In this document: piece after piece, positions 1 through 64,000 of the stretch
Layout of the letters: every line of letters begins with the position of its first letter
Position numbering within the stretch: position 1 is the stretch's first letter
Assembly: GCF_000429825.1 (NCBI RefSeq)
Contig: NZ_AUCP01000033.1
Coordinates: forward strand, 1-64,000
Length of the DNA stretch: 64,000 bases
Reading direction: 5' to 3'
DNA from: Cohnella thermotolerans DSM 17683
Lineage (GTDB): Bacteria > Bacillota > Bacilli > Paenibacillales > Paenibacillaceae
The notes under the pieces: model-generated
What the model saw: only the letters and a program-made list of their open reading frames with translations
What the model was told of the DNA's origin: nothing
Databases searched by the model: none
Position numbers and translations under genes: made by a program

Positions 1-222
1 GAAAGGTTCGATGTGGTCGAAGTCGCTTTTGCCTTGGCAAAGCAAGCCAAGATAGCTGGTCATGACATCGCCATGACTGTGAATCGGGTTCTCCATTCCT
101 TTCACGGTGGAGCGATTGAGACGCTGCGGCAATCGGGTATGGGAAAGCAAGGCGCCGACGGTGGCCAGGCCAGCATGCGTAGTCAACAGAATTTCCTTAG
201 ATTGGGTGAATTGGATTCTCAT
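1..222 (-). CDS. IS1380-family transposase, N-terminal part (runs off left edge)
   Basis: The first 74 codons of a minus-strand gene are present; the rest lies beyond the window edge. The protein begins MRIQFTQSKE and has the segment THAGLATVGALL, which resembles the start of IS1380-type DDE transposases. The start is an ATG at 222 with GAGGTG about eight bases upstream. None of the catalytic acidic residues fall inside the window, so activity cannot be judged. The terminal inverted repeat expected upstream of the gene (about 223-380) was not identified with confidence. The family call is from sequence pattern only. Confidence 0.75.
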   Translation of the reverse strand, partial: MRIQFTQSKEILLTTHAGLATVGALLSHTRLPQRLNRSTVKGMENPIHSHGDVMTSYLGLLCQGKSDFDHIEPF

Positions 223-385
223 ATGTAGCACCTCGCAGGTGAAAGTGGATCATTCATGGTTCCTTTAAAATTCACCATCGGAGATGCGATTTCCTTTCTT
301 TTTCTTCTTTTTCACAGAAGAACTATCACGGATTCAGGACATTGGTAAAATGGAACTAGTAAGAAGTTGAGGTACGGGGGATCTT

Positions 386-1045
386 ATGTCATTCATCATG
401 TTTATAGCTGCCTCTATGCTTGAGTACATTTCGTTTTTCATTTTCGTTCTGGTGCTGTTCCGGTTCTCCATCAAGGAATACATCCTGAAGTTCATGCTCG
501 GCTCCTTAATCCTGGCTTTCGTCTCGAATACGGTTCAGACGGAATCCTTGCAAGATATATCGCCGTTGATCAACGTGTTTATCTTGTTTTTCCTGATCAC
601 CATTATTTTGCGCACCAAGCTGTTCCATTCGTTTATCATGGTGACAATCGGATATGTGGCGCAATCTCTCGTTCAATGGTTGCTGGTGACGTTCTTTATC
701 CATTTCGGCGTTTTCGATGAAATTACGCCCTATACGGGCAACGCTTACCGCATCCAAGTGATGACCTTTATCGTGATGTGCCTGATCTCTTACTGCATCC
801 ATATTACCAAGGGTGGGTTCAGCTACATTCAGTCCAGCAGCCGATTCTACAAAGATTCCTTTCGCGGCAACAAGATGTTCGCGATATTCATGATTCTCGG
901 GCTGGTTATTCTGTTTGCGGGCAATATCTTCTATATGACTTCCTACGATCGGCTGTCGGATTCGTTGGCTACGATTTGCATCGTCGTTGTCGTTCTCTTA
1001 ATCGTGATGATCTACTTTTCCATTCGAAAGGACGAGTCGGAATGA
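386..1045 (+). CDS. Multi-pass membrane protein of agr-like locus (candidate peptide sensor or LytTR inhibitor)
   Basis: A 219-residue protein made almost entirely of hydrophobic helices, about six to seven, with a short charged C-terminal tail (SIRKDESE). It lacks any histidine-kinase catalytic domain. Its stop codon overlaps the ATG of agrB (ATGA), so the two are translationally coupled, and the order membrane protein, agrB, agrD, LytTR puts it where an AgrC receptor would be expected. By size and topology it resembles the membrane half of an AgrC-type kinase or the membrane partner of LytTR regulatory pairs such as HdrM and BrsM. A role as peptide receptor or LytTR antagonist is inference. 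A run GGGGG lies before the start ATG. Confidence 0.7.
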   Translation: MSFIMFIAASMLEYISFFIFVLVLFRFSIKEYILKFMLGSLILAFVSNTVQTESLQDISPLINVFILFFLITIILRTKLFHSFIMVTIGYVAQSLVQWLLVTFFIHFGVFDEITPYTGNAYRIQVMTFIVMCLISYCIHITKGGFSYIQSSSRFYKDSFRGNKMFAIFMILGLVILFAGNIFYMTSYDRLSDSLATICIVVVVLLIVMIYFSIRKDESE

Positions 1046-1572
1046 TCGAGAAGCTGGCCTTATCCATTGCAACGTCGATTAAGAGAGTCGACGCCGAGCA
1101 GACGCCCAGCATTGAAGTGATGAAGTTCTCGCTGATTACGATCTTGCATACGCTCTCTGCCGTTGTGCTCGTCATTATAATCAGCCTTTTTTTGGGCAAG
1201 CCGTGGGTGACTCTGTATGGAATGGGTTATTTCATGTTTCTTCGATTTTTTTCGGGCGGGTACCATATCGAAAAATCGAGCCTTTGCACCGCTTTATCCG
1301 TTCTGCTGATGTGCGCCGCGCCCTTCATTCCGCTAGACGAGAAATACGTTTATATGGTCAATATCGCGAACTTATTGATGATGCTTCTGTTTGCTCCGGC
1401 GAATATTAAAGGATTTGCGCGAATTCCGGAGAAATATTTTCCTATCCTCAAGTTGGTTTCGATGGCGATCGTTGCGGCGAACTTCTTGTTCAACAATCCT
1501 ACGCTCGCTGTCCTTACCATATTTCAATCTGTATTGCTATTATTTAAACAGAGAGGAGGGGAAACGGTATGA
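1042..1572 (+). CDS. agrB: AgrB-like accessory gene regulator (autoinducer peptide processing/export)
   Basis: A 176-residue membrane protein with the AgrB pattern: an amphipathic N-terminus (MIEKLALSIATSIKR), then about five hydrophobic helices, and the central FFSGGYHIEKSSLCT segment. AgrB proteins are membrane cysteine endopeptidases that cut and cyclise AgrD. Their catalytic His and Cys lie in a segment like RFFSGGYH...C, and both residues are present here (the GGYH histidine and the cysteine six residues further on). The gene overlaps its upstream neighbour by ATGA and overlaps agrD the same way. Family length is about 180-200 residues, so it appears complete. Confidence 0.9.
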   Translation: MIEKLALSIATSIKRVDAEQTPSIEVMKFSLITILHTLSAVVLVIIISLFLGKPWVTLYGMGYFMFLRFFSGGYHIEKSSLCTALSVLLMCAAPFIPLDEKYVYMVNIANLLMMLLFAPANIKGFARIPEKYFPILKLVSMAIVAANFLFNNPTLAVLTIFQSVLLLFKQRGGETV

Positions 1573-1694
1573 AGAAAAAAGCGGTACTTGGCGTCGCCAA
1601 GCTGCTGGGCGTATTTGCTGTCTTTTTCGTCAGCACGGCGTGCTTTTATCTTTTTCACCGCCCGGAAATCCCTGCCGAACTGAAACGCTCTTAA
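1569..1694 (+). CDS. agrD: AgrD-like cyclic autoinducer peptide precursor (41 aa)
   Basis: A 41-residue ORF overlapping the agrB stop (ATGA). It has the AgrD layout: a basic amphipathic leader (MKKKAVLGVAKLLGVF), a hydrophobic stretch ending in a single cysteine (STAC, Cys25), then an acidic proline-containing tail (RPEIPAELKRS). In the family the cysteine thiol forms a thiolactone with a residue four positions on, which here would give a ring from Cys25 to Phe29 (CFYLF). That ring size is predicted from family rules, not shown. AgrB should remove the charged C-terminal tail. This gene is easily missed because of its length. Confidence 0.85.
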   Translation: MKKKAVLGVAKLLGVFAVFFVSTACFYLFHRPEIPAELKRS

Positions 1695-1712
1695 AGAAAG
1701 GGAGGGAGCGCC

Positions 1713-2105
1713 ATGTCTGGCTTTCGTCTATTGGATGGGGATGGCAAACCGGTCGAAATCGGACTCGATGAGGTGCTGGCGATCCGTCCAACTTCGGACG
1801 GTCCGGAATTCCATACGAAGCGAGGCGTCTTCTATTATCCTACTACGCTCGAGGAATTTCAGGCGCTGCTCGGCGAGTCCGGGTTCGAAAGGCTTGACCG
1901 CGGATTTCTGGTCAATATGAACCACGCCAAAGCGTTCGACAAGAAAACGAGAAAAGTGTATTTCGAAGATCCGTGGTCGAAGGACAGCTTGTTCGCCACC
2001 GTCTCCGAAGCGAATATGCACAAGGTCATGCACTTGGTCCGCGAGGATCAAACCTCTTATTCGGCACCTGCGAAGAAGTTTTTCTGGAAGAGCAAAGAGG
2101 TTTGA
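1713..2105 (+). CDS. Stand-alone LytTR-type DNA-binding regulator
   Basis: A 130-residue protein that is essentially one LytTR domain. The pattern FERLDRGFLVNMNHAK followed by a lysine/arginine-rich turn and VYFED is the core of LytTR DNA-binding domains as in AgrA and ComE. There is no N-terminal receiver domain and so no phospho-acceptor aspartate. It starts at an ATG shortly after an AGGGAGGG run and is followed directly by a strong terminator, so it closes the agr-like operon. It probably reads the signal from the membrane protein through direct contact or another route; the mechanism is inference. Confidence 0.85.
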   Translation: MSGFRLLDGDGKPVEIGLDEVLAIRPTSDGPEFHTKRGVFYYPTTLEEFQALLGESGFERLDRGFLVNMNHAKAFDKKTRKVYFEDPWSKDSLFATVSEANMHKVMHLVREDQTSYSAPAKKFFWKSKEV

Positions 2106-2165
2106 TCGGGTCGCTCGGATCGTCGGCGGCAAGCTGGCTGCTCGCGTTTGTGCATCGTCTCATCG

Positions 2166-2193
2166 CCCAAGCCTGTCGGCTTGGGTTTTTTTT
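2166..2193 (+). terminator. Intrinsic terminator of agr-like operon
   Basis: Perfect 8-bp stem CCCAAGCC / GGCTTGGG with a TGTC loop, followed by eight T residues. It lies about 60 bases after the LytTR stop codon. Confidence 0.9.
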
Positions 2194-2281
2194 CGCTTCA
2201 TTGACGGGAAGGAATATTCGGGCAAACTACCGGACGGACCGGAACGCCGTCCGATTGAAGCGGCCGGTTGACCCCGCAAGG

Positions 2282-3178
2282 TCAACCGTTCACGATGGCG
2301 CCTCCGTTGACGTGCAGTACCTGGCCCGTCACGTAGGAAGAATCCTCGGAGGCGAGATAGACGTAAGCCGGCGCCAACTCGTCCGGCTGTCCGGCGCGCT
2401 TCATCGGGGTATCCGATCCGAACTTCGCCACCTCCGAGGCGCCGAACGTGGACGGAATAAGCGGCGTCCAGATCGGGCCCGGCGCGACGGCGTTGACGCG
2501 GATGCCTTGCCCGACGACGTTCAGCGCGAACGAGCGGGTGAAGGCGACGATGGCGCCTTTGGTGGCGGAATAGTCGAGCAGCGTCGGGCTGCCCTTGTAC
2601 GCCGTGACCGAGGCGGTGTTGATGACGGCGGAGCCGGATTTCAGATGCGGCATGGCGGCCTGGGTCAGGTAGAACATGCCGAAGACGTTCGTGCGGAACG
2701 TCTTCTCCAGCTGCGCGGGCGCGATTTGTTCCAGCTTGTCCGTCGGGTGCTGCTCGGCCGCGTTGTTCACGACGATGTCCAGCCGCCCGAGCGCTTGCAC
2801 GATGTCCGCAATCGCCTGACGGCAGAAGGCCGGATCGCCGATATCGCCGGCGATGATGTGGCAGCGGCGGCCTTCCTGCTCGACCTGCCGCTGCGTCTCG
2901 CGCGCGTCCGTGAACTCGCTCAAATAAACGATCGCCACGTCCGCGCCTTCCTTGGCGAACGCGATGGCCACCGCGCGGCCGATGCCGCTGTCGCCGCCGG
3001 TGATGACGGCGACTTTGCCGGCGAGCTTGCCGGCCGGGCGGTAGACCGGGGATTCCGCTTCCGGGCGCGGGTACATGTCGCTCTCAAGGCCGGGCTGGCG
3101 GTCCTGATGCTGCGGAGGGAAATGGTCGGGCCGGTTCGGCGCCGGCGTTCCCTGCGAGGAATCCGATGCGGTTGTCAT
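2282..3178 (-). CDS. SDR-family oxidoreductase, general-stress glucose/ribitol dehydrogenase type
   Basis: A 298-residue short-chain dehydrogenase. A proline-rich N-terminal extension of about 50 residues precedes the Rossmann fold, which has the nucleotide motif TGGDSGIG at about 60-67, NNAA at about 138-141 and a catalytic Ser190-Tyr203-Lys207 set (YSATK). The long N-terminal arm is typical of Bacillus general stress proteins such as GS39/YdaD and YhxC. Substrate is unknown. It is a single gene, convergent with the agr-like operon, with an AAGGAG ribosome site before its ATG. The stress role is from family membership only. Confidence 0.85.
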   Translation of the reverse strand: MTTASDSSQGTPAPNRPDHFPPQHQDRQPGLESDMYPRPEAESPVYRPAGKLAGKVAVITGGDSGIGRAVAIAFAKEGADVAIVYLSEFTDARETQRQVEQEGRRCHIIAGDIGDPAFCRQAIADIVQALGRLDIVVNNAAEQHPTDKLEQIAPAQLEKTFRTNVFGMFYLTQAAMPHLKSGSAVINTASVTAYKGSPTLLDYSATKGAIVAFTRSFALNVVGQGIRVNAVAPGPIWTPLIPSTFGASEVAKFGSDTPMKRAGQPDELAPAYVYLASEDSSYVTGQVLHVNGGAIVNG

Positions 3179-3229
3179 CGTTCATCCACTCCTTTCCTAT
3201 GGGAGTAGATTACGACCAACGCGCGCTTT

Positions 3230-4642
3230 TTAAACATTTTTACGGGTCGTTTTCTTGCCGTCGCAGGTGAACAGAACCGGCTTGTCGTCCACGACCGTCT
3301 CCAGATGGACCGTCTTGCCCCATAGTTGGGAGACGAACGGCATCGTGCGCTCGATATATTTCAGATCGAGCTCGGTGCCTTCGTACTGGTGGGACAAATA
3401 CAGCTCCCCGTTCCGCTGATAATCCCCGTCGGTGACGACGAGATACGGAAATCCTCCGTTCACGCGCGAATAGACGAGCTGATCGCGGATCGTCTCCCAC
3501 GTTTTGTCCGTAATCGTCCAGTCCTGCCCTTTCTTCTCGAAAATATAAAGGTCGAGCTCGTCGGTCAATTCCTTGGTCAAGTAGTTGCGGATGAAGGAAG
3601 GGTCGGAATCCATCTCCCGCACCTCGAAAATCTTCTCCCGTCCCCAACGCTTCTCGATGTCCTCGAAAATTTTCAGCCCCAAATAATAAGGGTTAAGCGA
3701 GTTGCGCGACGGCTGCACGACGGCGGAGTTGAGCTTGGCGTACTCGATCGTCTCTTCGCTCGTGAGCGACAGCTCGCGCATGATCCGCTGGTGCCAGAAC
3801 GTCGCCCAGCCTTCGTTCATGATTTTTGTCTCGATCTGCGGCCAGAAATAGAGCATCTCCTCCCGGAGCATCGACATCACGTCCCGCTGCCAGTCGGTCA
3901 GGACGGGAGAGTATTCCTGGATGAACCAGACGATGTCCTTCTCGGGCTCGGGAGGGAAGCGGCGCGGCTCCTGGGCGGCCGACGACTCGGCCTTCTTCGC
4001 GTCCTTCTCCCTGTCTTCCAGCGACCACAAGTCGTCGTACGGAGTGGGAAGGGCCGTTCCTTTGCCTCTGCGTTCCTTCTCGTTCTGCTGCTGCCATTCC
4101 ATATAGCGTCTTTTGTCCAGACCTTGCGGCCGGACGAGCCGCGGATCGACATGCTCCTGGACGGCCATGACCGCGTCGAGGAATTTCTCCACTTCTTCGC
4201 TGCCGTACTCGATCTCGTATTGGGCGATGCGCTCGGCAGTGGCCGACATGCTCTCGACCATGTTGCGGTTCGAGGTGGAGAAGCGGGCGTTGTTCTTAAA
4301 AAAGTCGCAGTGCGCGAGCACGTGCGCGACGATCAGCTTGTTCTGGACGAGGGAGTTGCCGTCGAGCAGGAACGCGTAGCAGGGGTTGGAGTTGATGACG
4401 AGCTCGTAAATTTTGCTCAGGCCGAGGTCGTATTGCATTTTCATCCGGTTGAAGGTTTTGCCGAAGCTCCAGTGATGGAATCGCGTCGGCATTCCGTACG
4501 CGCCGAACGTATAGATGATGTCGGACGGGCAAATCTCGTAACGCATCGGATAGAAGTCGAGTCCGAAGCCGCGTGCGACCTCGGTAATGTCCTCGATCGA
4601 TTTCTCCAGTTCGATATATTCGTCTCCGTGGGACATGAACAT
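3230..4642 (-). CDS. spoVR: SpoVR family protein
   Basis: A 470-residue protein matching SpoVR along its length. The N-terminal region has [18 protein letters not shown] and the HHWSFGK segment; the middle has NEGWATFWH and [18 protein letters not shown]. SpoVR is needed for normal spore cortex formation in B. subtilis and often works with YhbH and PrkA; a yhbH gene lies at 57445-58593 but no prkA is visible. The ATG at 4642 was chosen because GGAGGGGG lies eight bases upstream. The same frame stays open further upstream, but that part overlaps the TetR region and has no SpoVR similarity. Confidence 0.93.
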
Positions 4643-4798
4643 GCTCAGTACCCCCTCCGCAAGGCAATAGTTGCACCACCCTATGTATATGCGGGAAGCC
4701 GGCAAGGCGTGACAGGAGGACAAGCGGCGCGATATTACATTGATCAGCTTGACACTGCAACCTTCGTTCAAGATTTTCGACTCGATCGGATTTTCTCC

Positions 4799-4828
4799 TT
4801 GACATACCGGCGGTCGGTCTGGCATAAT
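4799..4828 (+). promoter_or_regulatory. Promoter of the tetR operon with operator 1 in its spacer
   Basis: TTGACA (4799-4804), an 18-base spacer and CATAAT (4823-4828). The spacer contains an imperfect inverted repeat ACCGGC-G-GTCGGT at 4806-4818 that matches the downstream operator with one mismatch. A repressor bound here would block RNA polymerase. Confidence 0.8.
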
Positions 4829-4840
4829 CAAATTACAACA

Positions 4841-4855
4841 TACCGACGGTCGGTA
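4841..4855 (+). promoter_or_regulatory. TetR-type operator 2
   Basis: Palindrome TACCGAC-G-GTCGGTA, with perfect 7-base arms around one central base, 22 bases before the tetR ATG. With operator 1 it gives two sites about 36 bases apart centre to centre, which points to autorepression by the adjacent TetR protein. Confidence 0.8.
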
Positions 4856-4876
4856 CAAAGAAAGGGTTGAACGCAA

Positions 4877-5458
4877 ATGTCCGCTGCATCGGCAAGCTTT
4901 CAGAAAATCATGGATACCGCCGAAGCGCTCATCCAGGAGAAGGACTGCAGGCAGATGACGCTGCAGGATATTATCCAGCGCTCCGGCTTGTCCAAAGGGG
5001 CGATCTACCATTACGTGTCGGGAAAAGACGAGCTGCTCGGCCTGATCCTGAAATCCCGCGTCGAGAGAGCCAACAAGCGCTTCGACGAAGCGGTGCGGGA
5101 TCCGGGCTCGTCGGGGATGGAGAAGCCGCTCCGCTCCATTGCGGAGGGAATGCTTCAAGCGACCCGTTACGACAACGTCACGAACAAAATTTTTACGTAT
5201 TTGCTCAGTCAGGCGGATCAGCCGAAAATTGCGGCCGTGCTCGACGAGGTGCACGAATTTACGCTGCGCACGTGCGCGTCGTGGGTCGAAACGGGGCAGC
5301 GAAGCGGCTACATCCCCGCGGAAGCGGACGGCAGGAAGCTTGCCGAATCGCTCCTCACGTTCATGTACGGGATGCGCGTGCAGAGCACGATCAAGCGGGA
5401 GGCGTTCCGGGTGACGGAAGACGAATTGATCCGGTTCATGAGCCGGACGCTCAGCTAA
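4877..5458 (+). CDS. TetR/AcrR-family transcriptional regulator
   Basis: A 193-residue regulator. Residues about 10-55 form the TetR helix-turn-helix ([20 protein letters not shown]); the rest is an all-helical ligand-binding domain. It is preceded by a promoter carrying two copies of an ACCGAC/GTCGGT operator and followed after 39 bases by a membrane-protein gene, so the likely circuit is autorepression plus control of that membrane protein. The ligand is unknown. The start ATG follows AAAGGGTTGAACGCAA. Confidence 0.9.
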
Positions 5459-5497
5459 ATGCAAACCGAATTTTCGGAAAAAGGAGATTCATCCACC

Positions 5498-6022
5498 ATG
5501 TCGAAACGCGCGCATGTCATCATGACTCTCATTTTGAACGGGGTCGTTCCCTGGCTTCTCTACGTTTGGCTGAAAGACTACATGAGCGGCACCGCGGCGC
5601 TGACGATCGCCACAACGGTTCCCCTCGCGGAGAATTTGATTTACTTGGCCAGAAACCGCAAGCTGGACGCTTTCGGCTCGCTCATGCTGTTTACGTTCCT
5701 GCTCACGCTGGCGTTCGTGATGCTCGGCGGCAGCGAGAAAGTTTTGCTCGTCCGGGAATCGCTCATCACCGCCGGCGTCGGCCTGCTGTTCCTCGTCTCC
5801 TTGATGTTCCCCCGCCCGCTCATGTTCTATCTGGCCGAACGGTTTGCCGGCAAGGGCGATTTCGCAGCCAACTGGAATTACTCGTACTTCCGCTTCGTTA
5901 TGCGGCTCATGACGTTCGTATGGGGCTTTATGCTGACCGCCGAAGCGGCGGTGCGCGTCACGATGGTGTTCGAGCTGTCGACCGAACACTTGTTGAGGCG
6001 GAAAATCCGGATAACGAGGTAG
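5498..6022 (+). CDS. VC0807-like membrane protein, C-terminus possibly truncated
   Basis: A 174-residue protein with about five hydrophobic helices, starting at an ATG with AAGGAG upstream. The pattern (PWLLYVWLKDYM, PLAENLIYLARNRKLDAFG) resembles the VC0807 family of small integral membrane proteins that often sit next to TetR regulators. The last residues (LLRRKIRITR) are charged and do not continue the final hydrophobic segment I would expect after ELSTE, so the 3' end may have been lost by a frameshift or small deletion. It is probably co-transcribed with tetR. Function is unknown. Confidence 0.65.
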   Translation: MSKRAHVIMTLILNGVVPWLLYVWLKDYMSGTAALTIATTVPLAENLIYLARNRKLDAFGSLMLFTFLLTLAFVMLGGSEKVLLVRESLITAGVGLLFLVSLMFPRPLMFYLAERFAGKGDFAANWNYSYFRFVMRLMTFVWGFMLTAEAAVRVTMVFELSTEHLLRRKIRITR

Positions 6023-6192
6023 CCGTTTTTCCGATCCGATGGCGGAACGTTTTGACGACCGAAGAGGCGGATTGGAGGCGGCGATTGGACGAGATGCGGA
6101 GCGAAGATTGCCCGGCTTCGGCTTGCACTTGGCGGAATGGCATGATACAACAAGGGATATCGATAAGTTCGCCAGGGGAAAGGAAGAGGCAT

Positions 6193-8559
6193 GTGTCGAA
6201 GGAGCGGTCCATCCGCGAGGAGGAAATGAAGCGGTTAACCGAAGTGCTCGGCGTGATCGACCGTCGTCTGCGGAAGGAGCTGTCGGTGCTCGGAGAGAGA
6301 CGCGGCGACGTCGTCGGCATCCGGCAGGAGTTCTGGGACGACGTGACGGTCAACTTCTCCGACGCGACGGAGCTCGGGGAGACGTGGAGCAGCATCGTGC
6401 AGCAGGCCGAGCTGCTGGCCGAGCGCGAGCGGAGCCACAAGGTCGCGTCGGCCGCCGCGTCGCGGCTGGCGCTGCAGCGCGACAACCCGTATTTTGCGCG
6501 GGTCGACTACCGGGAAGCCGGCGAAGCGGCCGCGGAGCGCATTTATATCGGAAGAGGCACGCTCGTGGGCGACGACGGGGAGACGTTCTACGTTTACGAC
6601 TGGCGGGCGCCGGTCTCGAGCTTGTTCTACGACCATGAGCCCGGTCCGGCCGCGTATGAGACGCCGAGCGGCGTCATCGAAGGCGAGATGACGCTGAAGC
6701 GGCAATTCGTCATTCGCGGCGGCGTGCTGAAGCATGTCTTCGATACGGATGAGACGATCGGGGACGATATTTTGCAGGCGGTGCTGTCGGAACGGTCGGA
6801 CACGTCGATGAAAAGCATCGTGGCGACCATCCAGAAGGAGCAGAACCGCATCATCCGCGACGAGAAGCACAAGCTGCTCGTCGTGCAAGGCGCCGCCGGC
6901 AGCGGCAAGACGTCCGCCGCGCTGCAGCGGATCGCGTATTTGCTGTATCGTTACCGGGACACGCTGACGTCGGACCAGATCGTGCTGTTCTCGCCGAACC
7001 CGGTGTTCAAAGGTTACGTCTCCCGGGTGCTTCCCGACCTGGGAGAGGCCAACATGCGGCAGATGACGTTCCGCGAATTGATCGAATCCAGGCTGGGCCG
7101 ACGCTACGAAGTCGAGGATCTGTTCTCGCAGACGGAGGCGTTGGCCGCGGCGGAAGGTACGCCCGACGGGAACGCGCGGGAGGCGGCCGCCCGCTACAAA
7201 GGCTCGGAGCATTTCTTCGAGACGGTGGGCCGGTATTTGAAGCGGCTGGAGAAGGAAGGCGTCCGCTTCCGCCCGCTGCGCTTCCGCAAGGACACGATCG
7301 TGTCGGCGGAGGAGATGGCGGAGCATTTCTACGGCGCGCTCGCCAAGGAGAACTTCGGCGACCGGCTCGCCAAGCTCCGCCGCTGGCTGAACGAGCGGCT
7401 GAACGCATGGGTGGACAGCCAAATGGACGAAGCCTGGCTCGATGCGGAGGCGGAGCTCGCCGATCAGGAGGAGATCCAGCGGGCGTACGTGGAGCTGCGC
7501 CGCGGCGGAGCTTACGCGGGCGAGTCGTTCGACGACGAAGACCGCATCTCCGAGCTGCTCAAGCGCAGGGCGGCCGAGAACGCGATCGCGCCGCTGCGCA
7601 AGGCGGTGAAGGGCTTCCGCTTCATGGACCCGCTCGCCACGTACTGGGAGCTGTTCCGCAGCCGGACGCTGTTCACGGCGTGCGCGCCGGACGGCCGGCT
7701 GCCGCCCGGCTACGAATGGATGGCGCAGCGGGCGGAGGAGACGTTCGGCCGCAAAACGATCGATCACGAGGACGCGACGCCGCTGCTGTACGTGCTCGAA
7801 GCGCTGGAGGGCTTCCGCAAGGTGGACGGCGAAGTGCGGCATCTGTTCGTGGATGAGGCGCAGGATTACTCGCCGTTCCAGGCCGCCTTCCTGCGCCGGC
7901 GTTTCCCTCGCGCGCGGATCACGGTGCTGGGCGATTTCAACCAGGCCATCTACGCGCAAGCGGAAGAGAGCGGCGGCTTCGGCGGCTGGACGCGTCTTTT
8001 TCCGCCGGAAGAGACGAAGGTTTGGCGGCTGTCCACCAGCTACCGCTCGACCGAGCCGATCGTGCGCTTCTCGAAGCGCATCTTGAAGCCCGAGGATGCC
8101 GAGGGCATCGCGCCTTTTCACCGCGACGGCGAGCCTCCCGTTCTGGAGGTTTGCAAAGACGGGGCCGAGATGGCCGACCGCGTCGCACGGGCCGCGGCCG
8201 CGCTGCTGGAGGCCGGCTACGCCACGATCGGCGTCATCGCGAAGACGGCCCGCGAATGCGGCAACGCCAGCGCGATGATCAAAGAGCGGCTTCCCGACGA
8301 CGTGCCGGTGACGCTCGTGACCGGGGGCTCGGCGAATTTGCCGAGGGGCATATCGGTGCTGCCGTCTTATCTGTCCAAAGGGATCGAGTTCGACGCCGTG
8401 CTCGTCTGGGACGCGTCGGAGAGCCGTTACGGCCGGGAGCAGGACCGCAAGCTGCTGTATACGGTTTGCACCCGGGCGCTTCACGTGCTTCATGTCTACT
8501 GCCTGGGCGAACCTTCTCCGTTCCTAAGGCAGCCCGAACCGGCCCCGAAGGAAGGGTGA
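6193..8559 (+). CDS. helD: HelD-like UvrD/Rep-family ATPase (RNA polymerase recycling factor)
   Basis: A 788-residue protein close in size to B. subtilis HelD (774). It has a long helical N-terminal arm, a Walker A motif GAAGSGKTSAALQR with Lys239, the family segment DWRAPVSSLFYDH before it, the Walker B-like FVDEAQDYSPFQ, and the C-terminal STSYRST and SKGIEFDAVLVWDA motifs of superfamily 1 helicases. HelD proteins bind RNA polymerase and use ATP to release it from stalled complexes. The start is a GTG with AAGGA eight bases upstream; a longer open frame runs back through tetR but is not coding there. recQ follows after five bases. Confidence 0.9.
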   Translation: MSKERSIREEEMKRLTEVLGVIDRRLRKELSVLGERRGDVVGIRQEFWDDVTVNFSDATELGETWSSIVQQAELLAERERSHKVASAAASRLALQRDNPYFARVDYREAGEAAAERIYIGRGTLVGDDGETFYVYDWRAPVSSLFYDHEPGPAAYETPSGVIEGEMTLKRQFVIRGGVLKHVFDTDETIGDDILQAVLSERSDTSMKSIVATIQKEQNRIIRDEKHKLLVVQGAAGSGKTSAALQRIAYLLYRYRDTLTSDQIVLFSPNPVFKGYVSRVLPDLGEANMRQMTFRELIESRLGRRYEVEDLFSQTEALAAAEGTPDGNAREAAARYKGSEHFFETVGRYLKRLEKEGVRFRPLRFRKDTIVSAEEMAEHFYGALAKENFGDRLAKLRRWLNERLNAWVDSQMDEAWLDAEAELADQEEIQRAYVELRRGGAYAGESFDDEDRISELLKRRAAENAIAPLRKAVKGFRFMDPLATYWELFRSRTLFTACAPDGRLPPGYEWMAQRAEETFGRKTIDHEDATPLLYVLEALEGFRKVDGEVRHLFVDEAQDYSPFQAAFLRRRFPRARITVLGDFNQAIYAQAEESGGFGGWTRLFPPEETKVWRLSTSYRSTEPIVRFSKRILKPEDAEGIAPFHRDGEPPVLEVCKDGAEMADRVARAAAALLEAGYATIGVIAKTARECGNASAMIKERLPDDVPVTLVTGGSANLPRGISVLPSYLSKGIEFDAVLVWDASESRYGREQDRKLLYTVCTRALHVLHVYCLGEPSPFLRQPEPAPKEG

Positions 8560-8564
8560 CGGCG

Positions 8565-10397
8565 ATGGAACGAATGGGAGAAGCGCGAGAAGCCCTTCGC
8601 CGTTATTTCGGCTACGATTCCTTCCGCAACGGCCAGGAACGGCTCATCGGCGCCATATTGGAAGGCCGCGACGCCCTCGGCGTCATGCCGACAGGGGCGG
8701 GCAAGTCGATTTGCTATCAATTGCCCGCCGTCCTGCTGCCGGGCGTCAGTCTCGTCGTCTCGCCGCTCATCTCGCTTATGAAGGATCAGGTCGACGCCTT
8801 GACCGAGACGGGCATTCCGGCGACGTACATCAACAGCTCCCTGTCGGCCCAGGAGACGAACGAACGGCTCCGGGGCATGCTGCAAGGGCGGTATAAGCTC
8901 GTCTATATCGCGCCGGAGAGGCTCGAATCCGAGCGGTTCGTCTCGCTCATCCGGCAAATCCGCATTCCTCTGGTCGCGGTGGACGAGGCCCATTGCGTCT
9001 CTCAATGGGGCCACGATTTTCGCCCGAGCTACATGGGCATCGTCCGCCTGCTCGCGCATATCGAGCCGCGGCCGGTCATGGCGGCGTTCACGGCGACGGC
9101 GACGGACGTGGTCAAGCAGGACATCGTCCAGCGGCTGCGGCTCGCGGACCCGGTGCGGGTGACGACCGGCTACGCCCGCGACAATCTGGCGCTGTCGGTC
9201 GTCCGGAACGCGGACAAGCGGGATTTCCTGGCCCGCTACGTCCGGGAGCGTCCCGGCCAAGCGGGCATCGTCTACGCGGCGACCCGCCGGGAAGTCGAGA
9301 GCGTGCAGCAATATTTGAAGAGCCTCGGCATCGCCGCGGGCAAGTATCATGCGGGGCTGAGCGAGGAGGAGCGGGAGGCGGCCCAGGACGCTTTTCTCCG
9401 GGACGATCTGCAGGTCATTGTCGCCACGAACGCCTTCGGCATGGGCATCGACAAATCGAACGTCCGCTTCGTCGTGCATTACAACATGCCGAAAAACCTC
9501 GAAGCCTACTACCAGGAAGCGGGAAGGGCGGGCCGCGACGGGGAGCCGGGCGAATGCGTCCTGTTGTACTCCCCGGCGGATACGGCGACGCAGAAATTTT
9601 TTATCGAACAAAGCGAAGCCGACGAGGAACGGAAGAGGAACGATTACCGGCTGCTAAACGATATGGTCGAGTACGCGAACACGTCCGATTGCCTCCAGCG
9701 GAGCATCGTCCGCTATTTCGGCGAAGAGGGCGCCGAGCCGTGCGGCCGCTGCGGCAATTGCACCGACGAGCGGGAGCTTAAGGACATTACCGAGGAAGCG
9801 AAAATCGTGTTCTCGTGCGTCGCCCGGATGCGCCAGCGGTTTGGCGTGACGTTGACGGCGAAGGTGCTGCGGGGAGCGAACGACGCGAAAATCCGCCAGT
9901 TCGGCTTCGACAGGTTGTCCGTCTACGGCATGATGAGCGGCAGACCGGAGAAAGAGCTGGTGCAACTGATTCATGCCCTGATCGCCGACGGCTATCTCCG
10001 CTTGACGGACAGCCAGTATCCGGTCGTGCAGCTTGCGGAACGGGTTCGGGGCGTCATCGAGGGCGAAGAGCGGGTGTTCCGCCGCTTCGAGCCGATCGCC
10101 GCCGCCGCACGAAGGCGAAGCGGCGGCCGCTACGGAAGCGGAGGCGCGGATTCGGACGAGCCGATCGATTCCGCTCTGTTCGAGCGGCTGCGCGAGCTGC
10201 GCAAATCGATCGCCGATCGCGAAGGCGTGCCGCCGTTCGTTATTTTCCACGACGCGACGCTGCGGGAGATGTGCCAGCGGATGCCGACGACCGAGCAGGC
10301 GATGCGAAGCGTGAAAGGAATCGGGGACGCGAAGTTCGCGAAATACGGCACGTCCTTTCTGGCGTTGCTGCGCGAATTTGCGGCCGGGTCATCATAG
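8565..10397 (+). CDS. recQ: ATP-dependent DNA helicase RecQ
   Basis: A 610-residue RecQ. Motif I is MPTGAGKS with Lys47, the DEAH box starts near residue 140 and is followed by CVSQWGHDFRPSY, and the C-terminal helicase half has ATNAFGMGIDKSNVR and QEAGRAGRDG. A zinc-binding cluster (CLQRS...CGRCGNC), a winged-helix RQC region and a C-terminal HRDC domain follow, so it is full length. RecQ unwinds DNA 3' to 5' in recombinational repair. It starts five bases after helD, so the two are co-transcribed. A second in-frame ATG lies three codons further on. Confidence 0.95.
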   Translation: MERMGEAREALRRYFGYDSFRNGQERLIGAILEGRDALGVMPTGAGKSICYQLPAVLLPGVSLVVSPLISLMKDQVDALTETGIPATYINSSLSAQETNERLRGMLQGRYKLVYIAPERLESERFVSLIRQIRIPLVAVDEAHCVSQWGHDFRPSYMGIVRLLAHIEPRPVMAAFTATATDVVKQDIVQRLRLADPVRVTTGYARDNLALSVVRNADKRDFLARYVRERPGQAGIVYAATRREVESVQQYLKSLGIAAGKYHAGLSEEEREAAQDAFLRDDLQVIVATNAFGMGIDKSNVRFVVHYNMPKNLEAYYQEAGRAGRDGEPGECVLLYSPADTATQKFFIEQSEADEERKRNDYRLLNDMVEYANTSDCLQRSIVRYFGEEGAEPCGRCGNCTDERELKDITEEAKIVFSCVARMRQRFGVTLTAKVLRGANDAKIRQFGFDRLSVYGMMSGRPEKELVQLIHALIADGYLRLTDSQYPVVQLAERVRGVIEGEERVFRRFEPIAAAARRRSGGRYGSGGADSDEPIDSALFERLRELRKSIADREGVPPFVIFHDATLREMCQRMPTTEQAMRSVKGIGDAKFAKYGTSFLALLREFAAGSS

Positions 10398-10444
10398 AAT
10401 TCGGTTATAAACAATCGATATCCGAAAAGGGAGAGACTCGCGAA

Positions 10445-11560
10445 ATGGCGGATAGCGTATGGGCGACGAGAAAACAACGGCTGCTTGCGCATATGAAGGA
10501 GAGCGGCATCGACGCGGCACTGATTACCGCCCCGATTAACATTTATTACTTCACGGGGTTTTTGTCCGATCCGCACGAACGGTTTCTGGCGCTGTTCCTG
10601 GACGCACGCTCGGATGAAGAGCTGCTGTTCGTGCCCGAGCTGGACGCGGAAGCGGCCAGACAGACGGGGACGGCGGCTCGGCTCGTTCCGCTGTCGGATA
10701 CGGACGATCCGTATGCGAAGCTGCGGGCGCAAGGGGCGGCGGGAAGCTGCGGCAGCCTCGGCGTGGAGAAGGGCTGCGTGACGCTGGAGAAGGCGGAGCG
10801 GTTCGGCGAGGCGTTCCCGAACGCCCGGTTCGTAGACGTGACCGGGTTCATCGATTCGTTGCGGGTTCGGAAAACGGAGGAAGAAATCGCGAATGTGAAG
10901 CTGGCCGTCGAGACGATCGAGCAAGTGGTGGAGTATGCGGCCGGGCGCGCCGTCGTCGGCATGACCGAGCTGGAGCTGACGGCCGAGCTCGAATATCAGA
11001 TGAAGCGCCTCGGGGCGGAGAAGCCTTCGTTCGAATCGATCGTCCTCACGGGCAAACGGTCGGCGCTCCCGCACGGAGTGCCGGAAGCGGTGCCGATCGC
11101 GGCGGGCGATTTTCTGCTGATCGACATCGGCGTCAAAGTGCAAGGCTACTGCTCCGACATCACGCGGACGTTCCTGATGGGCGAGGGGACGCCGGAGCAG
11201 GAGAACATTTACCGGACGGTGCTGGCCGCCAACGAGGCCGGCATCGCGGCCGTCCGCTTGGGCGCGGCGGCAGCCGAAGTCGATCGCGCCGCCCGGAACG
11301 TCATCGCCGCGGCCGGATACGGCGAGTATTTCACGCACCGGGTCGGCCACGGCTTCGGCATGGACATTCACGAGTTCCCGTCGCTGCACGGCGAGAACGC
11401 CCATCCGCTCGAACCTGGCATGCTGTTCACGATCGAGCCCGGCATCTACGTGCCGTCGATCGGCGGCGTGCGGATCGAGGACGACGTCTATTTGCGCGAG
11501 GACGGCACGGTGCAGGTTTTGACGGGCTATCCGAAAGACCTGATCCGGCTCGGCGTTTAA
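10445..11560 (+). CDS. M24-family Xaa-Pro aminopeptidase/dipeptidase
   Basis: A 371-residue protein with an N-terminal creatinase-like domain and a C-terminal pita-bread metallopeptidase domain. All five expected metal ligands can be seen in order: LLIDIG, CSDITRT, HRVGHGFG, FTIEPGIY and VRIEDD. These enzymes remove a residue N-terminal to proline from peptides using two Mn or Co ions. It is the third gene after helD and recQ and is followed by a strong terminator, so it may close their operon. The ATG at 10445 follows AAGGGAGAG. Confidence 0.92.
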   Translation: MADSVWATRKQRLLAHMKESGIDAALITAPINIYYFTGFLSDPHERFLALFLDARSDEELLFVPELDAEAARQTGTAARLVPLSDTDDPYAKLRAQGAAGSCGSLGVEKGCVTLEKAERFGEAFPNARFVDVTGFIDSLRVRKTEEEIANVKLAVETIEQVVEYAAGRAVVGMTELELTAELEYQMKRLGAEKPSFESIVLTGKRSALPHGVPEAVPIAAGDFLLIDIGVKVQGYCSDITRTFLMGEGTPEQENIYRTVLAANEAGIAAVRLGAAAAEVDRAARNVIAAAGYGEYFTHRVGHGFGMDIHEFPSLHGENAHPLEPGMLFTIEPGIYVPSIGGVRIEDDVYLREDGTVQVLTGYPKDLIRLGV

Positions 11561-11570
11561 CGAATTTGTT

Positions 11571-11611
11571 GCCCCTGGGCTCCACTGTGAGTCTGGGGGC
11601 TTTCGCTTTTT
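11571..11611 (+). terminator. Intrinsic terminator after the M24 peptidase
   Basis: 12-bp stem GCCCCTGGGCTC / GAGTCTGGGGGC (with G-U pairs), CACTGT loop, then TTTCGCTTTTT. Confidence 0.85.
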
Positions 11612-11677
11612 GGGGCGGCATTCTTTTGCGGGCCGACTGCATTTTAATGGGCGGAGGTTCCTAGGTTTCTAGTCGTT

Positions 11678-11692
11678 CATCCCACTATCCCC
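11678..11692 (+). repeat. Dispersed copy of the 21.6-kb array repeat core
   Basis: CATCCCACTATCCCC differs by one base from the core of copy 2 of the tandem array (21659-21673). It lies just upstream of the LysR -35 box. Confidence 0.5.
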
Positions 11693-11697
11693 TGGCA

Positions 11698-11726
11698 TTG
11701 ACAGGGTGCGGGTTTGCGGTTAACAT
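11698..11726 (+). promoter_or_regulatory. Promoter of the LysR gene
   Basis: TTGACA (11698-11703), 17-base spacer, TAACAT (11721-11726). It lies about 57 bases before the chosen LysR start. Confidence 0.7.
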
Positions 11727-11783
11727 GGGAATCAACTTTCTTTTAATCCGACTTATTTCATTGGAAAAGTGGGGTGTGCAGCA

Positions 11784-12668
11784 TTGAATATTGAAAACAT
11801 GGAAGCGTTCGTGTATGTCATCCACTACGGAAGCTTCAACAAAGCGGCGGACGCACTGTTCCTGTCGCAGCCGTCGGTGACGGCGAGAATTCAAACGTTG
11901 GAGCGGGAATTGGATTGCAAGCTGTTCGACCGGATCGGCAAGCATGTGCAGCTGACGGAAGAAGGCAAGCGCTTCTTGCCGTATGCCCAGCAGCTGCTGC
12001 AGACGTTCCAGAAGGGCAAGCAGCACGTCCAGCAGAAGAAGAAGCTTCCGGACGAGCTTAGGATCGGCTGCACCGTCTCCGTCGCGAATTACATGCTGCC
12101 GCTGCTGCTGCCGCGCATGAAGCGCAAGTATCCCCACATCCACTTCAAGCTGCAGACCGGCACGACCGACGACTTGGTAAACCGGGTGCTCAACAAGGAG
12201 ATCGACATCGGCTTCGTCCGCAACGTCAACCACCCGAACCTCAAGTCGGTCAAGCTGATCGAGGACCCGATCCGGCTGCACGTGTACGAGGGGCACCCGT
12301 TCATCGGCGACGAGAACCTGACGATCGGGGCGATCGGCCGCGAGCCTCTCGTTTTTTTCGAATGCGGCGCGCTCGATTGGCTTCGCGTTCACCGGATTTT
12401 CGAATCGCTCGATCAGCCTCCGTTGCTGGAAATTCAGACCGACAATTCCGAGACGGCCAAGAAGCTGGTGCTGCAAAAAGTAGGCATCTGTTTCTTGCCC
12501 GGAATGTGCACCCGAACGGAAGTGGCCGAAGGCAAGCTGTATCCGATCGAGTTCCCCGAGACGGCGGGCATCTCCATGCAGACCCATATCATCGCTCTCC
12601 AGGGGGAACACGACGAGTTCCTGAGAACCTTGTCCGAATTCGGCCGGGAGCTGCTGAACAAGCCTTGA
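11784..12668 (+). CDS. LysR-family regulator of sulfur-compound uptake operon (YtlI/AscR-like)
   Basis: A 294-residue LysR protein. The N-terminal winged helix (AFVYVIHYGSFNKAADALF, SQPSVTARIQTLE) is followed by a two-lobe effector domain. It lies directly upstream of a cystine-type ABC transporter with luciferase-like monooxygenases and an acetyltransferase, the set that the LysR protein YtlI (AscR) activates in B. subtilis, so orthology of role is likely. There the regulator is divergent; here it points the same way as its target. The start is uncertain: TTG at 11784 is chosen because NIENMEAF matches the usual N-terminus, with GTG at 11769 possible. Confidence 0.85.
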   Translation: MNIENMEAFVYVIHYGSFNKAADALFLSQPSVTARIQTLERELDCKLFDRIGKHVQLTEEGKRFLPYAQQLLQTFQKGKQHVQQKKKLPDELRIGCTVSVANYMLPLLLPRMKRKYPHIHFKLQTGTTDDLVNRVLNKEIDIGFVRNVNHPNLKSVKLIEDPIRLHVYEGHPFIGDENLTIGAIGREPLVFFECGALDWLRVHRIFESLDQPPLLEIQTDNSETAKKLVLQKVGICFLPGMCTRTEVAEGKLYPIEFPETAGISMQTHIIALQGEHDEFLRTLSEFGRELLNKP

Positions 12669-12723
12669 AAAGACCGATCGAATTGTTGAATTTCGTAATA
12701 GATTTTCTCTATTATCCGGCGCA

Positions 12724-12752
12724 TTGACGGGTCCCGGACGGGATGATAAATT
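12724..12752 (+). promoter_or_regulatory. Promoter of the cystine-type uptake operon
   Basis: TTGACG (12724-12729), 17-base spacer, TAAATT (12747-12752), about 75 bases before the start of the binding-protein gene. Confidence 0.65.
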
Positions 12753-12767
12753 AATTTCAACATAATT

Positions 12768-12797
12768 ATAACTTAACCAGTAGGAATTATAAGTTAT
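12768..12797 (+). promoter_or_regulatory. Inverted repeat, candidate CymR-like or LysR operator
   Basis: ATAACTTA (12768-12775) and TAAGTTAT (12790-12797) are perfect inverted arms, with ACCAGTAGGAAT between them. The arrangement ACC..T.GGAATTAT resembles boxes bound by the cysteine repressor CymR in Bacillus. It lies downstream of the -10 box, which suits a repressor. Identity of the binder is inference. Confidence 0.5.
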
Positions 12798-12826
12798 CAT
12801 CTTCGATCACGGGGTGGAGCAAAAAA

Positions 12827-13750
12827 ATGAAAAAGCCGTTCCTATCTTTATCCGCTTTGATTCTGGCAGGCGCCTTCGCGCTGACCGGCTGCGGCCAGAA
12901 CAATAACGATGCCGCGCCATCCGCAAGCGCCGGCGGCAGTTCGTCCGATGCGCCGGCTTCCGCCGCTTCATCGCCTAGCGCAAGCGCGAACGCGAGTGCC
13001 GCCGGAGAGTCGTCCTCGCCGGCCAAAGTGAAGAAAATCATCGTCGGCACGGGCACCCAGTTCCCGAAGGTGGCGTTCCTGGACGACAAAGGCAAGCTGA
13101 CCGGCTTCGACGTCGAGCTCGTCCGCGAAATCGACAAGCGGCTGCCCGGCTACGAATTCGAGCTGCAGACGTACGACTTCGCGAACCTGCTGCTCAGCCT
13201 GGAGACGAAGAAGATCGACTTCGTCGCCCATGAGATGGAGAAGAACCCGGAGCGCACCGAGAAGTATCTTTTCAACAAAGAGCCTTACGCCCACTGGGAG
13301 AACAAAATCATCGTCGCCAAGGACAACAACGATCCGATTCAATCGCTGGACGACCTGAAAGGCAAGAAAGTCATTGTAGGCGCCACAAGCGCGGAAGCCC
13401 AAATCGTCGAGAATTACAACAAGACGCACGACAACGCGATCAAGATCGTCTACTCGAACGGCGGGTCGGGCGACACCGTCAACCAGATCGCCACCGGACG
13501 CGTATATGCGACGATCGGCGCGGACTTCTCGCTGTCCTTGATCGACCCTCAAGGCAAGCTGAAGGCGGTGGGAGAGCCGCTTAGCGACGCGGACATTCTG
13601 TTCGTCTTCCGCAAGGACGATCCGGAGGAGCAAGCGCTGGCGGACGCGATCGACGGCGCCATCCGCGAGATCAAAGCCGACGGCACGCTGGGCAAGCTGA
13701 GCGTCGAATGGCTCGGCCAGGACTTCACCAAAGGCGCGGGCGAGAAATAG
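12827..13750 (+). CDS. Amino-acid (cystine-type) ABC transporter substrate-binding lipoprotein
   Basis: A 307-residue lipoprotein. The signal peptide ends in LTGC with Cys22 as the lipidated residue, followed by a Ser/Ala-rich linker to about residue 68 and a type-3 periplasmic-binding fold (VGTGTQFPKVAFLDDKGKLTGFDVEL). It resembles TcyJ/TcyK, which capture cystine and S-modified cysteines outside the membrane. It heads the transporter operon, with two permeases and an ATPase following. A GGGGTGGAG ribosome site precedes the ATG. The ligand is inferred from context. Confidence 0.88.
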   Translation: MKKPFLSLSALILAGAFALTGCGQNNNDAAPSASAGGSSSDAPASAASSPSASANASAAGESSSPAKVKKIIVGTGTQFPKVAFLDDKGKLTGFDVELVREIDKRLPGYEFELQTYDFANLLLSLETKKIDFVAHEMEKNPERTEKYLFNKEPYAHWENKIIVAKDNNDPIQSLDDLKGKKVIVGATSAEAQIVENYNKTHDNAIKIVYSNGGSGDTVNQIATGRVYATIGADFSLSLIDPQGKLKAVGEPLSDADILFVFRKDDPEEQALADAIDGAIREIKADGTLGKLSVEWLGQDFTKGAGEK

Positions 13751-13789
13751 AGGGCGATTCCAGATGGAAGGGAAAGGTGAGGATGCGCG

Positions 13790-14578
13790 ATGCCGGGAGC
13801 GAAATTTGATATCGCCTACTTGTTCGATTACTTTCCCAAGCTGCTGTCCACGTTGAACGTCACGCTTACGATTGTCAGCCTCTCCATTCTGTTCGGGCTG
13901 GGCGTCGGATTTCTCGTCGCCCTCCCCCGGCTCTACAAAATACCGGTGCTGCGCCGGTTGTCGGAAGTGTACGTGTCCTTTTTCCGAGGGACGCCGATTC
14001 TGATCCAGCTCTTCCTGATTTACTACGGCTTGCCGGAGATGCTGAAGCTCGTTCATATCGACGTAACGCGAACGCCCGTCCTCGTCTTCGTCGTCTTGAC
14101 GTACTCGCTGCATGCGGGCGCCTTTATCTCGGAGATGATCCGGGCGGGCGTTACGGCTGTGGACCGGGGGCAGGCGGAAGCGGCCTATTCCGTCGGCATG
14201 AACGGCTATCAGACGTTCACCCGCATCGTGTTGCCGCAGGCGCTGGCGATCTCGCTGCCCGTCTTCGCCAACCTGGTCATTGCGACGCTGAAGGACACGT
14301 CTCTGGCCTTCACGCTCGGCGTCATGGAGATGACGGGCAAAGCGGACACGCTCATTACGCTCGGGCAGCACTACATCGAGACGTACATCGACCTGGCGAT
14401 CATTTACTTCGTCATCAGCTTCGCGCTTGAGCGGCTGTTCCGGCTGCTGGAACGGCGCCTGCTCCGCCACGAGCGGCGCGAACGTACGGCCGGGAAGCGG
14501 TTCGGCCGCAACGTTCCGTCCTTGCGCGGCTTGCTCGCCGAAAGCGCCGGCGTGCCGAAAGGAGGTGCGGGAGGATGA
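13790..14578 (+). CDS. Amino-acid (cystine-type) ABC transporter permease, first subunit
   Basis: A 262-residue inner-membrane permease of the HisM/TcyL type with about five helices. The signature region around residues 60-110 ([21 protein letters not shown]) and the EAA loop ([12 protein letters not shown]) that contacts the ATPase are clear. The C-terminus carries an unusual basic tail of about 40 residues ([14 protein letters not shown]). The stop overlaps the next permease's ATG (ATGA), so translation is coupled. Confidence 0.9.
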
Positions 14579-15285
14579 AGCTGGACCCGGCTTTTATATG
14601 GACGGCGTTCGTGAAGCTGCTGTCGGCCGTGCCGACGACGCTGTTCATTACCGTCGTGTCGGTTGCCGCCGGCTTCCTGCTCGGGACGGCGATCGCGCTG
14701 TTCCGCATTTACAAAGTGCCGGTCCTAGGCCCGCTCTCGGCCGGATATGTCACGTTTATCCGGGGAACGCCGATGCTGGTGCATCTGCTGCTCATCTATT
14801 ACGGACTCCCGGCTGTGATCGACGGCGTCTCGGCTGCCTTCGGCTGGTCGTTCCGGTCCGTCTCCATTCCGTACGTCGTCTTCGCCTTGATCGCGTTCAC
14901 GATTACGGCCAGCGCCTATTTGTCCGAGGTTGTCCGCTCCGGCTTGCTCTCCGTCAGCTCGGGTCAGCTCGAAGCCGCTTATTCGGTCGGCATGACGACG
15001 CCGCAAGCGATCCGTCGCATCGTGTTCCCGCAGGCGTTCGCGGCCAGCATTCCCAACCTGTCGAACAGCTTCATCGGCATGCTGCACGGTTCCACGCTCG
15101 CGTTCACCGTATCCGTCGTCGAGATCAACGCGAAGGCGCAAATCGTCGCCTCGACGAACTGGAAGTATTTCGAGGCTTACATCGCCGCCGCCGTTATTTT
15201 CTGGGGACTGACCGTGCTCATCGAGCGATTGGCCGGCGTGCTGGAACGCAAAATCAACATTTACAACCGAGGTGGCGTGGCATGA
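14575..15285 (+). CDS. Amino-acid (cystine-type) ABC transporter permease, second subunit
   Basis: A 236-residue permease of the same family as its upstream neighbour, resembling TcyM. It has [21 protein letters not shown] near residues 58-78 and the EAA-type loop [12 protein letters not shown]. With the first permease it would form the membrane heterodimer. The start overlaps the upstream stop and its own stop overlaps the ATPase ATG, both as ATGA. AAAGGAGG lies upstream of the start. Confidence 0.9.
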
Positions 15286-16034
15286 TCCGGCTCAGGCGAA
15301 TTACGAAGTTTTTCGGGCGCAATCAGGTGCTGAAGGACATCGATCTGACGGTGGAAAAAGGCGAGGTCGTCGTCATCCTCGGTCCGAGCGGATCGGGCAA
15401 AACGACGCTGCTGCGGTGCATCAACTACCTTGAGAAGCCGAACGCGGGAGAAGTGGCGATCGGCGAGCTGGCGGTCGACTGCAAGCGCCCGTCGAAGAAG
15501 GACATCCAGGCGCTGCGCCGCAAGACGGCGATGGTGTTCCAGCATTACAACCTGTTCAAGCATAAGACCGCGCTGGAGAACGTGATGGAAGGGCTCGTCG
15601 TCGTCCGCAAGCTGGCGAAGGAGGAGGCGCGGGAGCGAAGCGTCCGCGTGCTGGAGAAGGTGGGCCTCGGCGACAAGCTGGACGCTTATCCGAGCCAGCT
15701 GTCCGGCGGACAGCAGCAGCGGGTGGGCATTGCGAGAGCGCTGGCGCTCGAGCCCGAGGCGATTCTGTTCGACGAGCCGACGTCCGCGCTCGATCCCGAA
15801 CGGGTCGGCGAAGTGCTGGAGGTCATCCGCAATATCGCCAAGGAAGGGATCACGATGATCGTCGTGACGCACGAGATGGGCTTCGCCCGCGACGTCGCGA
15901 ACCGCGTCGTGTTCATGGACGGGGGCGTCATCGTCGAGGAGGGCGATCCGAAGATCATCTTCTCCCGGCCGAAGGAAGAGCGCACGCGGCAATTCCTGAA
16001 GCGGATTACGCCGGAAGCGAATTATTCGATATAG
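15282..16034 (+). CDS. Amino-acid (cystine-type) ABC transporter ATP-binding protein
   Basis: A 250-residue ABC ATPase of the GlnQ/TcyN type. Walker A is GPSGSGKTT at about 34-42, the Q-loop lies in MVFQHYNLF, the signature is LSGGQQQR near 140-150, and Walker B is [12 protein letters not shown] followed by the switch histidine in VVTHEMGFA. It powers the two upstream permeases from the cytoplasmic side. The ATG overlaps the preceding stop. All catalytic motifs are intact. Confidence 0.95.
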
Positions 16035-16061
16035 ACGAACAAGCGGAGGGAGAGAGCCCGA

Positions 16062-17075
16062 ATGGGACTGAAGCTAAGCATTTTGGATCAAAGCCCCGTT
16101 TTTCCGGGAGAGACGGTGGAGGACGCTTTCCGGCACACGCTCGAGATCGCCCGGCTGGCGGACCGGCTCGGCTACCACCGGTTTTGGGTATCGGAACACC
16201 ACGACTCCCGGCAGGTGGCGGGGTCTTCCCCGGAGGTGCTCATCGCCTATCTGCTCGCCCATACCGAGCGGATTCGCGTCGGCTCCGGCGGGGTCATGCT
16301 GCAGCATTACAGCCCGTATAAAGTGGCGGAGAATTTCAACGTCCTCTCCGCGCTCGCTCCCGGCCGCGTCGATCTCGGCATCGGCCGGGCGCCGGGCGGG
16401 CTGCCGGTCTCGACCCGGGCGCTGCAGCAAGGCGTCGCAGCCCCTGCGCCGCTCGAGGAGAAGCTGGAGGAGCTCGCGCGCTTCTTGCGCGGTCCGCTCC
16501 CCGAAGGCCATCCGCTGGCCGGGCTTCACGCCTCGCCGGCGGCGAAGGTGCCGCCCGCGCTCCATTTGCTCGGAGCGAGCGCGTCCAGCGCCGAGCTGGC
16601 GGCCCGTCAGGGCCTGCCTTACGCGTTCGCCTTGTTCATCAACGGCGATGCGGATGTGGCCGAGTCGGCGTTCAAGACGTACCGCGAACGGTTCGGCAGC
16701 GAGACGGAGGCTTCGCCGGAACCGATTCTGGCGCTCTCCGTCATCGTCGCCGACACGGACGAGGAAGCGGCCGCGCTCGCCGCCGACTTCAAGAACGTCA
16801 AGGTCAAGCTGGCCAGCGGCAAGTCGGTGACGGTCGGCACGGTGGAGCAGGCGGAAACGTTCGGCAAGCAATCCGGCGAGTCGTACGAGATCGAAGTGCG
16901 GGACGCCGACATCACGAAGGGATCGAAAGAGACCGTGCGCAAGCGGCTGCTCGAGCTGAGGGACCGATTCGGCGTCGACGAGCTGATCGTGACGACGGCG
17001 GTTCCGGACTTTTCGAGCCGGGTACGGTCCTTCCTGCTGCTTCAGGAAGCGTTCGCGGAGACGCGGGTCGGTTGA
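16062..17075 (+). CDS. Luciferase-like flavin-dependent monooxygenase (YtmO/MsnO8-like)
   Basis: A 337-residue LLM-class protein. The N-terminus LSILDQSPVFPGETVEDAF and the segments YHRFWVSEHHD, VGSGGVMLQHYSPYKVAE and PGRVDLGIGRAPGG match the MsnO8 subgroup. These TIM-barrel enzymes use reduced FMN and oxygen. In B. subtilis the matching gene ytmO follows tcyN, as here, in an operon for salvage of S-modified cysteines, which suggests oxidation of a sulfur compound brought in by the transporter. The exact substrate cannot be read from sequence. It starts 27 bases after the ATPase gene. Confidence 0.9.
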   Translation: MGLKLSILDQSPVFPGETVEDAFRHTLEIARLADRLGYHRFWVSEHHDSRQVAGSSPEVLIAYLLAHTERIRVGSGGVMLQHYSPYKVAENFNVLSALAPGRVDLGIGRAPGGLPVSTRALQQGVAAPAPLEEKLEELARFLRGPLPEGHPLAGLHASPAAKVPPALHLLGASASSAELAARQGLPYAFALFINGDADVAESAFKTYRERFGSETEASPEPILALSVIVADTDEEAAALAADFKNVKVKLASGKSVTVGTVEQAETFGKQSGESYEIEVRDADITKGSKETVRKRLLELRDRFGVDELIVTTAVPDFSSRVRSFLLLQEAFAETRVG

Positions 17076-17101
17076 TTGACAAAAAAAGAGGAGGCGGCGA
17101 C

Positions 17102-17596
17102 ATGAGTTTGAACGAGAACGAGATCGAACGCTATCTGAACTTGCATAGCCAGTTGGTTCAGGCGATCGAAGGGTTGACGGAGGATCAATTGAGATGGAAG
17201 CCGGCTCCGGGCAAATGGAGCGTGACCGAGGTGCTGTCGCATCTGACCGATCACCATCTAATCGTCTCCTTCCGCATCCGCGAGATCATCTCCGGGTCCC
17301 CGGCGCAGCTGCCGGGCTTTCGGCAGGATCCGTGGGTCGAGCATTCCTTTGCGAACGAAGCCGACGCTTCCGGCATTCTGGCGTTTTACCGTTCGCTGCT
17401 CGAATACAACAGCCTGCTGTTCCGCCGCCTTCCGGCGGAATACGGCGACAAGACGGCGATCAACCAGAAAGGGGACCGGGTCACGCTGAACGGCGTCATT
17501 CGGGCCTTTATCGAACATGTGCAGCTTCATCTGGGACAGATCGAGCGGATCAAGCGGAGCCATCCGAGCCTGCAAAATTCGGGTTCCGCCAACTGA
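17102..17596 (+). CDS. DinB-like four-helix protein (putative thiol transferase)
   Basis: A 164-residue DinB/YfiT-type helical-bundle protein. The metal-site histidines are visible: VLSHLTDHH near residue 42 and AFIEHVQLHLGQIERIK near the C-terminus. Some Bacillus members use bacillithiol as co-substrate, so in this sulfur operon a thiol-S-transferase role is plausible, but this is inference. I know of no counterpart in the B. subtilis ytmI operon. The ATG at 17102 was chosen because AGGAGG lies nine bases upstream; an earlier in-frame TTG at 17072 lacks such a site. Confidence 0.8.
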   Translation: MSLNENEIERYLNLHSQLVQAIEGLTEDQLRWKPAPGKWSVTEVLSHLTDHHLIVSFRIREIISGSPAQLPGFRQDPWVEHSFANEADASGILAFYRSLLEYNSLLFRRLPAEYGDKTAINQKGDRVTLNGVIRAFIEHVQLHLGQIERIKRSHPSLQNSGSAN

Positions 17597-17623
17597 CCAT
17601 ACGGGAAAGGCGGGGAGTTCGTA

Positions 17624-18163
17624 ATGGCATCATCGCAAATTCGCATCCGGGATGCCGCAGACGCGGACCGCGGCGCGCTGAAGGAGCTGCTGCTTCAAGC
17701 GTACGGGCAGTACGAGGCGGACCTTCAGGAGCACTGGGAAGCGTATAAGGAATCGATCCTGGCTTCCGTGGACGCGGCAGGGCCGAAGGCCAGGCTCGTC
17801 GCCGAGTTGAGCGGCCGGATCGTCGGCAGCGCGCAGCTGTTCCTCTCTTCCGAGGAAGCGTACGGACGGCCGGAGCTGGGCATCCATGCGCCGATTTTGC
17901 GGCTGCTCGCCGTCTCCCCGGACCACCGGGGGAAGGGGATTGCGACCGAGCTCATCCGTGAAAGCGTCCGCCGCGCGATCGGCTGGGGAGCGGACGCGCT
18001 GTATTTGCACACGTCGGACATGATGGCGTCGGCCGTGCGATTGTACGAGCGGCTAGGGTTCGAACGCGCCTACGACAAGGAATTTCATAACGGCCGAACG
18101 CCGGTCAAGAGCTACCGGCTGCCTCTTCGCGAGACGGCTCCGATCGGACGGGATCCGGTGTAA
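17624..18163 (+). CDS. GNAT N-acetyltransferase (YtmI/SnaA-like)
   Basis: A 179-residue GNAT enzyme with the acetyl-CoA-binding motif RLLAVSPDHRGKGIATELI at about 90-110 and the C-terminal SAVRLYERLGFERAY. B. subtilis YtmI (SnaA), of nearly identical length and in the equivalent operon, acetylates S-alkyl or S-succinyl cysteines before further breakdown. The same role is likely here from position between two monooxygenase genes. It follows the DinB-like gene by 28 bases. Confidence 0.87.
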   Translation: MASSQIRIRDAADADRGALKELLLQAYGQYEADLQEHWEAYKESILASVDAAGPKARLVAELSGRIVGSAQLFLSSEEAYGRPELGIHAPILRLLAVSPDHRGKGIATELIRESVRRAIGWGADALYLHTSDMMASAVRLYERLGFERAYDKEFHNGRTPVKSYRLPLRETAPIGRDPV

Positions 18164-18187
18164 AACAAGAACGGGAGGAATGTGCAT

Positions 18188-19513
18188 ATGGCGAGAAAAC
18201 CGCTCAAATTGGGCGCGCTCATCCACGGGGTCGGCGGCAACATCTCCGCCTGGCGGCACCCGGAGGTGCCGGTCGACGCCAGCGTCAGCTTTCCTTTTTA
18301 CCGCAAGCAGGCGCTTAAAGCGGAAGAGGGCAAGTTCGACCTCGTGTTTATCGCGGACGGTCTTTATATCAATGAAAAATCGATTCCCCACTTTCTGAAC
18401 CGGTTCGAGCCGATCACGATATTGTCCGCGCTGGCGGCCGTCACGTCGCGCATCGGCCTCGTCGGCACGCTGTCCACTTCTTACAGCGAGCCGTTTACCG
18501 TCGCCCGGCAGTTCGCCTCCCTCGACCACATCAGCGGGGGAAGGGCCGGTTGGAACGTCGTCACTTCCCCGCTGGAAGGATCGGCGCTCAACTACGGCAA
18601 GACGGAGCATCCTTCGCACGACGAGCGCTATCAGATCGCGGAAGAATATTTGCAGGTAACCAAGGGGCTCTGGGATTCGTGGGAGGACGACGCCTTCGTC
18701 CGCGACAAGGAGTCGGGCGTGTTCTTCGATCCCGCCAAGATGCACCGGCTGAATCATAAAGGCAAATATTTCTCCGTTCAGGGACCGCTGAACATCGCTC
18801 GTTCCCGACAGGGCCAGCCGGTCATCTTCCAGGCGGGCTCGTCGGAGAGCGGCAAGACGCTGGCGGCGAAGGAAGCCGACGCGGTGTTCACCGGCGCCGA
18901 GACGATCGAGGAAGCGAAGGCGTTCTACGAGGATGTCAAGGCAAGGGCCGTCAAGTTCGGCCGCTCCGAGGACGACATCGTCATCTTGCCGGGCATCGGC
19001 CCGATTATCGGGCGCACGGAGGAAGAAGCGGAGCGCAAGTACCAGGAGATTGCGAACCTCGTCTCGATCGAGAACGCGCTGAACTATCTGGGCCGGTTTT
19101 TCGACCATTTCGACTTCTCCCAATTCCCGCTCGACGAGCCGTTCCCGGATATTGGGGACATCGGCAGCAACAGCTTCCGCAGCGGTACGGACAAAATCAA
19201 GAGAAACGCGAAGGCGCGGAATTTGACGCTGCGGCAGGTCGCTCTGCAGACCGCGACGCCGCGGGGGGAGTTCGTCGGCACGCCGGAGCAAGTGGCGGAC
19301 CGGATTCAGCGCTGGTACGAGGAGCGCGCGGCGGACGGGTTTATCGTGCATTCGAACATTCCGAGCGATCTGCACGACTTCGTCGACCTGGTCGTTCCGA
19401 TTTTGCAGGACCGGGGCATCTATCGCAAGGAATACGAATCGGATACGCTGCGGGGCAACCTCGGCCTTCCGATTCCGGCGAACCGCTACACGCTGGCGCC
19501 GTCCGGCCGTTAA
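18188..19513 (+). CDS. NtaA/SnaA/DszA-family flavin monooxygenase (YtnJ-like)
   Basis: A 441-residue LLM-class monooxygenase of the larger NtaA/DszA subgroup, with [19 protein letters not shown] at the start, [15 protein letters not shown] near residue 120 and [24 protein letters not shown] near 215. B. subtilis YtnJ, in the ytm operon, has the same size and family and takes part in breaking down N-acetylated S-modified cysteines. The ATG at 18188 has GGAGGAA seven bases upstream. It is the last gene of the sulfur cluster. An amidohydrolase like YtnL is not present in the window. Confidence 0.9.
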
Positions 19514-19602
19514 GGAGGAAGATCGCAGCCGAATTGAACGCTCTCCCCGGCAATGATAGAATGAGGCGACCGAGACATTCGAATGGCAGGGGAGGAGCGC
19601 CG

Positions 19603-20664
19603 ATGCGTCCGCAAGAGGGGAAATCGATATTTATTTTCGCAGGCACGTACGACAGCGCGGATCGGGAAGCGATCCACTTGTTCAAGCTGAACGGAGAAAC
19701 CGGGGAATGGAGCCGAAGCGGCGGGATTGCCGGGATCGAGAACCCATCCTTCGTCGCCGCACACCCGCATCGCAATTGGCTGTACGCCGTCAGCGAGACG
19801 GAAGCGGGAGCGGTCGTCGCCTTCCGTTACGACCTGGACAAGGGCGAGCTCATCGAATTGGGCCGGCAGCCTTCGGAAGGAGACGCACCTTGCCATCTGC
19901 ATGTCGACCGGACCGGCCGATGGCTGCTCGCCGTCAATTACACGAGCGGGAGCGTTTGCTTGTACCCGATTCGGGAAGACGGGGCCGTCGGACCGCTGGC
20001 GGACCACATTCGCCACGAAGGCAAAGGCCCTCGCGAAGATCGGCAGGAGCGGGCTCACGCGCATTCGATTTTCCCGATCCCGAATTCGGATGATTGGATC
20101 GTCTGCGACCTTGGGACGGACGGATTGTATGTGTACAGGCTGGATGCGGAGCGCGGCAAGCTCGTCCTTCGTTCCATCACCCGGACGGAGCCGGGAGCGG
20201 GCCCGCGGCACGTCGCTTTTCACCCGACATTGTCCCTTGTTTACGTGGTCGAGGAGCTGGCTTGCGCGGTTTCGGCATACCGCTACGACGTTGCCGAAGG
20301 TCAGCCGTTCGAGCGGCTGCAGACCGTTCCGACGCTGCCGGACGATTACAAGGGCGACAACACGTGCGCGGACATTCATCTGACCGCGTCGGGCGAGTAC
20401 CTGTATGCCTCCAACCGGGGCCACGACAGCCTGGCCGTTTATCGCGTTCTGGCGGACGGCTTGCTTCGGCCGACAGGTCACGCACCGACGCTCGGGAGAA
20501 CGCCGCGCAATTTCGCCGTTATCGGCGACCGGTGGTTGCTTGCCGCCAATCAGGACACGGACACGGTCGTCACGTTCAGGCTGAACGAGGAAGGTTTCCC
20601 GATTCCGGCCGGACATTCGGCTTCCGTCGTCAAACCGGTCTGCCTGCAAGCGGTGATCCGGTAA
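19603..20664 (+). CDS. 6-phosphogluconolactonase-like seven-bladed propeller (Pgl/YbhE family)
   Basis: A 353-residue beta-propeller protein of the lactonase family that includes B. subtilis YkgB. The blades show repeated patterns such as NPSFVAAHPHRNWLYAV, DAPCHLHVDRTGRWLLAVNY and GPRHVAFHPTLSLVYVV. These enzymes can hydrolyse 6-phosphogluconolactone or related sugar lactones. The ATG at 19603 has GGAGGAG five bases upstream, while an upstream open stretch has no ribosome site. The gene appears to be alone. Physiological substrate is not shown by context. Confidence 0.85.
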   Translation: MRPQEGKSIFIFAGTYDSADREAIHLFKLNGETGEWSRSGGIAGIENPSFVAAHPHRNWLYAVSETEAGAVVAFRYDLDKGELIELGRQPSEGDAPCHLHVDRTGRWLLAVNYTSGSVCLYPIREDGAVGPLADHIRHEGKGPREDRQERAHAHSIFPIPNSDDWIVCDLGTDGLYVYRLDAERGKLVLRSITRTEPGAGPRHVAFHPTLSLVYVVEELACAVSAYRYDVAEGQPFERLQTVPTLPDDYKGDNTCADIHLTASGEYLYASNRGHDSLAVYRVLADGLLRPTGHAPTLGRTPRNFAVIGDRWLLAANQDTDTVVTFRLNEEGFPIPAGHSASVVKPVCLQAVIR

Positions 20665-20729
20665 AACCTGCTAAAACAAGCACATGCTCCGCTCTTGCCT
20701 AATATGTATTAGGTAAGGGGGCGAGGCGA

Positions 20730-21524
20730 GTGAGAAGACGCGGGTTCGACGCTCGTAGGGCGATTTGGCTTGCGGCCGTATGCGGCCAGACGTATAGGCA
20801 ATACGGACATCCGGAAAACGCGTTCGTCGTCCCGGCCGGCTTCGCGGTGCGGTCCGGCTTCATCGCCCACTCGCTGAACCGCGTATGGGAGCCGTTCGGG
20901 TTTATTATCGAATCCTCCGACGAAGTCGTCGTAGCTTTCCGGGGAACCAGTTCCACCTCCGATTGGCTGTCGGACGCGCTGGCGACCCAAATCGAATATC
21001 CGTATGCGAAAAACGCCGGAAAAACGCATCGGGGCTTTACGCAAATTTACCAGACGGCCCGGGACCAGATCATGACCTCGCTGCGCGGCACGGATCCCCG
21101 CAAACGATTGTTCGTGACCGGGCATAGCTTGGGCGGGGCGCTTGCCGTGTTATGCGCGATGGATATGTCGTGCAACTCGGCTTTCCGGACGCCGATTCTG
21201 TATACGTATGGAGCGCCCCGAGCCGGCAGCCCCGCCTTCGTGTCGGCCTTCGGCGATCGTCCGATCAACGTCAACCGGATCAGCAACTTGTACGACGCCG
21301 TCACGTATTTGCCGCCGCCTACGGTCAAGATTCCGAGAAGCAACCAGGTTTTCGAATATCGGCATATCCAGCCGTTCATCGCCTTGGATTTCCATAACGG
21401 AAGAGTGTCCGCCAACCACATGATCGGAAGCTACTTCGCGGAGCTGGCGAAGCGCGATCCGGAATACGCCGGGCGAATGTGCGATGCCAATCCCGGCTTC
21501 TGCCCGGCACCGTCCATTGAATAG
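20730..21524 (+). CDS. Lipase class 3-like alpha/beta hydrolase
   Basis: A 264-residue hydrolase with the fungal-type Lipase_3 layout: VVVAFRGTSSTSDWLSD near residue 68, the nucleophile elbow FVTGHSLGGALAVL with Ser133, YTYGAPRAGSP, and DAVTYLPPP that supplies the catalytic Asp, with HMIGSYF near the end. There is no signal peptide. The start is a GTG preceded by AAGGGGGCGAGG. Two cysteines lie close to the C-terminus (CDANPGFC). Substrate is unknown. Confidence 0.85.
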   Translation: MRRRGFDARRAIWLAAVCGQTYRQYGHPENAFVVPAGFAVRSGFIAHSLNRVWEPFGFIIESSDEVVVAFRGTSSTSDWLSDALATQIEYPYAKNAGKTHRGFTQIYQTARDQIMTSLRGTDPRKRLFVTGHSLGGALAVLCAMDMSCNSAFRTPILYTYGAPRAGSPAFVSAFGDRPINVNRISNLYDAVTYLPPPTVKIPRSNQVFEYRHIQPFIALDFHNGRVSANHMIGSYFAELAKRDPEYAGRMCDANPGFCPAPSIE

Positions 21525-21557
21525 GCGGAGGGGCCTGAAGAACGCTTCTCCGATTCG

Positions 21558-21580
21558 AACCGCCGCTGGGCGGTTTTTTC
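21558..21580 (+). terminator. Intrinsic terminator after the lipase gene
   Basis: 7-bp stem AACCGCC / GGCGGTT with loop GCTG, then a T run. Confidence 0.85.
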
Positions 21581-21610
21581 GTCAGGTGCCGCATACCGTA
21601 TTGGACGACT

Positions 21611-21777
21611 CGTACCACTATCCCCGTGCATCAGGAGTACCTGCCATTGGCGGCGAATCATCCTACTATCCCCACGAATCAGGTGCAGTTGCCTTTTTGG
21701 AGACCCGTACCACTATCCCCGCAACTCAGGATTACCTTGCTGCATCGCGACTCGTACTACTATACCCTTGAATCAGG
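21611..21777 (+). repeat. Four-copy imperfect tandem repeat, period 47-48 bp
   Basis: Four 25-base cores begin at 21611, 21659, 21706 and 21753. Each reads roughly CGTACCACTATCCCC plus ten bases ending TCAGG; the 22-23 bases between cores are less conserved. The period is not a multiple of three, which argues against coding. The array fills part of the gene-poor stretch 21525-22052; the remainder to 22052 shows only a possible -10 box (TATGAT, about 21995) before the cupin gene. Confidence 0.8.
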
Positions 21778-22052
21778 TCCGAGAACGACGTCATGGGTCA
21801 TGGAGAAGAGCCTTAAGGACTAAAGGGGATTGGCTGAGCGGATGGGATAATGGGATGGTGGGAGAAAAGGACATGACGACGCGTCGGCCCTGATGCGAGG
21901 GGATAAGGGGATGCGCCTGCGAAGCGGAAGACCGAGCGGGCGTGCCGTCGCCATACCGCCTAACGCTCGGGCTTTCTCCCGTCTGCCTTTTCGTATATGA
22001 TGGGTTCTATAGAACGCATGCGAATGCGAATAAAGAACTGGGAGAGAACCAT

Positions 22053-22514
22053 ATGGAGAAAACGGCTTTGTCGCCGCTAGTCGGCCTCTTGGATCTGCAG
22101 CCGCACGTGGAGGGCGGTTGGTTCAGGGAGATGTGGAAGTCGTCGTTCGAAATTCCGAAGGACGTGCTCGGTCCCCGCTATTCCGGCGCCCGCGCGTCGG
22201 CCAGCTCCGTTTACTTCCTGCTGCATCCGGGAGAAGTGTCGCAATGGCACAAGGTGCTGTCGGACGAGCTGTGGCTTTATCACTCCGGCGGTCCCTTGCA
22301 GCTTACGCTCGGCGGCTCGGGAGACGAACCCCGGGAAGGAGAGCGGATCGTGCTCGGCATGGACGTGGAGAAGGGACAAGTTCCGCAGGCGCTCGTTCCG
22401 GCTTCCGTCTGGCAAACCGCTGCGCCGCTGGGCGACGAGCCCGTCTTCGTCACGTGCATTGTCGCGCCGGCATTTCATTACGACGACTTTACGTTGATCG
22501 AAGCCGGAACATAA
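22053..22514 (+). CDS. Cupin DUF985-family protein
   Basis: A 153-residue single-domain cupin of the DUF985 type. The segments HVEGGWFREMWKS, SVYFLLHPGEVSQWHKV and DELWLYHSGGPLQLTL are characteristic. Members bind small molecules or sugars in a double-stranded beta-helix; no clear enzymatic role is established for the family. The ATG at 22053 follows GGGAGAG; a longer frame begins at 21942 but lacks a ribosome site. Neighbours are unrelated. Confidence 0.85.
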   Translation: MEKTALSPLVGLLDLQPHVEGGWFREMWKSSFEIPKDVLGPRYSGARASASSVYFLLHPGEVSQWHKVLSDELWLYHSGGPLQLTLGGSGDEPREGERIVLGMDVEKGQVPQALVPASVWQTAAPLGDEPVFVTCIVAPAFHYDDFTLIEAGT

Positions 22515-22607
22515 ATGCAAAATCGTTGTTGAACCCGCTCAAAATTTGCTATGTTAATTCTAGCAAACGATTCGATGCGTACGACGCATTCGTCTGGAGG
22601 ATCGGAC

Positions 22608-22797
22608 ATGACGGGAGATTCGGGCAACGTTTGTTTGGTTACGGGAGGCAACTCCGGTATCGGATTGGAGACGGGAAGGCGTCACGGGCAAGTATTACAA
22701 CAAGCTGCAAGAGAAACGTACCGTCCCGATCTCCTACGATGCCGCGCTGCAAGAGCGGTTATACGAACGCAGCCTGAAATGGAGCGGTCTGAAATAA
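22608..22797 (+). pseudogene. Internally deleted SDR dehydrogenase remnant
   Basis: An ATG with TGGAGG upstream opens MTGDSGNVCLVTGG, running into NSGIGLET: the nucleotide-binding start of a short-chain dehydrogenase. Around 22675 the similarity jumps, in another frame, to a typical SDR C-terminus (GVTGKYYNKLQEK ... SYDAALQERLYERSLKWSG) ending at TAA 22795-22797. About 200 central residues, including the catalytic Tyr and Lys, are missing. The remnant keeps an intact ribosome site, so the deletion may be recent. Confidence 0.75.
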
Positions 22798-22892
22798 GTC
22801 ATGGCGGAATTCCGATGAATTCGACGTATCCCGGATCGGTTGAACGAGCGTTGATGGCAAGCTATGAGGTGAACGATCTGGTCAATAAAGAA

Positions 22893-22945
22893 GAACTGTC
22901 CTCCGGTCTCCTTGTGGGACTTTCGGGGCAGTTCTTTTATTTTTC
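22893..22945 (+). terminator. Probable intrinsic terminator
   Basis: GAACTGTCC (22893-22901) pairs with GGGCAGTTC (22926-22934), allowing one mismatch, then TTTTATTTTT. The loop is long. It probably served the former SDR gene. Confidence 0.55.
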
Positions 22946-23024
22946 GACAATAACATCCGGGACTCCCTACAATTACCTTTTTGCTGTATACTAGGAGGTG
23001 GAATTTGGAAGAAGTTGTTTGTTT

Positions 23025-23213
23025 TTAATAGCTTAACGCTTTGTACTGAATGGCGCTCAATAATCCTCTTCTCGTAATTTCGCTACGCAGCATATCGATG
23101 AAGTCCGGTTCCAGCTGGAGACGCTGCGCTTCAACGTAGCTTTCGATCAGATGTTCGTCGTTGAGACATGCGAGTATGGCGTTCATTTTCGCGGAAGATG
23201 TACTCAATCCCAT
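23025..23213 (-). CDS. sda: Sda-like inhibitor of sporulation histidine kinase
   Basis: A 62-residue protein. The core LNDEHLIESYVEAQRLQLEP followed by DFIDMLRSEITRRGL matches Sda, the helical-hairpin checkpoint protein (about 46-52 residues) that binds KinA and blocks phosphotransfer when DNA replication is disturbed. The N-terminus is about a dozen residues longer than B. subtilis Sda; an internal Met (MNAILACLND) could be the real start. The ATG at 23213 has GAGGTG nine bases upstream. It lies on the minus strand next to the com locus and is AT-richer than the flanking genome. Confidence 0.8.
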   Translation of the reverse strand: MGLSTSSAKMNAILACLNDEHLIESYVEAQRLQLEPDFIDMLRSEITRRGLLSAIQYKALSY

Positions 23214-23370
23214 TGCTTTTTGCACCTCATATGCATATTGCTGTGAAGTTTAACGGTTTTGTTAATCTATATGCTTAATGTTAAACATTTCCTGATAAAA
23301 AGTCAGCGCAACTTTTATGCATCTTCACGCAAATCGTTTTGCATTCTTGTGTAAGGGGGGAATTAGAGAG

Positions 23371-23404
23371 AAAAAAAGAGAATCGCATGGGCGCGAATCT
23401 CTTT
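23371..23404 (-). terminator. Intrinsic terminator of the ComX candidate gene (minus strand)
   Basis: Stem AAAGAGA/TCTCTTT with an inner TCGC/GCGA pairing and one mismatch; on the minus strand it is followed by seven T. It lies 20 bases beyond the stop codon at 23425. Confidence 0.75.
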
Positions 23405-23424
23405 GAACTGCAGGTGAATGTAAA

Positions 23425-23637
23425 CTATGACCAAAACTTCATTGTCGGTTCGTTATCTTGCTGTTCTTTTAATTTAACAAAAGAAATATGAATGGCATCT
23501 AATTCTTTAGGAGTCAAGGGCAACGAATTCAAGTAGACTGTGGTGCCTTGGATAGTCCTTACAGCTTCATCGGAACCCAAAACTTTAATTCTTTTAACTT
23601 CGTTTCTTAAAGCAGGCGAACGCTGAACAAGTGTCAT
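23425..23637 (-). CDS. Candidate ComX pheromone precursor (70 aa)
   Basis: A 70-residue protein, divergent from comP. Its C-terminus reads DNEPTMKFWS, with a tryptophan one residue from the end. In B. subtilis ComX (55 residues) the isoprenylated Trp sits near the end in DPITRQWGD. The acidic-Pro pair and the distance from Pro to Trp are the same here. Length, the upstream leader-like region (LPLTPKELDAIHISF), and location beside comP in an AT-rich patch all fit. A comQ gene is nearby at 26678. The ATG at 23637 follows GGGGGG; a TATAAT box lies at 23674-23679 on this strand. Identification is inference from these features. Confidence 0.6.
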   Translation of the reverse strand: MTLVQRSPALRNEVKRIKVLGSDEAVRTIQGTTVYLNSLPLTPKELDAIHISFVKLKEQQDNEPTMKFWS

Positions 23638-23699
23638 ACCATAACGCCCCCCAAACAAAAGATATTATTCTAAATTATAACACAAATTATTAGAAAGAT

Positions 23700-26030
23700 G
23701 TGAAGGAAATGTCTAAGAATCGTGCATTTTTGTATATTCTAATTTGTTTTGTTCTTTTACAGCTATGGTTTATTCATATAATGCTTTCTTATCCGTTCAG
23801 CGGATTCGACATTAACGAGAAAAATGGGAAATGGATGATTTCAAATATTGATCACAGAAGTAGGGCTTCAGAATTAGGGCTGCATGTCGGAGATATCGTC
23901 TTAGAAATTGACGGGCGAGATGTCGACCGCCATTCTTCAGTAATTAGATGGGGTACTGTCGACCAAGCGAAAAAAATTGTCATTGTCAGAAACGGAAATT
24001 TATTTGAGGTTGATACTTCCCAAATTGCTCCAATTGATGCGTGGGATGTTTCTTATTTGGCACGCGAATTGATATGTCTTTTTGTAGCAATAGCACTCTA
24101 CAAGTATATGAATCGTTCGAAATCCGCACGTTATCTAGCGTCCGTCTTTTTTACTATATCCCTAACTTTTATGAGTCTTGGAGCTTCTATAAGAGGGGAT
24201 GCTTTAGGTAAGATTGTTATCGGAATAAGCATAATGCTGATTCCAGTTACTATGCTTCATTTTTTGATCATTTTTTTCAAAGAAAAAGGAAGTATTACAA
24301 TTAATTCTAGAATTGTTCGTGTTCTATACTCTTTTATTTTCATAAGTTTATTTCTTCACTTATCATTTTTTATGAATTGGAAGCATACTCAAGAAATCCA
24401 TCGTTTTTTTTCTAATGCTGAACTCCTGTTTTTTACGCTTGGAGTTTGTTTAAATCTTGGCTTCCTTTTTTATATATTTTTCAAGTTCAGAAAAGCAAGT
24501 CCTTATACTTCAGCGATGATCAAAACGATCGGGATTTCCTTTGTGATTTCAACTAGCCCAGTGATATGCCTCTCATTTGTGCCTTTCGTCTTGTATGGTT
24601 ACGAATGGATTGATTCCCTTAACACAAGCTGGATCGTCCTATTCTTCCCGTTGTCCTTTACCTACCTGCTCGCAGCCAAGAAAATCTATGACATCGACCT
24701 GGTTGTCCGCCGATTTATACTGACTACGGTCCTGTCTATCGTCCCAAGCGTCGCCATCGTGGGCATGATTTCCGCATTATTTTCTGCCAGAGCTAAAACC
24801 GAACACCTCGTTATGGCGTTTATATTTACAGTAGTTTTACTTTCCGTCACTCTGTATTCGCTGGAATATTTAACGACGCGATTGGAGCGAGTCGTTTTTC
24901 CGAGAAGACATTATTTGCAGACCTCGCTCAAGAAAATCGCCAAAAAACTGGGCACCATCTCCAGCATGCGCGAGCTTAAGGATCTCATTCTGGCCGACAT
25001 TGTTGACATTTTGCAGGTATCCGGGGGAGCGCTCGTCTTTCGATACAGGGACTATACCGAGGTTTTGAGCGAAGGAGAGATTTCCGTCGCGGAATTGGAG
25101 CAGGCGCTTGAAGGAGAAGGGCTCGACCCGTCCGTTTACTCCTGCTTTGAAATTACGCGCAACGAAGAGTATGTAAGCTTTCTCGTTCTGACGCCAAAGA
25201 AGTCGAACACGCTGCTCGGGTCCGAGGAGACGCAATGGTTGAACCTGATCATCTCCTATCTATCCGTCTGCATGGAGAACTTGTATCTCATCCGCAAGAT
25301 GACGATGAAGGTCGAGCAGCTCGCCATGCAAATTCCGAACGAGACCGAAGCCGGGGAGCTTGTCTGGCTCCGAAAGCTCATGTTCGACCTCCAGGAGAAG
25401 GAACGGATTCGGATCGCGACGGATTTGCACGACACGACGATGCAAGATTTGTTTTTCCTGAAGAGAAAGTTGTCATCCCTGTTCGAGCGTCTCCCGATCC
25501 ATCAAGAAAATCCGCAGCAATGGGAGGGGCTTCTGGAATATATCGATGTGATCAATATGAACTTGCGGCAAAGCTGCTTCGAGCTTCACCCCTATCTCTT
25601 GCAAGAGGCCGGTCTGGTCGGTACGGTTGAGAAATTAATGGATTTGGAAAAGACGAGCGCGCCGTTCCACATCGAGTTTGAAGCTATAGGCAAGGAGGAG
25701 ATCGAGCGGATCGACATGGAAACGAAACGTCATTTGTTCCGGGTCGTGCAGGAGCTTCTCAACAATGCCAAGAAACACTCCAAAGCTTCTCGCGTCAAGT
25801 TTATCCTGAAGGCAGGCAAATCGAACGTACGGCTTTACTACGAGGACGACGGTGTCGGCTTTGATACCGATCGGACAGTGACAAGAGAAATCGGCGGCTC
25901 TCGGATCGGTATGGAGCAGATGAAGAGCCGGATTCTGTCCCTGGACGGCCATTTCGAGCTCGCCTCGGCCGAAGGAAGCGGCATGAAGTTCTCGGCGACA
26001 CTCCCCATGAAGGAAGGACGAACAGCATGA
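23700..26030 (+). CDS. comP: ComP-like membrane sensor histidine kinase
   Basis: A 776-residue kinase. A first transmembrane helix (residues 10-30) is followed by a PDZ-like extracytoplasmic region (ASELGLHVGDIVLEIDGRDV), about seven further helices to residue 400, then a cytoplasmic part with the HisKA_3 box DLHDTTMQDLFFLKRKL (His577) and an HATPase domain (ELLNNAKKHSKAS, DDGVGFD). It resembles ComP, which senses ComX. The first 900 or so bases are AT-rich and poor in CG, while the kinase half matches the genome. Start is uncertain: GTG 23700 or ATG 23709. The stop overlaps comA by ATGA. Confidence 0.85.
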   Translation: MKEMSKNRAFLYILICFVLLQLWFIHIMLSYPFSGFDINEKNGKWMISNIDHRSRASELGLHVGDIVLEIDGRDVDRHSSVIRWGTVDQAKKIVIVRNGNLFEVDTSQIAPIDAWDVSYLARELICLFVAIALYKYMNRSKSARYLASVFFTISLTFMSLGASIRGDALGKIVIGISIMLIPVTMLHFLIIFFKEKGSITINSRIVRVLYSFIFISLFLHLSFFMNWKHTQEIHRFFSNAELLFFTLGVCLNLGFLFYIFFKFRKASPYTSAMIKTIGISFVISTSPVICLSFVPFVLYGYEWIDSLNTSWIVLFFPLSFTYLLAAKKIYDIDLVVRRFILTTVLSIVPSVAIVGMISALFSARAKTEHLVMAFIFTVVLLSVTLYSLEYLTTRLERVVFPRRHYLQTSLKKIAKKLGTISSMRELKDLILADIVDILQVSGGALVFRYRDYTEVLSEGEISVAELEQALEGEGLDPSVYSCFEITRNEEYVSFLVLTPKKSNTLLGSEETQWLNLIISYLSVCMENLYLIRKMTMKVEQLAMQIPNETEAGELVWLRKLMFDLQEKERIRIATDLHDTTMQDLFFLKRKLSSLFERLPIHQENPQQWEGLLEYIDVINMNLRQSCFELHPYLLQEAGLVGTVEKLMDLEKTSAPFHIEFEAIGKEEIERIDMETKRHLFRVVQELLNNAKKHSKASRVKFILKAGKSNVRLYYEDDGVGFDTDRTVTREIGGSRIGMEQMKSRILSLDGHFELASAEGSGMKFSATLPMKEGRTA

Positions 26031-26665
26031 AACGACCGGTAAAGGCGATTGTGGTGGACGATCATCCGCTTATGGCGCAGGCAACGATGCAATTGCTGAA
26101 CGAGATGGATAGCGTCGAGGTGGCCGGAGTAGCGCATACCGGCAAGGAAGCGCTGGAATTGGCGGAGACGGTGCGGCCGGATCTGCTCATGTTGGATTAT
26201 CAGTTGCCCGACCAGCCGGGAACGCAAGTCGCCGAGAAGATGAAGGCGAAATGTCCGGGCATCCACGTCGTCATTTTCACAGGAGTCGACGTCTCCGATT
26301 TGCTGCCCTTCGTCCTGTCGCAGCAGATCAGCGCGGTCGTCTCCAAAGGAGCGAGAGAAACGACGATCAAGCACACGGTGGCCTGCATACTGGACGGTCA
26401 TATCGTGCTGCCGAATTCGCTTATCCAGCAATTGAAGCTGCCTTCCAAATACGCGACGGAAATCGCGTTGACGGAGGAAGAGTGCGAGCTCATGGCGATG
26501 ATCGTCAAGGGAGAGACCTATGAACGGATTGCCGAGCAAATGTTTATAAGCAAGCGATCGGTCGACAACTACTTGCGCCGCATCTACGAGAAGCTCGGCG
26601 TACAGACCAGAGTTCAAGCGATCGAGAGGTTCGTGCAGAGCAGACAATATGCGGAGATGAATTAG
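26027..26665 (+). CDS. comA: ComA-like response regulator (NarL/LuxR family)
   Basis: A 212-residue regulator. The receiver domain has the acidic pair VVDDHP (Asp11, Asp12), phospho-acceptor Asp57 in LLMLDYQLP and Lys in AVVSKGA; the C-terminal LuxR-type helix-turn-helix reads ALTEEECELMAMIVKGETYE and ISKRSVDNYLRRIYEKLGV. It overlaps comP by four bases, so the two form a two-component pair. In Bacillus ComA drives competence, surfactin and other quorum-regulated genes when ComX accumulates. Targets here are unknown. Confidence 0.9.
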   Translation: MKRPVKAIVVDDHPLMAQATMQLLNEMDSVEVAGVAHTGKEALELAETVRPDLLMLDYQLPDQPGTQVAEKMKAKCPGIHVVIFTGVDVSDLLPFVLSQQISAVVSKGARETTIKHTVACILDGHIVLPNSLIQQLKLPSKYATEIALTEEECELMAMIVKGETYERIAEQMFISKRSVDNYLRRIYEKLGVQTRVQAIERFVQSRQYAEMN

Positions 26666-26677
26666 GAGGCAACGGAT

Positions 26678-27601
26678 TTGAAGACGGGCTTAAGCGTCGA
26701 AAACGAAATTCATCGCATGCTGGATCAATACGTCCCGGAGGAAAACTTGCATCGTCTGATTCAAACGTTTATCGAAGACAAGAAGAACGAAAATTCGGCC
26801 TGGGCCGGTCTGACGCGGTGCGTCCATTACATGCTGGGGGGAACGTCACCCGCGATCGAGAGGGCTGCCGCGATCACGGAACTGTTCATTCTGCTGCTGG
26901 ATATCGTCGACGATTTGCAAGATAGGGATCAGCCGGACAAGCCGTGGATGAAGAGCGATTCGGCTGTTACGTTGAATGCGCTTCTGGCCCTGTCCGCCGC
27001 CGTCATCGGAGAGATCGGCCGCCTCGTTCCGGGCTCCCTGGCTGCCGAAGTCGGCGCCTTGCTGGCTTGCTCTGTCCACGGACAGCAGACGGATATCGCG
27101 GGCGACGTGCGGACGGAGGAAGACTATTTGGAGATGGTGGAACGCAAATCGGGCTCGCTGCTTCAATTCGCCTGCCTGATGGGCTATTCGCTCGTGGACG
27201 GCGTGACGGAACAAACCCGCAATGCCCTCAACGAGCTGGCCTGCTGCGCCGGGATCGTCGCCCAAATCGAGAACGATATGAACGACGTGCTTCGGTTCGA
27301 TCTGAAGAACGACCTTTTGCAAAAGAAACGCACCCTGCCCATTCTATACGTGCTGGAAGACGCCGCGGAGGAATGCCCCGAGCTTGCAGGGTATTACGAT
27401 GGGAATCTGAACCTGGAAGATATCCTGCCGCGAAAAATGGACATATTGGCCTACATCCGGGATTCCGGCTGCCTCGAATATTGCCGGGTCATTCAGACGC
27501 TGTACGTCGACAAAGCCCGGGAGCTTTATCGCACGTTGCCGGCGAAGGAGCCATGGGGAGACCGGTTTATGGAGCAGGCTTTCCCCCAGGGGTTCGACTG
27601 A
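26678..27601 (+). CDS. comQ: ComQ-like polyprenyl transferase (pheromone-modifying enzyme)
   Basis: A 307-residue isoprenyl-synthase-fold protein. The first aspartate-rich motif is DIVDDLQDRD near residue 72; the second region reads QIENDMNDVLRFDLKNDLL with KKRTLPILYVL, the ComQ pattern. ComQ attaches an isoprenoid to the conserved Trp of ComX. In Bacillus comQ precedes comX and comP; here it follows comA and has genome-like base composition. The start is a TTG with AGGAGG eight bases upstream. Its 3' end lies only ten bases from the convergent AraC gene. An ordinary short-chain prenyl synthase is a less likely alternative given the com context. Confidence 0.8.
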   Translation: MKTGLSVENEIHRMLDQYVPEENLHRLIQTFIEDKKNENSAWAGLTRCVHYMLGGTSPAIERAAAITELFILLLDIVDDLQDRDQPDKPWMKSDSAVTLNALLALSAAVIGEIGRLVPGSLAAEVGALLACSVHGQQTDIAGDVRTEEDYLEMVERKSGSLLQFACLMGYSLVDGVTEQTRNALNELACCAGIVAQIENDMNDVLRFDLKNDLLQKKRTLPILYVLEDAAEECPELAGYYDGNLNLEDILPRKMDILAYIRDSGCLEYCRVIQTLYVDKARELYRTLPAKEPWGDRFMEQAFPQGFD

Positions 27602-27611
27602 CCGGGAACGC

Positions 27612-28547
27612 TCACGATTCCGATTCCGACTCGGGCTTGCGCAGCCGGTCTCTAAACTGCTTGGGAGAACAGTCGTTGTACCGCCGAAACATATCGTAGA
27701 AATGGCCGAGGTTGGAAAAACCGACCGACTCCGCCACCTCCGCAATGCTCGCCTCGTTCGTCAGCAGCTGCTGCTCCGCTTTTTTGATCCGCCGGTAGAC
27801 GACGAAGTCGGTAAAGGACATGCCGATCGCTTTCTTAAACGTCTTGATGAAGTGGGTATAGCTCAGGTTGACGAGTCCGCTCACGTCGGCGACGGACAGC
27901 TTCTCGCCCAAGTTCGCTTCGACGTAATCGATCGCCGGCTGCAGCCGTTCCACCAGGCGGTTGTTGTTGTAATGAAGCTGCGCGCGGGTATCGTGGCGAA
28001 GCAGCAGCAGGAGCACGCTCTTAATGCTCGAAGAGACCGCCAGCTCGTAACCGATCTGCGCATCGTTCATTTCCCGGTAGATTTCGCGAATAAGAGCCGC
28101 CGTTTGGGCCCGGACTTCTTTATTGTTCTTGTAAATGTAATTCAGCGAACTGAGCGGCCGGATCACTTCGGAGAAATGCTGCATGCTGCTCAGCGTGCTG
28201 GCGTCCCAGTATTTGCGCAGGTCGATCTGCAGCACGATGTAGCTCAAGCTGCCGTCGTTGGTCTGCAACGTCGTATGCGGCTCGGAAGAACCGAACAGGG
28301 CGACGTCTCCTTTGCGCAGTTGAAGGCGCTGTTCCTTGCAGAAGGCGGTAAGCTCGCCCTTCAGAATGAGCAGGAATTCCACTTCTTCGTGATAGTGCCA
28401 GCCGGAGTAGCGGGATTGCTGCCAATCCAGCTCGAGCTTGCGCCTCGTCTCTTCGGATGCGCGGTTTTCCGAGTCGATCTGCCAGATTCGCATGGCGAGG
28501 AAGGGATTTTGGTAGACGACGTGCTCGTAGCGCATTTCGGGATGCAT
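27612..28547 (-). CDS. AraC-family regulator with cupin sensor domain
   Basis: A 311-residue protein. The N-terminal half has a cupin-type sugar-sensing fold (YSGWHYHEEVEFLLILKGE, KGDVALFGSSEPHT); the C-terminal 100 residues carry two helix-turn-helix motifs (LSVADVSGLVNLSYTHFIK and ASIAEVAESVGFSNLGHFY). It is divergent from the ThuA and MocA-type oxidoreductase operon across about 180 bases and probably controls it. The C-terminus ends in a short Glu-Ser repeat (ESESES). Confidence 0.88.
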   Translation of the reverse strand: MHPEMRYEHVVYQNPFLAMRIWQIDSENRASEETRRKLELDWQQSRYSGWHYHEEVEFLLILKGELTAFCKEQRLQLRKGDVALFGSSEPHTTLQTNDGSLSYIVLQIDLRKYWDASTLSSMQHFSEVIRPLSSLNYIYKNNKEVRAQTAALIREIYREMNDAQIGYELAVSSSIKSVLLLLLRHDTRAQLHYNNNRLVERLQPAIDYVEANLGEKLSVADVSGLVNLSYTHFIKTFKKAIGMSFTDFVVYRRIKKAEQQLLTNEASIAEVAESVGFSNLGHFYDMFRRYNDCSPKQFRDRLRKPESESES

Positions 28548-28728
28548 GGACAGCCTCCTCTCACGGCTGAAATACGACAGAATCGCGTAATGTTATTTTA
28601 ACATATCCGCTTCATAAAAGACGACAATGACAGAATACCGTAAAAAGTAAACCGAATCGGCCATCGAATGGCATCGCTTTCTTGAATACAATGAAGGAGG
28701 TAATGAAGCGAGGAGGGAATTTTGAGAG

Positions 28729-29460
28729 ATGAGCGCATCGATCAACGTAACGATATGGAACGAGTACCGGCATGAGGTGACGAACGAGAAGGTCGCGTCC
28801 GTCTACCCGAAGGGCATTCACGCGGCGATCGCGGAAGGGCTCAGCACTTCCGGCCGGATTCGGACGGCCACGTTGGCCGAGCCGGAGCACGGCTTGACCG
28901 AAGAGGTGCTGAACGACACCGACGTTCTGATCTGGTGGGGGCATATGGCGCACGGAGACGTGCGCGACGACATCGTAGAGCGGGTTTATGCGCGCGTGCT
29001 GCAAGGCATGGGACTGATCGTGCTGCACTCGGGCCATTTCTCGAAAATTTTCAAAAAGCTGATGGGCACTTCCTGTGATCTGAAATGGCGCGAGGCGGAC
29101 GAGAAGGAACGGATCTGGGTCGTCAATCCGGCGCACCCGATCGCGGACGGCATCGGCGAATACATCGAGCTGCCGCAGGAGGAAATGTACGGCGAGCACT
29201 TCGACATCCCGGCGCCGGACGAGCTGGTCCTGGTCAGCTGGTTCGAAGGCGGCGAAGTGTTCCGCAGCGGCTGCTGCTTCACGCGAGGCGCGGGCAAGAT
29301 CTTCTATTTCCGCCCGGGCCATGAGACGTACCCGACTTACTACAACCCGCAAGTGTGCAAAGTGATCGACAACGCGGTCAAGTGGGCCGCTCCCGTCAAG
29401 CGCGAATACCCGAAGTACGGCAACGCCCAACCCTTGGAAACGATAAAGGGGAACGGATAA
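28729..29460 (+). CDS. ThuA-like protein (trehalose-utilisation type glutamine-amidotransferase fold)
   Basis: A 243-residue ThuA-domain protein. Landmarks are [10 protein letters not shown] at the start, [12 protein letters not shown] near residue 65, [14 protein letters not shown] near 107 and [15 protein letters not shown] near 193. ThuA proteins act in disaccharide breakdown, possibly on 3-keto sugars, usually beside Gfo/Idh/MocA oxidoreductases, as here with only two bases between genes. The catalytic mechanism of the family is unsettled. The gene is probably controlled by the divergent AraC. Confidence 0.88.
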
Positions 29461-29462
29461 AG

Positions 29463-30497
29463 ATGCTGAAGGTTGGAGTCGTAGGAACGGGCGGGATTTT
29501 CAAATGGGCGCATCTTCCGGGATGGCTGGCGTGCAAGGACGTGGAGATCGTCGCGTTCTGCGACGCGTTCCGGGTGTCCGCCGAAGCAGCGGCCCGGGAT
29601 TTCCCGGACGCCAAAGTGTACGACGATTACCGGGAGCTGATCGCGGATCCGTCGATCGACATCGTGGGCATCAGCACGCCGAATTTGTACCATTCGGAGA
29701 TCGCCATCGCCGCGCTGCGTCAAGGCAAGCACGTCTTCTGCGAGAAGCCGGACGCCGTCAATCCGCTGGAGGCGCAGAAGATGGCGGATGCCGCGCGGGA
29801 GTCGGGCAAGCTGCTTATGACGATGCGCAACAACCGGTTCAGCGAGGAAGCGAAGTTCGTCAAGCGGCTCGCCGAGAAAGGCCAGTTGGGCGAGCTGTAC
29901 ATGGGCCGCTGCGGCTGGATTCGCCGCCGGGGCATACCGGGACGCGGCGGATGGTTCACAACGAAGGCGCTGTCCGGGGGCGGCCCGCTCATCGATCTGG
30001 GCGTGCACATGATCGATCTGGCCATGTGGCTGGCCGGCAACCCGAAGCCGGTTACGGTGACGGGCTCGACGTACCGCAAATTTGCCGACCGTCCTGACGC
30101 TTCGGGCCGCGTGCCGGAAGGCACGTTCGACGTCGAGGATTTGGCGGCGGGCTTCATCCGTTTCGACAACGGGGCTTCGCTTCAAATCGAATTCAGCTGG
30201 GCGTCGAACGTCGAAGAGGAGAAGAAGTTCCTCGAATGGAGAGGGACGGAGGGCGGATTCAGCCTGGTTAACGACAAGCTGAAGCTGTTCACGGAGAACG
30301 AAGGAGTGCTGATCGACCAGCAGCCGAAGTTTACGGAAGCGGCGGTCCCGCAGCACACCGCCAACATCCGGCACTTCGTCGAATGCGTGCTCGGCCGGGA
30401 GCAGCCGTTGATTACGCCCGATCAGGGCGTCGATATGATCAAGATTCTGTCCGCCATCTATGAGTCGGCGGAGCTGGGCCGGGAAATCCGGCTGTAA
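29463..30497 (+). CDS. Gfo/Idh/MocA-family sugar oxidoreductase
   Basis: A 344-residue NAD(P)-dependent oxidoreductase. The Rossmann motif is VGVVGTGGIFKWAH at the N-terminus, the cofactor and catalytic signature HVFCEKPDAVNP lies near residue 95, and a C-terminal alpha/beta domain has GGPLIDLGVHMIDLAMWL with the probable catalytic His. It starts two bases after thuA's stop, so the two act in the same sugar pathway, for instance oxidising a hydroxyl to a keto group. The precise sugar is unknown. Confidence 0.9.
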   Translation: MLKVGVVGTGGIFKWAHLPGWLACKDVEIVAFCDAFRVSAEAAARDFPDAKVYDDYRELIADPSIDIVGISTPNLYHSEIAIAALRQGKHVFCEKPDAVNPLEAQKMADAARESGKLLMTMRNNRFSEEAKFVKRLAEKGQLGELYMGRCGWIRRRGIPGRGGWFTTKALSGGGPLIDLGVHMIDLAMWLAGNPKPVTVTGSTYRKFADRPDASGRVPEGTFDVEDLAAGFIRFDNGASLQIEFSWASNVEEEKKFLEWRGTEGGFSLVNDKLKLFTENEGVLIDQQPKFTEAAVPQHTANIRHFVECVLGREQPLITPDQGVDMIKILSAIYESAELGREIRL

Positions 30498-30545
30498 TCC
30501 GACTCGGCCCACCGTTGACGAAAAACCGAATGTCATCTCTGTGCC

Positions 30546-30584
30546 AGGCAAGTCCGCGGTCCGATAGAAACCGCGGGCTTGCCT
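30546..30584 (+). terminator. Terminator of the thuA/oxidoreductase operon
   Basis: 15-base stem AGGCAAGTCCGCGGT / ACCGCGGGCTTGCCT (one G-T pair) with a nine-base loop. Only a short T-rich run (CGTTTG) follows. Confidence 0.65.
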
Positions 30585-30836
30585 CGTTTGCCCGGCGTTT
30601 GTTCGGAGGGGGCGGATGGGCTTTGAATCATACGAATGCCGGGGACGAAGGGTTTTCCAAATATGTGAGAATATTCAAGAAACGTGTGAGAAATTTGTAT
30701 TCTTTGGCTCGTTCGGCAAGTGTATCATCGGATGGCAGAAAGGAAGAAACGGTTGAAAGCGATTCCGTAATTGTCCGTTGCCGTGATGCCGGCCGCTCGA
30801 TTCGCCCGCTGCAGTTCCATACGGCAACAAGACGAT

Positions 30837-30876
30837 GACACCAGGTGGTATTGCCTGGTGTCGTTTCTTTATTTTA
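30837..30876 (+). terminator. Intrinsic terminator just upstream of the GH3 fragment
   Basis: 9-bp stem GACACCAGG / CCTGGTGTC then GTTTCTTTATTTT. No gene is recognised between 30498 and 30836; this hairpin may be a leftover of a lost gene or an attenuator for GH3. Confidence 0.75.
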
Positions 30877-30920
30877 ACCGAAGTTTGAGAGCGCTGACAT
30901 TCCTGAAGGAGGTGATGCCC

Positions 30921-32420
30921 TTGCTTGTATGGCAGGTACAGGACGGGATTCGGGACTCTGGCCGTTCGGCGATGAATCGGGTCGGCGATCTCCAACGCCG
31001 GGAGCAGAAGGCGTGGGGCTTCACCGGCACGCTGTCGCCGTTGGCGGAGACGGACACGAAGGTGCTGTACCCGAGGTTCCAGGAGGGAACCGGCGAGAAT
31101 GCCGACTATTCCGCCGCGATGCTGCGCGCGATGATCGTCGGCATGCAGGGAGGCCCCGAGGTTAATCCCAAGTCGATGATGATCACGGTTAAGCATTGGC
31201 CGAGCCAGGGGGCGGGCGGCGAGCAGACGATCGTGTACGACAGCACGACGATCAAATGGCATATGAAGGTGTGGAACGCGGCCATGGACGCGAATCCCGC
31301 CACCGTCATGCCCGGCTACGGCTCCGCGCCCTACCTCGATCCGAGCGGCGAAGGGGCGGGCACGAGCAAGCCGACGCTCGACTACCTGAGGGAGGCGGTC
31401 GGTTTCGACGGTGTGGTCATGACGGACTGGCTGGCGTCGGCGACCGACACCTCGATCAAGAGCATCGGCGCGGGCGCGGACGTCATGAGCGGAGCGATGG
31501 CGTCGGGAACGGACTTCAACGCGCTCGCCGCTGCGGTAGGGACGGCGCGGATCGACGAAGCGGCGAGACGGGTGCTGGAGCTCAAATTCAAGCTCGGCCT
31601 GTTCGAGAACCCGTACGGCGATCCGGACTATCCGGCGACAATCTGGCATAGCGTAGAGAGCAACAATATCGTGAACGAAGCGGCCAGGCAATCGCTCACG
31701 CTGCTGAAGAATGACGGCATTCTGCCGCTGCGGCCGAACAATGGCGACACGATCGTCGTAGCCGGTCCGCGGGCGACGAGCGACGATATGGCCAACGACA
31801 ATATCGCGAACGTCATCTGGCAGTCCATCTACCATGACAATCCGGCGGCCAAATCCTATTACCAGGGCATCAAGGACAGAGCCGGAGCGGGAGTGAACGT
31901 CGTGCTGAACGACGCTCCCCAAGCGCGAGCCGCCGTCGTGGTCATCGGAGAGAAGAGCTACACCCACGGAACCGAATGGCCGGACAAGCAGATTACGATT
32001 CCTGCCGACCAGGTCGCCCAGATTGACAAGTTCCACGACCGGGGCATTCCCGTCGTCTGCGTCGTCGTCATGCCGAGGCCGTACGTCCTGACGGACATTC
32101 TGGGCAAGTGCTCGGCCGTCGTTGTCGTGTACCGTCCGGGGAACGGCGGCGGCCTGGCGACCGCGCAGCTGTTGTTCGGCGACTATCTGCCGACGGGCCG
32201 GCTTCCCTTCCAACTGCCCCGATCGGTCGATCAGGTCGGCACGGACAACGTCGCCGATCAGCGGGAGAAGTGGGATCTGCCGTACGACCTCGGCGCCACC
32301 GATGCCGAGCGCGCCCAGATCCGCAGCTACATCGACAGCGGCCAGCCGGTCCCGACGAACTTCGGGAATCCGCTATTCCCTTACGGCTACGGGCTGCAAA
32401 ATTTCAATCCGTCGCCTTAA
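30921..32420 (+). CDS. Glycoside hydrolase family 3 protein, N-terminally truncated
   Basis: 499 residues of a GH3 beta-glycosidase. The remaining barrel part has KAWGFTGTLSPLAE, KHWPSQGAGGE and GFDGVVMTDW with the catalytic nucleophile at Asp169; the second domain follows (LTLLKNDGILPL, YRPGNGGGLATAQLLFGDY). Full-length relatives have roughly another 100 residues at the start of the barrel, which are absent: upstream lies a transcription terminator. The chosen start is TTG with GGAGGTG six bases before it. Whether the product folds is doubtful; it may be a decaying gene. Neighbours do not help. Confidence 0.7.
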   Translation: MLVWQVQDGIRDSGRSAMNRVGDLQRREQKAWGFTGTLSPLAETDTKVLYPRFQEGTGENADYSAAMLRAMIVGMQGGPEVNPKSMMITVKHWPSQGAGGEQTIVYDSTTIKWHMKVWNAAMDANPATVMPGYGSAPYLDPSGEGAGTSKPTLDYLREAVGFDGVVMTDWLASATDTSIKSIGAGADVMSGAMASGTDFNALAAAVGTARIDEAARRVLELKFKLGLFENPYGDPDYPATIWHSVESNNIVNEAARQSLTLLKNDGILPLRPNNGDTIVVAGPRATSDDMANDNIANVIWQSIYHDNPAAKSYYQGIKDRAGAGVNVVLNDAPQARAAVVVIGEKSYTHGTEWPDKQITIPADQVAQIDKFHDRGIPVVCVVVMPRPYVLTDILGKCSAVVVVYRPGNGGGLATAQLLFGDYLPTGRLPFQLPRSVDQVGTDNVADQREKWDLPYDLGATDAERAQIRSYIDSGQPVPTNFGNPLFPYGYGLQNFNPSP

Positions 32421-32498
32421 CGCAACGGGCTGAACGGGAGAGGATCTCGAGAATCGGAGGCCTGTCCCGCGTGCCAAGTCCGCGCAAGACAAGGAATT

Positions 32499-32536
32499 GG
32501 CCGGACCGCCGGGATCCCCCGGAGTCCGGCCGTTTT
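32499..32536 (+). terminator. Intrinsic terminator after GH3
   Basis: 8-bp stem GGCCGGAC / GTCCGGCC with further inner GC pairing, then GTTTTATG. The stretch 32537-32690 shows no gene. Confidence 0.7.
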
Positions 32537-32691
32537 ATGTTCGCGCATGCGGCCGGCTTCGCTCGGGCATATCCTCGATGATTTCCTGAAGCTGGAGCCG
32601 GAGGGCGCGCAACTTCGGAAGCTGCTGCGGGAGGCGATAAAAGTCGTCCGGCCTTCGGACGGACAGGTGACGGTTGCGCCTCGTTTTATGG

Positions 32692-32723
32692 TATGATGGG
32701 AATATTCAGATGTTCAAAGATTA
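32692..32723 (+). promoter_or_regulatory. arsR -10 box and overlapping operator-like sequence
   Basis: TATGAT (32692-32697) preceded by TGG forms an extended -10; no convincing -35. Directly after it, ATATTCA-GATG-TTCAAAG resembles SmtB/ArsR operators, which suggests autoregulation. Confidence 0.5.
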
Positions 32724-32735
32724 GAGGAGGCCCTA

Positions 32736-33062
32736 ATGTACCAAGAGGTCCAGCAGTTCAAAGCCGATTTCTTCAAAGCGTTGGCCCATCCGCTGCGCAT
32801 TCGCATTCTTGAAGTGTTGTCGGAAGGCGATAAAACGGTTAACGAGATTCAGACGATTTTAGGGTCCGAAGGCTCCGCGGTCTCCCAGCAGTTGGCCGTT
32901 CTGAGGAGCAAGAACGTCGTGGTGGGAACGAAGGACGGCACCTCCGTCATCTACTCGCTGAGGGATCCTCTAATTATAGAACTGTTGAAGGTGGCAAGAC
33001 AGATTTTCGACAATCATCTCATCAATGCGATCTCCCTGCTGGAAAATATCAAAAATCAATAG
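32736..33062 (+). CDS. ArsR-family transcriptional regulator
   Basis: A 108-residue winged-helix protein: FFKALAHPLRIRILEVLSEG, then the recognition helices TVNEIQTILGSEGSAVSQQLAVLRSKNVV and the wing GTSVIYSLRDP. It has no cysteine and no obvious metal-binding ELCVCDL box, so it may sense something other than arsenic or cadmium. It lies upstream of a SulP transporter in the same orientation, with an inverted-repeat operator before each gene, and probably represses both. AGAGGAGG precedes its ATG. Confidence 0.88.
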   Translation: MYQEVQQFKADFFKALAHPLRIRILEVLSEGDKTVNEIQTILGSEGSAVSQQLAVLRSKNVVVGTKDGTSVIYSLRDPLIIELLKVARQIFDNHLINAISLLENIKNQ

Positions 33063-33071
33063 CAAATGGCG

Positions 33072-33110
33072 AAAAGGGTGAACGGTCTTTCGGCCGTCAG
33101 CCTTTTTTCG
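33072..33110 (+). terminator. Intrinsic terminator after arsR
   Basis: AAAAGG...ACGG / CCGT...CCTTTTTT hairpin with one bulge and one mismatch, ending in six T. Confidence 0.75.
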
Positions 33111-33183
33111 ATTTTATAGGCGGATTTTACGGGAAATGGCGATTGACGATACGAAAATTTGGATATATGATTTATTTTGTTTT

Positions 33184-33201
33184 CAAATAATCAGATATTT
33201 G
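33184..33201 (+). promoter_or_regulatory. Inverted repeat before sulP, candidate ArsR operator
   Basis: CAAATA-ATCAGA-TATTTG: perfect 6-base arms, 17 bases before the sulP start. It shares the ATNNTCAGAT element with the sequence before arsR (ATATTCAGATG), which supports one regulator for both. Confidence 0.55.
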
Positions 33202-33218
33202 CATACGTGAGGTTGACG

Positions 33219-34928
33219 ATGAAGCTAATTGGTCGATATCAGGGCTACAGCCGGGCGTCTTTTCAGAAAGATCTCATTTCAGGCATCATCGTCGGCATTG
33301 TCGCCATTCCGCTCGGAATGGCGTTTGCTATTGCTTCGGGTGTCAAGCCCGAATACGGCCTGTTCACCGTCATCGTGGCGGGCATCGCCGTCTCGTTGTT
33401 CGGGGGCTCGAAGTTCCAGATCGGCGGCCCGACCGGCGCGTTCGTTCCGATTCTGCTGGCGATTGTGCTGCAATACGGTTACGAAAATCTGCTCATCGCC
33501 GGGTTCCTGGCCGGAGCGATTCTGCTGCTGATGGGCGTCTTCCGGCTGGGAGCGTTGATCCAGTATATCCCGAGACCGGTTACGATCGGCTTCACGGCGG
33601 GGATTGCGGTCACCATCTTCACCGGGCAGATCGCCAACTTTCTGGGATTGCGCAACCTGGAGAAGCACGAAGCGTTCCTCGCCAATATGAAGGAGCTGGC
33701 CGTTCATCTGGGGACGGCCAGCGGCTATAGCGTGCTGACAGCGGCTATTTGCCTCGTCTGCATCCTCCTCGTGCCGAAGGTGCTTCCCCGCGTTCCGGGA
33801 TCGCTTGCGGGATTGTTGATCTCGACCGTGGCGGCGTCTCTCTTCTATCCGGACCGAGTAGCGACGATCGGTACGACGTACGGCGCGATTCCGCACAGTC
33901 TGCCCGGCATTCAACTGCCGCATCTGACGCTGGACAGCGTATCGCATATGATTAAGCCTGCGCTCGTCATCGCGATGCTCGGCGGCATCGAGTCGCTGCT
34001 GTCCGCCGTAGTCGCGGACGGCATGGCGGGGACCCGGCACAACAGCAACCGCGAACTGATCGGGCAAGGCGTCGCGAACATGCTGGCCCCCCTCTTCGGC
34101 GGGATTCCGGCCACCGGCGCGATCGCCCGGACGGCCACGAACATTAGAAGCGGCGCGGCCTCGCCGCTGTCGGGCGTCATTCACAGTCTCGTAGTCCTGC
34201 TCATTTTGTTCCTGCTGGCGCCCTATGCTTCGTCGATTCCGCTGGCCAGCATGGCGCCGATTCTGATGGTCGTCGCCTGGAATATGAGCGAGCGGAAGGG
34301 GTTCGCGCATTTGCTGCGAAACCGAAACGCAGAGTCGCTCGTGCTGGTCGTCACCTTCGCACTGACTGTGCTGACGGATCTTACAACCGCGGTCGGAGCC
34401 GGTCTTCTGCTGTCCGCCGTCATCTTCGTCAAGCGGATGAGCGACCGCTTTCGGACGGTGAAGGTGCTGCCGGACTTCGCGGACAAGCGGGGGAAGGTGT
34501 CGGCCCATATCGTTCACGCGCAGCACGATTGCCCGCAGATCAGCATCTTCGCCATCGAAGGCGCGCTGTTCTTCGGAACGGCGAACCGGTTCGAGCGGGA
34601 TATGGCGGAGGCGATCGAGGGCGAACCGAAAGTTCTGCTGCTGCGGATGGGGAACGTTCCTTATATGGACGCGACCGGCGAAGCCCACTTCGGGCGCGTC
34701 ATCTGGCATTTACAGCAGCATGGCGGCATCGTGCTGCTGTCGGAAGTGCAGCCTCAGCCGCTGCAAGCGATCAGCCGATCGGGACTGGGCCGGCTGATCG
34801 GGCAAGATCGCATCTTCGGCAGCACGGGGGATGCGATACAATTCGCGCTGACACAGTTGGATCACAAGCAATGCTTGGGCTGCCGGCACTTTGCTTTTCG
34901 GGAATGCCGGGAGCTGTCCGGCGCTTGA
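33219..34928 (+). CDS. SulP-family anion transporter with STAS domain
   Basis: A 569-residue transporter with about 12 membrane helices to residue 410. SulP signatures are present: PLGMAFAIASGVKPEYGLFT near residue 35 and GGSKFQIGGPTGAFVPI near 65. A cytoplasmic STAS domain follows (ISIFAIEGALFFGTANRFE, LLLRMGNVPYMDATGEAHF). The C-terminus ends in a cysteine-containing tail, KQCLGCRHFAFRECREL, that I do not recall as a usual SulP element and that could bind metal. Substrate may be sulfate, bicarbonate or another anion. The start is the ATG at 33219 with GAGG before it. Confidence 0.9.
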   Translation: MKLIGRYQGYSRASFQKDLISGIIVGIVAIPLGMAFAIASGVKPEYGLFTVIVAGIAVSLFGGSKFQIGGPTGAFVPILLAIVLQYGYENLLIAGFLAGAILLLMGVFRLGALIQYIPRPVTIGFTAGIAVTIFTGQIANFLGLRNLEKHEAFLANMKELAVHLGTASGYSVLTAAICLVCILLVPKVLPRVPGSLAGLLISTVAASLFYPDRVATIGTTYGAIPHSLPGIQLPHLTLDSVSHMIKPALVIAMLGGIESLLSAVVADGMAGTRHNSNRELIGQGVANMLAPLFGGIPATGAIARTATNIRSGAASPLSGVIHSLVVLLILFLLAPYASSIPLASMAPILMVVAWNMSERKGFAHLLRNRNAESLVLVVTFALTVLTDLTTAVGAGLLLSAVIFVKRMSDRFRTVKVLPDFADKRGKVSAHIVHAQHDCPQISIFAIEGALFFGTANRFERDMAEAIEGEPKVLLLRMGNVPYMDATGEAHFGRVIWHLQQHGGIVLLSEVQPQPLQAISRSGLGRLIGQDRIFGSTGDAIQFALTQLDHKQCLGCRHFAFRECRELSGA

Positions 34929-34956
34929 ACGGAAGGAGCCGACCGCATGGCAAGGG

Positions 34957-34984
34957 GCGCGCCCGCAAGGGTGCGCTTTTTTGT
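34957..34984 (+). terminator. Intrinsic terminator after sulP
   Basis: 8-bp stem GCGCGCCC / GGGTGCGC with GCAA loop, then a run of seven or more T. Confidence 0.9.
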
Positions 34985-35124
34985 TGCGCGGGCACGATGA
35001 CGTGTGTCCATGTTCTCCGGTCGGTCGCAACAGTCCCTTTGCGCCCGGAGTTCCCCTTGCCGCGTCTCATGGCCGATAATATCGATAACAATTCAGGGCA
35101 GGGCGGCCATCTCTTTAAATAGTC

Positions 35125-35154
35125 TTGACTGTTCAAATTGGGGGATGATACCAT
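35125..35154 (+). promoter_or_regulatory. Promoter of the SDR/FAH/IclR operon
   Basis: TTGACT (35125-35130), 18-base spacer, TACCAT (35149-35154). Confidence 0.55.
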
Positions 35155-35164
35155 TTTATATATA

Positions 35165-35194
35165 AAACTAAGTTTATTATATTAAACTAAATAA
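35165..35194 (+). promoter_or_regulatory. Two AAACTAA repeats, candidate IclR operator
   Basis: AAACT-A-AGTTT (35165-35175) is a perfect palindrome; AAACTAAATAA (35184-35194) repeats its left arm 19 bases on. They lie between the promoter and the SDR start codon, in an AT-rich strip, in the operon that encodes an IclR protein. Confidence 0.5.
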
Positions 35195-35212
35195 AGCGAG
35201 GGAGAGAGGATT

Positions 35213-35986
35213 ATGCGTCTGTGCAACAAGGTTGTTCTGATTACCGGAGCCGGCTCGGGCATCGGCCGCAGTACCGCGCTGGTGTTCGCGAAGGAAGGCG
35301 CCAGCGTCATCGTGAACGATCTGACCGCCGCTGCGGGCGAAGAGACGGAAGCCGCCATTCGGTCGGAGGGAGGGAAAGCGCTTTTTATCCAAGCGGACGT
35401 GACCGACCCCGCATCGGTTCAGAAGATGGTGGCCCGGGCGATCGGCGAATACGGCCGTATCGACGTGCTGTTCAACAATGCGGGCATCAGCGGCGTCGGC
35501 GCGCTGCACGAGGTGGAGCCGGACGCCTGGGACCGCATCGTCCGCGTCAACGTTCGCGGCGTCTATCTGCCGAGCAAGTACGTGCTGCCGCACATGATGG
35601 AGCGCCGAAACGGCAGCATCATCAACATGTCCTCCTGCGTCGCCGAGATCGGCCTTGCCCGCAGGGCGTCCTATGCGGCGACCAAAGGCGCGGTGCTGGC
35701 GCTGACCAAGTCGATGCAGGTCGACTACGCGTCGTACAATATTAGGGTCAATGCGCTGCTGCCTGGCACGATCCTCACTCCTTTCGTCGAGAAATATTTG
35801 AAGGAATCTTACGACGATCCTCAGGCCGGTCTGGATGGAATCAGGAGGCGCCAGCTGAGCGGAGACTTGGGGCTTCCCGAAGATGTCGCGCAGGCTGCGC
35901 TGTTCCTGGCGTCGGACGAGTCGAAGTTTATGATGGGAAGTCCGCTCTACATTGACGGCGGCGCGGTGTTCGGCAAGAACGCCTGA
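35213..35986 (+). CDS. SDR-family dehydrogenase (sugar or sugar-acid)
   Basis: A 257-residue classical short-chain dehydrogenase: TGAGSGIG near residues 11-18, NNAG near 89, catalytic Ser in NMSS, YAATK near 157-161, and LYIDGG at the end. It is followed by an FAH-family hydrolase gene, the pairing seen in the non-phosphorylated L-fucose and L-rhamnose routes, where an SDR oxidises 2-keto-3-deoxy-sugar acids to diketo acids. It may do this or the first sugar oxidation. Substrate is inferred from the cluster. Confidence 0.88.
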   Translation: MRLCNKVVLITGAGSGIGRSTALVFAKEGASVIVNDLTAAAGEETEAAIRSEGGKALFIQADVTDPASVQKMVARAIGEYGRIDVLFNNAGISGVGALHEVEPDAWDRIVRVNVRGVYLPSKYVLPHMMERRNGSIINMSSCVAEIGLARRASYAATKGAVLALTKSMQVDYASYNIRVNALLPGTILTPFVEKYLKESYDDPQAGLDGIRRRQLSGDLGLPEDVAQAALFLASDESKFMMGSPLYIDGGAVFGKNA

Positions 35987-36014
35987 ATATGATTAGCAGA
36001 GGAGCTGTTGGAAA

Positions 36015-36890
36015 TTGAAGCTGTTCACTTACATACGGGACGGAGCCTCCAAGCTTGGCGTCAAGACCAAGCATGGTTTGGTGGATGCGCAGCAAGCCGG
36101 ATTTGACGGGACGGTGATGGAGATCATCGAAGGCGGCGAAGCGAAGCTAAGCGAGCTGCGGCGCGCCATCGATCGGCTTGACGAGGCCGGCGGTCCTCCC
36201 GCCGGATTGCTCGACGAATCGTCAATCGAATGGGGGCCTTGCGTCACCCGGCCGAACAAAATCATCTGCGTCGGCTTGAATTACCGCAAGCATGCGGAAG
36301 AGACGAACGCTCCGATTCCGGCTTACCCGATACTGTTCAACAAGTTCAACAACACGCTGGCCGGACACTTGGCGCAGATAGCGGTGCCGAAGGTTACCCG
36401 CGAGCTCGACTACGAAGCGGAGCTGGTCATCGTCATCGGCAAGCAAGCCAAGTATGTGCCCAAGGAGCAAGCGCTGGACCACGTGTTCGGTTACGCCTGC
36501 GTCAACGATCTGTCGGCGCGCGATCTTCAGAACCGGACGTCGCAATGGCTGCTCGGCAAGAGCTGCGACGGCTTCAGCCCGCTCGGTCCGTATCTCGTGA
36601 CGGCGGACGAGGTCGGCGATCCGAACCGGCTGGGCATTCGCGCGGTCGTCAATGGCGAGGTTCGGCAGAATTCGAACACGGCGGACATGATCTTCCATTG
36701 CGACGAGATCGTCAGCTACATTTCACAGCACATGACATTGGTGCCGGGGGATCTGATTCTGACCGGAACGCCGGAAGGAGTCGTGCTGGGGCTGCCTCCC
36801 GAGCGGCGGGTCTACCTGAAGCCGGGAGACGAAGTGACGGTCGAGATCGAGAAGCTCGGCTCGCTGACGAACCGGTTCGTCGCGGAATAA
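36015..36890 (+). CDS. Fumarylacetoacetate hydrolase-family protein (2,4-diketo-3-deoxy acid hydrolase candidate)
   Basis: A 291-residue FAH-fold enzyme. The hallmark segments are KIICVGLNYRKHAEE near residue 82, the metal-binding LDYEAELVIVIGK near 133 and GYACVNDLSARDLQNR near 160, then LILTGTPEGVVLG near 250. Family members cleave C-C bonds of diketo acids with a Mg ion. Next to an SDR and not far from an enolase-superfamily dehydratase, the likely substrate is a 2,4-diketo-3-deoxy sugar acid. The start is a TTG with GAGGAG upstream. Confidence 0.88.
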   Translation: MKLFTYIRDGASKLGVKTKHGLVDAQQAGFDGTVMEIIEGGEAKLSELRRAIDRLDEAGGPPAGLLDESSIEWGPCVTRPNKIICVGLNYRKHAEETNAPIPAYPILFNKFNNTLAGHLAQIAVPKVTRELDYEAELVIVIGKQAKYVPKEQALDHVFGYACVNDLSARDLQNRTSQWLLGKSCDGFSPLGPYLVTADEVGDPNRLGIRAVVNGEVRQNSNTADMIFHCDEIVSYISQHMTLVPGDLILTGTPEGVVLGLPPERRVYLKPGDEVTVEIEKLGSLTNRFVAE

Positions 36891-36908
36891 CGAGAAGGCG
36901 GTGGAACG

Positions 36909-37652
36909 ATGGAGCGAAAATATTGGGTGCCGGCGGTGGAGAGAGCGCATCTGGTGCTTCGGGCCATCGCCGCGTCGCCGTCCAAGAAAAGGCTGACGGA
37001 TCTGACGGAAGAGACCGGCATCAACAAGAGCACGATGTTTTCTTTGCTGCAGACGATGGAGGCGCTGGAGTGGGTAAGTCGAAGCGAAGGGGACTATTAC
37101 GAGCTGGGCTCTATCTTTGCCACTCTCGGTCAAGCGTACTTATCCGGGCATCCGCTTGTCGACCGCTTCTTGACGCTGGCTCAGACAACGGTCGACACGA
37201 TTGGCGAGACGGTTCAGCTGTCGCGGCTGGAGCATCGGGAGATCGTTTATCTGGCCAAGAAGGAAGCGAGCCATCCCGTTCGTCTGCTGTCCGAACCGGG
37301 AACAAGGCTGCCCGCCCACACGACGGCGATGGGGAAAGCGCTGCTGGCCGGTCTGCCGGATGCCGACGTCAGGCGGCTGTATGAGGGCTATCCGCTGGAG
37401 AAGCCGACGCCGCACACGATCGACTCTCTGGATCGTCTGCTCTCCGAGCTGGCGGCCATTCGCCGGAACGGCTGCGCCTTCGACGCGGAAGAGGCCGTGC
37501 TCGGCTTCCGCTGCGTTGCGGCGCCGGTCCGCGACCTCCGCGGCAGCGTGCAGGCGGCCGTCAGCGTGTCGATGCTTAGCCAGCAATGGACGTCCAAACG
37601 CGATGCGGCCACGGCGGCCATTCGCAAGCTTGCGGACGAGCTGTCGCGCTAG
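36909..37652 (+). CDS. IclR-family transcriptional regulator
   Basis: A 247-residue IclR protein: N-terminal winged helix (AHLVLRAIAASPSKKRLTDL, GINKSTMFSLLQTMEAL) and C-terminal GAF-like effector domain (PAHTTAMGKALLAGLPD, AVLGFRCVAAPVRD, AVSVSML). It ends the SDR-FAH operon and probably represses it from the AAACTAA sites at 35165-35194, with a sugar-acid intermediate as inducer. The ATG has GAAGGCGG before it. Confidence 0.9.
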   Translation: MERKYWVPAVERAHLVLRAIAASPSKKRLTDLTEETGINKSTMFSLLQTMEALEWVSRSEGDYYELGSIFATLGQAYLSGHPLVDRFLTLAQTTVDTIGETVQLSRLEHREIVYLAKKEASHPVRLLSEPGTRLPAHTTAMGKALLAGLPDADVRRLYEGYPLEKPTPHTIDSLDRLLSELAAIRRNGCAFDAEEAVLGFRCVAAPVRDLRGSVQAAVSVSMLSQQWTSKRDAATAAIRKLADELSR

Positions 37653-37938
37653 CGCCCGTCCGACTTGATGGGCCCTGCGGAAATTGAACTTTCGGCAACT
37701 AACGACTCGATCCAGGGGGGGCGGCTAGCTCGAACTTCGGCATCCGGACCATCGGAATCGCTTGGAGCGCTTCGCGGAGGCAGTGTTGACCGCGCCCGCC
37801 CGCGAGCCGCAGGAGCCGCCGCCGCGCCTATCGATGAATATCAATCGCAAGAGCCGCTGTTGCTGACGCCGTCAGCCGGGGGCTTTGTTATTTTGCGCAA
37901 TTCCTTCAACGAAGGAGTACACGCTATCTTCGCCGTCG
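37653..37938 (+). other. Intergenic stretch, possible gene remnant
   Basis: No intact gene. A short reading frame at about 37760-37865 (LERFAEAVLTAPAREP) has the look of coding sequence but no start and no clear family. A small GCTGAC/GTCAGC hairpin lies near 37862-37876. The 3' end of the AraC gene follows. Confidence 0.3.
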
Positions 37939-38826
37939 TTACTTCCGCATGCCGTGCGGGGCGGCGGGCGCGTTGCGGCGAAAAGCGCGCGGACTCATGC
38001 CGTGATAAGCGGTGAAGTGGCGGGTGAACGGGTGTATCGACGGATAGCCAAGCCGCTCGGCGATCGCCGTCACGCTCAGCGCGCTCTCGCGCAGCAGGTG
38101 CGCCGCGCGCTTCATTAGCAGACGCTGCCGGTAGGCGTGGGGCGTCATACCGGTCTCGCGCAGGAACAATTCGTGGAAGTACGAGCGCTTGAGGCCGCAT
38201 ATCCGCGCCCAATTCTCTACCGGCTCGCGGAGATCCGGCTGCTGCTCGTCCAGCCGGGCCAGCAGCCGGACGATCCGATAGTCGCTTGGCCGGCGCGTAT
38301 GGATGGCGTTGTACCAGCCGAGCATCCAAGCGTAGAACAGGCTGTTCGTCGCTTCGTTCCGGTAATAGGCCGACTCGTCGAACACTTTGGCGATGTGGAG
38401 GAACGCTTCGTACAGCCAGGGATAAGGCTGCAGGGAGAACGCCCCGGGCAGAGCGTCCAGCTCGTCGCACGGCAGCTCCGCCGCGAGCGGGACGGTGGGC
38501 GGAAGCCGTTCCGGGAAATGGGCGAAATGCCGGTTCGCCGACACGGGAGCGTCGCGCTCCCACATGTCGAAGTAGAGGTTGTGGGAAGGGAGCGGATGCT
38601 CGCGCGAGATGTGGAAGGCGTGCGGCTGGCCGGGTCGCAGGAAGAAGAGCGAACGCTTCTCGATCGGGTAGCGGATGCCTTCGATCTCGAATTCGCCCGG
38701 GCCGTCCGGGAACAGATGCATCGCATAGACGCTGCAGACGCGCAGCTTCTCGTTGGCGCTGCCGTCGTACAGATAAGGCATATATTCGCCGACGAACGGC
38801 GTCGCTTCGGACAGTTTGCGGTTCAT
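37939..38826 (-). CDS. AraC-family regulator
   Basis: A 295-residue AraC protein with an N-terminal cupin-like sensor half (RSLFFLRPGQPHAFHIS) and two C-terminal helix-turn-helix motifs (WARICGLKRSYFHELFLRET and LSVTAIAERLGYPSIHPF, then TRHF). The ATG at 38826 has TGGAG ahead of it; an upstream in-frame TTG is less likely. It is divergent from the SDR, dehydratase and GH95 operon and probably controls it across the 203-base gap. Effector is likely a sugar but is unknown. Confidence 0.87.
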   Translation of the reverse strand: MNRKLSEATPFVGEYMPYLYDGSANEKLRVCSVYAMHLFPDGPGEFEIEGIRYPIEKRSLFFLRPGQPHAFHISREHPLPSHNLYFDMWERDAPVSANRHFAHFPERLPPTVPLAAELPCDELDALPGAFSLQPYPWLYEAFLHIAKVFDESAYYRNEATNSLFYAWMLGWYNAIHTRRPSDYRIVRLLARLDEQQPDLREPVENWARICGLKRSYFHELFLRETGMTPHAYRQRLLMKRAAHLLRESALSVTAIAERLGYPSIHPFTRHFTAYHGMSPRAFRRNAPAAPHGMRK

Positions 38827-38915
38827 AGGGCGTCGCTCCAGTCGCGATGAAGTCAACTAAAATTGACGGACAAAATGATAAATAAATGGATGCGCTATCA
38901 AAGACGGATTCACTC

Positions 38916-38958
38916 TATAATGATACGATAAATGCACGGAATACGGTATCCGGTATTC
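38916..38958 (+). promoter_or_regulatory. Divergent control region: -10 box and inverted repeat
   Basis: TATAAT at 38916-38921 (no good -35, as expected for an activator-dependent promoter) and an inverted repeat GAATAC / GTATTC (38939-38944, 38953-38958) lie between the AraC gene and the SDR at 39030. Confidence 0.45.
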
Positions 38959-39029
38959 ATTGTTTAACGGATGAATTGGCAACTGATGAATGAGCAAGCG
39001 GCTGTGCCGGCGGCAAAGGGGGATTCGCT

Positions 39030-39797
39030 GTGCGCTTCGAGGGGAAGGTAGCGATCGTCACCGGGGGCGGTTCCGGCATCGGCGAGGTCAGCGCGGAGCG
39101 GTTCGCGGCGGAGGGAGCGAGCGTCGTCATCGCAGATTGGAACGAGGAGGCGGGAAGACGCGTCGCCGATCGGTTGAACGGCGCTTACGGGTCCGGCTGC
39201 GCCATCGCCGTGCGGACGGACGTCTCCCGCGAGGAGGAGGCGCGGAACATCGTCGAACGGACATTGCGCGCCTACGGGCGGCTGGACATTCTGTTCAACA
39301 ACGCGGCGGTCATTCTGCCCAAGCCGCTCGCGGCCATCGCCGCTGAGGAGTTCGACCGCGTCATCGCGGTCAACTTGAAGGGCGTCTTCCTGATGACGAA
39401 GCATGCGGCTCCGGAACTGCAGCGAACCCGGGGCGCGATCGTCAACATGGCTTCGCTGAACGGACTGGTCGGCCAGCGGCAGAACCCGGTCTATGCGGCG
39501 TCCAAAGGGGCGATCATCGCGATGAGCAAGTCGCTGGCGCTCGACTTCGCCGCGTCCGGCGTCCGGGTCAACTGCGTCTGCCCGGCCGGAGTCATGACGC
39601 CGCTGCTGGAAGAGTGGACGCTCCGGCAGGACGATCCGGCGGCGACGGTTCAGGCGCTGAACGACATGCATCCGCTCGGCCGGCCGGCCTCCGCCGAGGA
39701 GGTCGCGCAGGCGGTGCTTTACTTGGCGAGCGCCGAATCGTCGTTCGTCACCGGAGTGGCGCTGCCGGTCGACGGCGGCGCTATGCTTGGCTATTGA
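39030..39797 (+). CDS. SDR-family dehydrogenase in deoxysugar cluster
   Basis: A 255-residue classical SDR: TGGGSGIG near residues 11-18, NNAA near 89, Ser in NMASLNG, YAASK at about 155-159, and ALPVDGGAML at the end. The first gene of an operon with an enolase-superfamily dehydratase and a GH95 enzyme; a role as L-fucose-type dehydrogenase or 2-keto-3-deoxy acid dehydrogenase fits the cluster. It differs clearly from the SDR at 35213. The start is a GTG after AAAGGGGG. Confidence 0.88.
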   Translation: MRFEGKVAIVTGGGSGIGEVSAERFAAEGASVVIADWNEEAGRRVADRLNGAYGSGCAIAVRTDVSREEEARNIVERTLRAYGRLDILFNNAAVILPKPLAAIAAEEFDRVIAVNLKGVFLMTKHAAPELQRTRGAIVNMASLNGLVGQRQNPVYAASKGAIIAMSKSLALDFAASGVRVNCVCPAGVMTPLLEEWTLRQDDPAATVQALNDMHPLGRPASAEEVAQAVLYLASAESSFVTGVALPVDGGAMLGY

Positions 39798-39821
39798 TCG
39801 ACAACACAGGGAGAGAGAAAA

Positions 39822-40919
39822 ATGAAGATTACGAGAGTGGAATCGTTCGTGCTGCACGTGCCGATTACGCCGCCGATTACGGACGCGATCAACGCGGCGA
39901 CCCATTGGGGGCTGCCGGGCGTGCGCATTTTCACCGACGAAGGGTTCACCGGTTACGGCTATACCGGCACGACCGCGCACGGCGACGATATGATCGCGGA
40001 TACGATCGACCGCTATTACGCGCCGGAGCTGATCGGCAAGGATCCCTTTATGGTCAAGGAGATCTGGGACTCGCTGCGCTTCGGCAAGATGCACTGGATC
40101 GGCCGCGCCGGCATCGCGCACATGGCGCTCGCCGCCGTCGATATTGCGCTGTGGGACCTGATGGCGAAAGCGTCGAACAAGCCGCTATGGAAATATCTGG
40201 GCGGCCATAAGAGCAAAGACATCAAGGCGTACAACACGAACGGCGGCTGGCTGAACTGGTCGAAGGAACGGCTGCTGAAAGACGTGGCGGACATCGTCGA
40301 ACAGGGCTTCACCGGCGTCAAGATCAAGGTGGGCAAGCCCGATCCGCGCGAGGATTACGATCGGGTCAAGGCGGTGCGCCAGGCGATCGGCGACGACATT
40401 ATCTTCATGATCGACGTCAACCAGCAATGGAACCTCAACACGGCGATGACTTGGGGCCGCAAGCTGGAAGAGTTCGACCTGTTCTGGCTCGAGGAGCCGC
40501 TGAATCCGGACGACATACTCGGCCACAAGAAGCTGGCGGACGAGCTCAACGTTCCGATCGCGCTCGGCGAGCACGTGTACAATAAATACGCGTTCAGAGA
40601 TTACATTCACCAGGGAGCGGTCGAATATTGCCAGGTCGACGTCACCCGCGTAGGCGGCATTACGGAATGGCTGCAAGTGGCGAGTCTTGCGGCGGCGTAC
40701 GACGTGCCGGTCTGCCCCCATGTCGGCGACATGGGCCAAATTCACCAGCATCTCGTCGCAGCGACGCAGGGAGCGGTCATGCTCGAGTATATCCCGTGGA
40801 TTCGCGACATCTTCGTCGAACCGGCGACGGTGCGAAACGGCATGTATGTCTTGCCCGAGCTGCCCGGCGCGTCGACGGAGATTGCGCCGCGGTACTTCGA
40901 GCGGTATCGGCTTCGATAG
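39822..40919 (+). CDS. Enolase-superfamily sugar-acid dehydratase (mandelate racemase/muconate lactonising type)
   Basis: A 365-residue enzyme with N-terminal capping domain and C-terminal TIM barrel. The active-site pattern is complete: Lys167-x-Lys169 in GVKIKVG, Mg ligands Asp198 (IDVNQQW), Glu224 (WLEEP) and Glu250 (LGEHV), and His300 (CPHVGD). Such Lys/His arrangements abstract a proton alpha to a carboxylate, as in L-fuconate, D-galactonate and related dehydratases. With SDR and GH95 neighbours an aldonate dehydratase is likely; which sugar acid is open. GAGAGAG precedes the ATG. Confidence 0.88.
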   Translation: MKITRVESFVLHVPITPPITDAINAATHWGLPGVRIFTDEGFTGYGYTGTTAHGDDMIADTIDRYYAPELIGKDPFMVKEIWDSLRFGKMHWIGRAGIAHMALAAVDIALWDLMAKASNKPLWKYLGGHKSKDIKAYNTNGGWLNWSKERLLKDVADIVEQGFTGVKIKVGKPDPREDYDRVKAVRQAIGDDIIFMIDVNQQWNLNTAMTWGRKLEEFDLFWLEEPLNPDDILGHKKLADELNVPIALGEHVYNKYAFRDYIHQGAVEYCQVDVTRVGGITEWLQVASLAAAYDVPVCPHVGDMGQIHQHLVAATQGAVMLEYIPWIRDIFVEPATVRNGMYVLPELPGASTEIAPRYFERYRLR

Positions 40920-40945
40920 CACGGACGGCGGGAGGTGAACGCGGC

Positions 40946-43342
40946 ATGCAACCAGTGGACAAAGCGGCATCGGATGCAAGATACAACGAGATGAAGCTCC
41001 GGTACGAGACGCCCGCGTTGGAATGGTCGCAAGGGCTGCCGCTCGGCAACGGCCGCCTGGGCATCGTTCTGCACGGGGACGCCGGACATGACCGGTGGAC
41101 GGTGACGGAATCGACGTACTGGTCCGGCAAGCGGGAGCGGACGCCGAGCCCGTCTGCGGGCAAGGCCGATCTGGAGCGGATGCGCCGGCTGTTCTTCTCC
41201 GGCGATTACGCCCGAGGCGAAGCGGAGGCGGGGCGGCTGCTGCAGCCGGTCAAAGGCAACTTCGGCACCAATCTCCAAGTGTGCGAGCTGAAGATCGATC
41301 ATGCGCACGTACTGGCGGAAGAGCGGCCGTACGCGCGCGAGCTGTCGCTTGAGGACGCGGTCGCCCGCTCCGAATGGCGGGCGGAGGGCGCCGTCTTCCG
41401 CAGCGAGTCGTTCGCTTCGCATGCGGATGGAATTGCGGTATCGCGAATCCGGAGCGATCGGCCGGGCGCTGTATCGTTCTTGCTCGGTCTCGAAGGGCGA
41501 ACGGAGACGTTCGAGGCACGGACCGACGGCGCAGCGGCGATCGTCTTCGCCGGCCGGGCGACGGAGCGCGTGCACAGCGACGGCGAATGCGGCGTGAGCT
41601 GCCGAGGCGCGGTCCGCATCGCCGTGCGCGGCGGAGCCGTTCGCGCCGATGGAGACCGGCTTGTTGTCGAAGGGGCGGACGAGGCTTGGATCTGGCTGGC
41701 GCTTGACACGGATTACGAGCGGGAAGGCGAAGAATGGGCGGCCGCGGCCGAAAAGCGGCTGCGGCTCGCCCTGGACAAAGGGTACGACCGCGTGCGGGAA
41801 GACCATATCCGGGATTACCGCAGCCTGTACGGGAGGGTCGAGCTACGATTGAGCGGCAGCGGCAATGACAGCGGCAGCGATGCCGAAGTCGAGCGCGCGT
41901 CGCTGCCGACCGACGAACGGATCCGGCTGCTGCGCAGCGGCGCGGGAGAAGATCCGCAGCTGTACGCGCTGTTCTACCAGTACGGCCGCTACCTGACTAT
42001 CGCCGGCTCGCGCGCCGATTCGCCGCTGCCGCTGCATCTGCAGGGCATCTGGAACGACGGCGAAGCGAACCGGATGGCCTGGAGCTGCGATTATCATCTC
42101 GATGTCAATACGGAGATGAACTATTATCCGGCCGAGAGCGGCAATCTCGGCGAATGCCAGCTGCCGCTCGTCCGCTTCGTCTCCCGGCTTGCGGAAGCCG
42201 GACGCGAGACGGCGCGGGACTTCTACGGGTGCGAGGGCTGGGTCGCCCATGTTTTTACGAACGCATGGGGCTTCACGGCGCCGGGCTGGCACTACTCTTG
42301 GGGCATGAACGTGACCGGCGGATTGTGGATCGCCGCCCAGCTGCGGGAGCGCTACGAGTTCGGACTCGACCGCGAATATTTGGAGCGCGTCGCTTATCCC
42401 GTCCTTAAGGAGGCCGCGCTGTTCTTCCTCGACTACATGACGGTGCATCCGAAGTACGGCTGGCTCGTCACCGGACCGGCCAACTCGCCGGAGAACAGCT
42501 TCTTCGCCGAAGCGGCCGGCTCGGCGCAGCATCACCTGTCGATGGGACCGACGATGGACCAGACGCTCGTGCGGGAGTTGTTCGAATTCTGTCTCGCGGC
42601 GGCGCGGACGCTGGAGACGGATCCCGAGCTGCGCGACCGGCTGGATCAGGCGCTGAAGCTTCTTCCGCCGCTGCAGGTCGGCGCGCGCGGCCAACTGCAG
42701 GAATGGCTGGAAGACTACGGAGAAGCCCAGCCCGATCATCGGCATCTGTCGCATCTATACGGGCTGTACCCGGGCCGCGCGATTACGCCGGATGCGACGC
42801 CGGAGCTTGCCGCCGCGGCGAGAACGTCGCTCGAGACCCGCAAGCGCAGCCAAGGGCTGGAAGACGTCGAATTCACGCTGGCGCTGTTCGCCTCCGGATT
42901 CGCCAGGCTGCGCGACGGCGATGAGGCGCTGACGCATCTGGCATATCTGATCGGCGAGCTCAGCTATGACAACTTGTTCACCTTCTCGAAGTCAGGCATC
43001 GCCGGCGCGGAGACCCGTATTTTCGTCGCGGACGGCAACTTCGGGGGAGCGGCCGCCATCGCCGAGATGCTCGTTCAGGGCCATGCCGGATTCGTCGAGC
43101 TGCTGCCCGCGCTTCCCGGGCAGTGGCGTTCGGGCCGCGTCTTGGGGCTGCGCGTCAAAGGCGGGCTGGAGGTCGACATCCGCTGGCAGGACGGCGAACT
43201 GAGCGAGGCGGAGATCAAGGCGTTCGCCTCCGGCGCGACCGAGGTGCGCTTCCGCGACCGCTCCGTCTCTCTGACATTTGCGCGGGGAGAGCGCATCGTC
43301 CTGGACCGCGAGCTTCGTCTCACGAAGGCGGCTGCGCTTTAA
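40946..43342 (+). CDS. GH95-family glycoside hydrolase (alpha-L-fucosidase/galactosidase type)
   Basis: A 798-residue enzyme: N-terminal beta-domain (ALEWSQGLPLGNGRLG), then an (alpha/alpha)6 barrel with PLHLQGIWND, YHLDVNTEMNYYPAE, the general-acid region GPANSPENSF, and GLYPG near residue 600. No signal peptide, so intracellular. Compared with characterised fucosidases, the usual N-x-N before TEMNY is D-V-N here, and the TGWS.AW segment carrying the catalytic Asp is replaced by DVEFTLAL, so specificity or activity may differ. The ATG has GGAGGTG upstream; the frame opens earlier but overlaps the dehydratase gene. Confidence 0.85.
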   Translation: MQPVDKAASDARYNEMKLRYETPALEWSQGLPLGNGRLGIVLHGDAGHDRWTVTESTYWSGKRERTPSPSAGKADLERMRRLFFSGDYARGEAEAGRLLQPVKGNFGTNLQVCELKIDHAHVLAEERPYARELSLEDAVARSEWRAEGAVFRSESFASHADGIAVSRIRSDRPGAVSFLLGLEGRTETFEARTDGAAAIVFAGRATERVHSDGECGVSCRGAVRIAVRGGAVRADGDRLVVEGADEAWIWLALDTDYEREGEEWAAAAEKRLRLALDKGYDRVREDHIRDYRSLYGRVELRLSGSGNDSGSDAEVERASLPTDERIRLLRSGAGEDPQLYALFYQYGRYLTIAGSRADSPLPLHLQGIWNDGEANRMAWSCDYHLDVNTEMNYYPAESGNLGECQLPLVRFVSRLAEAGRETARDFYGCEGWVAHVFTNAWGFTAPGWHYSWGMNVTGGLWIAAQLRERYEFGLDREYLERVAYPVLKEAALFFLDYMTVHPKYGWLVTGPANSPENSFFAEAAGSAQHHLSMGPTMDQTLVRELFEFCLAAARTLETDPELRDRLDQALKLLPPLQVGARGQLQEWLEDYGEAQPDHRHLSHLYGLYPGRAITPDATPELAAAARTSLETRKRSQGLEDVEFTLALFASGFARLRDGDEALTHLAYLIGELSYDNLFTFSKSGIAGAETRIFVADGNFGGAAAIAEMLVQGHAGFVELLPALPGQWRSGRVLGLRVKGGLEVDIRWQDGELSEAEIKAFASGATEVRFRDRSVSLTFARGERIVLDRELRLTKAAAL

Positions 43343-43375
43343 CGACAGATGCAATCACGAATTTGCCGCATCGGC

Positions 43376-43403
43376 AACTGCGAGGGAGTTTCTCCCCGCG
43401 GTT
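43376..43403 (+). terminator. Probable terminator after GH95
   Basis: AACTGCG-A-GGGAG / CTCCC-CGCGGTT hairpin with one bulged base, then TGCTTTTC. Nothing else is recognised in 43404-43620. Confidence 0.55.
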
Positions 43404-43620
43404 GCTTTTCGCCGTTTTGCGGCGGGATATCTCCCGATAGGGAAAGCAGCGAGCCCGCTCGGCGAATTCGGCAACAAGCAGACGTTCCGTGGCTTTAGGC
43501 GCTATTCTAACGATGCGGAAGTCCGGCCTTACCGCGAAACAGGTTTGACGGCGACCTGACATGGCACGCGGCCGTTGCGCCGTCCGCTTATTCATTTGAC
43601 TCGGAAGGAGAGTATCGAGC

Positions 43621-45915
43621 GTGCCCAAGCCATCCAGATTGTTCCGCAAATTTCTGCTCTCTTACCTTGCCATTTTGATCATCCCCAGCTTGGCCGGCTA
43701 TATGTCCTATCGGACGTCGATCTCCGTGACGCAGTCCGTCTCGATCGAGAACAGCATCACACAACTGCAAAAAAGCCAGAGCCTGCTGGAACGAAGAATG
43801 GCCGAGGTGGAAGGCTTTACGAGAGAGTTGGCGCTGAATCCGGAACTGAACATGCTCATGAACGAGAAGCCGTCCTCCCAATCGAACGTCTACAGCATTT
43901 GGAGCTTGATGCGGGAAGTAACCGCCTTCACGCAAACGAACGATTTTCTGCAAAATTTCTTTATTTATCTGAACAATTACAATGTGATTATCACGCCAGG
44001 GACGACTTACTATCGCCCGGATCATTATTTCGATACGCAGCATTACACCGATCTGACGCTTCAGCAATGGGAGCAGAAGATGCTGAGAAGCACGCACAGA
44101 AGCGAGCTCATGCCGCTGAGCGCCTATGTGAACAAAGGGACGGATACATCCGTCATTACGTACATGCAGTCGCTTCCGCTGGACAGCTTCACCGGCTCGT
44201 CGCCCGCTACGGTGGTCGTTATGATCGATGAGAGCACCGTTAATTCGCTGTTGTCCAGCCTTCAGGAACGATACGGGGGCTGGGTGTATGTAAGCGATGC
44301 GGAAGGGCGGGATATCGGATCGATCGGCATCGACGGGCCGGAGATCGAACGTCTGCAGTCCGACGTCCGCTTCGACAAGAAGAAGACAAGCCAGTTCTAT
44401 GGCGGCGATCTGGTCATCAGCATTCGTTCTCAGAAGAACGGCTGGGTATACATGGCCGGCATACCGAAGCAAGTGCTGATGAAGAACGCGAACCATATCA
44501 AGCATATGACTTGGACGGTCACCGGCGCCGCTCTGCTGATCGGGCTGCTGGCGGGTCTTGTGCTGTCTTACCGGAACAGCGCGCCGATCAACCGTCTGCT
44601 TGGCATTATGCGCGAGCAATTTGGCAGCGGCGCGGCGGCGGGACGCAACGAATACGATTTTTTGCAAGGCAATATATCGGCTATGCTGACGACGAACAAG
44701 CGGCTGGAGAACGAGCTGATCCGGCAGCTTCCGGTCGTCCGGGACGCCTTTCTGAAACGGCTTCTTGCCGGCGAGCTTCAATCGCGCGAGGAGATCAGCG
44801 CAGTCGCGTCGCAAGCGAATGTCGCTTTAAGCGAGAACGGATATGCGGCGATCATCCTGATCAACGGTTATTCGGACATGGACAGCGTTCAAATATTGAA
44901 CGAGTTGAGCGCGGCCAGACTGCTGCTGAAGCAGGAATTGGCCGGGCTGAACGGTTCCGTGCTTTTGACGGATTTGGGCTCCGATCGGATCGCCGCGTTG
45001 ATCGAGGTCGGGAACGAAGACGCGCAGGCATGCGCTAACGGCGAGGAAGTTGCGCAACTGCTGGAGCGGCTGTCAACGGTTGCCTTCGAAGAATATCGAA
45101 TTACGATTACGGCGGCGATCGGAGAACCGTTTGCCTCCATTATGGAGGTGCCGCGTTCGTACGAGCAGGCCTTGCAGACGTTGGAGTTCGCCGTCTATAC
45201 GAACAGGAAGGGCATTGTGCGGTTCAGCGACACGCCAACGGACAGCACGACCTATTATTACCCGTTGGAGTCGGAGCAGCGGCTGATCGGCACCGTCCGG
45301 GCCGGCGACGTGGAAGAGTCGAAACGGATTGTTCAGACGATCTTTGATGAAAACGCTCACAATCGGGCGCTGTCGATCGAGATGAAACATCAACTGTTGG
45401 CGGAGCTACAGGGGACGTTTATGAAGCTGATCGACCAGAAGGCTTTCCTGAAGTCGGATCAGTTCGAGAAGATCAAGCGGCGGATTGCCGAAATTCCGCG
45501 TGCGGAGACTGTGGAAGCGGCTCGCGGAGAGATCCATGCGATCATTGCGGCGCTGTGCGATATCGTCACGAGCCGCAAGAACGAGATGCATACGCAGACG
45601 GTCGAACAAATCAAGCGCGTGATCGAGGAGATGTACGCCGATCCCGAGCTTACGCTTTATCGGATCGCCGAGCAGGTGGAGCGGCCGGAGAAATACATCT
45701 CGCAATTGTTCAAGGAAGTGACGGGCGTCAACCTGTCCGACTACCTGGAGAAGGTCCGGTTGGATCATGCCGCGGAGCTGCTGCGGCGCCATACGCATAC
45801 GGTTGACGAGATTTCGGAGCGCGTCGGCTATAACAGCTCGCATTCGTTCCGGCGGGCATTCAAGCGGGTGATGGGCGTATCCCCCAGCTCGTACCGGCAA
45901 TCGCTTCAAGAATGA
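43621..45915 (+). CDS. Membrane-bound AraC-family regulator of sugar transport
   Basis: A 764-residue protein of a type common in Paenibacillus. Helix 1 spans about residues 10-30, followed by a dCache-like extracellular sensor (Gln-rich start, YVSDAEGRDIGSIGIDG), a second helix at about 300-320 (VTGAALLIGLLAGLVLSY), a cytoplasmic linker, and a C-terminal AraC DNA-binding domain (LTLYRIAEQVERPEKYISQL, TVDEISERVGYNSSHSFRRAF). It presumably senses sugar outside the cell and activates the downstream LplB-type importer operon. The start is a GTG with GGAAGGAGAG before it. Confidence 0.9.
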   Translation: MPKPSRLFRKFLLSYLAILIIPSLAGYMSYRTSISVTQSVSIENSITQLQKSQSLLERRMAEVEGFTRELALNPELNMLMNEKPSSQSNVYSIWSLMREVTAFTQTNDFLQNFFIYLNNYNVIITPGTTYYRPDHYFDTQHYTDLTLQQWEQKMLRSTHRSELMPLSAYVNKGTDTSVITYMQSLPLDSFTGSSPATVVVMIDESTVNSLLSSLQERYGGWVYVSDAEGRDIGSIGIDGPEIERLQSDVRFDKKKTSQFYGGDLVISIRSQKNGWVYMAGIPKQVLMKNANHIKHMTWTVTGAALLIGLLAGLVLSYRNSAPINRLLGIMREQFGSGAAAGRNEYDFLQGNISAMLTTNKRLENELIRQLPVVRDAFLKRLLAGELQSREEISAVASQANVALSENGYAAIILINGYSDMDSVQILNELSAARLLLKQELAGLNGSVLLTDLGSDRIAALIEVGNEDAQACANGEEVAQLLERLSTVAFEEYRITITAAIGEPFASIMEVPRSYEQALQTLEFAVYTNRKGIVRFSDTPTDSTTYYYPLESEQRLIGTVRAGDVEESKRIVQTIFDENAHNRALSIEMKHQLLAELQGTFMKLIDQKAFLKSDQFEKIKRRIAEIPRAETVEAARGEIHAIIAALCDIVTSRKNEMHTQTVEQIKRVIEEMYADPELTLYRIAEQVERPEKYISQLFKEVTGVNLSDYLEKVRLDHAAELLRRHTHTVDEISERVGYNSSHSFRRAFKRVMGVSPSSYRQSLQE

Positions 45916-45930
45916 GGCTTCCGAATAAGG

Positions 45931-45968
45931 CTCCTGGCTGCGACAAGCAGCCGGGAGTTTCCTATTTC
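45931..45968 (+). terminator. Intrinsic terminator of the membrane AraC gene
   Basis: 11-bp stem CTCCTGGCTGC / GCAGCCGGGAG, GACAA loop, then TTTCCTATTT. Confidence 0.8.
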
Positions 45969-46005
45969 CGGCCTCTTCGGACTTCGCAGAAGCGTACGGC
46001 ATCGA

Positions 46006-46200
46006 AAGTGTACCCTTGGCGGCGCAAGTGTACTTATGCGGCGGACAAGGATTCCCATCGCCGGCCGCTCCTCCGCATACGCCTTGCCGGCAAACGGGAA
46101 TAAAGGCCTTCCGCCGTGCAATTGTCCCCCCTAAATCGGGGTTATTGTACGCAAAATGACGCAAGTGTACCTTCCGGGGACGGGGCTTTTCCCCTAGAAT
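46006..46200 (+). promoter_or_regulatory. Paired TGTAC direct repeats and -10 box (AraC-type operator/promoter)
   Basis: AAGTGTAC at 46006-46013 and 46026-46033 are 20 bases apart; TTGTAC at 46145-46150 and AAGTGTAC at 46163-46170 repeat the same 20-base phase. The downstream member of each pair is CGCAAGTGTAC. A TAGAAT -10 box lies at 46195-46200 with no proper -35, and the last half-site sits where the -35 would be, as at activator-dependent AraC promoters. This is most of the 384-base gap before the transporter genes. Confidence 0.65.
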
Positions 46201-46299
46201 CGGTCCTGAGGAAAGCGCTATCAAAGCTTGCCGGCAAAGAGAAAGCGCAGGTTCGTTCGATGAACCTCGCCGCTTCAAATGGAATGAGGAGGAATTCAT

Positions 46300-47268
46300 C
46301 TGAGAACGGTCACGGTCGCTAAACACCAGAGGGGCAAATCGGCGGGAGCCAGGGCTGCTCCCGGGACGAAAGCGGGCAAGAGCTTCAGGAAGCATTGGCA
46401 GCTGTATCTGCTGATCGTTCCGCCGGTTCTTTACTTTATCATTTTCAAGTACATTCCGATGTTCAACGCCGTCCTGGCCTTCAAAGACTACAACGTCATT
46501 AAGGGCATATGGGGCAGTCCGTGGGTCGGTATGAAGTATTTCAACCTTTTCTTTCATAATCCGGTGTTCGGCACGCTGCTGAAGAACACGCTGTTCATCT
46601 CCTTGTATTTGCTTGCCGCCGGTTTTCCGATCCCCATTATATTGGCGCTGGCGCTTAACGAGGTCAAGAGCGGACGATTCAAGCGGGTGGTTCAACTCGT
46701 CACGTATGCGCCTTATTTCATCTCGACCGTCGTCATGGTCTCCATTATTATGCTGTTTCTTGCGCCGAATCTGGGTATTGTGAACATGATCCTCGGCTCG
46801 CTGGGGATCGATTCGATCAACTTCCTGGGCAATCCCAATATGTTCCGTTCGGTTTACGTCTGGTCCGAGGTGTGGCAGAGCGCCGGTTATTCCGCGGTTA
46901 TCTACTTGGCGGCGCTCGCCGGGGTCGACCCGTCCCTGTACGAGGCGGCGCGCGTCGACGGGGCTTCACGCCTTCAGAAAATATGGAACGTGGACGTTCC
47001 GGGCATCTTGCCGGCGGCCGTCATCATCCTGATTTTGAACGTCGGCAACGTCATGTCGATCGGCTTCGAAAAAATTTATTTGCTTCAGAATCCGCTCAAT
47101 ACGACAACGTCGGAGATTATTTCCACTTACGTCTACAAAATCGGGTTGTTAAATGCCAACTACAGCTTCGCGACGGCGGTCGGCCTGTTCAACTCCGTCA
47201 TTAACCTGATCTTGCTCGTAACGGTCAATTTTGCGGCCAAACGGCTTTCCAAAAACAGCCTTTGGTAA
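46300..47268 (+). CDS. LplB-type sugar ABC transporter permease (CTG start)
   Basis: A 322-residue permease with about six helices. The N-terminal HWQLYLLIVPPVLYFIIFKY and the EAA loop DPSLYEAARVDGASRLQKIW match the LplB family. The first in-frame ATG (46459) would delete the first helix; AGGAGG at 46287-46292 stands seven bases before a CTG codon at 46300, which restores the expected length, so CTG is the chosen start. It forms the membrane channel with the next gene for oligosaccharide import. No ATPase gene is in the operon; a shared MsmX-type ATPase is the usual partner. Confidence 0.85.
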   Translation: MRTVTVAKHQRGKSAGARAAPGTKAGKSFRKHWQLYLLIVPPVLYFIIFKYIPMFNAVLAFKDYNVIKGIWGSPWVGMKYFNLFFHNPVFGTLLKNTLFISLYLLAAGFPIPIILALALNEVKSGRFKRVVQLVTYAPYFISTVVMVSIIMLFLAPNLGIVNMILGSLGIDSINFLGNPNMFRSVYVWSEVWQSAGYSAVIYLAALAGVDPSLYEAARVDGASRLQKIWNVDVPGILPAAVIILILNVGNVMSIGFEKIYLLQNPLNTTTSEIISTYVYKIGLLNANYSFATAVGLFNSVINLILLVTVNFAAKRLSKNSLW

Positions 47269-47299
47269 CGACTTCGCACGGTAAAGGAGCCATCTGCTT

Positions 47300-48196
47300 A
47301 TGGCAGGCGTGAAACAAAAGATACGCGAATCTTACGGCGACCGGATATTTCTGGTATGCATCTACGTCTTTCTTGCGATCATATTGGCGGTCACGCTGTA
47401 TCCTCTGATTTTTATCGTAAGCTCCTCGTTCAGCAGTCCTTCGGCCGTCTCCGGCGGCCGCGTATGGCTGTGGCCGGTCGAGGCGACCTTGATCGGCTAT
47501 AAGTCGGCGTTGCAAAACAGCCAGATCGTGACCGGTTACGCCAACTCGATTTTTTATACGGCTTTCGGCACGCTGATTAGCGTTGCGCTGACGACGATGA
47601 TCGCTTATCCGCTGTCGCGCAAAACATTTTTCGGCCGGAGCGGACTGATGATGTTCATCGTCTTCACGATGCTGTTCTCCGGCGGGCTCATTCCCACCTA
47701 TCTCGTCGTGAAAGCCGTCGGACTGATCGACACGCGCTGGGCGCTGCTGCTTCCGAACGCGATTTGGGTATGGCAGGTCATCATCGCCCGGACCTTCTTC
47801 TCGACGTCGATTCCCGACGAATTGGCGGAAGCGAGCGAGATGGACGGCTGCAGCGACCTCCGCTTCATCTGGAACGTCGTCCTGTCGCTCTCCAAACCGA
47901 TCCTCGCGGTTCTGGCGCTGATGTACGCCGTCGGTCAATGGAACGCCTATTTCGATGCGCTGATCTATTTGAAGACGAACGATCTTTTCCCGCTGCAGTT
48001 GTTCCTGAGATCCATCCTCATTCAGAACGCCAATTCGGGCGGGCTCAACGCCGGCCAAATCGCCGACACGCAGCAACTGCTGGCGCTGATGAAATATTCG
48101 ATCATCGTCGTGTCGAGCTTGCCGGTGCTCATCGTCTATCCGTTCGTGCAGCGCTACTTCGTGCAGGGCATGCTGATCGGCTCGGTTAAAGGGTAA
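47300..48196 (+). CDS. Carbohydrate ABC transporter permease (LplC/YtcP-type)
   Basis: A 298-residue permease with about six helices (IFLVCIYVFLAIILAVTLYP, then SRKTFFGRSGLMMFIVFTM) and the EAA loop IPDELAEASEMDGCSDLRFI. It pairs with the LplB-type protein encoded 31 bases upstream; the binding lipoprotein gene follows. AAAGGAG precedes the ATG. The C-terminus FVQRYFVQGMLIGSVKG is typical of the subfamily, so it is complete. Confidence 0.9.
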   Translation: MAGVKQKIRESYGDRIFLVCIYVFLAIILAVTLYPLIFIVSSSFSSPSAVSGGRVWLWPVEATLIGYKSALQNSQIVTGYANSIFYTAFGTLISVALTTMIAYPLSRKTFFGRSGLMMFIVFTMLFSGGLIPTYLVVKAVGLIDTRWALLLPNAIWVWQVIIARTFFSTSIPDELAEASEMDGCSDLRFIWNVVLSLSKPILAVLALMYAVGQWNAYFDALIYLKTNDLFPLQLFLRSILIQNANSGGLNAGQIADTQQLLALMKYSIIVVSSLPVLIVYPFVQRYFVQGMLIGSVKG

Positions 48197-48310
48197 CGGA
48201 AAGGCGCCGCGGACTTCGGCGTGCCGGACATGGAGAGGGGGGATGCCTATGTAGATCAAGGGGGCAACCCGCAACAATACCATCTATTCAACAAAAGGGA
48301 GAGGTTGCTA

Positions 48311-50017
48311 TTGAAAAAAGTATGGACGATGGCGGCGACGCTTGTCTTGATCGCAGCGGTTGCGCTTACGGGCTGCTCCAAGAGCGGCAACGACAAGGCA
48401 AACGGAGATGCTGCCGCAAGTTCTCCGAGCGGTTCAAACGCCTCGGGAACCGAAAGCGCTTCACCTTCCAACCCGGTCACGATTAAAGTGTTTGCGGACG
48501 AGGATACCGCGAACAACCAGGATCTGGCGACGAACGCGTTCTCGAAGGAACTGGAGAACAAATTCAACATCAAGTTCGAATGGACGACGGTTCCGTTCGA
48601 CGGCGCGCCCGAGAAGAGACAAATCTCGCTGGCCAGCGGCGATTATCCGGACGTATTCCTGCTTGTGTCTTACATCGATCATTTCTCGCAAAGCGATCTG
48701 CTGCGTTACGGCCAGCAGGGCGTTATTCTGCCGCTGAACGATCTGATCGACCAGTATGCGCCGAACATTAAGAAAGCGCTGGACGGCAATCCGGATTACA
48801 AAGCGATGAATACGGCTCCCGACGGCAAAATTTACGGTTTGAACGGACTGAGCGCTTGTTATCACTGCTCCTTCCCGAACAAAATGTGGGTCAACACCAC
48901 TTGGATGAAGAAGCTCGGCATCGAAACGCCGAAAACGACCGACGACTTCAAGAAAATGCTCGAAGCGTTCAAAACGGAAGATCCGAACGGCAACGGCAAG
49001 CAAGACGAAATTCCGCTCAGCGGCTCCACCGAAACGTTCGGTGTCCACGTCATTCCGTTCCTGATGAACGCCTTCATTTACGACGACGATCATTCGTACC
49101 TGATGATGAACGACGGCAAGGTCGATCTGGCGGCCAACAAGCCGGAGTGGAAGGAAGGCCTGCAATATATCAAGTCGTTGTACGACGAAGGGCTGATCGA
49201 TCCGGGCGCCTTCACGCAAAACGCCGATGCGTTCAAAAAAATCGGCGAGAACAAGGATGCGCAAATTTTAGGCGCCGGCGCCGGCATGCACCCCGCCATC
49301 TTCGTGGATATTGCCGACGGCAACCGTTATTCCAAAGATTATGATTCGATTCCGCCGCTGGTCGGACCGAACAACGTGCAATTTGCGACCTACAGCTACA
49401 CGGGCAATGCCGGAGCGTCGTTCGTCATCACGAACAAAGCCAGCAAAGACGTGCAAATCGCCGCCATCAAAGCGCTTGATTACATCTTTACGTTCCAAGG
49501 CCAGCTGGAGGCGAACGCCGGCATCGAGAACGTCGACTGGCGCAAGCCGCAAGCCGGCGAGAAGGCGCTGGACGACACGATGCAGCCGCAATGGGCTTCG
49601 ATCTCCCTGCCGGCAGGCGAGAAGCCGCACAACAATGCATGGGGCTCCCTGGGCCAATATAATCTGAGCGATGAATTCCGCGGGTCGCAAGTGCAGTCGA
49701 CGGATATCTACAACGACGACGGTTACGAACGCCGCTTGTTCGACGCGACGAGAGACAACTACGACGGCAAACAGCCGAAGCAGGTGTTCCCGTACTGGGG
49801 CGTCTGGATCGATCCGAGCTCTGCGGATCAGGCAGGCATGCTGCAAACGAACATCACGAATTATATCGACCAAAGCGCGCTTCAGTTCATTACAGGCAAC
49901 AAGAGCTTGGACAAAGACTGGGATGCTTACGTAAAAGGCTTTGACGGTCTCGATCTGCAAAGCTACCTCGACATTATGCAGAAAGCGTACGACTCGTCGG
50001 CGTTCGGCAAAAATTAA
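48311..50017 (+). CDS. Extracellular sugar-binding lipoprotein of ABC importer
   Basis: A 568-residue lipoprotein of the large LplA/YtcQ type. The signal peptide ends in ALTGC with lipidated Cys22, followed by a Ser/Gly/Ala linker to about 55 and a two-lobe binding domain (FEWTTVPFDGAPEKRQISLA, SGDYPDVF, WMKKLGIETPKTTDDF). The start is a TTG with GGGAGAGG upstream. With the two permeases it forms an oligosaccharide importer, probably inducible by the membrane AraC. The adjacent glycosidases suggest galactose- or fucose-containing glycans as cargo; this is inference. Confidence 0.88.
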   Translation: MKKVWTMAATLVLIAAVALTGCSKSGNDKANGDAAASSPSGSNASGTESASPSNPVTIKVFADEDTANNQDLATNAFSKELENKFNIKFEWTTVPFDGAPEKRQISLASGDYPDVFLLVSYIDHFSQSDLLRYGQQGVILPLNDLIDQYAPNIKKALDGNPDYKAMNTAPDGKIYGLNGLSACYHCSFPNKMWVNTTWMKKLGIETPKTTDDFKKMLEAFKTEDPNGNGKQDEIPLSGSTETFGVHVIPFLMNAFIYDDDHSYLMMNDGKVDLAANKPEWKEGLQYIKSLYDEGLIDPGAFTQNADAFKKIGENKDAQILGAGAGMHPAIFVDIADGNRYSKDYDSIPPLVGPNNVQFATYSYTGNAGASFVITNKASKDVQIAAIKALDYIFTFQGQLEANAGIENVDWRKPQAGEKALDDTMQPQWASISLPAGEKPHNNAWGSLGQYNLSDEFRGSQVQSTDIYNDDGYERRLFDATRDNYDGKQPKQVFPYWGVWIDPSSADQAGMLQTNITNYIDQSALQFITGNKSLDKDWDAYVKGFDGLDLQSYLDIMQKAYDSSAFGKN

Positions 50018-50031
50018 TCGCTTACTTCTCC

Positions 50032-50064
50032 AAGCCCTGCCTGCCTAGCAAGCGGGGCTTTTGC
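50032..50064 (+). terminator. Probable terminator after the binding protein
   Basis: 9-bp stem AAGCCCTGC / GCGGGGCTT, then TTGC; only four T in total, so partial read-through into the glycosidase gene is likely. Confidence 0.6.
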
Positions 50065-50163
50065 AAGAGGCCTATCATCAGGACGCGTACATGCCGCCCG
50101 ATTCGCTGCGCGGCAACCTTCCTTCATCATCGGCAGCAAGAGGCGGGCAAGGAGGCAATGGCT

Positions 50164-52449
50164 ATGAATTCTTTGGAGACGGCAGGCAAGCACGCGATTC
50201 GGTACGACCGCCCCGCCGCGATTGTCGTTCACTTCGGGCACAACAACGTATGGGACATCCGGATCGCGGAAGATCACAAGGAAGAAATCGGCACGTTCGG
50301 GGAGTTGTTCGCCCGGTTGAAGGCGATCCCCGCGGATTATGCCCATCTGAGCGACGACCCTTGGTATCGCAAGTACGTTAAGATGGCAGGTGAAAATTAC
50401 GAGAAGCCCTATCCCCGTCCGATGCCCTGCGGCTCTTTGCTGCTCGGCTTCGATCCGCGGACGACGGAGGTGCTCGGCCATCGGCTCCATCTGGACAGCG
50501 GGCTGTGCGACGTATATTTGCTTGTTGACGGGTCTCGCGTCACGCTGCAGCTGTTCGTCGAGCAGCAGGCCGATCGTCTCTGGGCGTCCGTGAAGGAGCC
50601 GGAGGACGGCAGCCGGGCGCTGGCGGGTCCCGCCTTCATGAACCGCATCAAGCTCATTCCCGACCCCGAGACGCCGCCGGAGCTGCCGCGATATGCCGTC
50701 TCGACGGACCGGGAGCGCCGCAGGCTGGCGTTTCGCCAGACATTGCCGTTCTCCCTGTCGGAGGACGGCACGGCGGCGGGGCATCCGCGGGACCGGGCTT
50801 TCCGGCTGTCGGTCGAGGTGCAGAGCGCCGAGACGTTCGCGGAGACGGGTGCCGAGCTGGAGGCGAGCGTTCGCTGCGCCTCCGGCTTCCTCCTATGCGT
50901 CAGCCTGGAGGAAGGCCCCGATTCGTTCGTGCCGGCGGCGGCGGATATTCCGTCGGACCGGCCCGACGAATCGGCTTTCGCCCGCGCGCTTGCAGGCTCG
51001 CTTGACGGCTGGCGCGAATATTGGTCAAGATCCGGCGTCGCGCTCGAGGACGAGGAACTGGAGCGGCTGTGGTACCGCAATCTTTATTTCTATAACTGCT
51101 CCGTCAAGCCGGACGCGACGTGTCCCGGACTGTTCGCCAACTGGAGCTACGGCAAGATCGGCTCGGAATGGCACGGCGACTACCATATGAACTACAATAC
51201 CCAGCAGCCGTTCTGGGTCGCCTTCTCCAGCAATCATGCCGAGAAGCATCTCGCATATGCGAGCATGGTCGAACAAGTGCTCCCGCTCAGCCGCCGCTGG
51301 GCCCGGGACTACTACGGCTTGCGCGGCGCTTACTTCCCTCATTCCGCCTACCCGGTGGAGATGAGCATGATGCCTTATCCGGTGCCGCATTGGGGCTGGG
51401 AAGTGTGCGAGACGCCGTGGACGGTGCAAAGTCTGTGGTGGCACTATCTCTACACGATGGACCGCGAGTTTCTCGCGGACCGGGCGTTCGTGCCGATGAA
51501 GGAAGCCGTCCTGTTCATGGTCGATTACATGAAGCGGCCGGAGGCGAGCGGCGAAGGCTGGAGCGACGACCGCTATCATATCTACCCGACCGTTGTGCCG
51601 GAGCTGTACGAGCTGACGCCCGGCTTCAAGCTGAACCGCGACTGCATCGTCGACCTGACGCTGACGAAGTTCTTGTTCCGGGCGTTCGGCAGCGCCTGCG
51701 AGGCGCTGGGGCGCGAGGAGCAGGAGGCGGAGCTGCTGGCGGAAGTTCGCGACGTCCTGAGCCGCTTCCCGGATTATCCGACGGCCGAGTCGCGGCGGGG
51801 GACGGTGTTCGTCTCCGTGAGCGGCGAAGATCCCGAGGTTGTATACAACGTGCCGAACAGCGTCACGACCGTATTCCCGGGCGAGGATCACGGCTTGCAC
51901 TCGGATCCCGAGACGTATGCGATCGCCGTCAACTCGTATCGTAACCACCGCAACGAAGGCGGCAACGACATTGTGTTCTGCGCGCTCGCCGGGGCCAGGC
52001 TCGGCCAGCTTGATCTGGAACGGTTCAAGCGGCAAGTGAATTACTGCATGCTGCCGAACGGCACATGCACCGACAAGCTGCTGCTCTCCGGCGGCCGCTA
52101 CTCGGATACGACCCCGTTCGACTACATGTCGTCGATGGGCGTCTGGTTCGAGAACTTCGCCCTGCCCGCCGTCGTGAACGAATGCCTGCTGCAGAGCTAC
52201 AACGGCATTCTGCGCTTGTTCCCGAACTGGCCGAGCGGGAAGCGGGCGGAGTTCAAGACGCTTCGCGCCGTCGGCGCCTTCCTGGTAAGCGCATTATGGG
52301 AGGACGGTGAGGTGCAGTGGGCGGAGATCCGCAGCGAAGCGGGGAGCGAACTGAAGCTGTACAGCCCGTGGACGGCGGGCGAAGTCATCGTGCGCCCGAC
52401 GCGCCCGGGCGAGACGATTCGATTGACGAAGGATCGACAAGGGGGATAA
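50164..52449 (+). CDS. GH95-like six-hairpin glycoside hydrolase
   Basis: A 761-residue intracellular protein. The C-terminal two-thirds is an (alpha/alpha)6 barrel: EWHGDYHMNYNTQQPFWVAF resembles the GH95 active-site strand (N-x-N kept, unlike the GH95 at 40946), then PHWGWEVCETPWTVQSLWW and YHIYPTVVPELYEL. The N-terminal 280 residues are a beta-rich domain. Sequence similarity to established families is limited, so activity is unknown; alpha-linked fucose or galactose is a guess from the neighbours. The ATG at 50164 has AAGGAGG at proper distance; 50158 is also possible. Confidence 0.7.
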   Translation: MNSLETAGKHAIRYDRPAAIVVHFGHNNVWDIRIAEDHKEEIGTFGELFARLKAIPADYAHLSDDPWYRKYVKMAGENYEKPYPRPMPCGSLLLGFDPRTTEVLGHRLHLDSGLCDVYLLVDGSRVTLQLFVEQQADRLWASVKEPEDGSRALAGPAFMNRIKLIPDPETPPELPRYAVSTDRERRRLAFRQTLPFSLSEDGTAAGHPRDRAFRLSVEVQSAETFAETGAELEASVRCASGFLLCVSLEEGPDSFVPAAADIPSDRPDESAFARALAGSLDGWREYWSRSGVALEDEELERLWYRNLYFYNCSVKPDATCPGLFANWSYGKIGSEWHGDYHMNYNTQQPFWVAFSSNHAEKHLAYASMVEQVLPLSRRWARDYYGLRGAYFPHSAYPVEMSMMPYPVPHWGWEVCETPWTVQSLWWHYLYTMDREFLADRAFVPMKEAVLFMVDYMKRPEASGEGWSDDRYHIYPTVVPELYELTPGFKLNRDCIVDLTLTKFLFRAFGSACEALGREEQEAELLAEVRDVLSRFPDYPTAESRRGTVFVSVSGEDPEVVYNVPNSVTTVFPGEDHGLHSDPETYAIAVNSYRNHRNEGGNDIVFCALAGARLGQLDLERFKRQVNYCMLPNGTCTDKLLLSGGRYSDTTPFDYMSSMGVWFENFALPAVVNECLLQSYNGILRLFPNWPSGKRAEFKTLRAVGAFLVSALWEDGEVQWAEIRSEAGSELKLYSPWTAGEVIVRPTRPGETIRLTKDRQGG

Positions 52450-52455
52450 AAGCAG

Positions 52456-55400
52456 ATGACCAACCGATGGAAGCGAAGAGGAAAGCTTTGGCTGGCGCTG
52501 TTCATGGCCGTCGCCGTCATCGCGCAGTTCGGCTACGTTCCGGCGCGCGGAGACGTGGCGGAAGCGGCTGACAACGGCTTGGCCCAGAAGCCGTATATGG
52601 GCTGGAGCAGCTACAGCATGCAAGTGTATGACGGTCCGTCCGGCAACTGGATCTCCGAAGCGAAGATCAAGCAAATGTCCGACGCGATGCACGAGAAGCT
52701 GCAATCCCATGGCTATAATTACATCAATATCGATGCGGGCTGGAACGACGGCATGGACGAATACGGCCGGCCGCTTCCGAGTGCGGCGCTGTATCCGGAC
52801 GGATTCGAAAATCTGGTCGATTACGTGCACGCCAACGGCCAAAAAATCGGAATTTATCTCATCCCGGGCGTGTCTCCGGACGCGGTTAACCGGAATCTTC
52901 CGATTTACGGGGCTCCCGGCTGCACGATCGGGGATATCGTCGTCAAGCCGTATCAATACGCGGACTACTGGAACATCGGCTACAAGATCGACTTCAGCAA
53001 GCCTTGCGCGCAGAAGTACGTCGATTCGGTCGCCGACCAGATCGCCTCCTGGGGCGTCGACTTCGTCAAGTTCGACAGCGTCACGCCGGGCTCGGGCCAC
53101 AACGATCTGACGATCGACGCGCGCGGCGACGTCAAAGCCTGGTCCGAAGCGCTGAGCAGGCACCATATCTGGTTCGAGCTGTCCTGGGCGCTCGACCACA
53201 ACTACGCGGACTATTGGAAGCAGTACGCGAACGGCTGGCGCGTCGACTGGGACGTGGAGTCCTACGACCGCAATATCGGCATGACGCAATGGGTCAACAT
53301 CGCGCGGCTGTTCCCCGACGCGGAATTATGGTGGCGCGATGCCGGTCCCGGCGGCTGGAACGATTTTGACTCGCTGGACATCGGCAACGGCGCGACTTCC
53401 GGGTTGACGCGGGACGAGAGACAGACGGCGGCGACGCTGTGGGCGATATCGTCCGCGCAGTGGTTCACCGGCGACGATCTGACCAATCTGGACGATTACG
53501 GTCTGCAACTGCTGACGAACGACGAGGTCATCGCCGTCGACCAGGCCGGCCATCCCGCGCATCCGGTATCTACGGCGACGAACCAGCAGGTATGGTACGC
53601 CAACAACGGAGACGGGACGTATACGGTGGCGCTGTTCAATCTCGGCAGCAAAGGCGCGAACGTCAGCGTCGACTGGCGCGACATCGGCCTCGCCGGCTCC
53701 GCTTCCGTGCGCGATCTGTGGAGCCGCAAAGAGCTGGGCGCCTACGACACCGGGTACGGACCGGTTTACTTGGAGCCGCACGCTTCCCGCTTGTTCAAAG
53801 TAACGGCCCTAAACGGCACTTCGATCGTCAATGACGACGATACGGGAATGAGGTATACGGGCACGTGGACGCGCAACGGCGGCAAGGAGCAGGTGCACGA
53901 CGCGCAGGACTTGTTCGTCGCGATCACCGATTCTTCTTCGGCCCCGAACGATTCGAAGGGCGACAACAGCGACACCGGCGACAACCGCAGCGACAACAAC
54001 CGCAGCGACAACGGCAACAGCGGAGACAGCGGAGACAGCGGAGACAGCGGCAATCCTTACGCGCCTCCGGGCGTTGCGAATAACGATTCGCCGCCGGCAG
54101 ACGGGAACGGCGCCTCCGTTACTCACACCGTATACATCAACGACAACGATCCGGCGATCCAGTATGCCAACCGGTGGGGCTACAGCAGCGGGCGGTCGTT
54201 CGGCGACTACGGGGACGACGTGCATTACGGCGAACCGGACAACGACAGCGGGACGGAACCGGAGTTTACGTACACGTTCACGGGCACCGGCATCGAAGTG
54301 CTGTCCGAGCTGGGTCCGAGCGACGGGAAGATGGACGTGTACATCGACGGCCAGCTGATGACGACGGCCGATTCCGAGGGATCGCCGCAAGCGGGCGAAT
54401 ATTCCGCGTACAGCATATCCGATTTGCCTCAAGGCTCGCATACGCTGAGAGTCGTCCGCAACGGAAGCGGCCAATATTACCTCATCCTGGACGCCTTGAA
54501 GGTGACGACGGACACGCTGCTTGGCCGGCTTTCGGCGAGCGTCTTCAACAAGGACGAGCCGGCCGACATTACCGTGGATCTGCCGTTCGGCGCAAGCTCG
54601 TTGACCGGCATCAAGAACGGCGATACGGCGCTTCAGCCGAACGCCGACTATACGATCGACGGCAGCACCGTGACGATCAAGAAGGAATATTGGCTGCAGC
54701 AGCCTTCCGGCGGGACGACAACGCTTGATTTCGGCTTTGCCGGAGGCGATGGACAGAGCCTGTCGGTCGCGATTACCGGGACGTCGATCGCTCCGGCGAC
54801 GGCGAGCTTCGACAAGCGCCCGGCGGCCCAGGCGGATATCGCGGTGACGCTGACGCTTGGCGACGGCGATAGCCTGACCGGCATCAACGACGGCACGGAC
54901 AACCTGAAGGAAGGCGAAGACTACACGGTTGCCGGAGTCGTCGTCACCATTCTGAAGTCGTATTTGGCCAGCCGGCCGGTCGGCGTCACGAGTCTGACGT
55001 TCGAGTTCGATCGGAGCGATTCGCGGACGCTGGCCGTCACGGTGAGCAACTCGGCTTCGCCGGGCCGCTATTTGACGGTGAACAACGACGATCCGGGCAT
55101 TCAGTACACCGGATCGTGGAATCGCAGCAGCGGCCGCGATCTGGGAGACTACAAGGACGATGTGCAGTGGGCGGAGAATAACGGCGATTTCTTTGCGTAT
55201 ACATTCCAAGGAATGGGCATCGACTACATTACGGAGGTAGATCAAGGCCAGGGAGACGTCGAGATTTTCATCGACGGCGTAAGCCAAGGGACGGTCAGCA
55301 CGTATGGGGCGGACGCCCACAATAAGCCTCAGCAGACCGTATACTCCATCTCGGGATTGACGAACGGCTTCCATACGCTGAAGGCGGTCAAAAAATCGGG

Positions 55401-57264
55401 TCAATTCATGCTGCTTGACGCGCTGCGCGTGCAGCTTCCCGATTTGATCGACGTATCGTCGGCCGACTTCGATAAGGGAGCTTCCGCGCCGGCCGACGTA
55501 AGCGTCAACGTTCTTGGCAGCGTCGCCAGTCTGAGCGGCATCTCGAACGGAGCGAACCGGCTCGTGAACGGCGTCGATTACACGATTACGGGCCGGCAGG
55601 TGACGATCAAGAAGGAATACCTCGCGGCTCAGCCGGTCGGAACCCTTCATCTGACGTTCTCCTTCCAGGGCGACTACGGGGATGACGTTCATTCGACCGC
55701 GACGGACGGGGATTATTACCAGTATTCGTTCAAAGGCACGGGCATCGAGCTGCTGGCTCCGACGAGTCCCGACCAGGGGGAGATGGACATCTACATCGAC
55801 GGCGAGCTGAAGCGGACGGTTGACGCCAACTCCGCGTCCAGAGCCCCGCAGCAAAGCCTGTTCAGCATTTCCGCGCTGCGGGCCGGTACGCATACGCTCA
55901 AGGTCGTCAAGCGATCGGGAGAGATCATGCTGGCGGACGCGCTCCGGTTCGACGTCGCGCCGAACAGAGGCGCGGCGCCGACGGGCGGAGGAAGCTCGGG
56001 GGCAGCCGATCCGGGGACGATCGACGTCGTGCGTTCGACGCTGCCCGACGGTACGGTCAAGGACGAAGCGAGGCTCTCGGACGATAACGTTCAGGCGTTG
56101 ATCGATAAGGCGAAGACGGCGGGCGCGAAGTCGGCGGCCCTCGATCTGCCGGACGCGCAGGACGAAGTGTCGCTGACGAACGTCCTGCTAACGAAGGACT
56201 CGCTCGGCTTGCTTGCGGACAGCGGGCTCGGACTGGATCTCGACACGGCCAATGTGAAGGTGCAGATTCCGAACGCGTCTTTGCAAGGCTTGAACAACGA
56301 CGTTTATTTTAGCATCGTCCCCGTCAAATCGACGGATGACGGCCAGAAGCTGGAGCAGCGGGCCAACGCGGCGACGGTTGTGCTGGCGGCAGCCGAAGGA
56401 GGCAAGGCGACGCTCGTCGGACGCCCGATGAGCATCGAGACGAATTTGCTTGACCGCGAGGCCACGCTTGTGCTGCCGATTCGGGACGATACCTTAAGCG
56501 ACGCCGATCTGCAGCAGCTCGGCGTGTACATCGAGCACAGCGACGGTACGACCGAGTTCAAGCAGGGCGCCGTCACCGCATTCGACGGCGGCCGGGGAAT
56601 CCGGTTCACGGCGAACAAGTTCAGCACGTTCGCGCTTCTCAAGCTGGAGGGCGGCGCGTCGGCCTTGTCGCACGAGCCGTATATGCAAGGCTACGAGGGC
56701 GGCCTGTTCAAGCCGGACAACAGCGTCACCCGCGCCGAGATGGCCGCGATTCTGTCCCGCGTCGTCAAGCGCGAAGCGACCGGAGGCGATCGCGCTTACA
56801 GCGACGTTCGCCCGGGATACTGGGCGGCAGAAGCGATCGCCCAAGTAACCCGCATGGGCTTGATGCACGGCTACGCGGACGGAACCTTCAAGCCGCAGGA
56901 ACCGCTGACACGCGCCGAGATGGCGGCTCTCGTCGCCGGTCTCGCGCCGGCCGGCGCACAGCCGGGAACGGGCTATGCGGACACCGTCGGGCATTGGGCG
57001 CAAGCGGCGATCGAGACCGTTCAAGGCGCCGGCTACATGAAGGGCTACGCGGACGGAACGTTCCGCCCGGCCAGCCCGTTGACGCGCGCCGAGGCGGTCG
57101 CCGTCATCAACCGGGTGCTCGACAGAGGTCCGCTCTACGGACTGGAGCGCTCGCCGTGGAAGGATGTGCCGGACAGCTGTTGGGCGGTTCGGGACATCGA
57201 GGAGGCGTCGGTCGCCCACCGCTCCGTGCCAAGATCGGCCGGAGGGGAACAGGCGGCGGACTGA
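52456..57264 (+). CDS. Secreted GH27 alpha-galactosidase-like enzyme with X2 and SLH domains
   Basis: A 1602-residue exported protein. A signal peptide (to about 37) precedes a GH27 barrel with PYMGWSSYS, YINIDAGWND, the nucleophile Asp207 (FVKFDS) and the acid/base region WRVDWD (264-266). An Asp/Ser/Asn linker with GDS repeats lies at about 494-540. Then come three related ~110-residue modules (DYGDDVH, GTGIE, MDVYIDG patterns) alternating with X2 domains (SLTGIKNG, VTIKKEY), and three C-terminal SLH domains (TRAEMAA, from about 1408) that anchor it to the cell wall. The third X2 is fused early into the third module, as if about 45 residues were deleted. Confidence 0.88.
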   Translation: MTNRWKRRGKLWLALFMAVAVIAQFGYVPARGDVAEAADNGLAQKPYMGWSSYSMQVYDGPSGNWISEAKIKQMSDAMHEKLQSHGYNYINIDAGWNDGMDEYGRPLPSAALYPDGFENLVDYVHANGQKIGIYLIPGVSPDAVNRNLPIYGAPGCTIGDIVVKPYQYADYWNIGYKIDFSKPCAQKYVDSVADQIASWGVDFVKFDSVTPGSGHNDLTIDARGDVKAWSEALSRHHIWFELSWALDHNYADYWKQYANGWRVDWDVESYDRNIGMTQWVNIARLFPDAELWWRDAGPGGWNDFDSLDIGNGATSGLTRDERQTAATLWAISSAQWFTGDDLTNLDDYGLQLLTNDEVIAVDQAGHPAHPVSTATNQQVWYANNGDGTYTVALFNLGSKGANVSVDWRDIGLAGSASVRDLWSRKELGAYDTGYGPVYLEPHASRLFKVTALNGTSIVNDDDTGMRYTGTWTRNGGKEQVHDAQDLFVAITDSSSAPNDSKGDNSDTGDNRSDNNRSDNGNSGDSGDSGDSGNPYAPPGVANNDSPPADGNGASVTHTVYINDNDPAIQYANRWGYSSGRSFGDYGDDVHYGEPDNDSGTEPEFTYTFTGTGIEVLSELGPSDGKMDVYIDGQLMTTADSEGSPQAGEYSAYSISDLPQGSHTLRVVRNGSGQYYLILDALKVTTDTLLGRLSASVFNKDEPADITVDLPFGASSLTGIKNGDTALQPNADYTIDGSTVTIKKEYWLQQPSGGTTTLDFGFAGGDGQSLSVAITGTSIAPATASFDKRPAAQADIAVTLTLGDGDSLTGINDGTDNLKEGEDYTVAGVVVTILKSYLASRPVGVTSLTFEFDRSDSRTLAVTVSNSASPGRYLTVNNDDPGIQYTGSWNRSSGRDLGDYKDDVQWAENNGDFFAYTFQGMGIDYITEVDQGQGDVEIFIDGVSQGTVSTYGADAHNKPQQTVYSISGLTNGFHTLKAVKKSGQFMLLDALRVQLPDLIDVSSADFDKGASAPADVSVNVLGSVASLSGISNGANRLVNGVDYTITGRQVTIKKEYLAAQPVGTLHLTFSFQGDYGDDVHSTATDGDYYQYSFKGTGIELLAPTSPDQGEMDIYIDGELKRTVDANSASRAPQQSLFSISALRAGTHTLKVVKRSGEIMLADALRFDVAPNRGAAPTGGGSSGAADPGTIDVVRSTLPDGTVKDEARLSDDNVQALIDKAKTAGAKSAALDLPDAQDEVSLTNVLLTKDSLGLLADSGLGLDLDTANVKVQIPNASLQGLNNDVYFSIVPVKSTDDGQKLEQRANAATVVLAAAEGGKATLVGRPMSIETNLLDREATLVLPIRDDTLSDADLQQLGVYIEHSDGTTEFKQGAVTAFDGGRGIRFTANKFSTFALLKLEGGASALSHEPYMQGYEGGLFKPDNSVTRAEMAAILSRVVKREATGGDRAYSDVRPGYWAAEAIAQVTRMGLMHGYADGTFKPQEPLTRAEMAALVAGLAPAGAQPGTGYADTVGHWAQAAIETVQGAGYMKGYADGTFRPASPLTRAEAVAVINRVLDRGPLYGLERSPWKDVPDSCWAVRDIEEASVAHRSVPRSAGGEQAAD

Positions 57265-57290
57265 GACTCTCCCGGATATCCAAATGAACG

Positions 57291-57335
57291 AAGGGGCTAT
57301 TCCCAGGTTTTCGGACCTGCGGATAGCCCCTTTTA
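57291..57335 (+). terminator. Intrinsic terminator after the GH27 gene
   Basis: 10-bp stem AAGGGGCTAT / ATAGCCCCTT with an inner CCAGG/CCTG helix, then TTAAAGG. It lies between convergent genes and may serve both strands. Confidence 0.75.
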
Positions 57336-57444
57336 AAGGCCGCTTGCCGGCCCGGCCCGATCGATCTCGCCATGCCGCCCGCGGGAACGGACCTTGCCGT
57401 ATGATCTGCCTGTCGCCGTACACGCGGCCGTGGCCGTTCCTTTT

Positions 57445-58593
57445 TTAACCGAGCGCCAATTCCCGCTTCTTGAAGAACGTCTTGAGCGCGTTGTAGATCT
57501 CGGCTTTATCGCGGATGACGTAGTAGAGGAATTGCTGATCGTCGAGATGCTTGTAGGCCGACATCAGCGTGCTGCTGCGGTTGTACTGGTTCACTTCGCC
57601 GTAGCCGAAAATATTCGCAACATTCAGAATTTCTTTGATAAGCCTCACGCAGCGCTCGTTGTCGCTTGTCAGGTTGTCGCCGTCGGAGAAATGGAAGGGA
57701 TAGATGTTGTAAAGCGAAGGGGGATAACGCTTTTCGATAATTTCGAGCGCCTTGATATAGGCGGAGGAACAAATCGTGCCGCCGCTCTCCCCTCGCGTGA
57801 AGAATTCTTCCTCGGACACTTCCTTCGCTTCCGTATGGTGGGCGATGAAGACGATCTCCACCTTTTCGTATTGGCGCCTTAAAAATCTCGTCATCCAGAA
57901 GAAGAACGACCGCGCGCAATACTTCTCGAAGCTGCCCATGGAGCCGGAAGTGTCCATCATGGCGAGAATGACCGCGTTGTTCTGGGGCTTGACGATCTCC
58001 TCCCAAGTCTTGAAGCGAAGATCGTCCGGCGTAATGCCGGCGATCACGGGACGGCCGTCGCGGGAGTTGCGGCGCAGATTTTCCAGGATCGTCCGCTTCT
58101 TGTCGATGTTGGACATGATGCCCTTGCGCCGGATATCGTTGAAGCGCACGTCCTTCACTTCGATCTGATCTTTCTCCTTGCGCTTCAGATAGGGCAGCTC
58201 CATCTCCTCGAACAGCAGGTTCTCCAGCTCCGCGATCGAGATCTCGGCTTCGACGACATCGTCTCCCGGTTGGTCGCCCGCTCCTTCTCCCTTGCCCGGA
58301 CCGTTCGCCGGTTCCGTGCCCAGCACATCGCCGACCTGGCTGTCCCCGTCTCCTTGCCCGACGTGCTTGCGCTTGTGGTGATTATAAATAAAACGATATT
58401 CCTCCATGCTCCGGATCGGAATTTTAATGATTTGCCTGCCGTCGGACAGAATGATATTCTCCTCCGACAGCAGGTCGGGCAAGTTTTGCTTGATGGCTTC
58501 GCGAACCTTCTGTTGATGCCGCGACTGATCCTGATAACCTTTGCGGTGCAAAGACCAGTCTTCGCGTGACAAGATAAACGCCGGCTCAGTCAT
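57445..58593 (-). CDS. yhbH: YhbH family sporulation protein (DUF444)
   Basis: A 382-residue protein matching B. subtilis YhbH. The N-terminal part is charged; a Gly/Asp-rich region lies at 78-112; the C-terminal half is a von Willebrand A-like fold with the metal-site motif MMDTSGSMG near residue 215 and [14 protein letters not shown]. YhbH, PrkA and SpoVR act together in sporulation; spoVR is at 3230-4642. It is transcribed toward the GH27 gene. Confidence 0.92.
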
Positions 58594-58801
58594 GGCGAGA
58601 CACCACCTTATTTGTCTTTTAATTTTCGTGTGTTATTCAATATATTCTCGCGCATGCAAACGATGTGTGCGATTTTCCGGCCGTCAGCTCGCTTTCGTAC
58701 AATTCTGCGCTTGTCCGCGGCAAATTGTCCCATTTCCTTCATGGCTTCTCCGCGGTAAAAAGGGTATGATCATACTATCGGAACACTAAGGAGGATTCAC
58801 T

Positions 58802-59179
58802 ATGCTTCAAAGATATACAGCGATTGGCGCCGTCATCGCGCTGCTGTCCGTCGCGTTCGGCGCTTTCGGCGCGCATGCGCTCAAGGGACATCTGTCGGAA
58901 GACGATTTATCCGTGTTCGAGACGGGAGTCCGCTATCAGATGTACCACGGGCTCGGCATTTTGCTCGTGGCGCTGCTCTCCGACCGGCTCGGCTCCGGCA
59001 AGCTGGCGCTCTGGTCCGCGCGCCTGCTTACCATCGGCGTCGTCCTGTTCTCCGGCAGCCTCTACGCCCTTTCGCTATCGGGCATCGGCGCTTTCGGTCC
59101 GATCACGCCGCTTGGCGGCGTTGCTTTCCTCGCGGGATGGCTTTGCTTGGCGCTCTCAGTCCGGAAATCGAACAGATAG
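58802..59179 (+). CDS. DUF423 family small membrane protein (YwdK-like)
   Basis: A 125-residue protein with four hydrophobic helices. FGAFGAHALKGHL near the start, YQMYHGLGILLVAL and LFSGSLYALSL are the DUF423 hallmarks. Its function is unknown. AAGGAGG precedes the ATG, and it stands alone between divergent yhbH and the GGDEF-EAL gene. Confidence 0.9.
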   Translation: MLQRYTAIGAVIALLSVAFGAFGAHALKGHLSEDDLSVFETGVRYQMYHGLGILLVALLSDRLGSGKLALWSARLLTIGVVLFSGSLYALSLSGIGAFGPITPLGGVAFLAGWLCLALSVRKSNR

Positions 59180-59244
59180 CTCCGGCGCTGGCGATTTTAT
59201 GAAACATTGTAGAAAACGTTATTCAGTAATTTTGAACTTTGTTT

Positions 59245-59250
59245 TATAAT
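59245..59250 (+). promoter_or_regulatory. -10 box of the GGDEF-EAL gene
   Basis: TATAAT 54 bases before the GTG start, with TTCAGT at 17-base spacing as a weak -35. Confidence 0.5.
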
Positions 59251-59303
59251 GGAAATAGACATCAGTTGACACGTTTCCCGTAGGGGAGGAAGGACGTCGA
59301 CAA

Positions 59304-61004
59304 GTGAACGGATGGCCCGACGAATCGTCATACCAACTCGAACTGCTGAAATCGATCTACAACAGTCCGGTCACTATTGCCGTCTTAGACAGACATGGAG
59401 TCGTCTTGGACTTTAATCACGATCCCTACGAGACGTTCGGCTGCTCCAAAACGGATATGCTGGGCCGGCGCTTCGCCGAATGGCTGGACGAGGAATCGTA
59501 CCACGACGCCGTGCAAGCGTTCCGGCGGACGCTTGCGGGGAAGCCGGGCACGCAGAGCGTCCGCATCGTGAACAAGGCCGGGGGCCACGTCGATCTGAAC
59601 GCGAATTTGGCCCCGTTGTCGAACGAAGGCGAGATTGTCGGCGTCGTGGTCTTTATGCAGGATATCAGCGAACACAAGCGATCGCTCAACCGCATTCATT
59701 ATATGGCCTACTACGACGATATGACCGGCTTGCCGAACCGCCGCTTCTTTACGAGCCGGCTGGAAGAGAAGCTGGTCGAATCGTATCGGGACGGCACGCT
59801 TCTCGCGGTTTGCTACCTGGATGTGGACCGGTTTAAGCTTGTAAACGCTTCTTACGGCCGGGATTCGGGGGATATGCTGCTGCTGCAAATCGCGGAACGG
59901 CTCACCCGCTTCTTCCCCGATCCGGGCAGCTTGGCCCGAATGGAAGGCGACGAGTTCGCCGGTCTGCTGACGGATGTGAAGAGCGCGGAGGAGGTCGCCT
60001 CCCGGATGGACGAGCTGATGAGGCTGTTCGAAGCGCCGTTCGAGCTTGGCAGCGTGCCGCTGCACGTGTCCGTCAGCATCGGGGTTATGATCGGGCAGGG
60101 GCTTGAGGAGGACGGCGCCACGCTCCTCAAGAAGGCCGACGCCGCCCTGTACCGGGCGAAGGAGAACGGGCGCAACGATTACCAGCTGTACACGTCCGAT
60201 TTCGAGCATCAGGCGCTGCACAAGCTGACGCTGCAGCACGAGATGATGAACGCGCTGCAGAACGGGGAATTTCTCCTTCATTATCAGCCGCAATACGATC
60301 TTGCGACCGGGAGGATCGTCGGACTGGAGGCGCTTGTCCGCTGGATGCATCCGGAGCGCGGTCTCGTTCCGCCCGGGGAGTTCATTCCCGCGGCCGAAGA
60401 CAGCGGCATTATCGTGCCGCTAGGCGACTGGGTGCTGCAGGAGGCTTGCCGGCAGAACAAGGAATGGCAGGACGCCGGAATGACGCCGATTCCCGTATCG
60501 GTCAATCTGTCGTTCCGCCAATTCACGCAGCGCAATCTGATCGGGAAGATTGCCGGCGTACTCCGGCAGACCGGGCTGGATCCGAGCTATTTGAAGCTGG
60601 AAATTACGGAGAGCATGACGATGGACGTGGAGAGGGCGCTGTCGTTCCTGAGGGAATTGAGGGAACTGGGCGTCGGCATCAGCATTGACGATTTCGGCAC
60701 GGGATACAGCTCCTTCCACTATTTAAGCAACTTCCCGATCGGCAGCCTGAAGATCGACCGCTCCTTCGTGCGGGACATCGACGGCAACGCGAACAACGCC
60801 GCGATCGTCGCCGCGATTATCGCCATGGCGCACAACCTGCAGCTTCAGGTGATCGCCGAAGGCGTCGAGACGATCGAGCAAGTTCGCTTCCTGCAGCAGC
60901 ATGGCTGCGACGAGATGCAAGGGTATTTCGGCAGTCCGCCGCTCCCCGGCCATGGAATCGTCCAACTGCTCGACAAGGACGAATCGGCTTGGCCGGCTTC
61001 TTGA
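59304..61004 (+). CDS. PAS-GGDEF-EAL cyclic-di-GMP signalling protein
   Basis: A 566-residue cytoplasmic protein without membrane helices. A PAS domain (residues 10-125, LDRHGVVLDFNHDPYETFG), a GGDEF domain (YYDDMTGLPNRRFF) and an EAL domain with EAL at 342-344 (GLEALVRWMHPERG) follow. The cyclase signature is EGDEF (214-218) instead of GGDEF, which some active enzymes tolerate. The EAL domain keeps ITESMTMD and SIDDFGTGYSSF, so phosphodiesterase activity is likely. The start is a GTG with GGAGGAAGG upstream. Confidence 0.92.
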   Translation: MNGWPDESSYQLELLKSIYNSPVTIAVLDRHGVVLDFNHDPYETFGCSKTDMLGRRFAEWLDEESYHDAVQAFRRTLAGKPGTQSVRIVNKAGGHVDLNANLAPLSNEGEIVGVVVFMQDISEHKRSLNRIHYMAYYDDMTGLPNRRFFTSRLEEKLVESYRDGTLLAVCYLDVDRFKLVNASYGRDSGDMLLLQIAERLTRFFPDPGSLARMEGDEFAGLLTDVKSAEEVASRMDELMRLFEAPFELGSVPLHVSVSIGVMIGQGLEEDGATLLKKADAALYRAKENGRNDYQLYTSDFEHQALHKLTLQHEMMNALQNGEFLLHYQPQYDLATGRIVGLEALVRWMHPERGLVPPGEFIPAAEDSGIIVPLGDWVLQEACRQNKEWQDAGMTPIPVSVNLSFRQFTQRNLIGKIAGVLRQTGLDPSYLKLEITESMTMDVERALSFLRELRELGVGISIDDFGTGYSSFHYLSNFPIGSLKIDRSFVRDIDGNANNAAIVAAIIAMAHNLQLQVIAEGVETIEQVRFLQQHGCDEMQGYFGSPPLPGHGIVQLLDKDESAWPAS

Positions 61005-61023
61005 TTCGCATAAGTTAACTATT

Positions 61024-61065
61024 AAAGAAACGCCGCAAACTCGTGTCGAGTTGCGGCGTTTCTTT
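61024..61065 (+). terminator. Bidirectional terminator after the GGDEF-EAL gene
   Basis: 15-bp stem AAAGAAACGCCGCAA / TTGCGGCGTTTCTTT plus an inner CTCG/CGAG helix. Both flanks are A/T-rich, so it can stop transcription from either side. Confidence 0.85.
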
Positions 61066-61492
61066 ATGCCGGACATTCCGTTGCTACTCCAGGAAATCGT
61101 CGATTTCGTTCAGGTTGACCGAATAAACTCTCTTCTCGTCAACGTGGTACAAGGTAAGGAGCTCCAGGTCGGGATCGAAATTGACGACCCGGCAAGGCAT
61201 GCTCAGCTTGACGCCCTTGCCTTTGTTCAAGTTGACGCGAATCAGCTTGTTCGATTGAATGTATTCGCGGATACGGGAATCCAGTCCGTCGGTAAGAATC
61301 GGCGCGGAGGAGGCTGCACTCGAAGTCTCCTCCGCGATCCGCTCCCCCAACCGAATTCCCGATTGAATTCGGTAGTCGGCGAAATGTCCTTCGTTCAGGA
61401 CCCGAAGCAGACGCTCCAAGGCGACTCCGTTAGTCGGGGCATGCACCAAGATATCGACTTGGAACAAAAAGGAGCCGTCATCTGTTTTTTTT

Positions 61493-63245
61493 CTACGACA
61501 GCATAATTAGCTAACAAAACAATTGCTCCCATTCATGCTCAAGTGCAGCCAGGTACGCCTTGGGATCTCGATTAAAACGTCTGCGCTCTACATGCTCGTT
61601 CAAACGGGAACACCATTCCAATTTACATTTCTTATAGGTGGTATAGTCAACGGAGCGTAAGCGGCTTTCAATGTGTTCCTGACCAAGTGCGTCCCGAATG
61701 AGGACGATCAATTCGCCATTGCGCTGGATGTAGGTATTCCAATTCCGAAGTCCCGTGATGCGGCGGTGGTTAGCCTTCGTCTGCCGAAAAAATTGCTCTA
61801 AATCATTGTTCGTTCGCGGAAGGTGGTATTCGTCGTAACAAGTAAACAGACCATTCCAGAACCCGTTTGTATACCGGAGTATGTTGTCCACCATGGGAGC
61901 GTCTTCGGGCTTGGTGTACGTTTGTTTCATCCAGTCCAGCAGCACGGTCATTTCCCATCGCACCGTTTCACTGGTTTTGTCCGTTTCGGGTTCCAATAGG
62001 TTCGCAATCTGTTCCAGCGGCTTTCGCCACCGAGCCACGGTCTCGTAGACAGGCAGCAGCGGTTCTATTTTGCTGAAAATTCGGACGATACCTTCAAGGA
62101 GCGAAGGCCCCTTTTTTATCCAAGCATCGAGCTAACGAGGCTTGAATCGCTTGCGCGCGTTCGTAGATCAGCATACCCGGCAACTCGAGCGGGGGATCAC
62201 CATCTTCTAGCAGTAAGGCGCGAACGGCCGCGATGTATTTCTTGGTGATCTGAGCTTCGGCCATTTCCGCCGTCGGTTGTTCCTTTGTGGATTCGCTCGC
62301 GGCAATGGTTTCGTTTTCGCTGGCGCGATTTTCGATTTGTTCGATTTTACGCTCGACTTCTCGAATTCCGCGCATGCTTTTCTTTAGTTCCGTCTTGAGT
62401 TTGCGATCCGCGTCCACTACCGGTTTTGCAATATCCTTCAAGTAATGATACTGGCAATACTGATACGGAACGTCGGGTAGCAGGCCTTCAAACGCCAGGC
62501 GGATCGAATGCTGGCCGTCGCTGACGATCCCGACAATGGGAAAGCCGAGTTCGATCACGGGCAGGATGAGCGTTTGCAATTCTGCCGCTGCGCCGCTTTT
62601 CATGTTCTTCGCGGCAAGCACCGTCCCGCTGAATACTTCGCGCAGCACATACAGTGTTTCGTTGCCCTTTTCCGGCTGGACGCCATCCATGGATAAGATG
62701 ATGCCGCCGTTTTGTTCCGTCGTTTCGGCCAGTACCTTGCGGACATGGTCATCGAGACTGGCAGCCAAAAGGACTTGATACCGCTCATACAGATTTTGCG
62801 CGTGACGTTCGCTCGTTTGGATTCCGCGTTCGTTCAGGGTGTCCGTCAGTTCTTTAACCGTCATATGATGCTTGAATCGCAACTCGCCGACCAGAGCCAG
62901 CACATCGTAGCCATAGGACGAGTGCTTCATGCTGAGCATCTCCGCTTCGGCTGATTTATACGAGACGCCCGTATGCGAGCATGTTGGATTCTTGCAAGCG
63001 TACGCCATGCTCCATGCGTCGATGACACCGTTCAGCGTGGAAATCTTTTTATGCCAGGCCGTATGCGAACGTTGCAGCTTCGTTTCGCAATGCGGGCAGT
63101 GCGTCATTTCGGTTCGGAAATAGATCCGGGGGGCAGCACCTAACCGATTTTTAGGAAGCATAGGGGGCAACTCCTTTACAAAGTTGATCCCCTTTTACTT
63201 CGACAAAAGAAAGGAAAATCCTGTTAGTGAATCTTGCTGTCGTAG
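61493..63245 (-). mobile_element. Insertion sequence, about 1753 bp
   Basis: Ends are imperfect inverted repeats: left CTACGACAGCATAATTAGC (from 61493) and the complement of TGCTGTCGTAG (63235-63245); the outer 11 bases match perfectly and about 19 of 24 overall. Flanks are eight T on the left and seven T on the right, so the target duplication lies within a poly-A/T run and its exact length cannot be read. It carries one transposase reading frame on the minus strand, broken by a frameshift. Confidence 0.8.
61511..63161 (-). pseudogene. DDE transposase of the IS, frameshifted
   Basis: Frame one (63161 to 62094) has an N-terminal zinc-finger-like CPHC...CKNPTC pair, helix-turn-helix LTDTLNERGIQTSERHAQNL, and the catalytic aspartates SMDG and IVSDGQHS. 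After a break near 62108-62117, at an A6-G4 run, the second frame continues from GPSLLEGIVRIFSK to the last catalytic segment (NNDLEQFFRQTKANHRR) and ends at 61511. A single-base change joins them; the -1 slip gives a quick stop, so programmed frameshifting is unlikely. The start ATG has AAAGGAG upstream. Family is unassigned. Confidence 0.75.
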
Positions 63246-63477
63246 TTTTTTTGCTTTTGTCATGTTTGCTAGGAAGCCTCCGTCAAGCCCATGGGTATAA
63301 AAAAAGAAACTTACTCTCTCAATATATCATGTTTGTATCTTTCGAAATAGTTCTTTTTGGGTAAAGGCCTATCCGCCTTTTTGGTACGATTCGGTTAGTT
63401 CTTCGCATAAATTAGATCGAAAGGACGATTCATCGTCCTGGATTCTGCCGTTAGCGGCCGTCTCGGAGGTGATACAG

Positions 63478-63807
63478 ATGATGCGTCTTGTTCCGTTCGA
63501 CATCGAGGGACATACGGCGCTCGGAGCCGAAGTGCTCTTGCCGGGTACGACTCTGCTGGCGATTACGGCCGGGAACGGTTACATCATGTGCGGTGCCTTG
63601 GACGTCCAACTGCTGAACGAACGCCTCAAAGACCGCCGGATCATTGCCGGAAGGGCGGTCGGCGTGCGCACCTTCGAACAGCTGCTCGAAGCGCCGCTGG
63701 AATCCGTAACCGATACGGCGCGGAGCCTTGGCATCGAACCGGGAATGACCGGCCGCCGTGCGATAGCCGTCATGGCCGCCGCCGGCGCCAAAGCTCACGC
63801 CGAATAA
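63478..63807 (+). CDS. yunC: YunC-like DUF1805 protein
   Basis: A 109-residue single-domain protein. The block NGYIMCGALDVQLLNERLKD, then AGRAVGVRTFEQLLEAPLES, matches B. subtilis YunC over its whole length. The function is not established. The ATG at 63478 has GGAGG eight bases upstream. The interval 63264-63477 between the interrupted gene and yunC holds an AAAGGC/GCCTTT hairpin at 63363-63380. Confidence 0.9.
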   Translation: MMRLVPFDIEGHTALGAEVLLPGTTLLAITAGNGYIMCGALDVQLLNERLKDRRIIAGRAVGVRTFEQLLEAPLESVTDTARSLGIEPGMTGRRAIAVMAAAGAKAHAE

Positions 63808-63837
63808 CCTGGAATACGGGCGTTCCGCCGCCTTCGA

Positions 63838-64000
<163 letters not shown>

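Follow-up and report, generated by a model that had tools for sequence, protein, structure and literature searches.

Can a small open reading frame that lies back to back with a histidine kinase gene encode a peptide pheromone of the ComX type? The question is raised by a locus of Cohnella thermotolerans DSM 17683, within a stretch of 64,000 nucleotides that was analysed as a whole and is called the window here. Comparison of sequences indicates that the frame at 23425-23637 is very probably the precursor of a ComX-type pheromone, in a ComQXPA quorum-sensing locus that has been rearranged. Prenylation, cleavage, export, sensing and target genes are inferred by analogy with the family. The features of the locus are as follows.

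23025..23225, minus strand: Sda-family gene (sporulation inhibitor; PF08970, E 2.8e-14), downstream of comX
23373..23396, minus strand: intrinsic-terminator-like hairpin (23396-23383) with a T-rich tail, from a terminator scan
23425..23637, minus strand: comX-like pheromone precursor gene, 70 aa, from the open frame and comparison with relatives
23647..23652, minus strand: G-rich putative ribosome-binding site (GGGGGG) located 9 bases upstream of the ATG
23674..23682, minus strand: candidate extended -10 element TGTTATAAT, 37-45 bases upstream of the ATG
23700..26030, plus strand: comP, membrane histidine kinase, 776 codons, from the open frame, Pfam and a model
26027..26665, plus strand: comA, response regulator with receiver and GerE/LuxR DNA-binding domain, from the open frame and Pfam
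26678..27601, plus strand: comQ, candidate isoprenyl-synthase-like Trp prenyltransferase, from Pfam, alignment and a model

The translated frame starts with ATG at 23637 and has the sequence MTLVQRSPALRNEVKRIKVLGSDEAVRTIQGTTVYLNSLPLTPKELDAIHISFVKLKEQQDNEPTMKFWS. It ends in EPTMKFWS before the stop codon, with the tryptophan as penultimate residue and a single residue after it. This is the 70-residue minus-strand frame described in the original prediction. Because the open frame also holds an in-frame TTG at 23658, 21 bases upstream of the ATG, the start of the precursor is a choice. The predicted contact with comP is also found: the two genes lie on opposite strands, and the ATG is 62 bases from the start of comP if this is GTG 23700, or 71 bases if it is ATG 23709. 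Finally, comX is inverted and split from comQ as had been proposed, with comQ placed on the plus strand after comA.

Many related bacteria share this arrangement. A ComQ search finds this type of enzyme in 10 of 37 genomes of the genus, the other nine being 51-63% identical to the ComQ of the window. The order comP-comA-comQ is common to all ten loci. Directly before comP, each of the ten (the window and nine others) has a divergent ORF, which is 58-70 aa long with likely starts. The ten tails are FWS, YWL, NWL, FWS, GWY, YWN, YWS, YWV, NWS and YWM, while identity between the window precursor and its genus relatives is only 21-32%.

When named genomes were scanned with the ComQ alignment, 47 loci emerged, 42 in Paenibacillaceae (Cohnella, Paenibacillus and Chengkuizengella) and 5 in Bacillaceae or Caryophanaceae. 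A divergent small ORF is present at 39 of the 42, counting a short 38-aa form (L075). The three remaining loci are L051, which has no comP or comA, L058, which begins inside comP, and L077, where the 5' end of comP is lost. L077 (3700-4500) keeps comA and comQ but has apparently lost comX along with the 5' part of comP. In two of the 39 (L064 and L074), no comA was detected within the 15 kb taken per locus, and comP runs straight into comQ. The comP gene appears interrupted in L047, L052 and L069. One further locus, L153, has a ComQ of the divergent-type clade, yet no precursor was found in its 12.9 kb.

Thirty-nine precursor rows make up an alignment, called A3. The near-identical relatives of L065 (L072 and L073), the 38-aa form and a third, 39-aa fragment of L066 were left out of it. 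As a profile, A3 matches 14 of 394 genomes of the family at E<=0.01. These are all 10 ComQ-bearing genomes of the genus, three from other genera that also carry ComQ (G019, G045 and G062) and G234. The last match (E 0.009) is taken as false, since it lies inside a 187-codon frame in a genome without this ComQ. No match appears in ComQ-less genomes of the genus, among the 20 of 27 that were listed; with that coverage, the precursor and this ComQ are found only together within the genus. Cohnella ginsengisoli (G221) has two precursor copies with equal scores on two contigs (C6:5200 and C8:38080). An ORF search with the single window sequence in 295 family genomes returned weak matches, the best after self at E 0.0084, and many of them lie inside long unrelated frames. 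Two weak matches, in G196 (E 0.405) and G240 (E 0.0987), are true orthologues beside comP.

Evidence that the frame is translated can be provided by its pattern of substitution. The precursor has a dN/dS of 0.05-0.28 in 13 of 15 pairs of relatives, although dS exceeds 1 and is near saturation in most pairs. Of the other two pairs, one has a saturated dS and the distant pair of the window and L044 gives 0.44. Judged by these ratios, the ORF evolves as a protein and is under purifying selection between relatives. Because so many related bacteria share the arrangement, the frame at 23425-23637 on the minus strand is taken to be a real gene, one that probably makes a prenylated pheromone.

The gene is accompanied by putative expression signals. 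The G-rich ribosome site that had been predicted is the run of G at 23647-23652. A -10 box had been predicted as well, and an extended -10 element TGTTATAAT is indeed present. Of 39 aligned members, 29 have the pattern TGnTAnnnT somewhere from -70 to -16; in 200 mononucleotide shuffles the mean was 4.2 such members and the maximum 11. A sigma-70 consensus scan of the region, however, did not have the element at 23674-23682 among the sites it listed; it gave one other promoter-like site, with 2.4 expected by chance. The gene was also said to have its own terminator. A hairpin and a run of T do follow the stop codon, but the count of such sites in the region is near chance (1 found, 0.6 expected). 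With both counts so close to chance, the consensus scan for promoters and terminators is by itself no evidence.

What do the family members have in common? In their leader, an L, a V or I and a K are conserved close to the N-terminus, followed in the alignment by an L-(S/T)-x-x-E-x-x-A segment. In A3, neither the tryptophan nor one Glu of the LS-x-x-E segment varies; the residues flanking the tryptophan are among the most variable. The tryptophan occupies the penultimate position in 37 of the 39 aligned sequences; among 1864 background ORFs 50-90 aa long, 22 have a Trp there.

Since the Trp had helped to select members in the first place, profiles were also made without the C-terminal part. 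The forward profile was built from the 30 non-Cohnella rows and run against the 1353 ORFs of 30-150 aa that the whole window and 8 Cohnella loci contain. It gave 7 matches at E<0.01, all of them divergent ORFs and all with a penultimate Trp. The window ORF is its sole match in the 64 kb (E 7.7e-6). Two of nine Cohnella rows, L046 and L047, were missed at E<0.01. The reverse test, on 3827 ORFs of 33 loci, gave 26 matches, 25 with a penultimate and one with a terminal Trp; at E<0.01 it missed L059, L067, L068, L082 (E 0.09-0.36), L071, L075 and L084.

The original prediction started from a different cue, an acidic residue before Pro and a Pro-to-Trp spacing equal to those of Bacillus subtilis ComX, whose tail reportedly reads DPITRQWGD. 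The likeness is literally true for the window, but it is no trait of the family: 9 of 39 members have [DE]P within their final 12 residues, and the exact spacing from Pro to the first tail Trp occurs in the window member alone of the 39. The Glu-Pro cue is incidental, a weak argument that pointed the right way by chance.

The relation to known ComX proteins is remote. Against Pfam, the window ORF matches no family over the cut-off and has one chance-level match (E 0.19); against NCBIfam, no family is matched. The model of the ComX family, PF05952, has four matches in the whole genome (E 0.58-5.25), none over its cut-off. Because this model also falls short of its cut-off on Bacillus subtilis itself, its silence here means little. 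In the class it matches 25 of 299 genomes, with 27 matches. Of these, 23 were combined with four ComX from the named scan to form a second alignment, A4; L112-L115 were left out as being under the cut-off, and two other matches under the cut-off were kept.

Comparison of A3 with A4 by hhalign gives a probability of 89.5% and a score of 30.0, where the best of 60 column shuffles scores 12.8. When the Trp region is removed the score is 23.7, and the best of 60 shuffles 12.0. The segment common to both alignments is roughly L-S-x-x-E-x-x-A-(I/L)-x-x-x-F. A penultimate Trp is found in 19 of 23 PF05952-type ComX too. The profile search proposed along with the original prediction thus has two outcomes: PF05952 itself stays below its cut-off, but homology appears when profile is compared with profile. 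A search of the PDB with the precursor profile returned nothing credible (best E 0.067). ComX precursors are described as 52-73 aa long with a Trp near the C-terminus (Dogsa et al. 2014, PMC4008528), and the window ORF, at 70 aa with a penultimate Trp, falls within this description. The claim that this is a ComX candidate is therefore upheld by position, size, leader and penultimate Trp, all conserved beside comP-comA-comQ, and by the remote homology to PF05952. A clearer comX beside another comQ, which would have spoken against it, was sought genome-wide and is absent. The genome-wide searches found one ComQ and one member of the precursor family, and the idea of a further ComX or ComQ outside this locus is rejected.

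The candidate modifying enzyme carries the Pfam label polyprenyl_synt. The Asp residues of its first Asp-rich motif, DDLQD, are kept in 34 of 34 aligned sequences. Ordinary synthases have Asp-Asp in the second Asp-rich motif. At the presumed place of this motif, judged from the motifs of known synthases, all 34 ComQ have Asn-Asp (N199 D200), including four from Bacillaceae and Caryophanaceae. The predicted structure (pLDDT 93.8) has an isoprenyl-synthase fold, and its structural matches include many synthases and the prenyltransferase Ord1. Sequence relatives with solved structures are isoprenyl or terpene synthases, and again include Ord1. By its fold alone, ComQ could not be told from an ordinary polyprenyl synthase. 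The window protein combines the fold with a kept first motif and an altered second one, the latter located with the motif placement just given. Such a combination is how ComQ-type enzymes are recognised in PMC10853753. Ord1, according to the review PMC13290415, farnesylates free tryptophan.

The candidate receptor, ComP, consists of an N-terminal helix, a PDZ-like domain, a multi-helix membrane domain, HisKA_3 and HATPase_c. The last two domains are over the Pfam cut-off. The PDZ match (residues 35-79, E 2.4e-4) is just under it. In the model (pLDDT 83.1), strands that extend to about residue 102 lie between helix 3-27 and helix 111-133. Foldseek finds nothing for the ComP model at E<=0.001, and mostly returns meaningless receptor-like membrane bundles; CtpA and DegS are weak matches (E about 0.01-0.04, 82-96 columns), with the range on the model not specified. 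In Bacillus amyloliquefaciens ComP, an outer PDZ domain is reported between the first two membrane helices (PMC9620489). The window protein follows the same plan of outer PDZ, membrane domain, HisKA_3 and HATPase_c, with the PDZ just below its Pfam cut-off.

In two loci the divergent pair has been duplicated. L066 (560-6922) and L078 (1032-6965) each have two tandem divergent precursor-receptor pairs before one comA and one comQ. The paired precursors differ in their C-terminal tails, and L066 has a third precursor-like fragment. In two Chengkuizengella loci (L081 and L082), three comP-like kinases follow one another, the first truncated where the locus ends, but only one precursor ORF was found.

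A second gene often accompanies the locus. An Sda gene lies within 2.5 kb in 25 of 37 divergent-type loci, against 0 of 25 comparison loci. The loci that bear it include the window and all 8 named Cohnella (L044-L050 and L052), among others. In relatives within the genus, Sda forms the C-terminal end of a 119-133 aa protein. By its distribution the Sda gene is a neighbour linked to the divergent type of locus, and any role in the system is only putative. It is conceivable, though on balance doubtful, that Cohnella, Paenibacillus and Chengkuizengella have a separate ComX lineage, in which a divergent, duplicable pheromone-receptor cassette would use a shared ComQ and be tied through Sda to sporulation and not to competence.

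The results established here concern the gene and its conservation, purifying selection in relatives, linkage of the gene to comP, comA and comQ, remote homology to ComX, and the architecture of enzyme and receptor. A mechanism can be proposed around them. Expression of the comX-like gene would be driven by its own extended -10 promoter, and the leader, with its two short conserved segments, would present the C-terminus to ComQ, which would attach a prenyl group to the penultimate Trp. A few C-terminal residues around this Trp would be cleaved off and then exported. The mature peptide would bind the outer N-terminal part of ComP, made up of the PDZ-like domain and membrane helices, and peptide-bound ComP would phosphorylate ComA.

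Other explanations have been considered. Might the frame be a chance ORF upstream of comP that resembles ComX fortuitously? It is short and belongs to no database family, and the promoter and terminator counts are near chance. The position and penultimate Trp shared by 10 of 10 genus loci, the purifying selection and the E of 7.7e-6 for a profile free of the C-terminus lead us to reject this idea, whose probability is negligible. It is also very improbable that comQ encodes an ordinary polyprenyl diphosphate synthase, with the small protein acting unmodified as a peptide signal or regulator of the ComP-like kinase. The Pfam label and the solved isoprenyl and terpene synthase relatives, even with Ord1 among them, would fit such an enzyme, but its N199 D200, kept in 34 of 34 ComQ, departs from the Asp-Asp familiar from ordinary synthases; moreover, ComQ and the precursor are found only together in the genus, and in the otherwise variable tail the Trp alone is fixed.

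A tail of this kind, short and variable but for one constant Trp, would be just as suitable for any other prenylated peptide. The product could accordingly be a prenylated RiPP that does not signal, for example an antimicrobial, made by a PalQ-like enzyme while the kinase senses something else, as perhaps in Pal. PalX and PalQ come from a Paenibacillus cluster that also encodes a kinase, PalX being the precursor and PalQ the Trp prenyltransferase (PMC10853753). PalQ is reported to prefer strongly a Trp at the very C-terminus (PMC13290415), whereas the Trp here is penultimate in 37 of 39 members, much as in 19 of 23 PF05952-type ComX. A comA gene is also present at the locus, and the precursor has profile homology to ComX. 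In L066 and L078 the precursor and receptor have been duplicated together, as is expected of a signal and its receptor. A non-signalling peptide is thus unlikely, less so than the two readings above, and a ComX-type pheromone remains the preferred one.

If this reading holds, Cohnella and part of Paenibacillus gain a candidate pheromone of a prenylated peptide class that has been characterised mainly in Bacillus, and precursor, enzyme and receptor become available in dozens of sequence variants. The precursor is invisible to the models of both libraries searched (Pfam and NCBIfam), but the A3 alignment detects it. Loci such as L066 and L078, with two precursor-receptor pairs and one ComQ, make the origin and switching of pherotypes directly testable.

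How might the arrangement have arisen? Among 20 sampled weaker ComQ relatives of Paenibacillaceae, 16 have a PF05952-type profile match, which in 15 sits on the same strand as comQ and comP, between the two, and in L138 precedes a second comP. Loci of ordinary comQ-comX-comP order with a PF05952-like ComX (15 of the 20 sampled) are found in the series L134-L149, and L138 and L139 have two comP genes. In L150-L152, an ORF that ends with a Trp occupies the ordinary place and has an N-terminus resembling the divergent precursors (MWSPQLKE...DYWA or near); these loci are a possible intermediate. The last of the 20 is L153, the locus with no precursor found in 12.9 kb.

An 82-row ComQ tree was made without L066, whose ComQ match is 123 aa, and without PF05952 loci where no ComQ was recovered. 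It places all divergent loci together (support 89, unstarred), beside L150-L152 (joint branch 100). A single change of arrangement is enough once the rows without a readable precursor (L051, L058, L077 and L153) are set aside; with all rows, treated as a group label, there are five. Two loci with comX reversed beside comQ, L089 and L111 (comP unverified in L111), fall on another ComQ branch. Because the divergent loci group on the tree and one change can suffice, the simplest history would be a single rearrangement of an ordinary comQ-comX-comP-comA locus, in which comX was inverted and comQ moved behind comA.

Among the titles and openings of abstracts listed in a literature search, from a library that leaves most subscription papers and all preprints outside, there is no report of the divergent arrangement. 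Related cases are known. The PalP-PalX-PalQ cluster of Paenibacillus alvei is alike in its adjoining kinase, precursor and Trp prenyltransferase and in its host family; PalX, however, carries a leader of the nitrile-hydratase type and has its Trp at the C-terminus (PMC10853753), a position that differs from the penultimate Trp of the window precursor. For such a leader the precursor has no Pfam or NCBIfam match at E<=1, a comparison with libraries whose models of that leader are unverified and not with PalX itself. The Pal cluster is given as three genes, comA not being among those named, and PalQ as remote from the ComQ subfamily, in the account of PMC10853753.

A hypothetical comX on the opposite strand is described by Dogsa et al. 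(2014, PMC4008528) for Bacillus cereus strains and Lysinibacillus fusiformis. According to that survey, these ORFs likewise have a Trp near the C-terminus and no appreciable homology to known ComX. They lie between comQ and comP, whereas comQ is downstream of comA here. An ordinary-order locus is attributed to Paenibacillus curdlanolyticus (PMC4008528).

The closest likeness is to the ComQXPA systems of Bacillus subtilis and other Bacillaceae. Four adjacent genes are found in both, in the window and at 10 of 10 genus loci. Both have a precursor within 52-73 aa with a Trp near the C-terminus and a variable tail on a more conserved leader, a ComQ with the first motif kept and the second altered, a membrane ComP with a PDZ-like outer domain, and a ComA. 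They differ in order and strand, as comX here is divergent on the other strand and the remaining genes run comP-comA-comQ in place of comQ-comX-comP-comA. The precursor is also missed by PF05952 and NCBIfam, its leader has a different N-terminal motif, and an Sda-like gene is often beside comX. Because the canonical order and strand and a PF05952 match over the cut-off are lacking, the locus is classed as a variant of ComQXPA and not as a canonical member.
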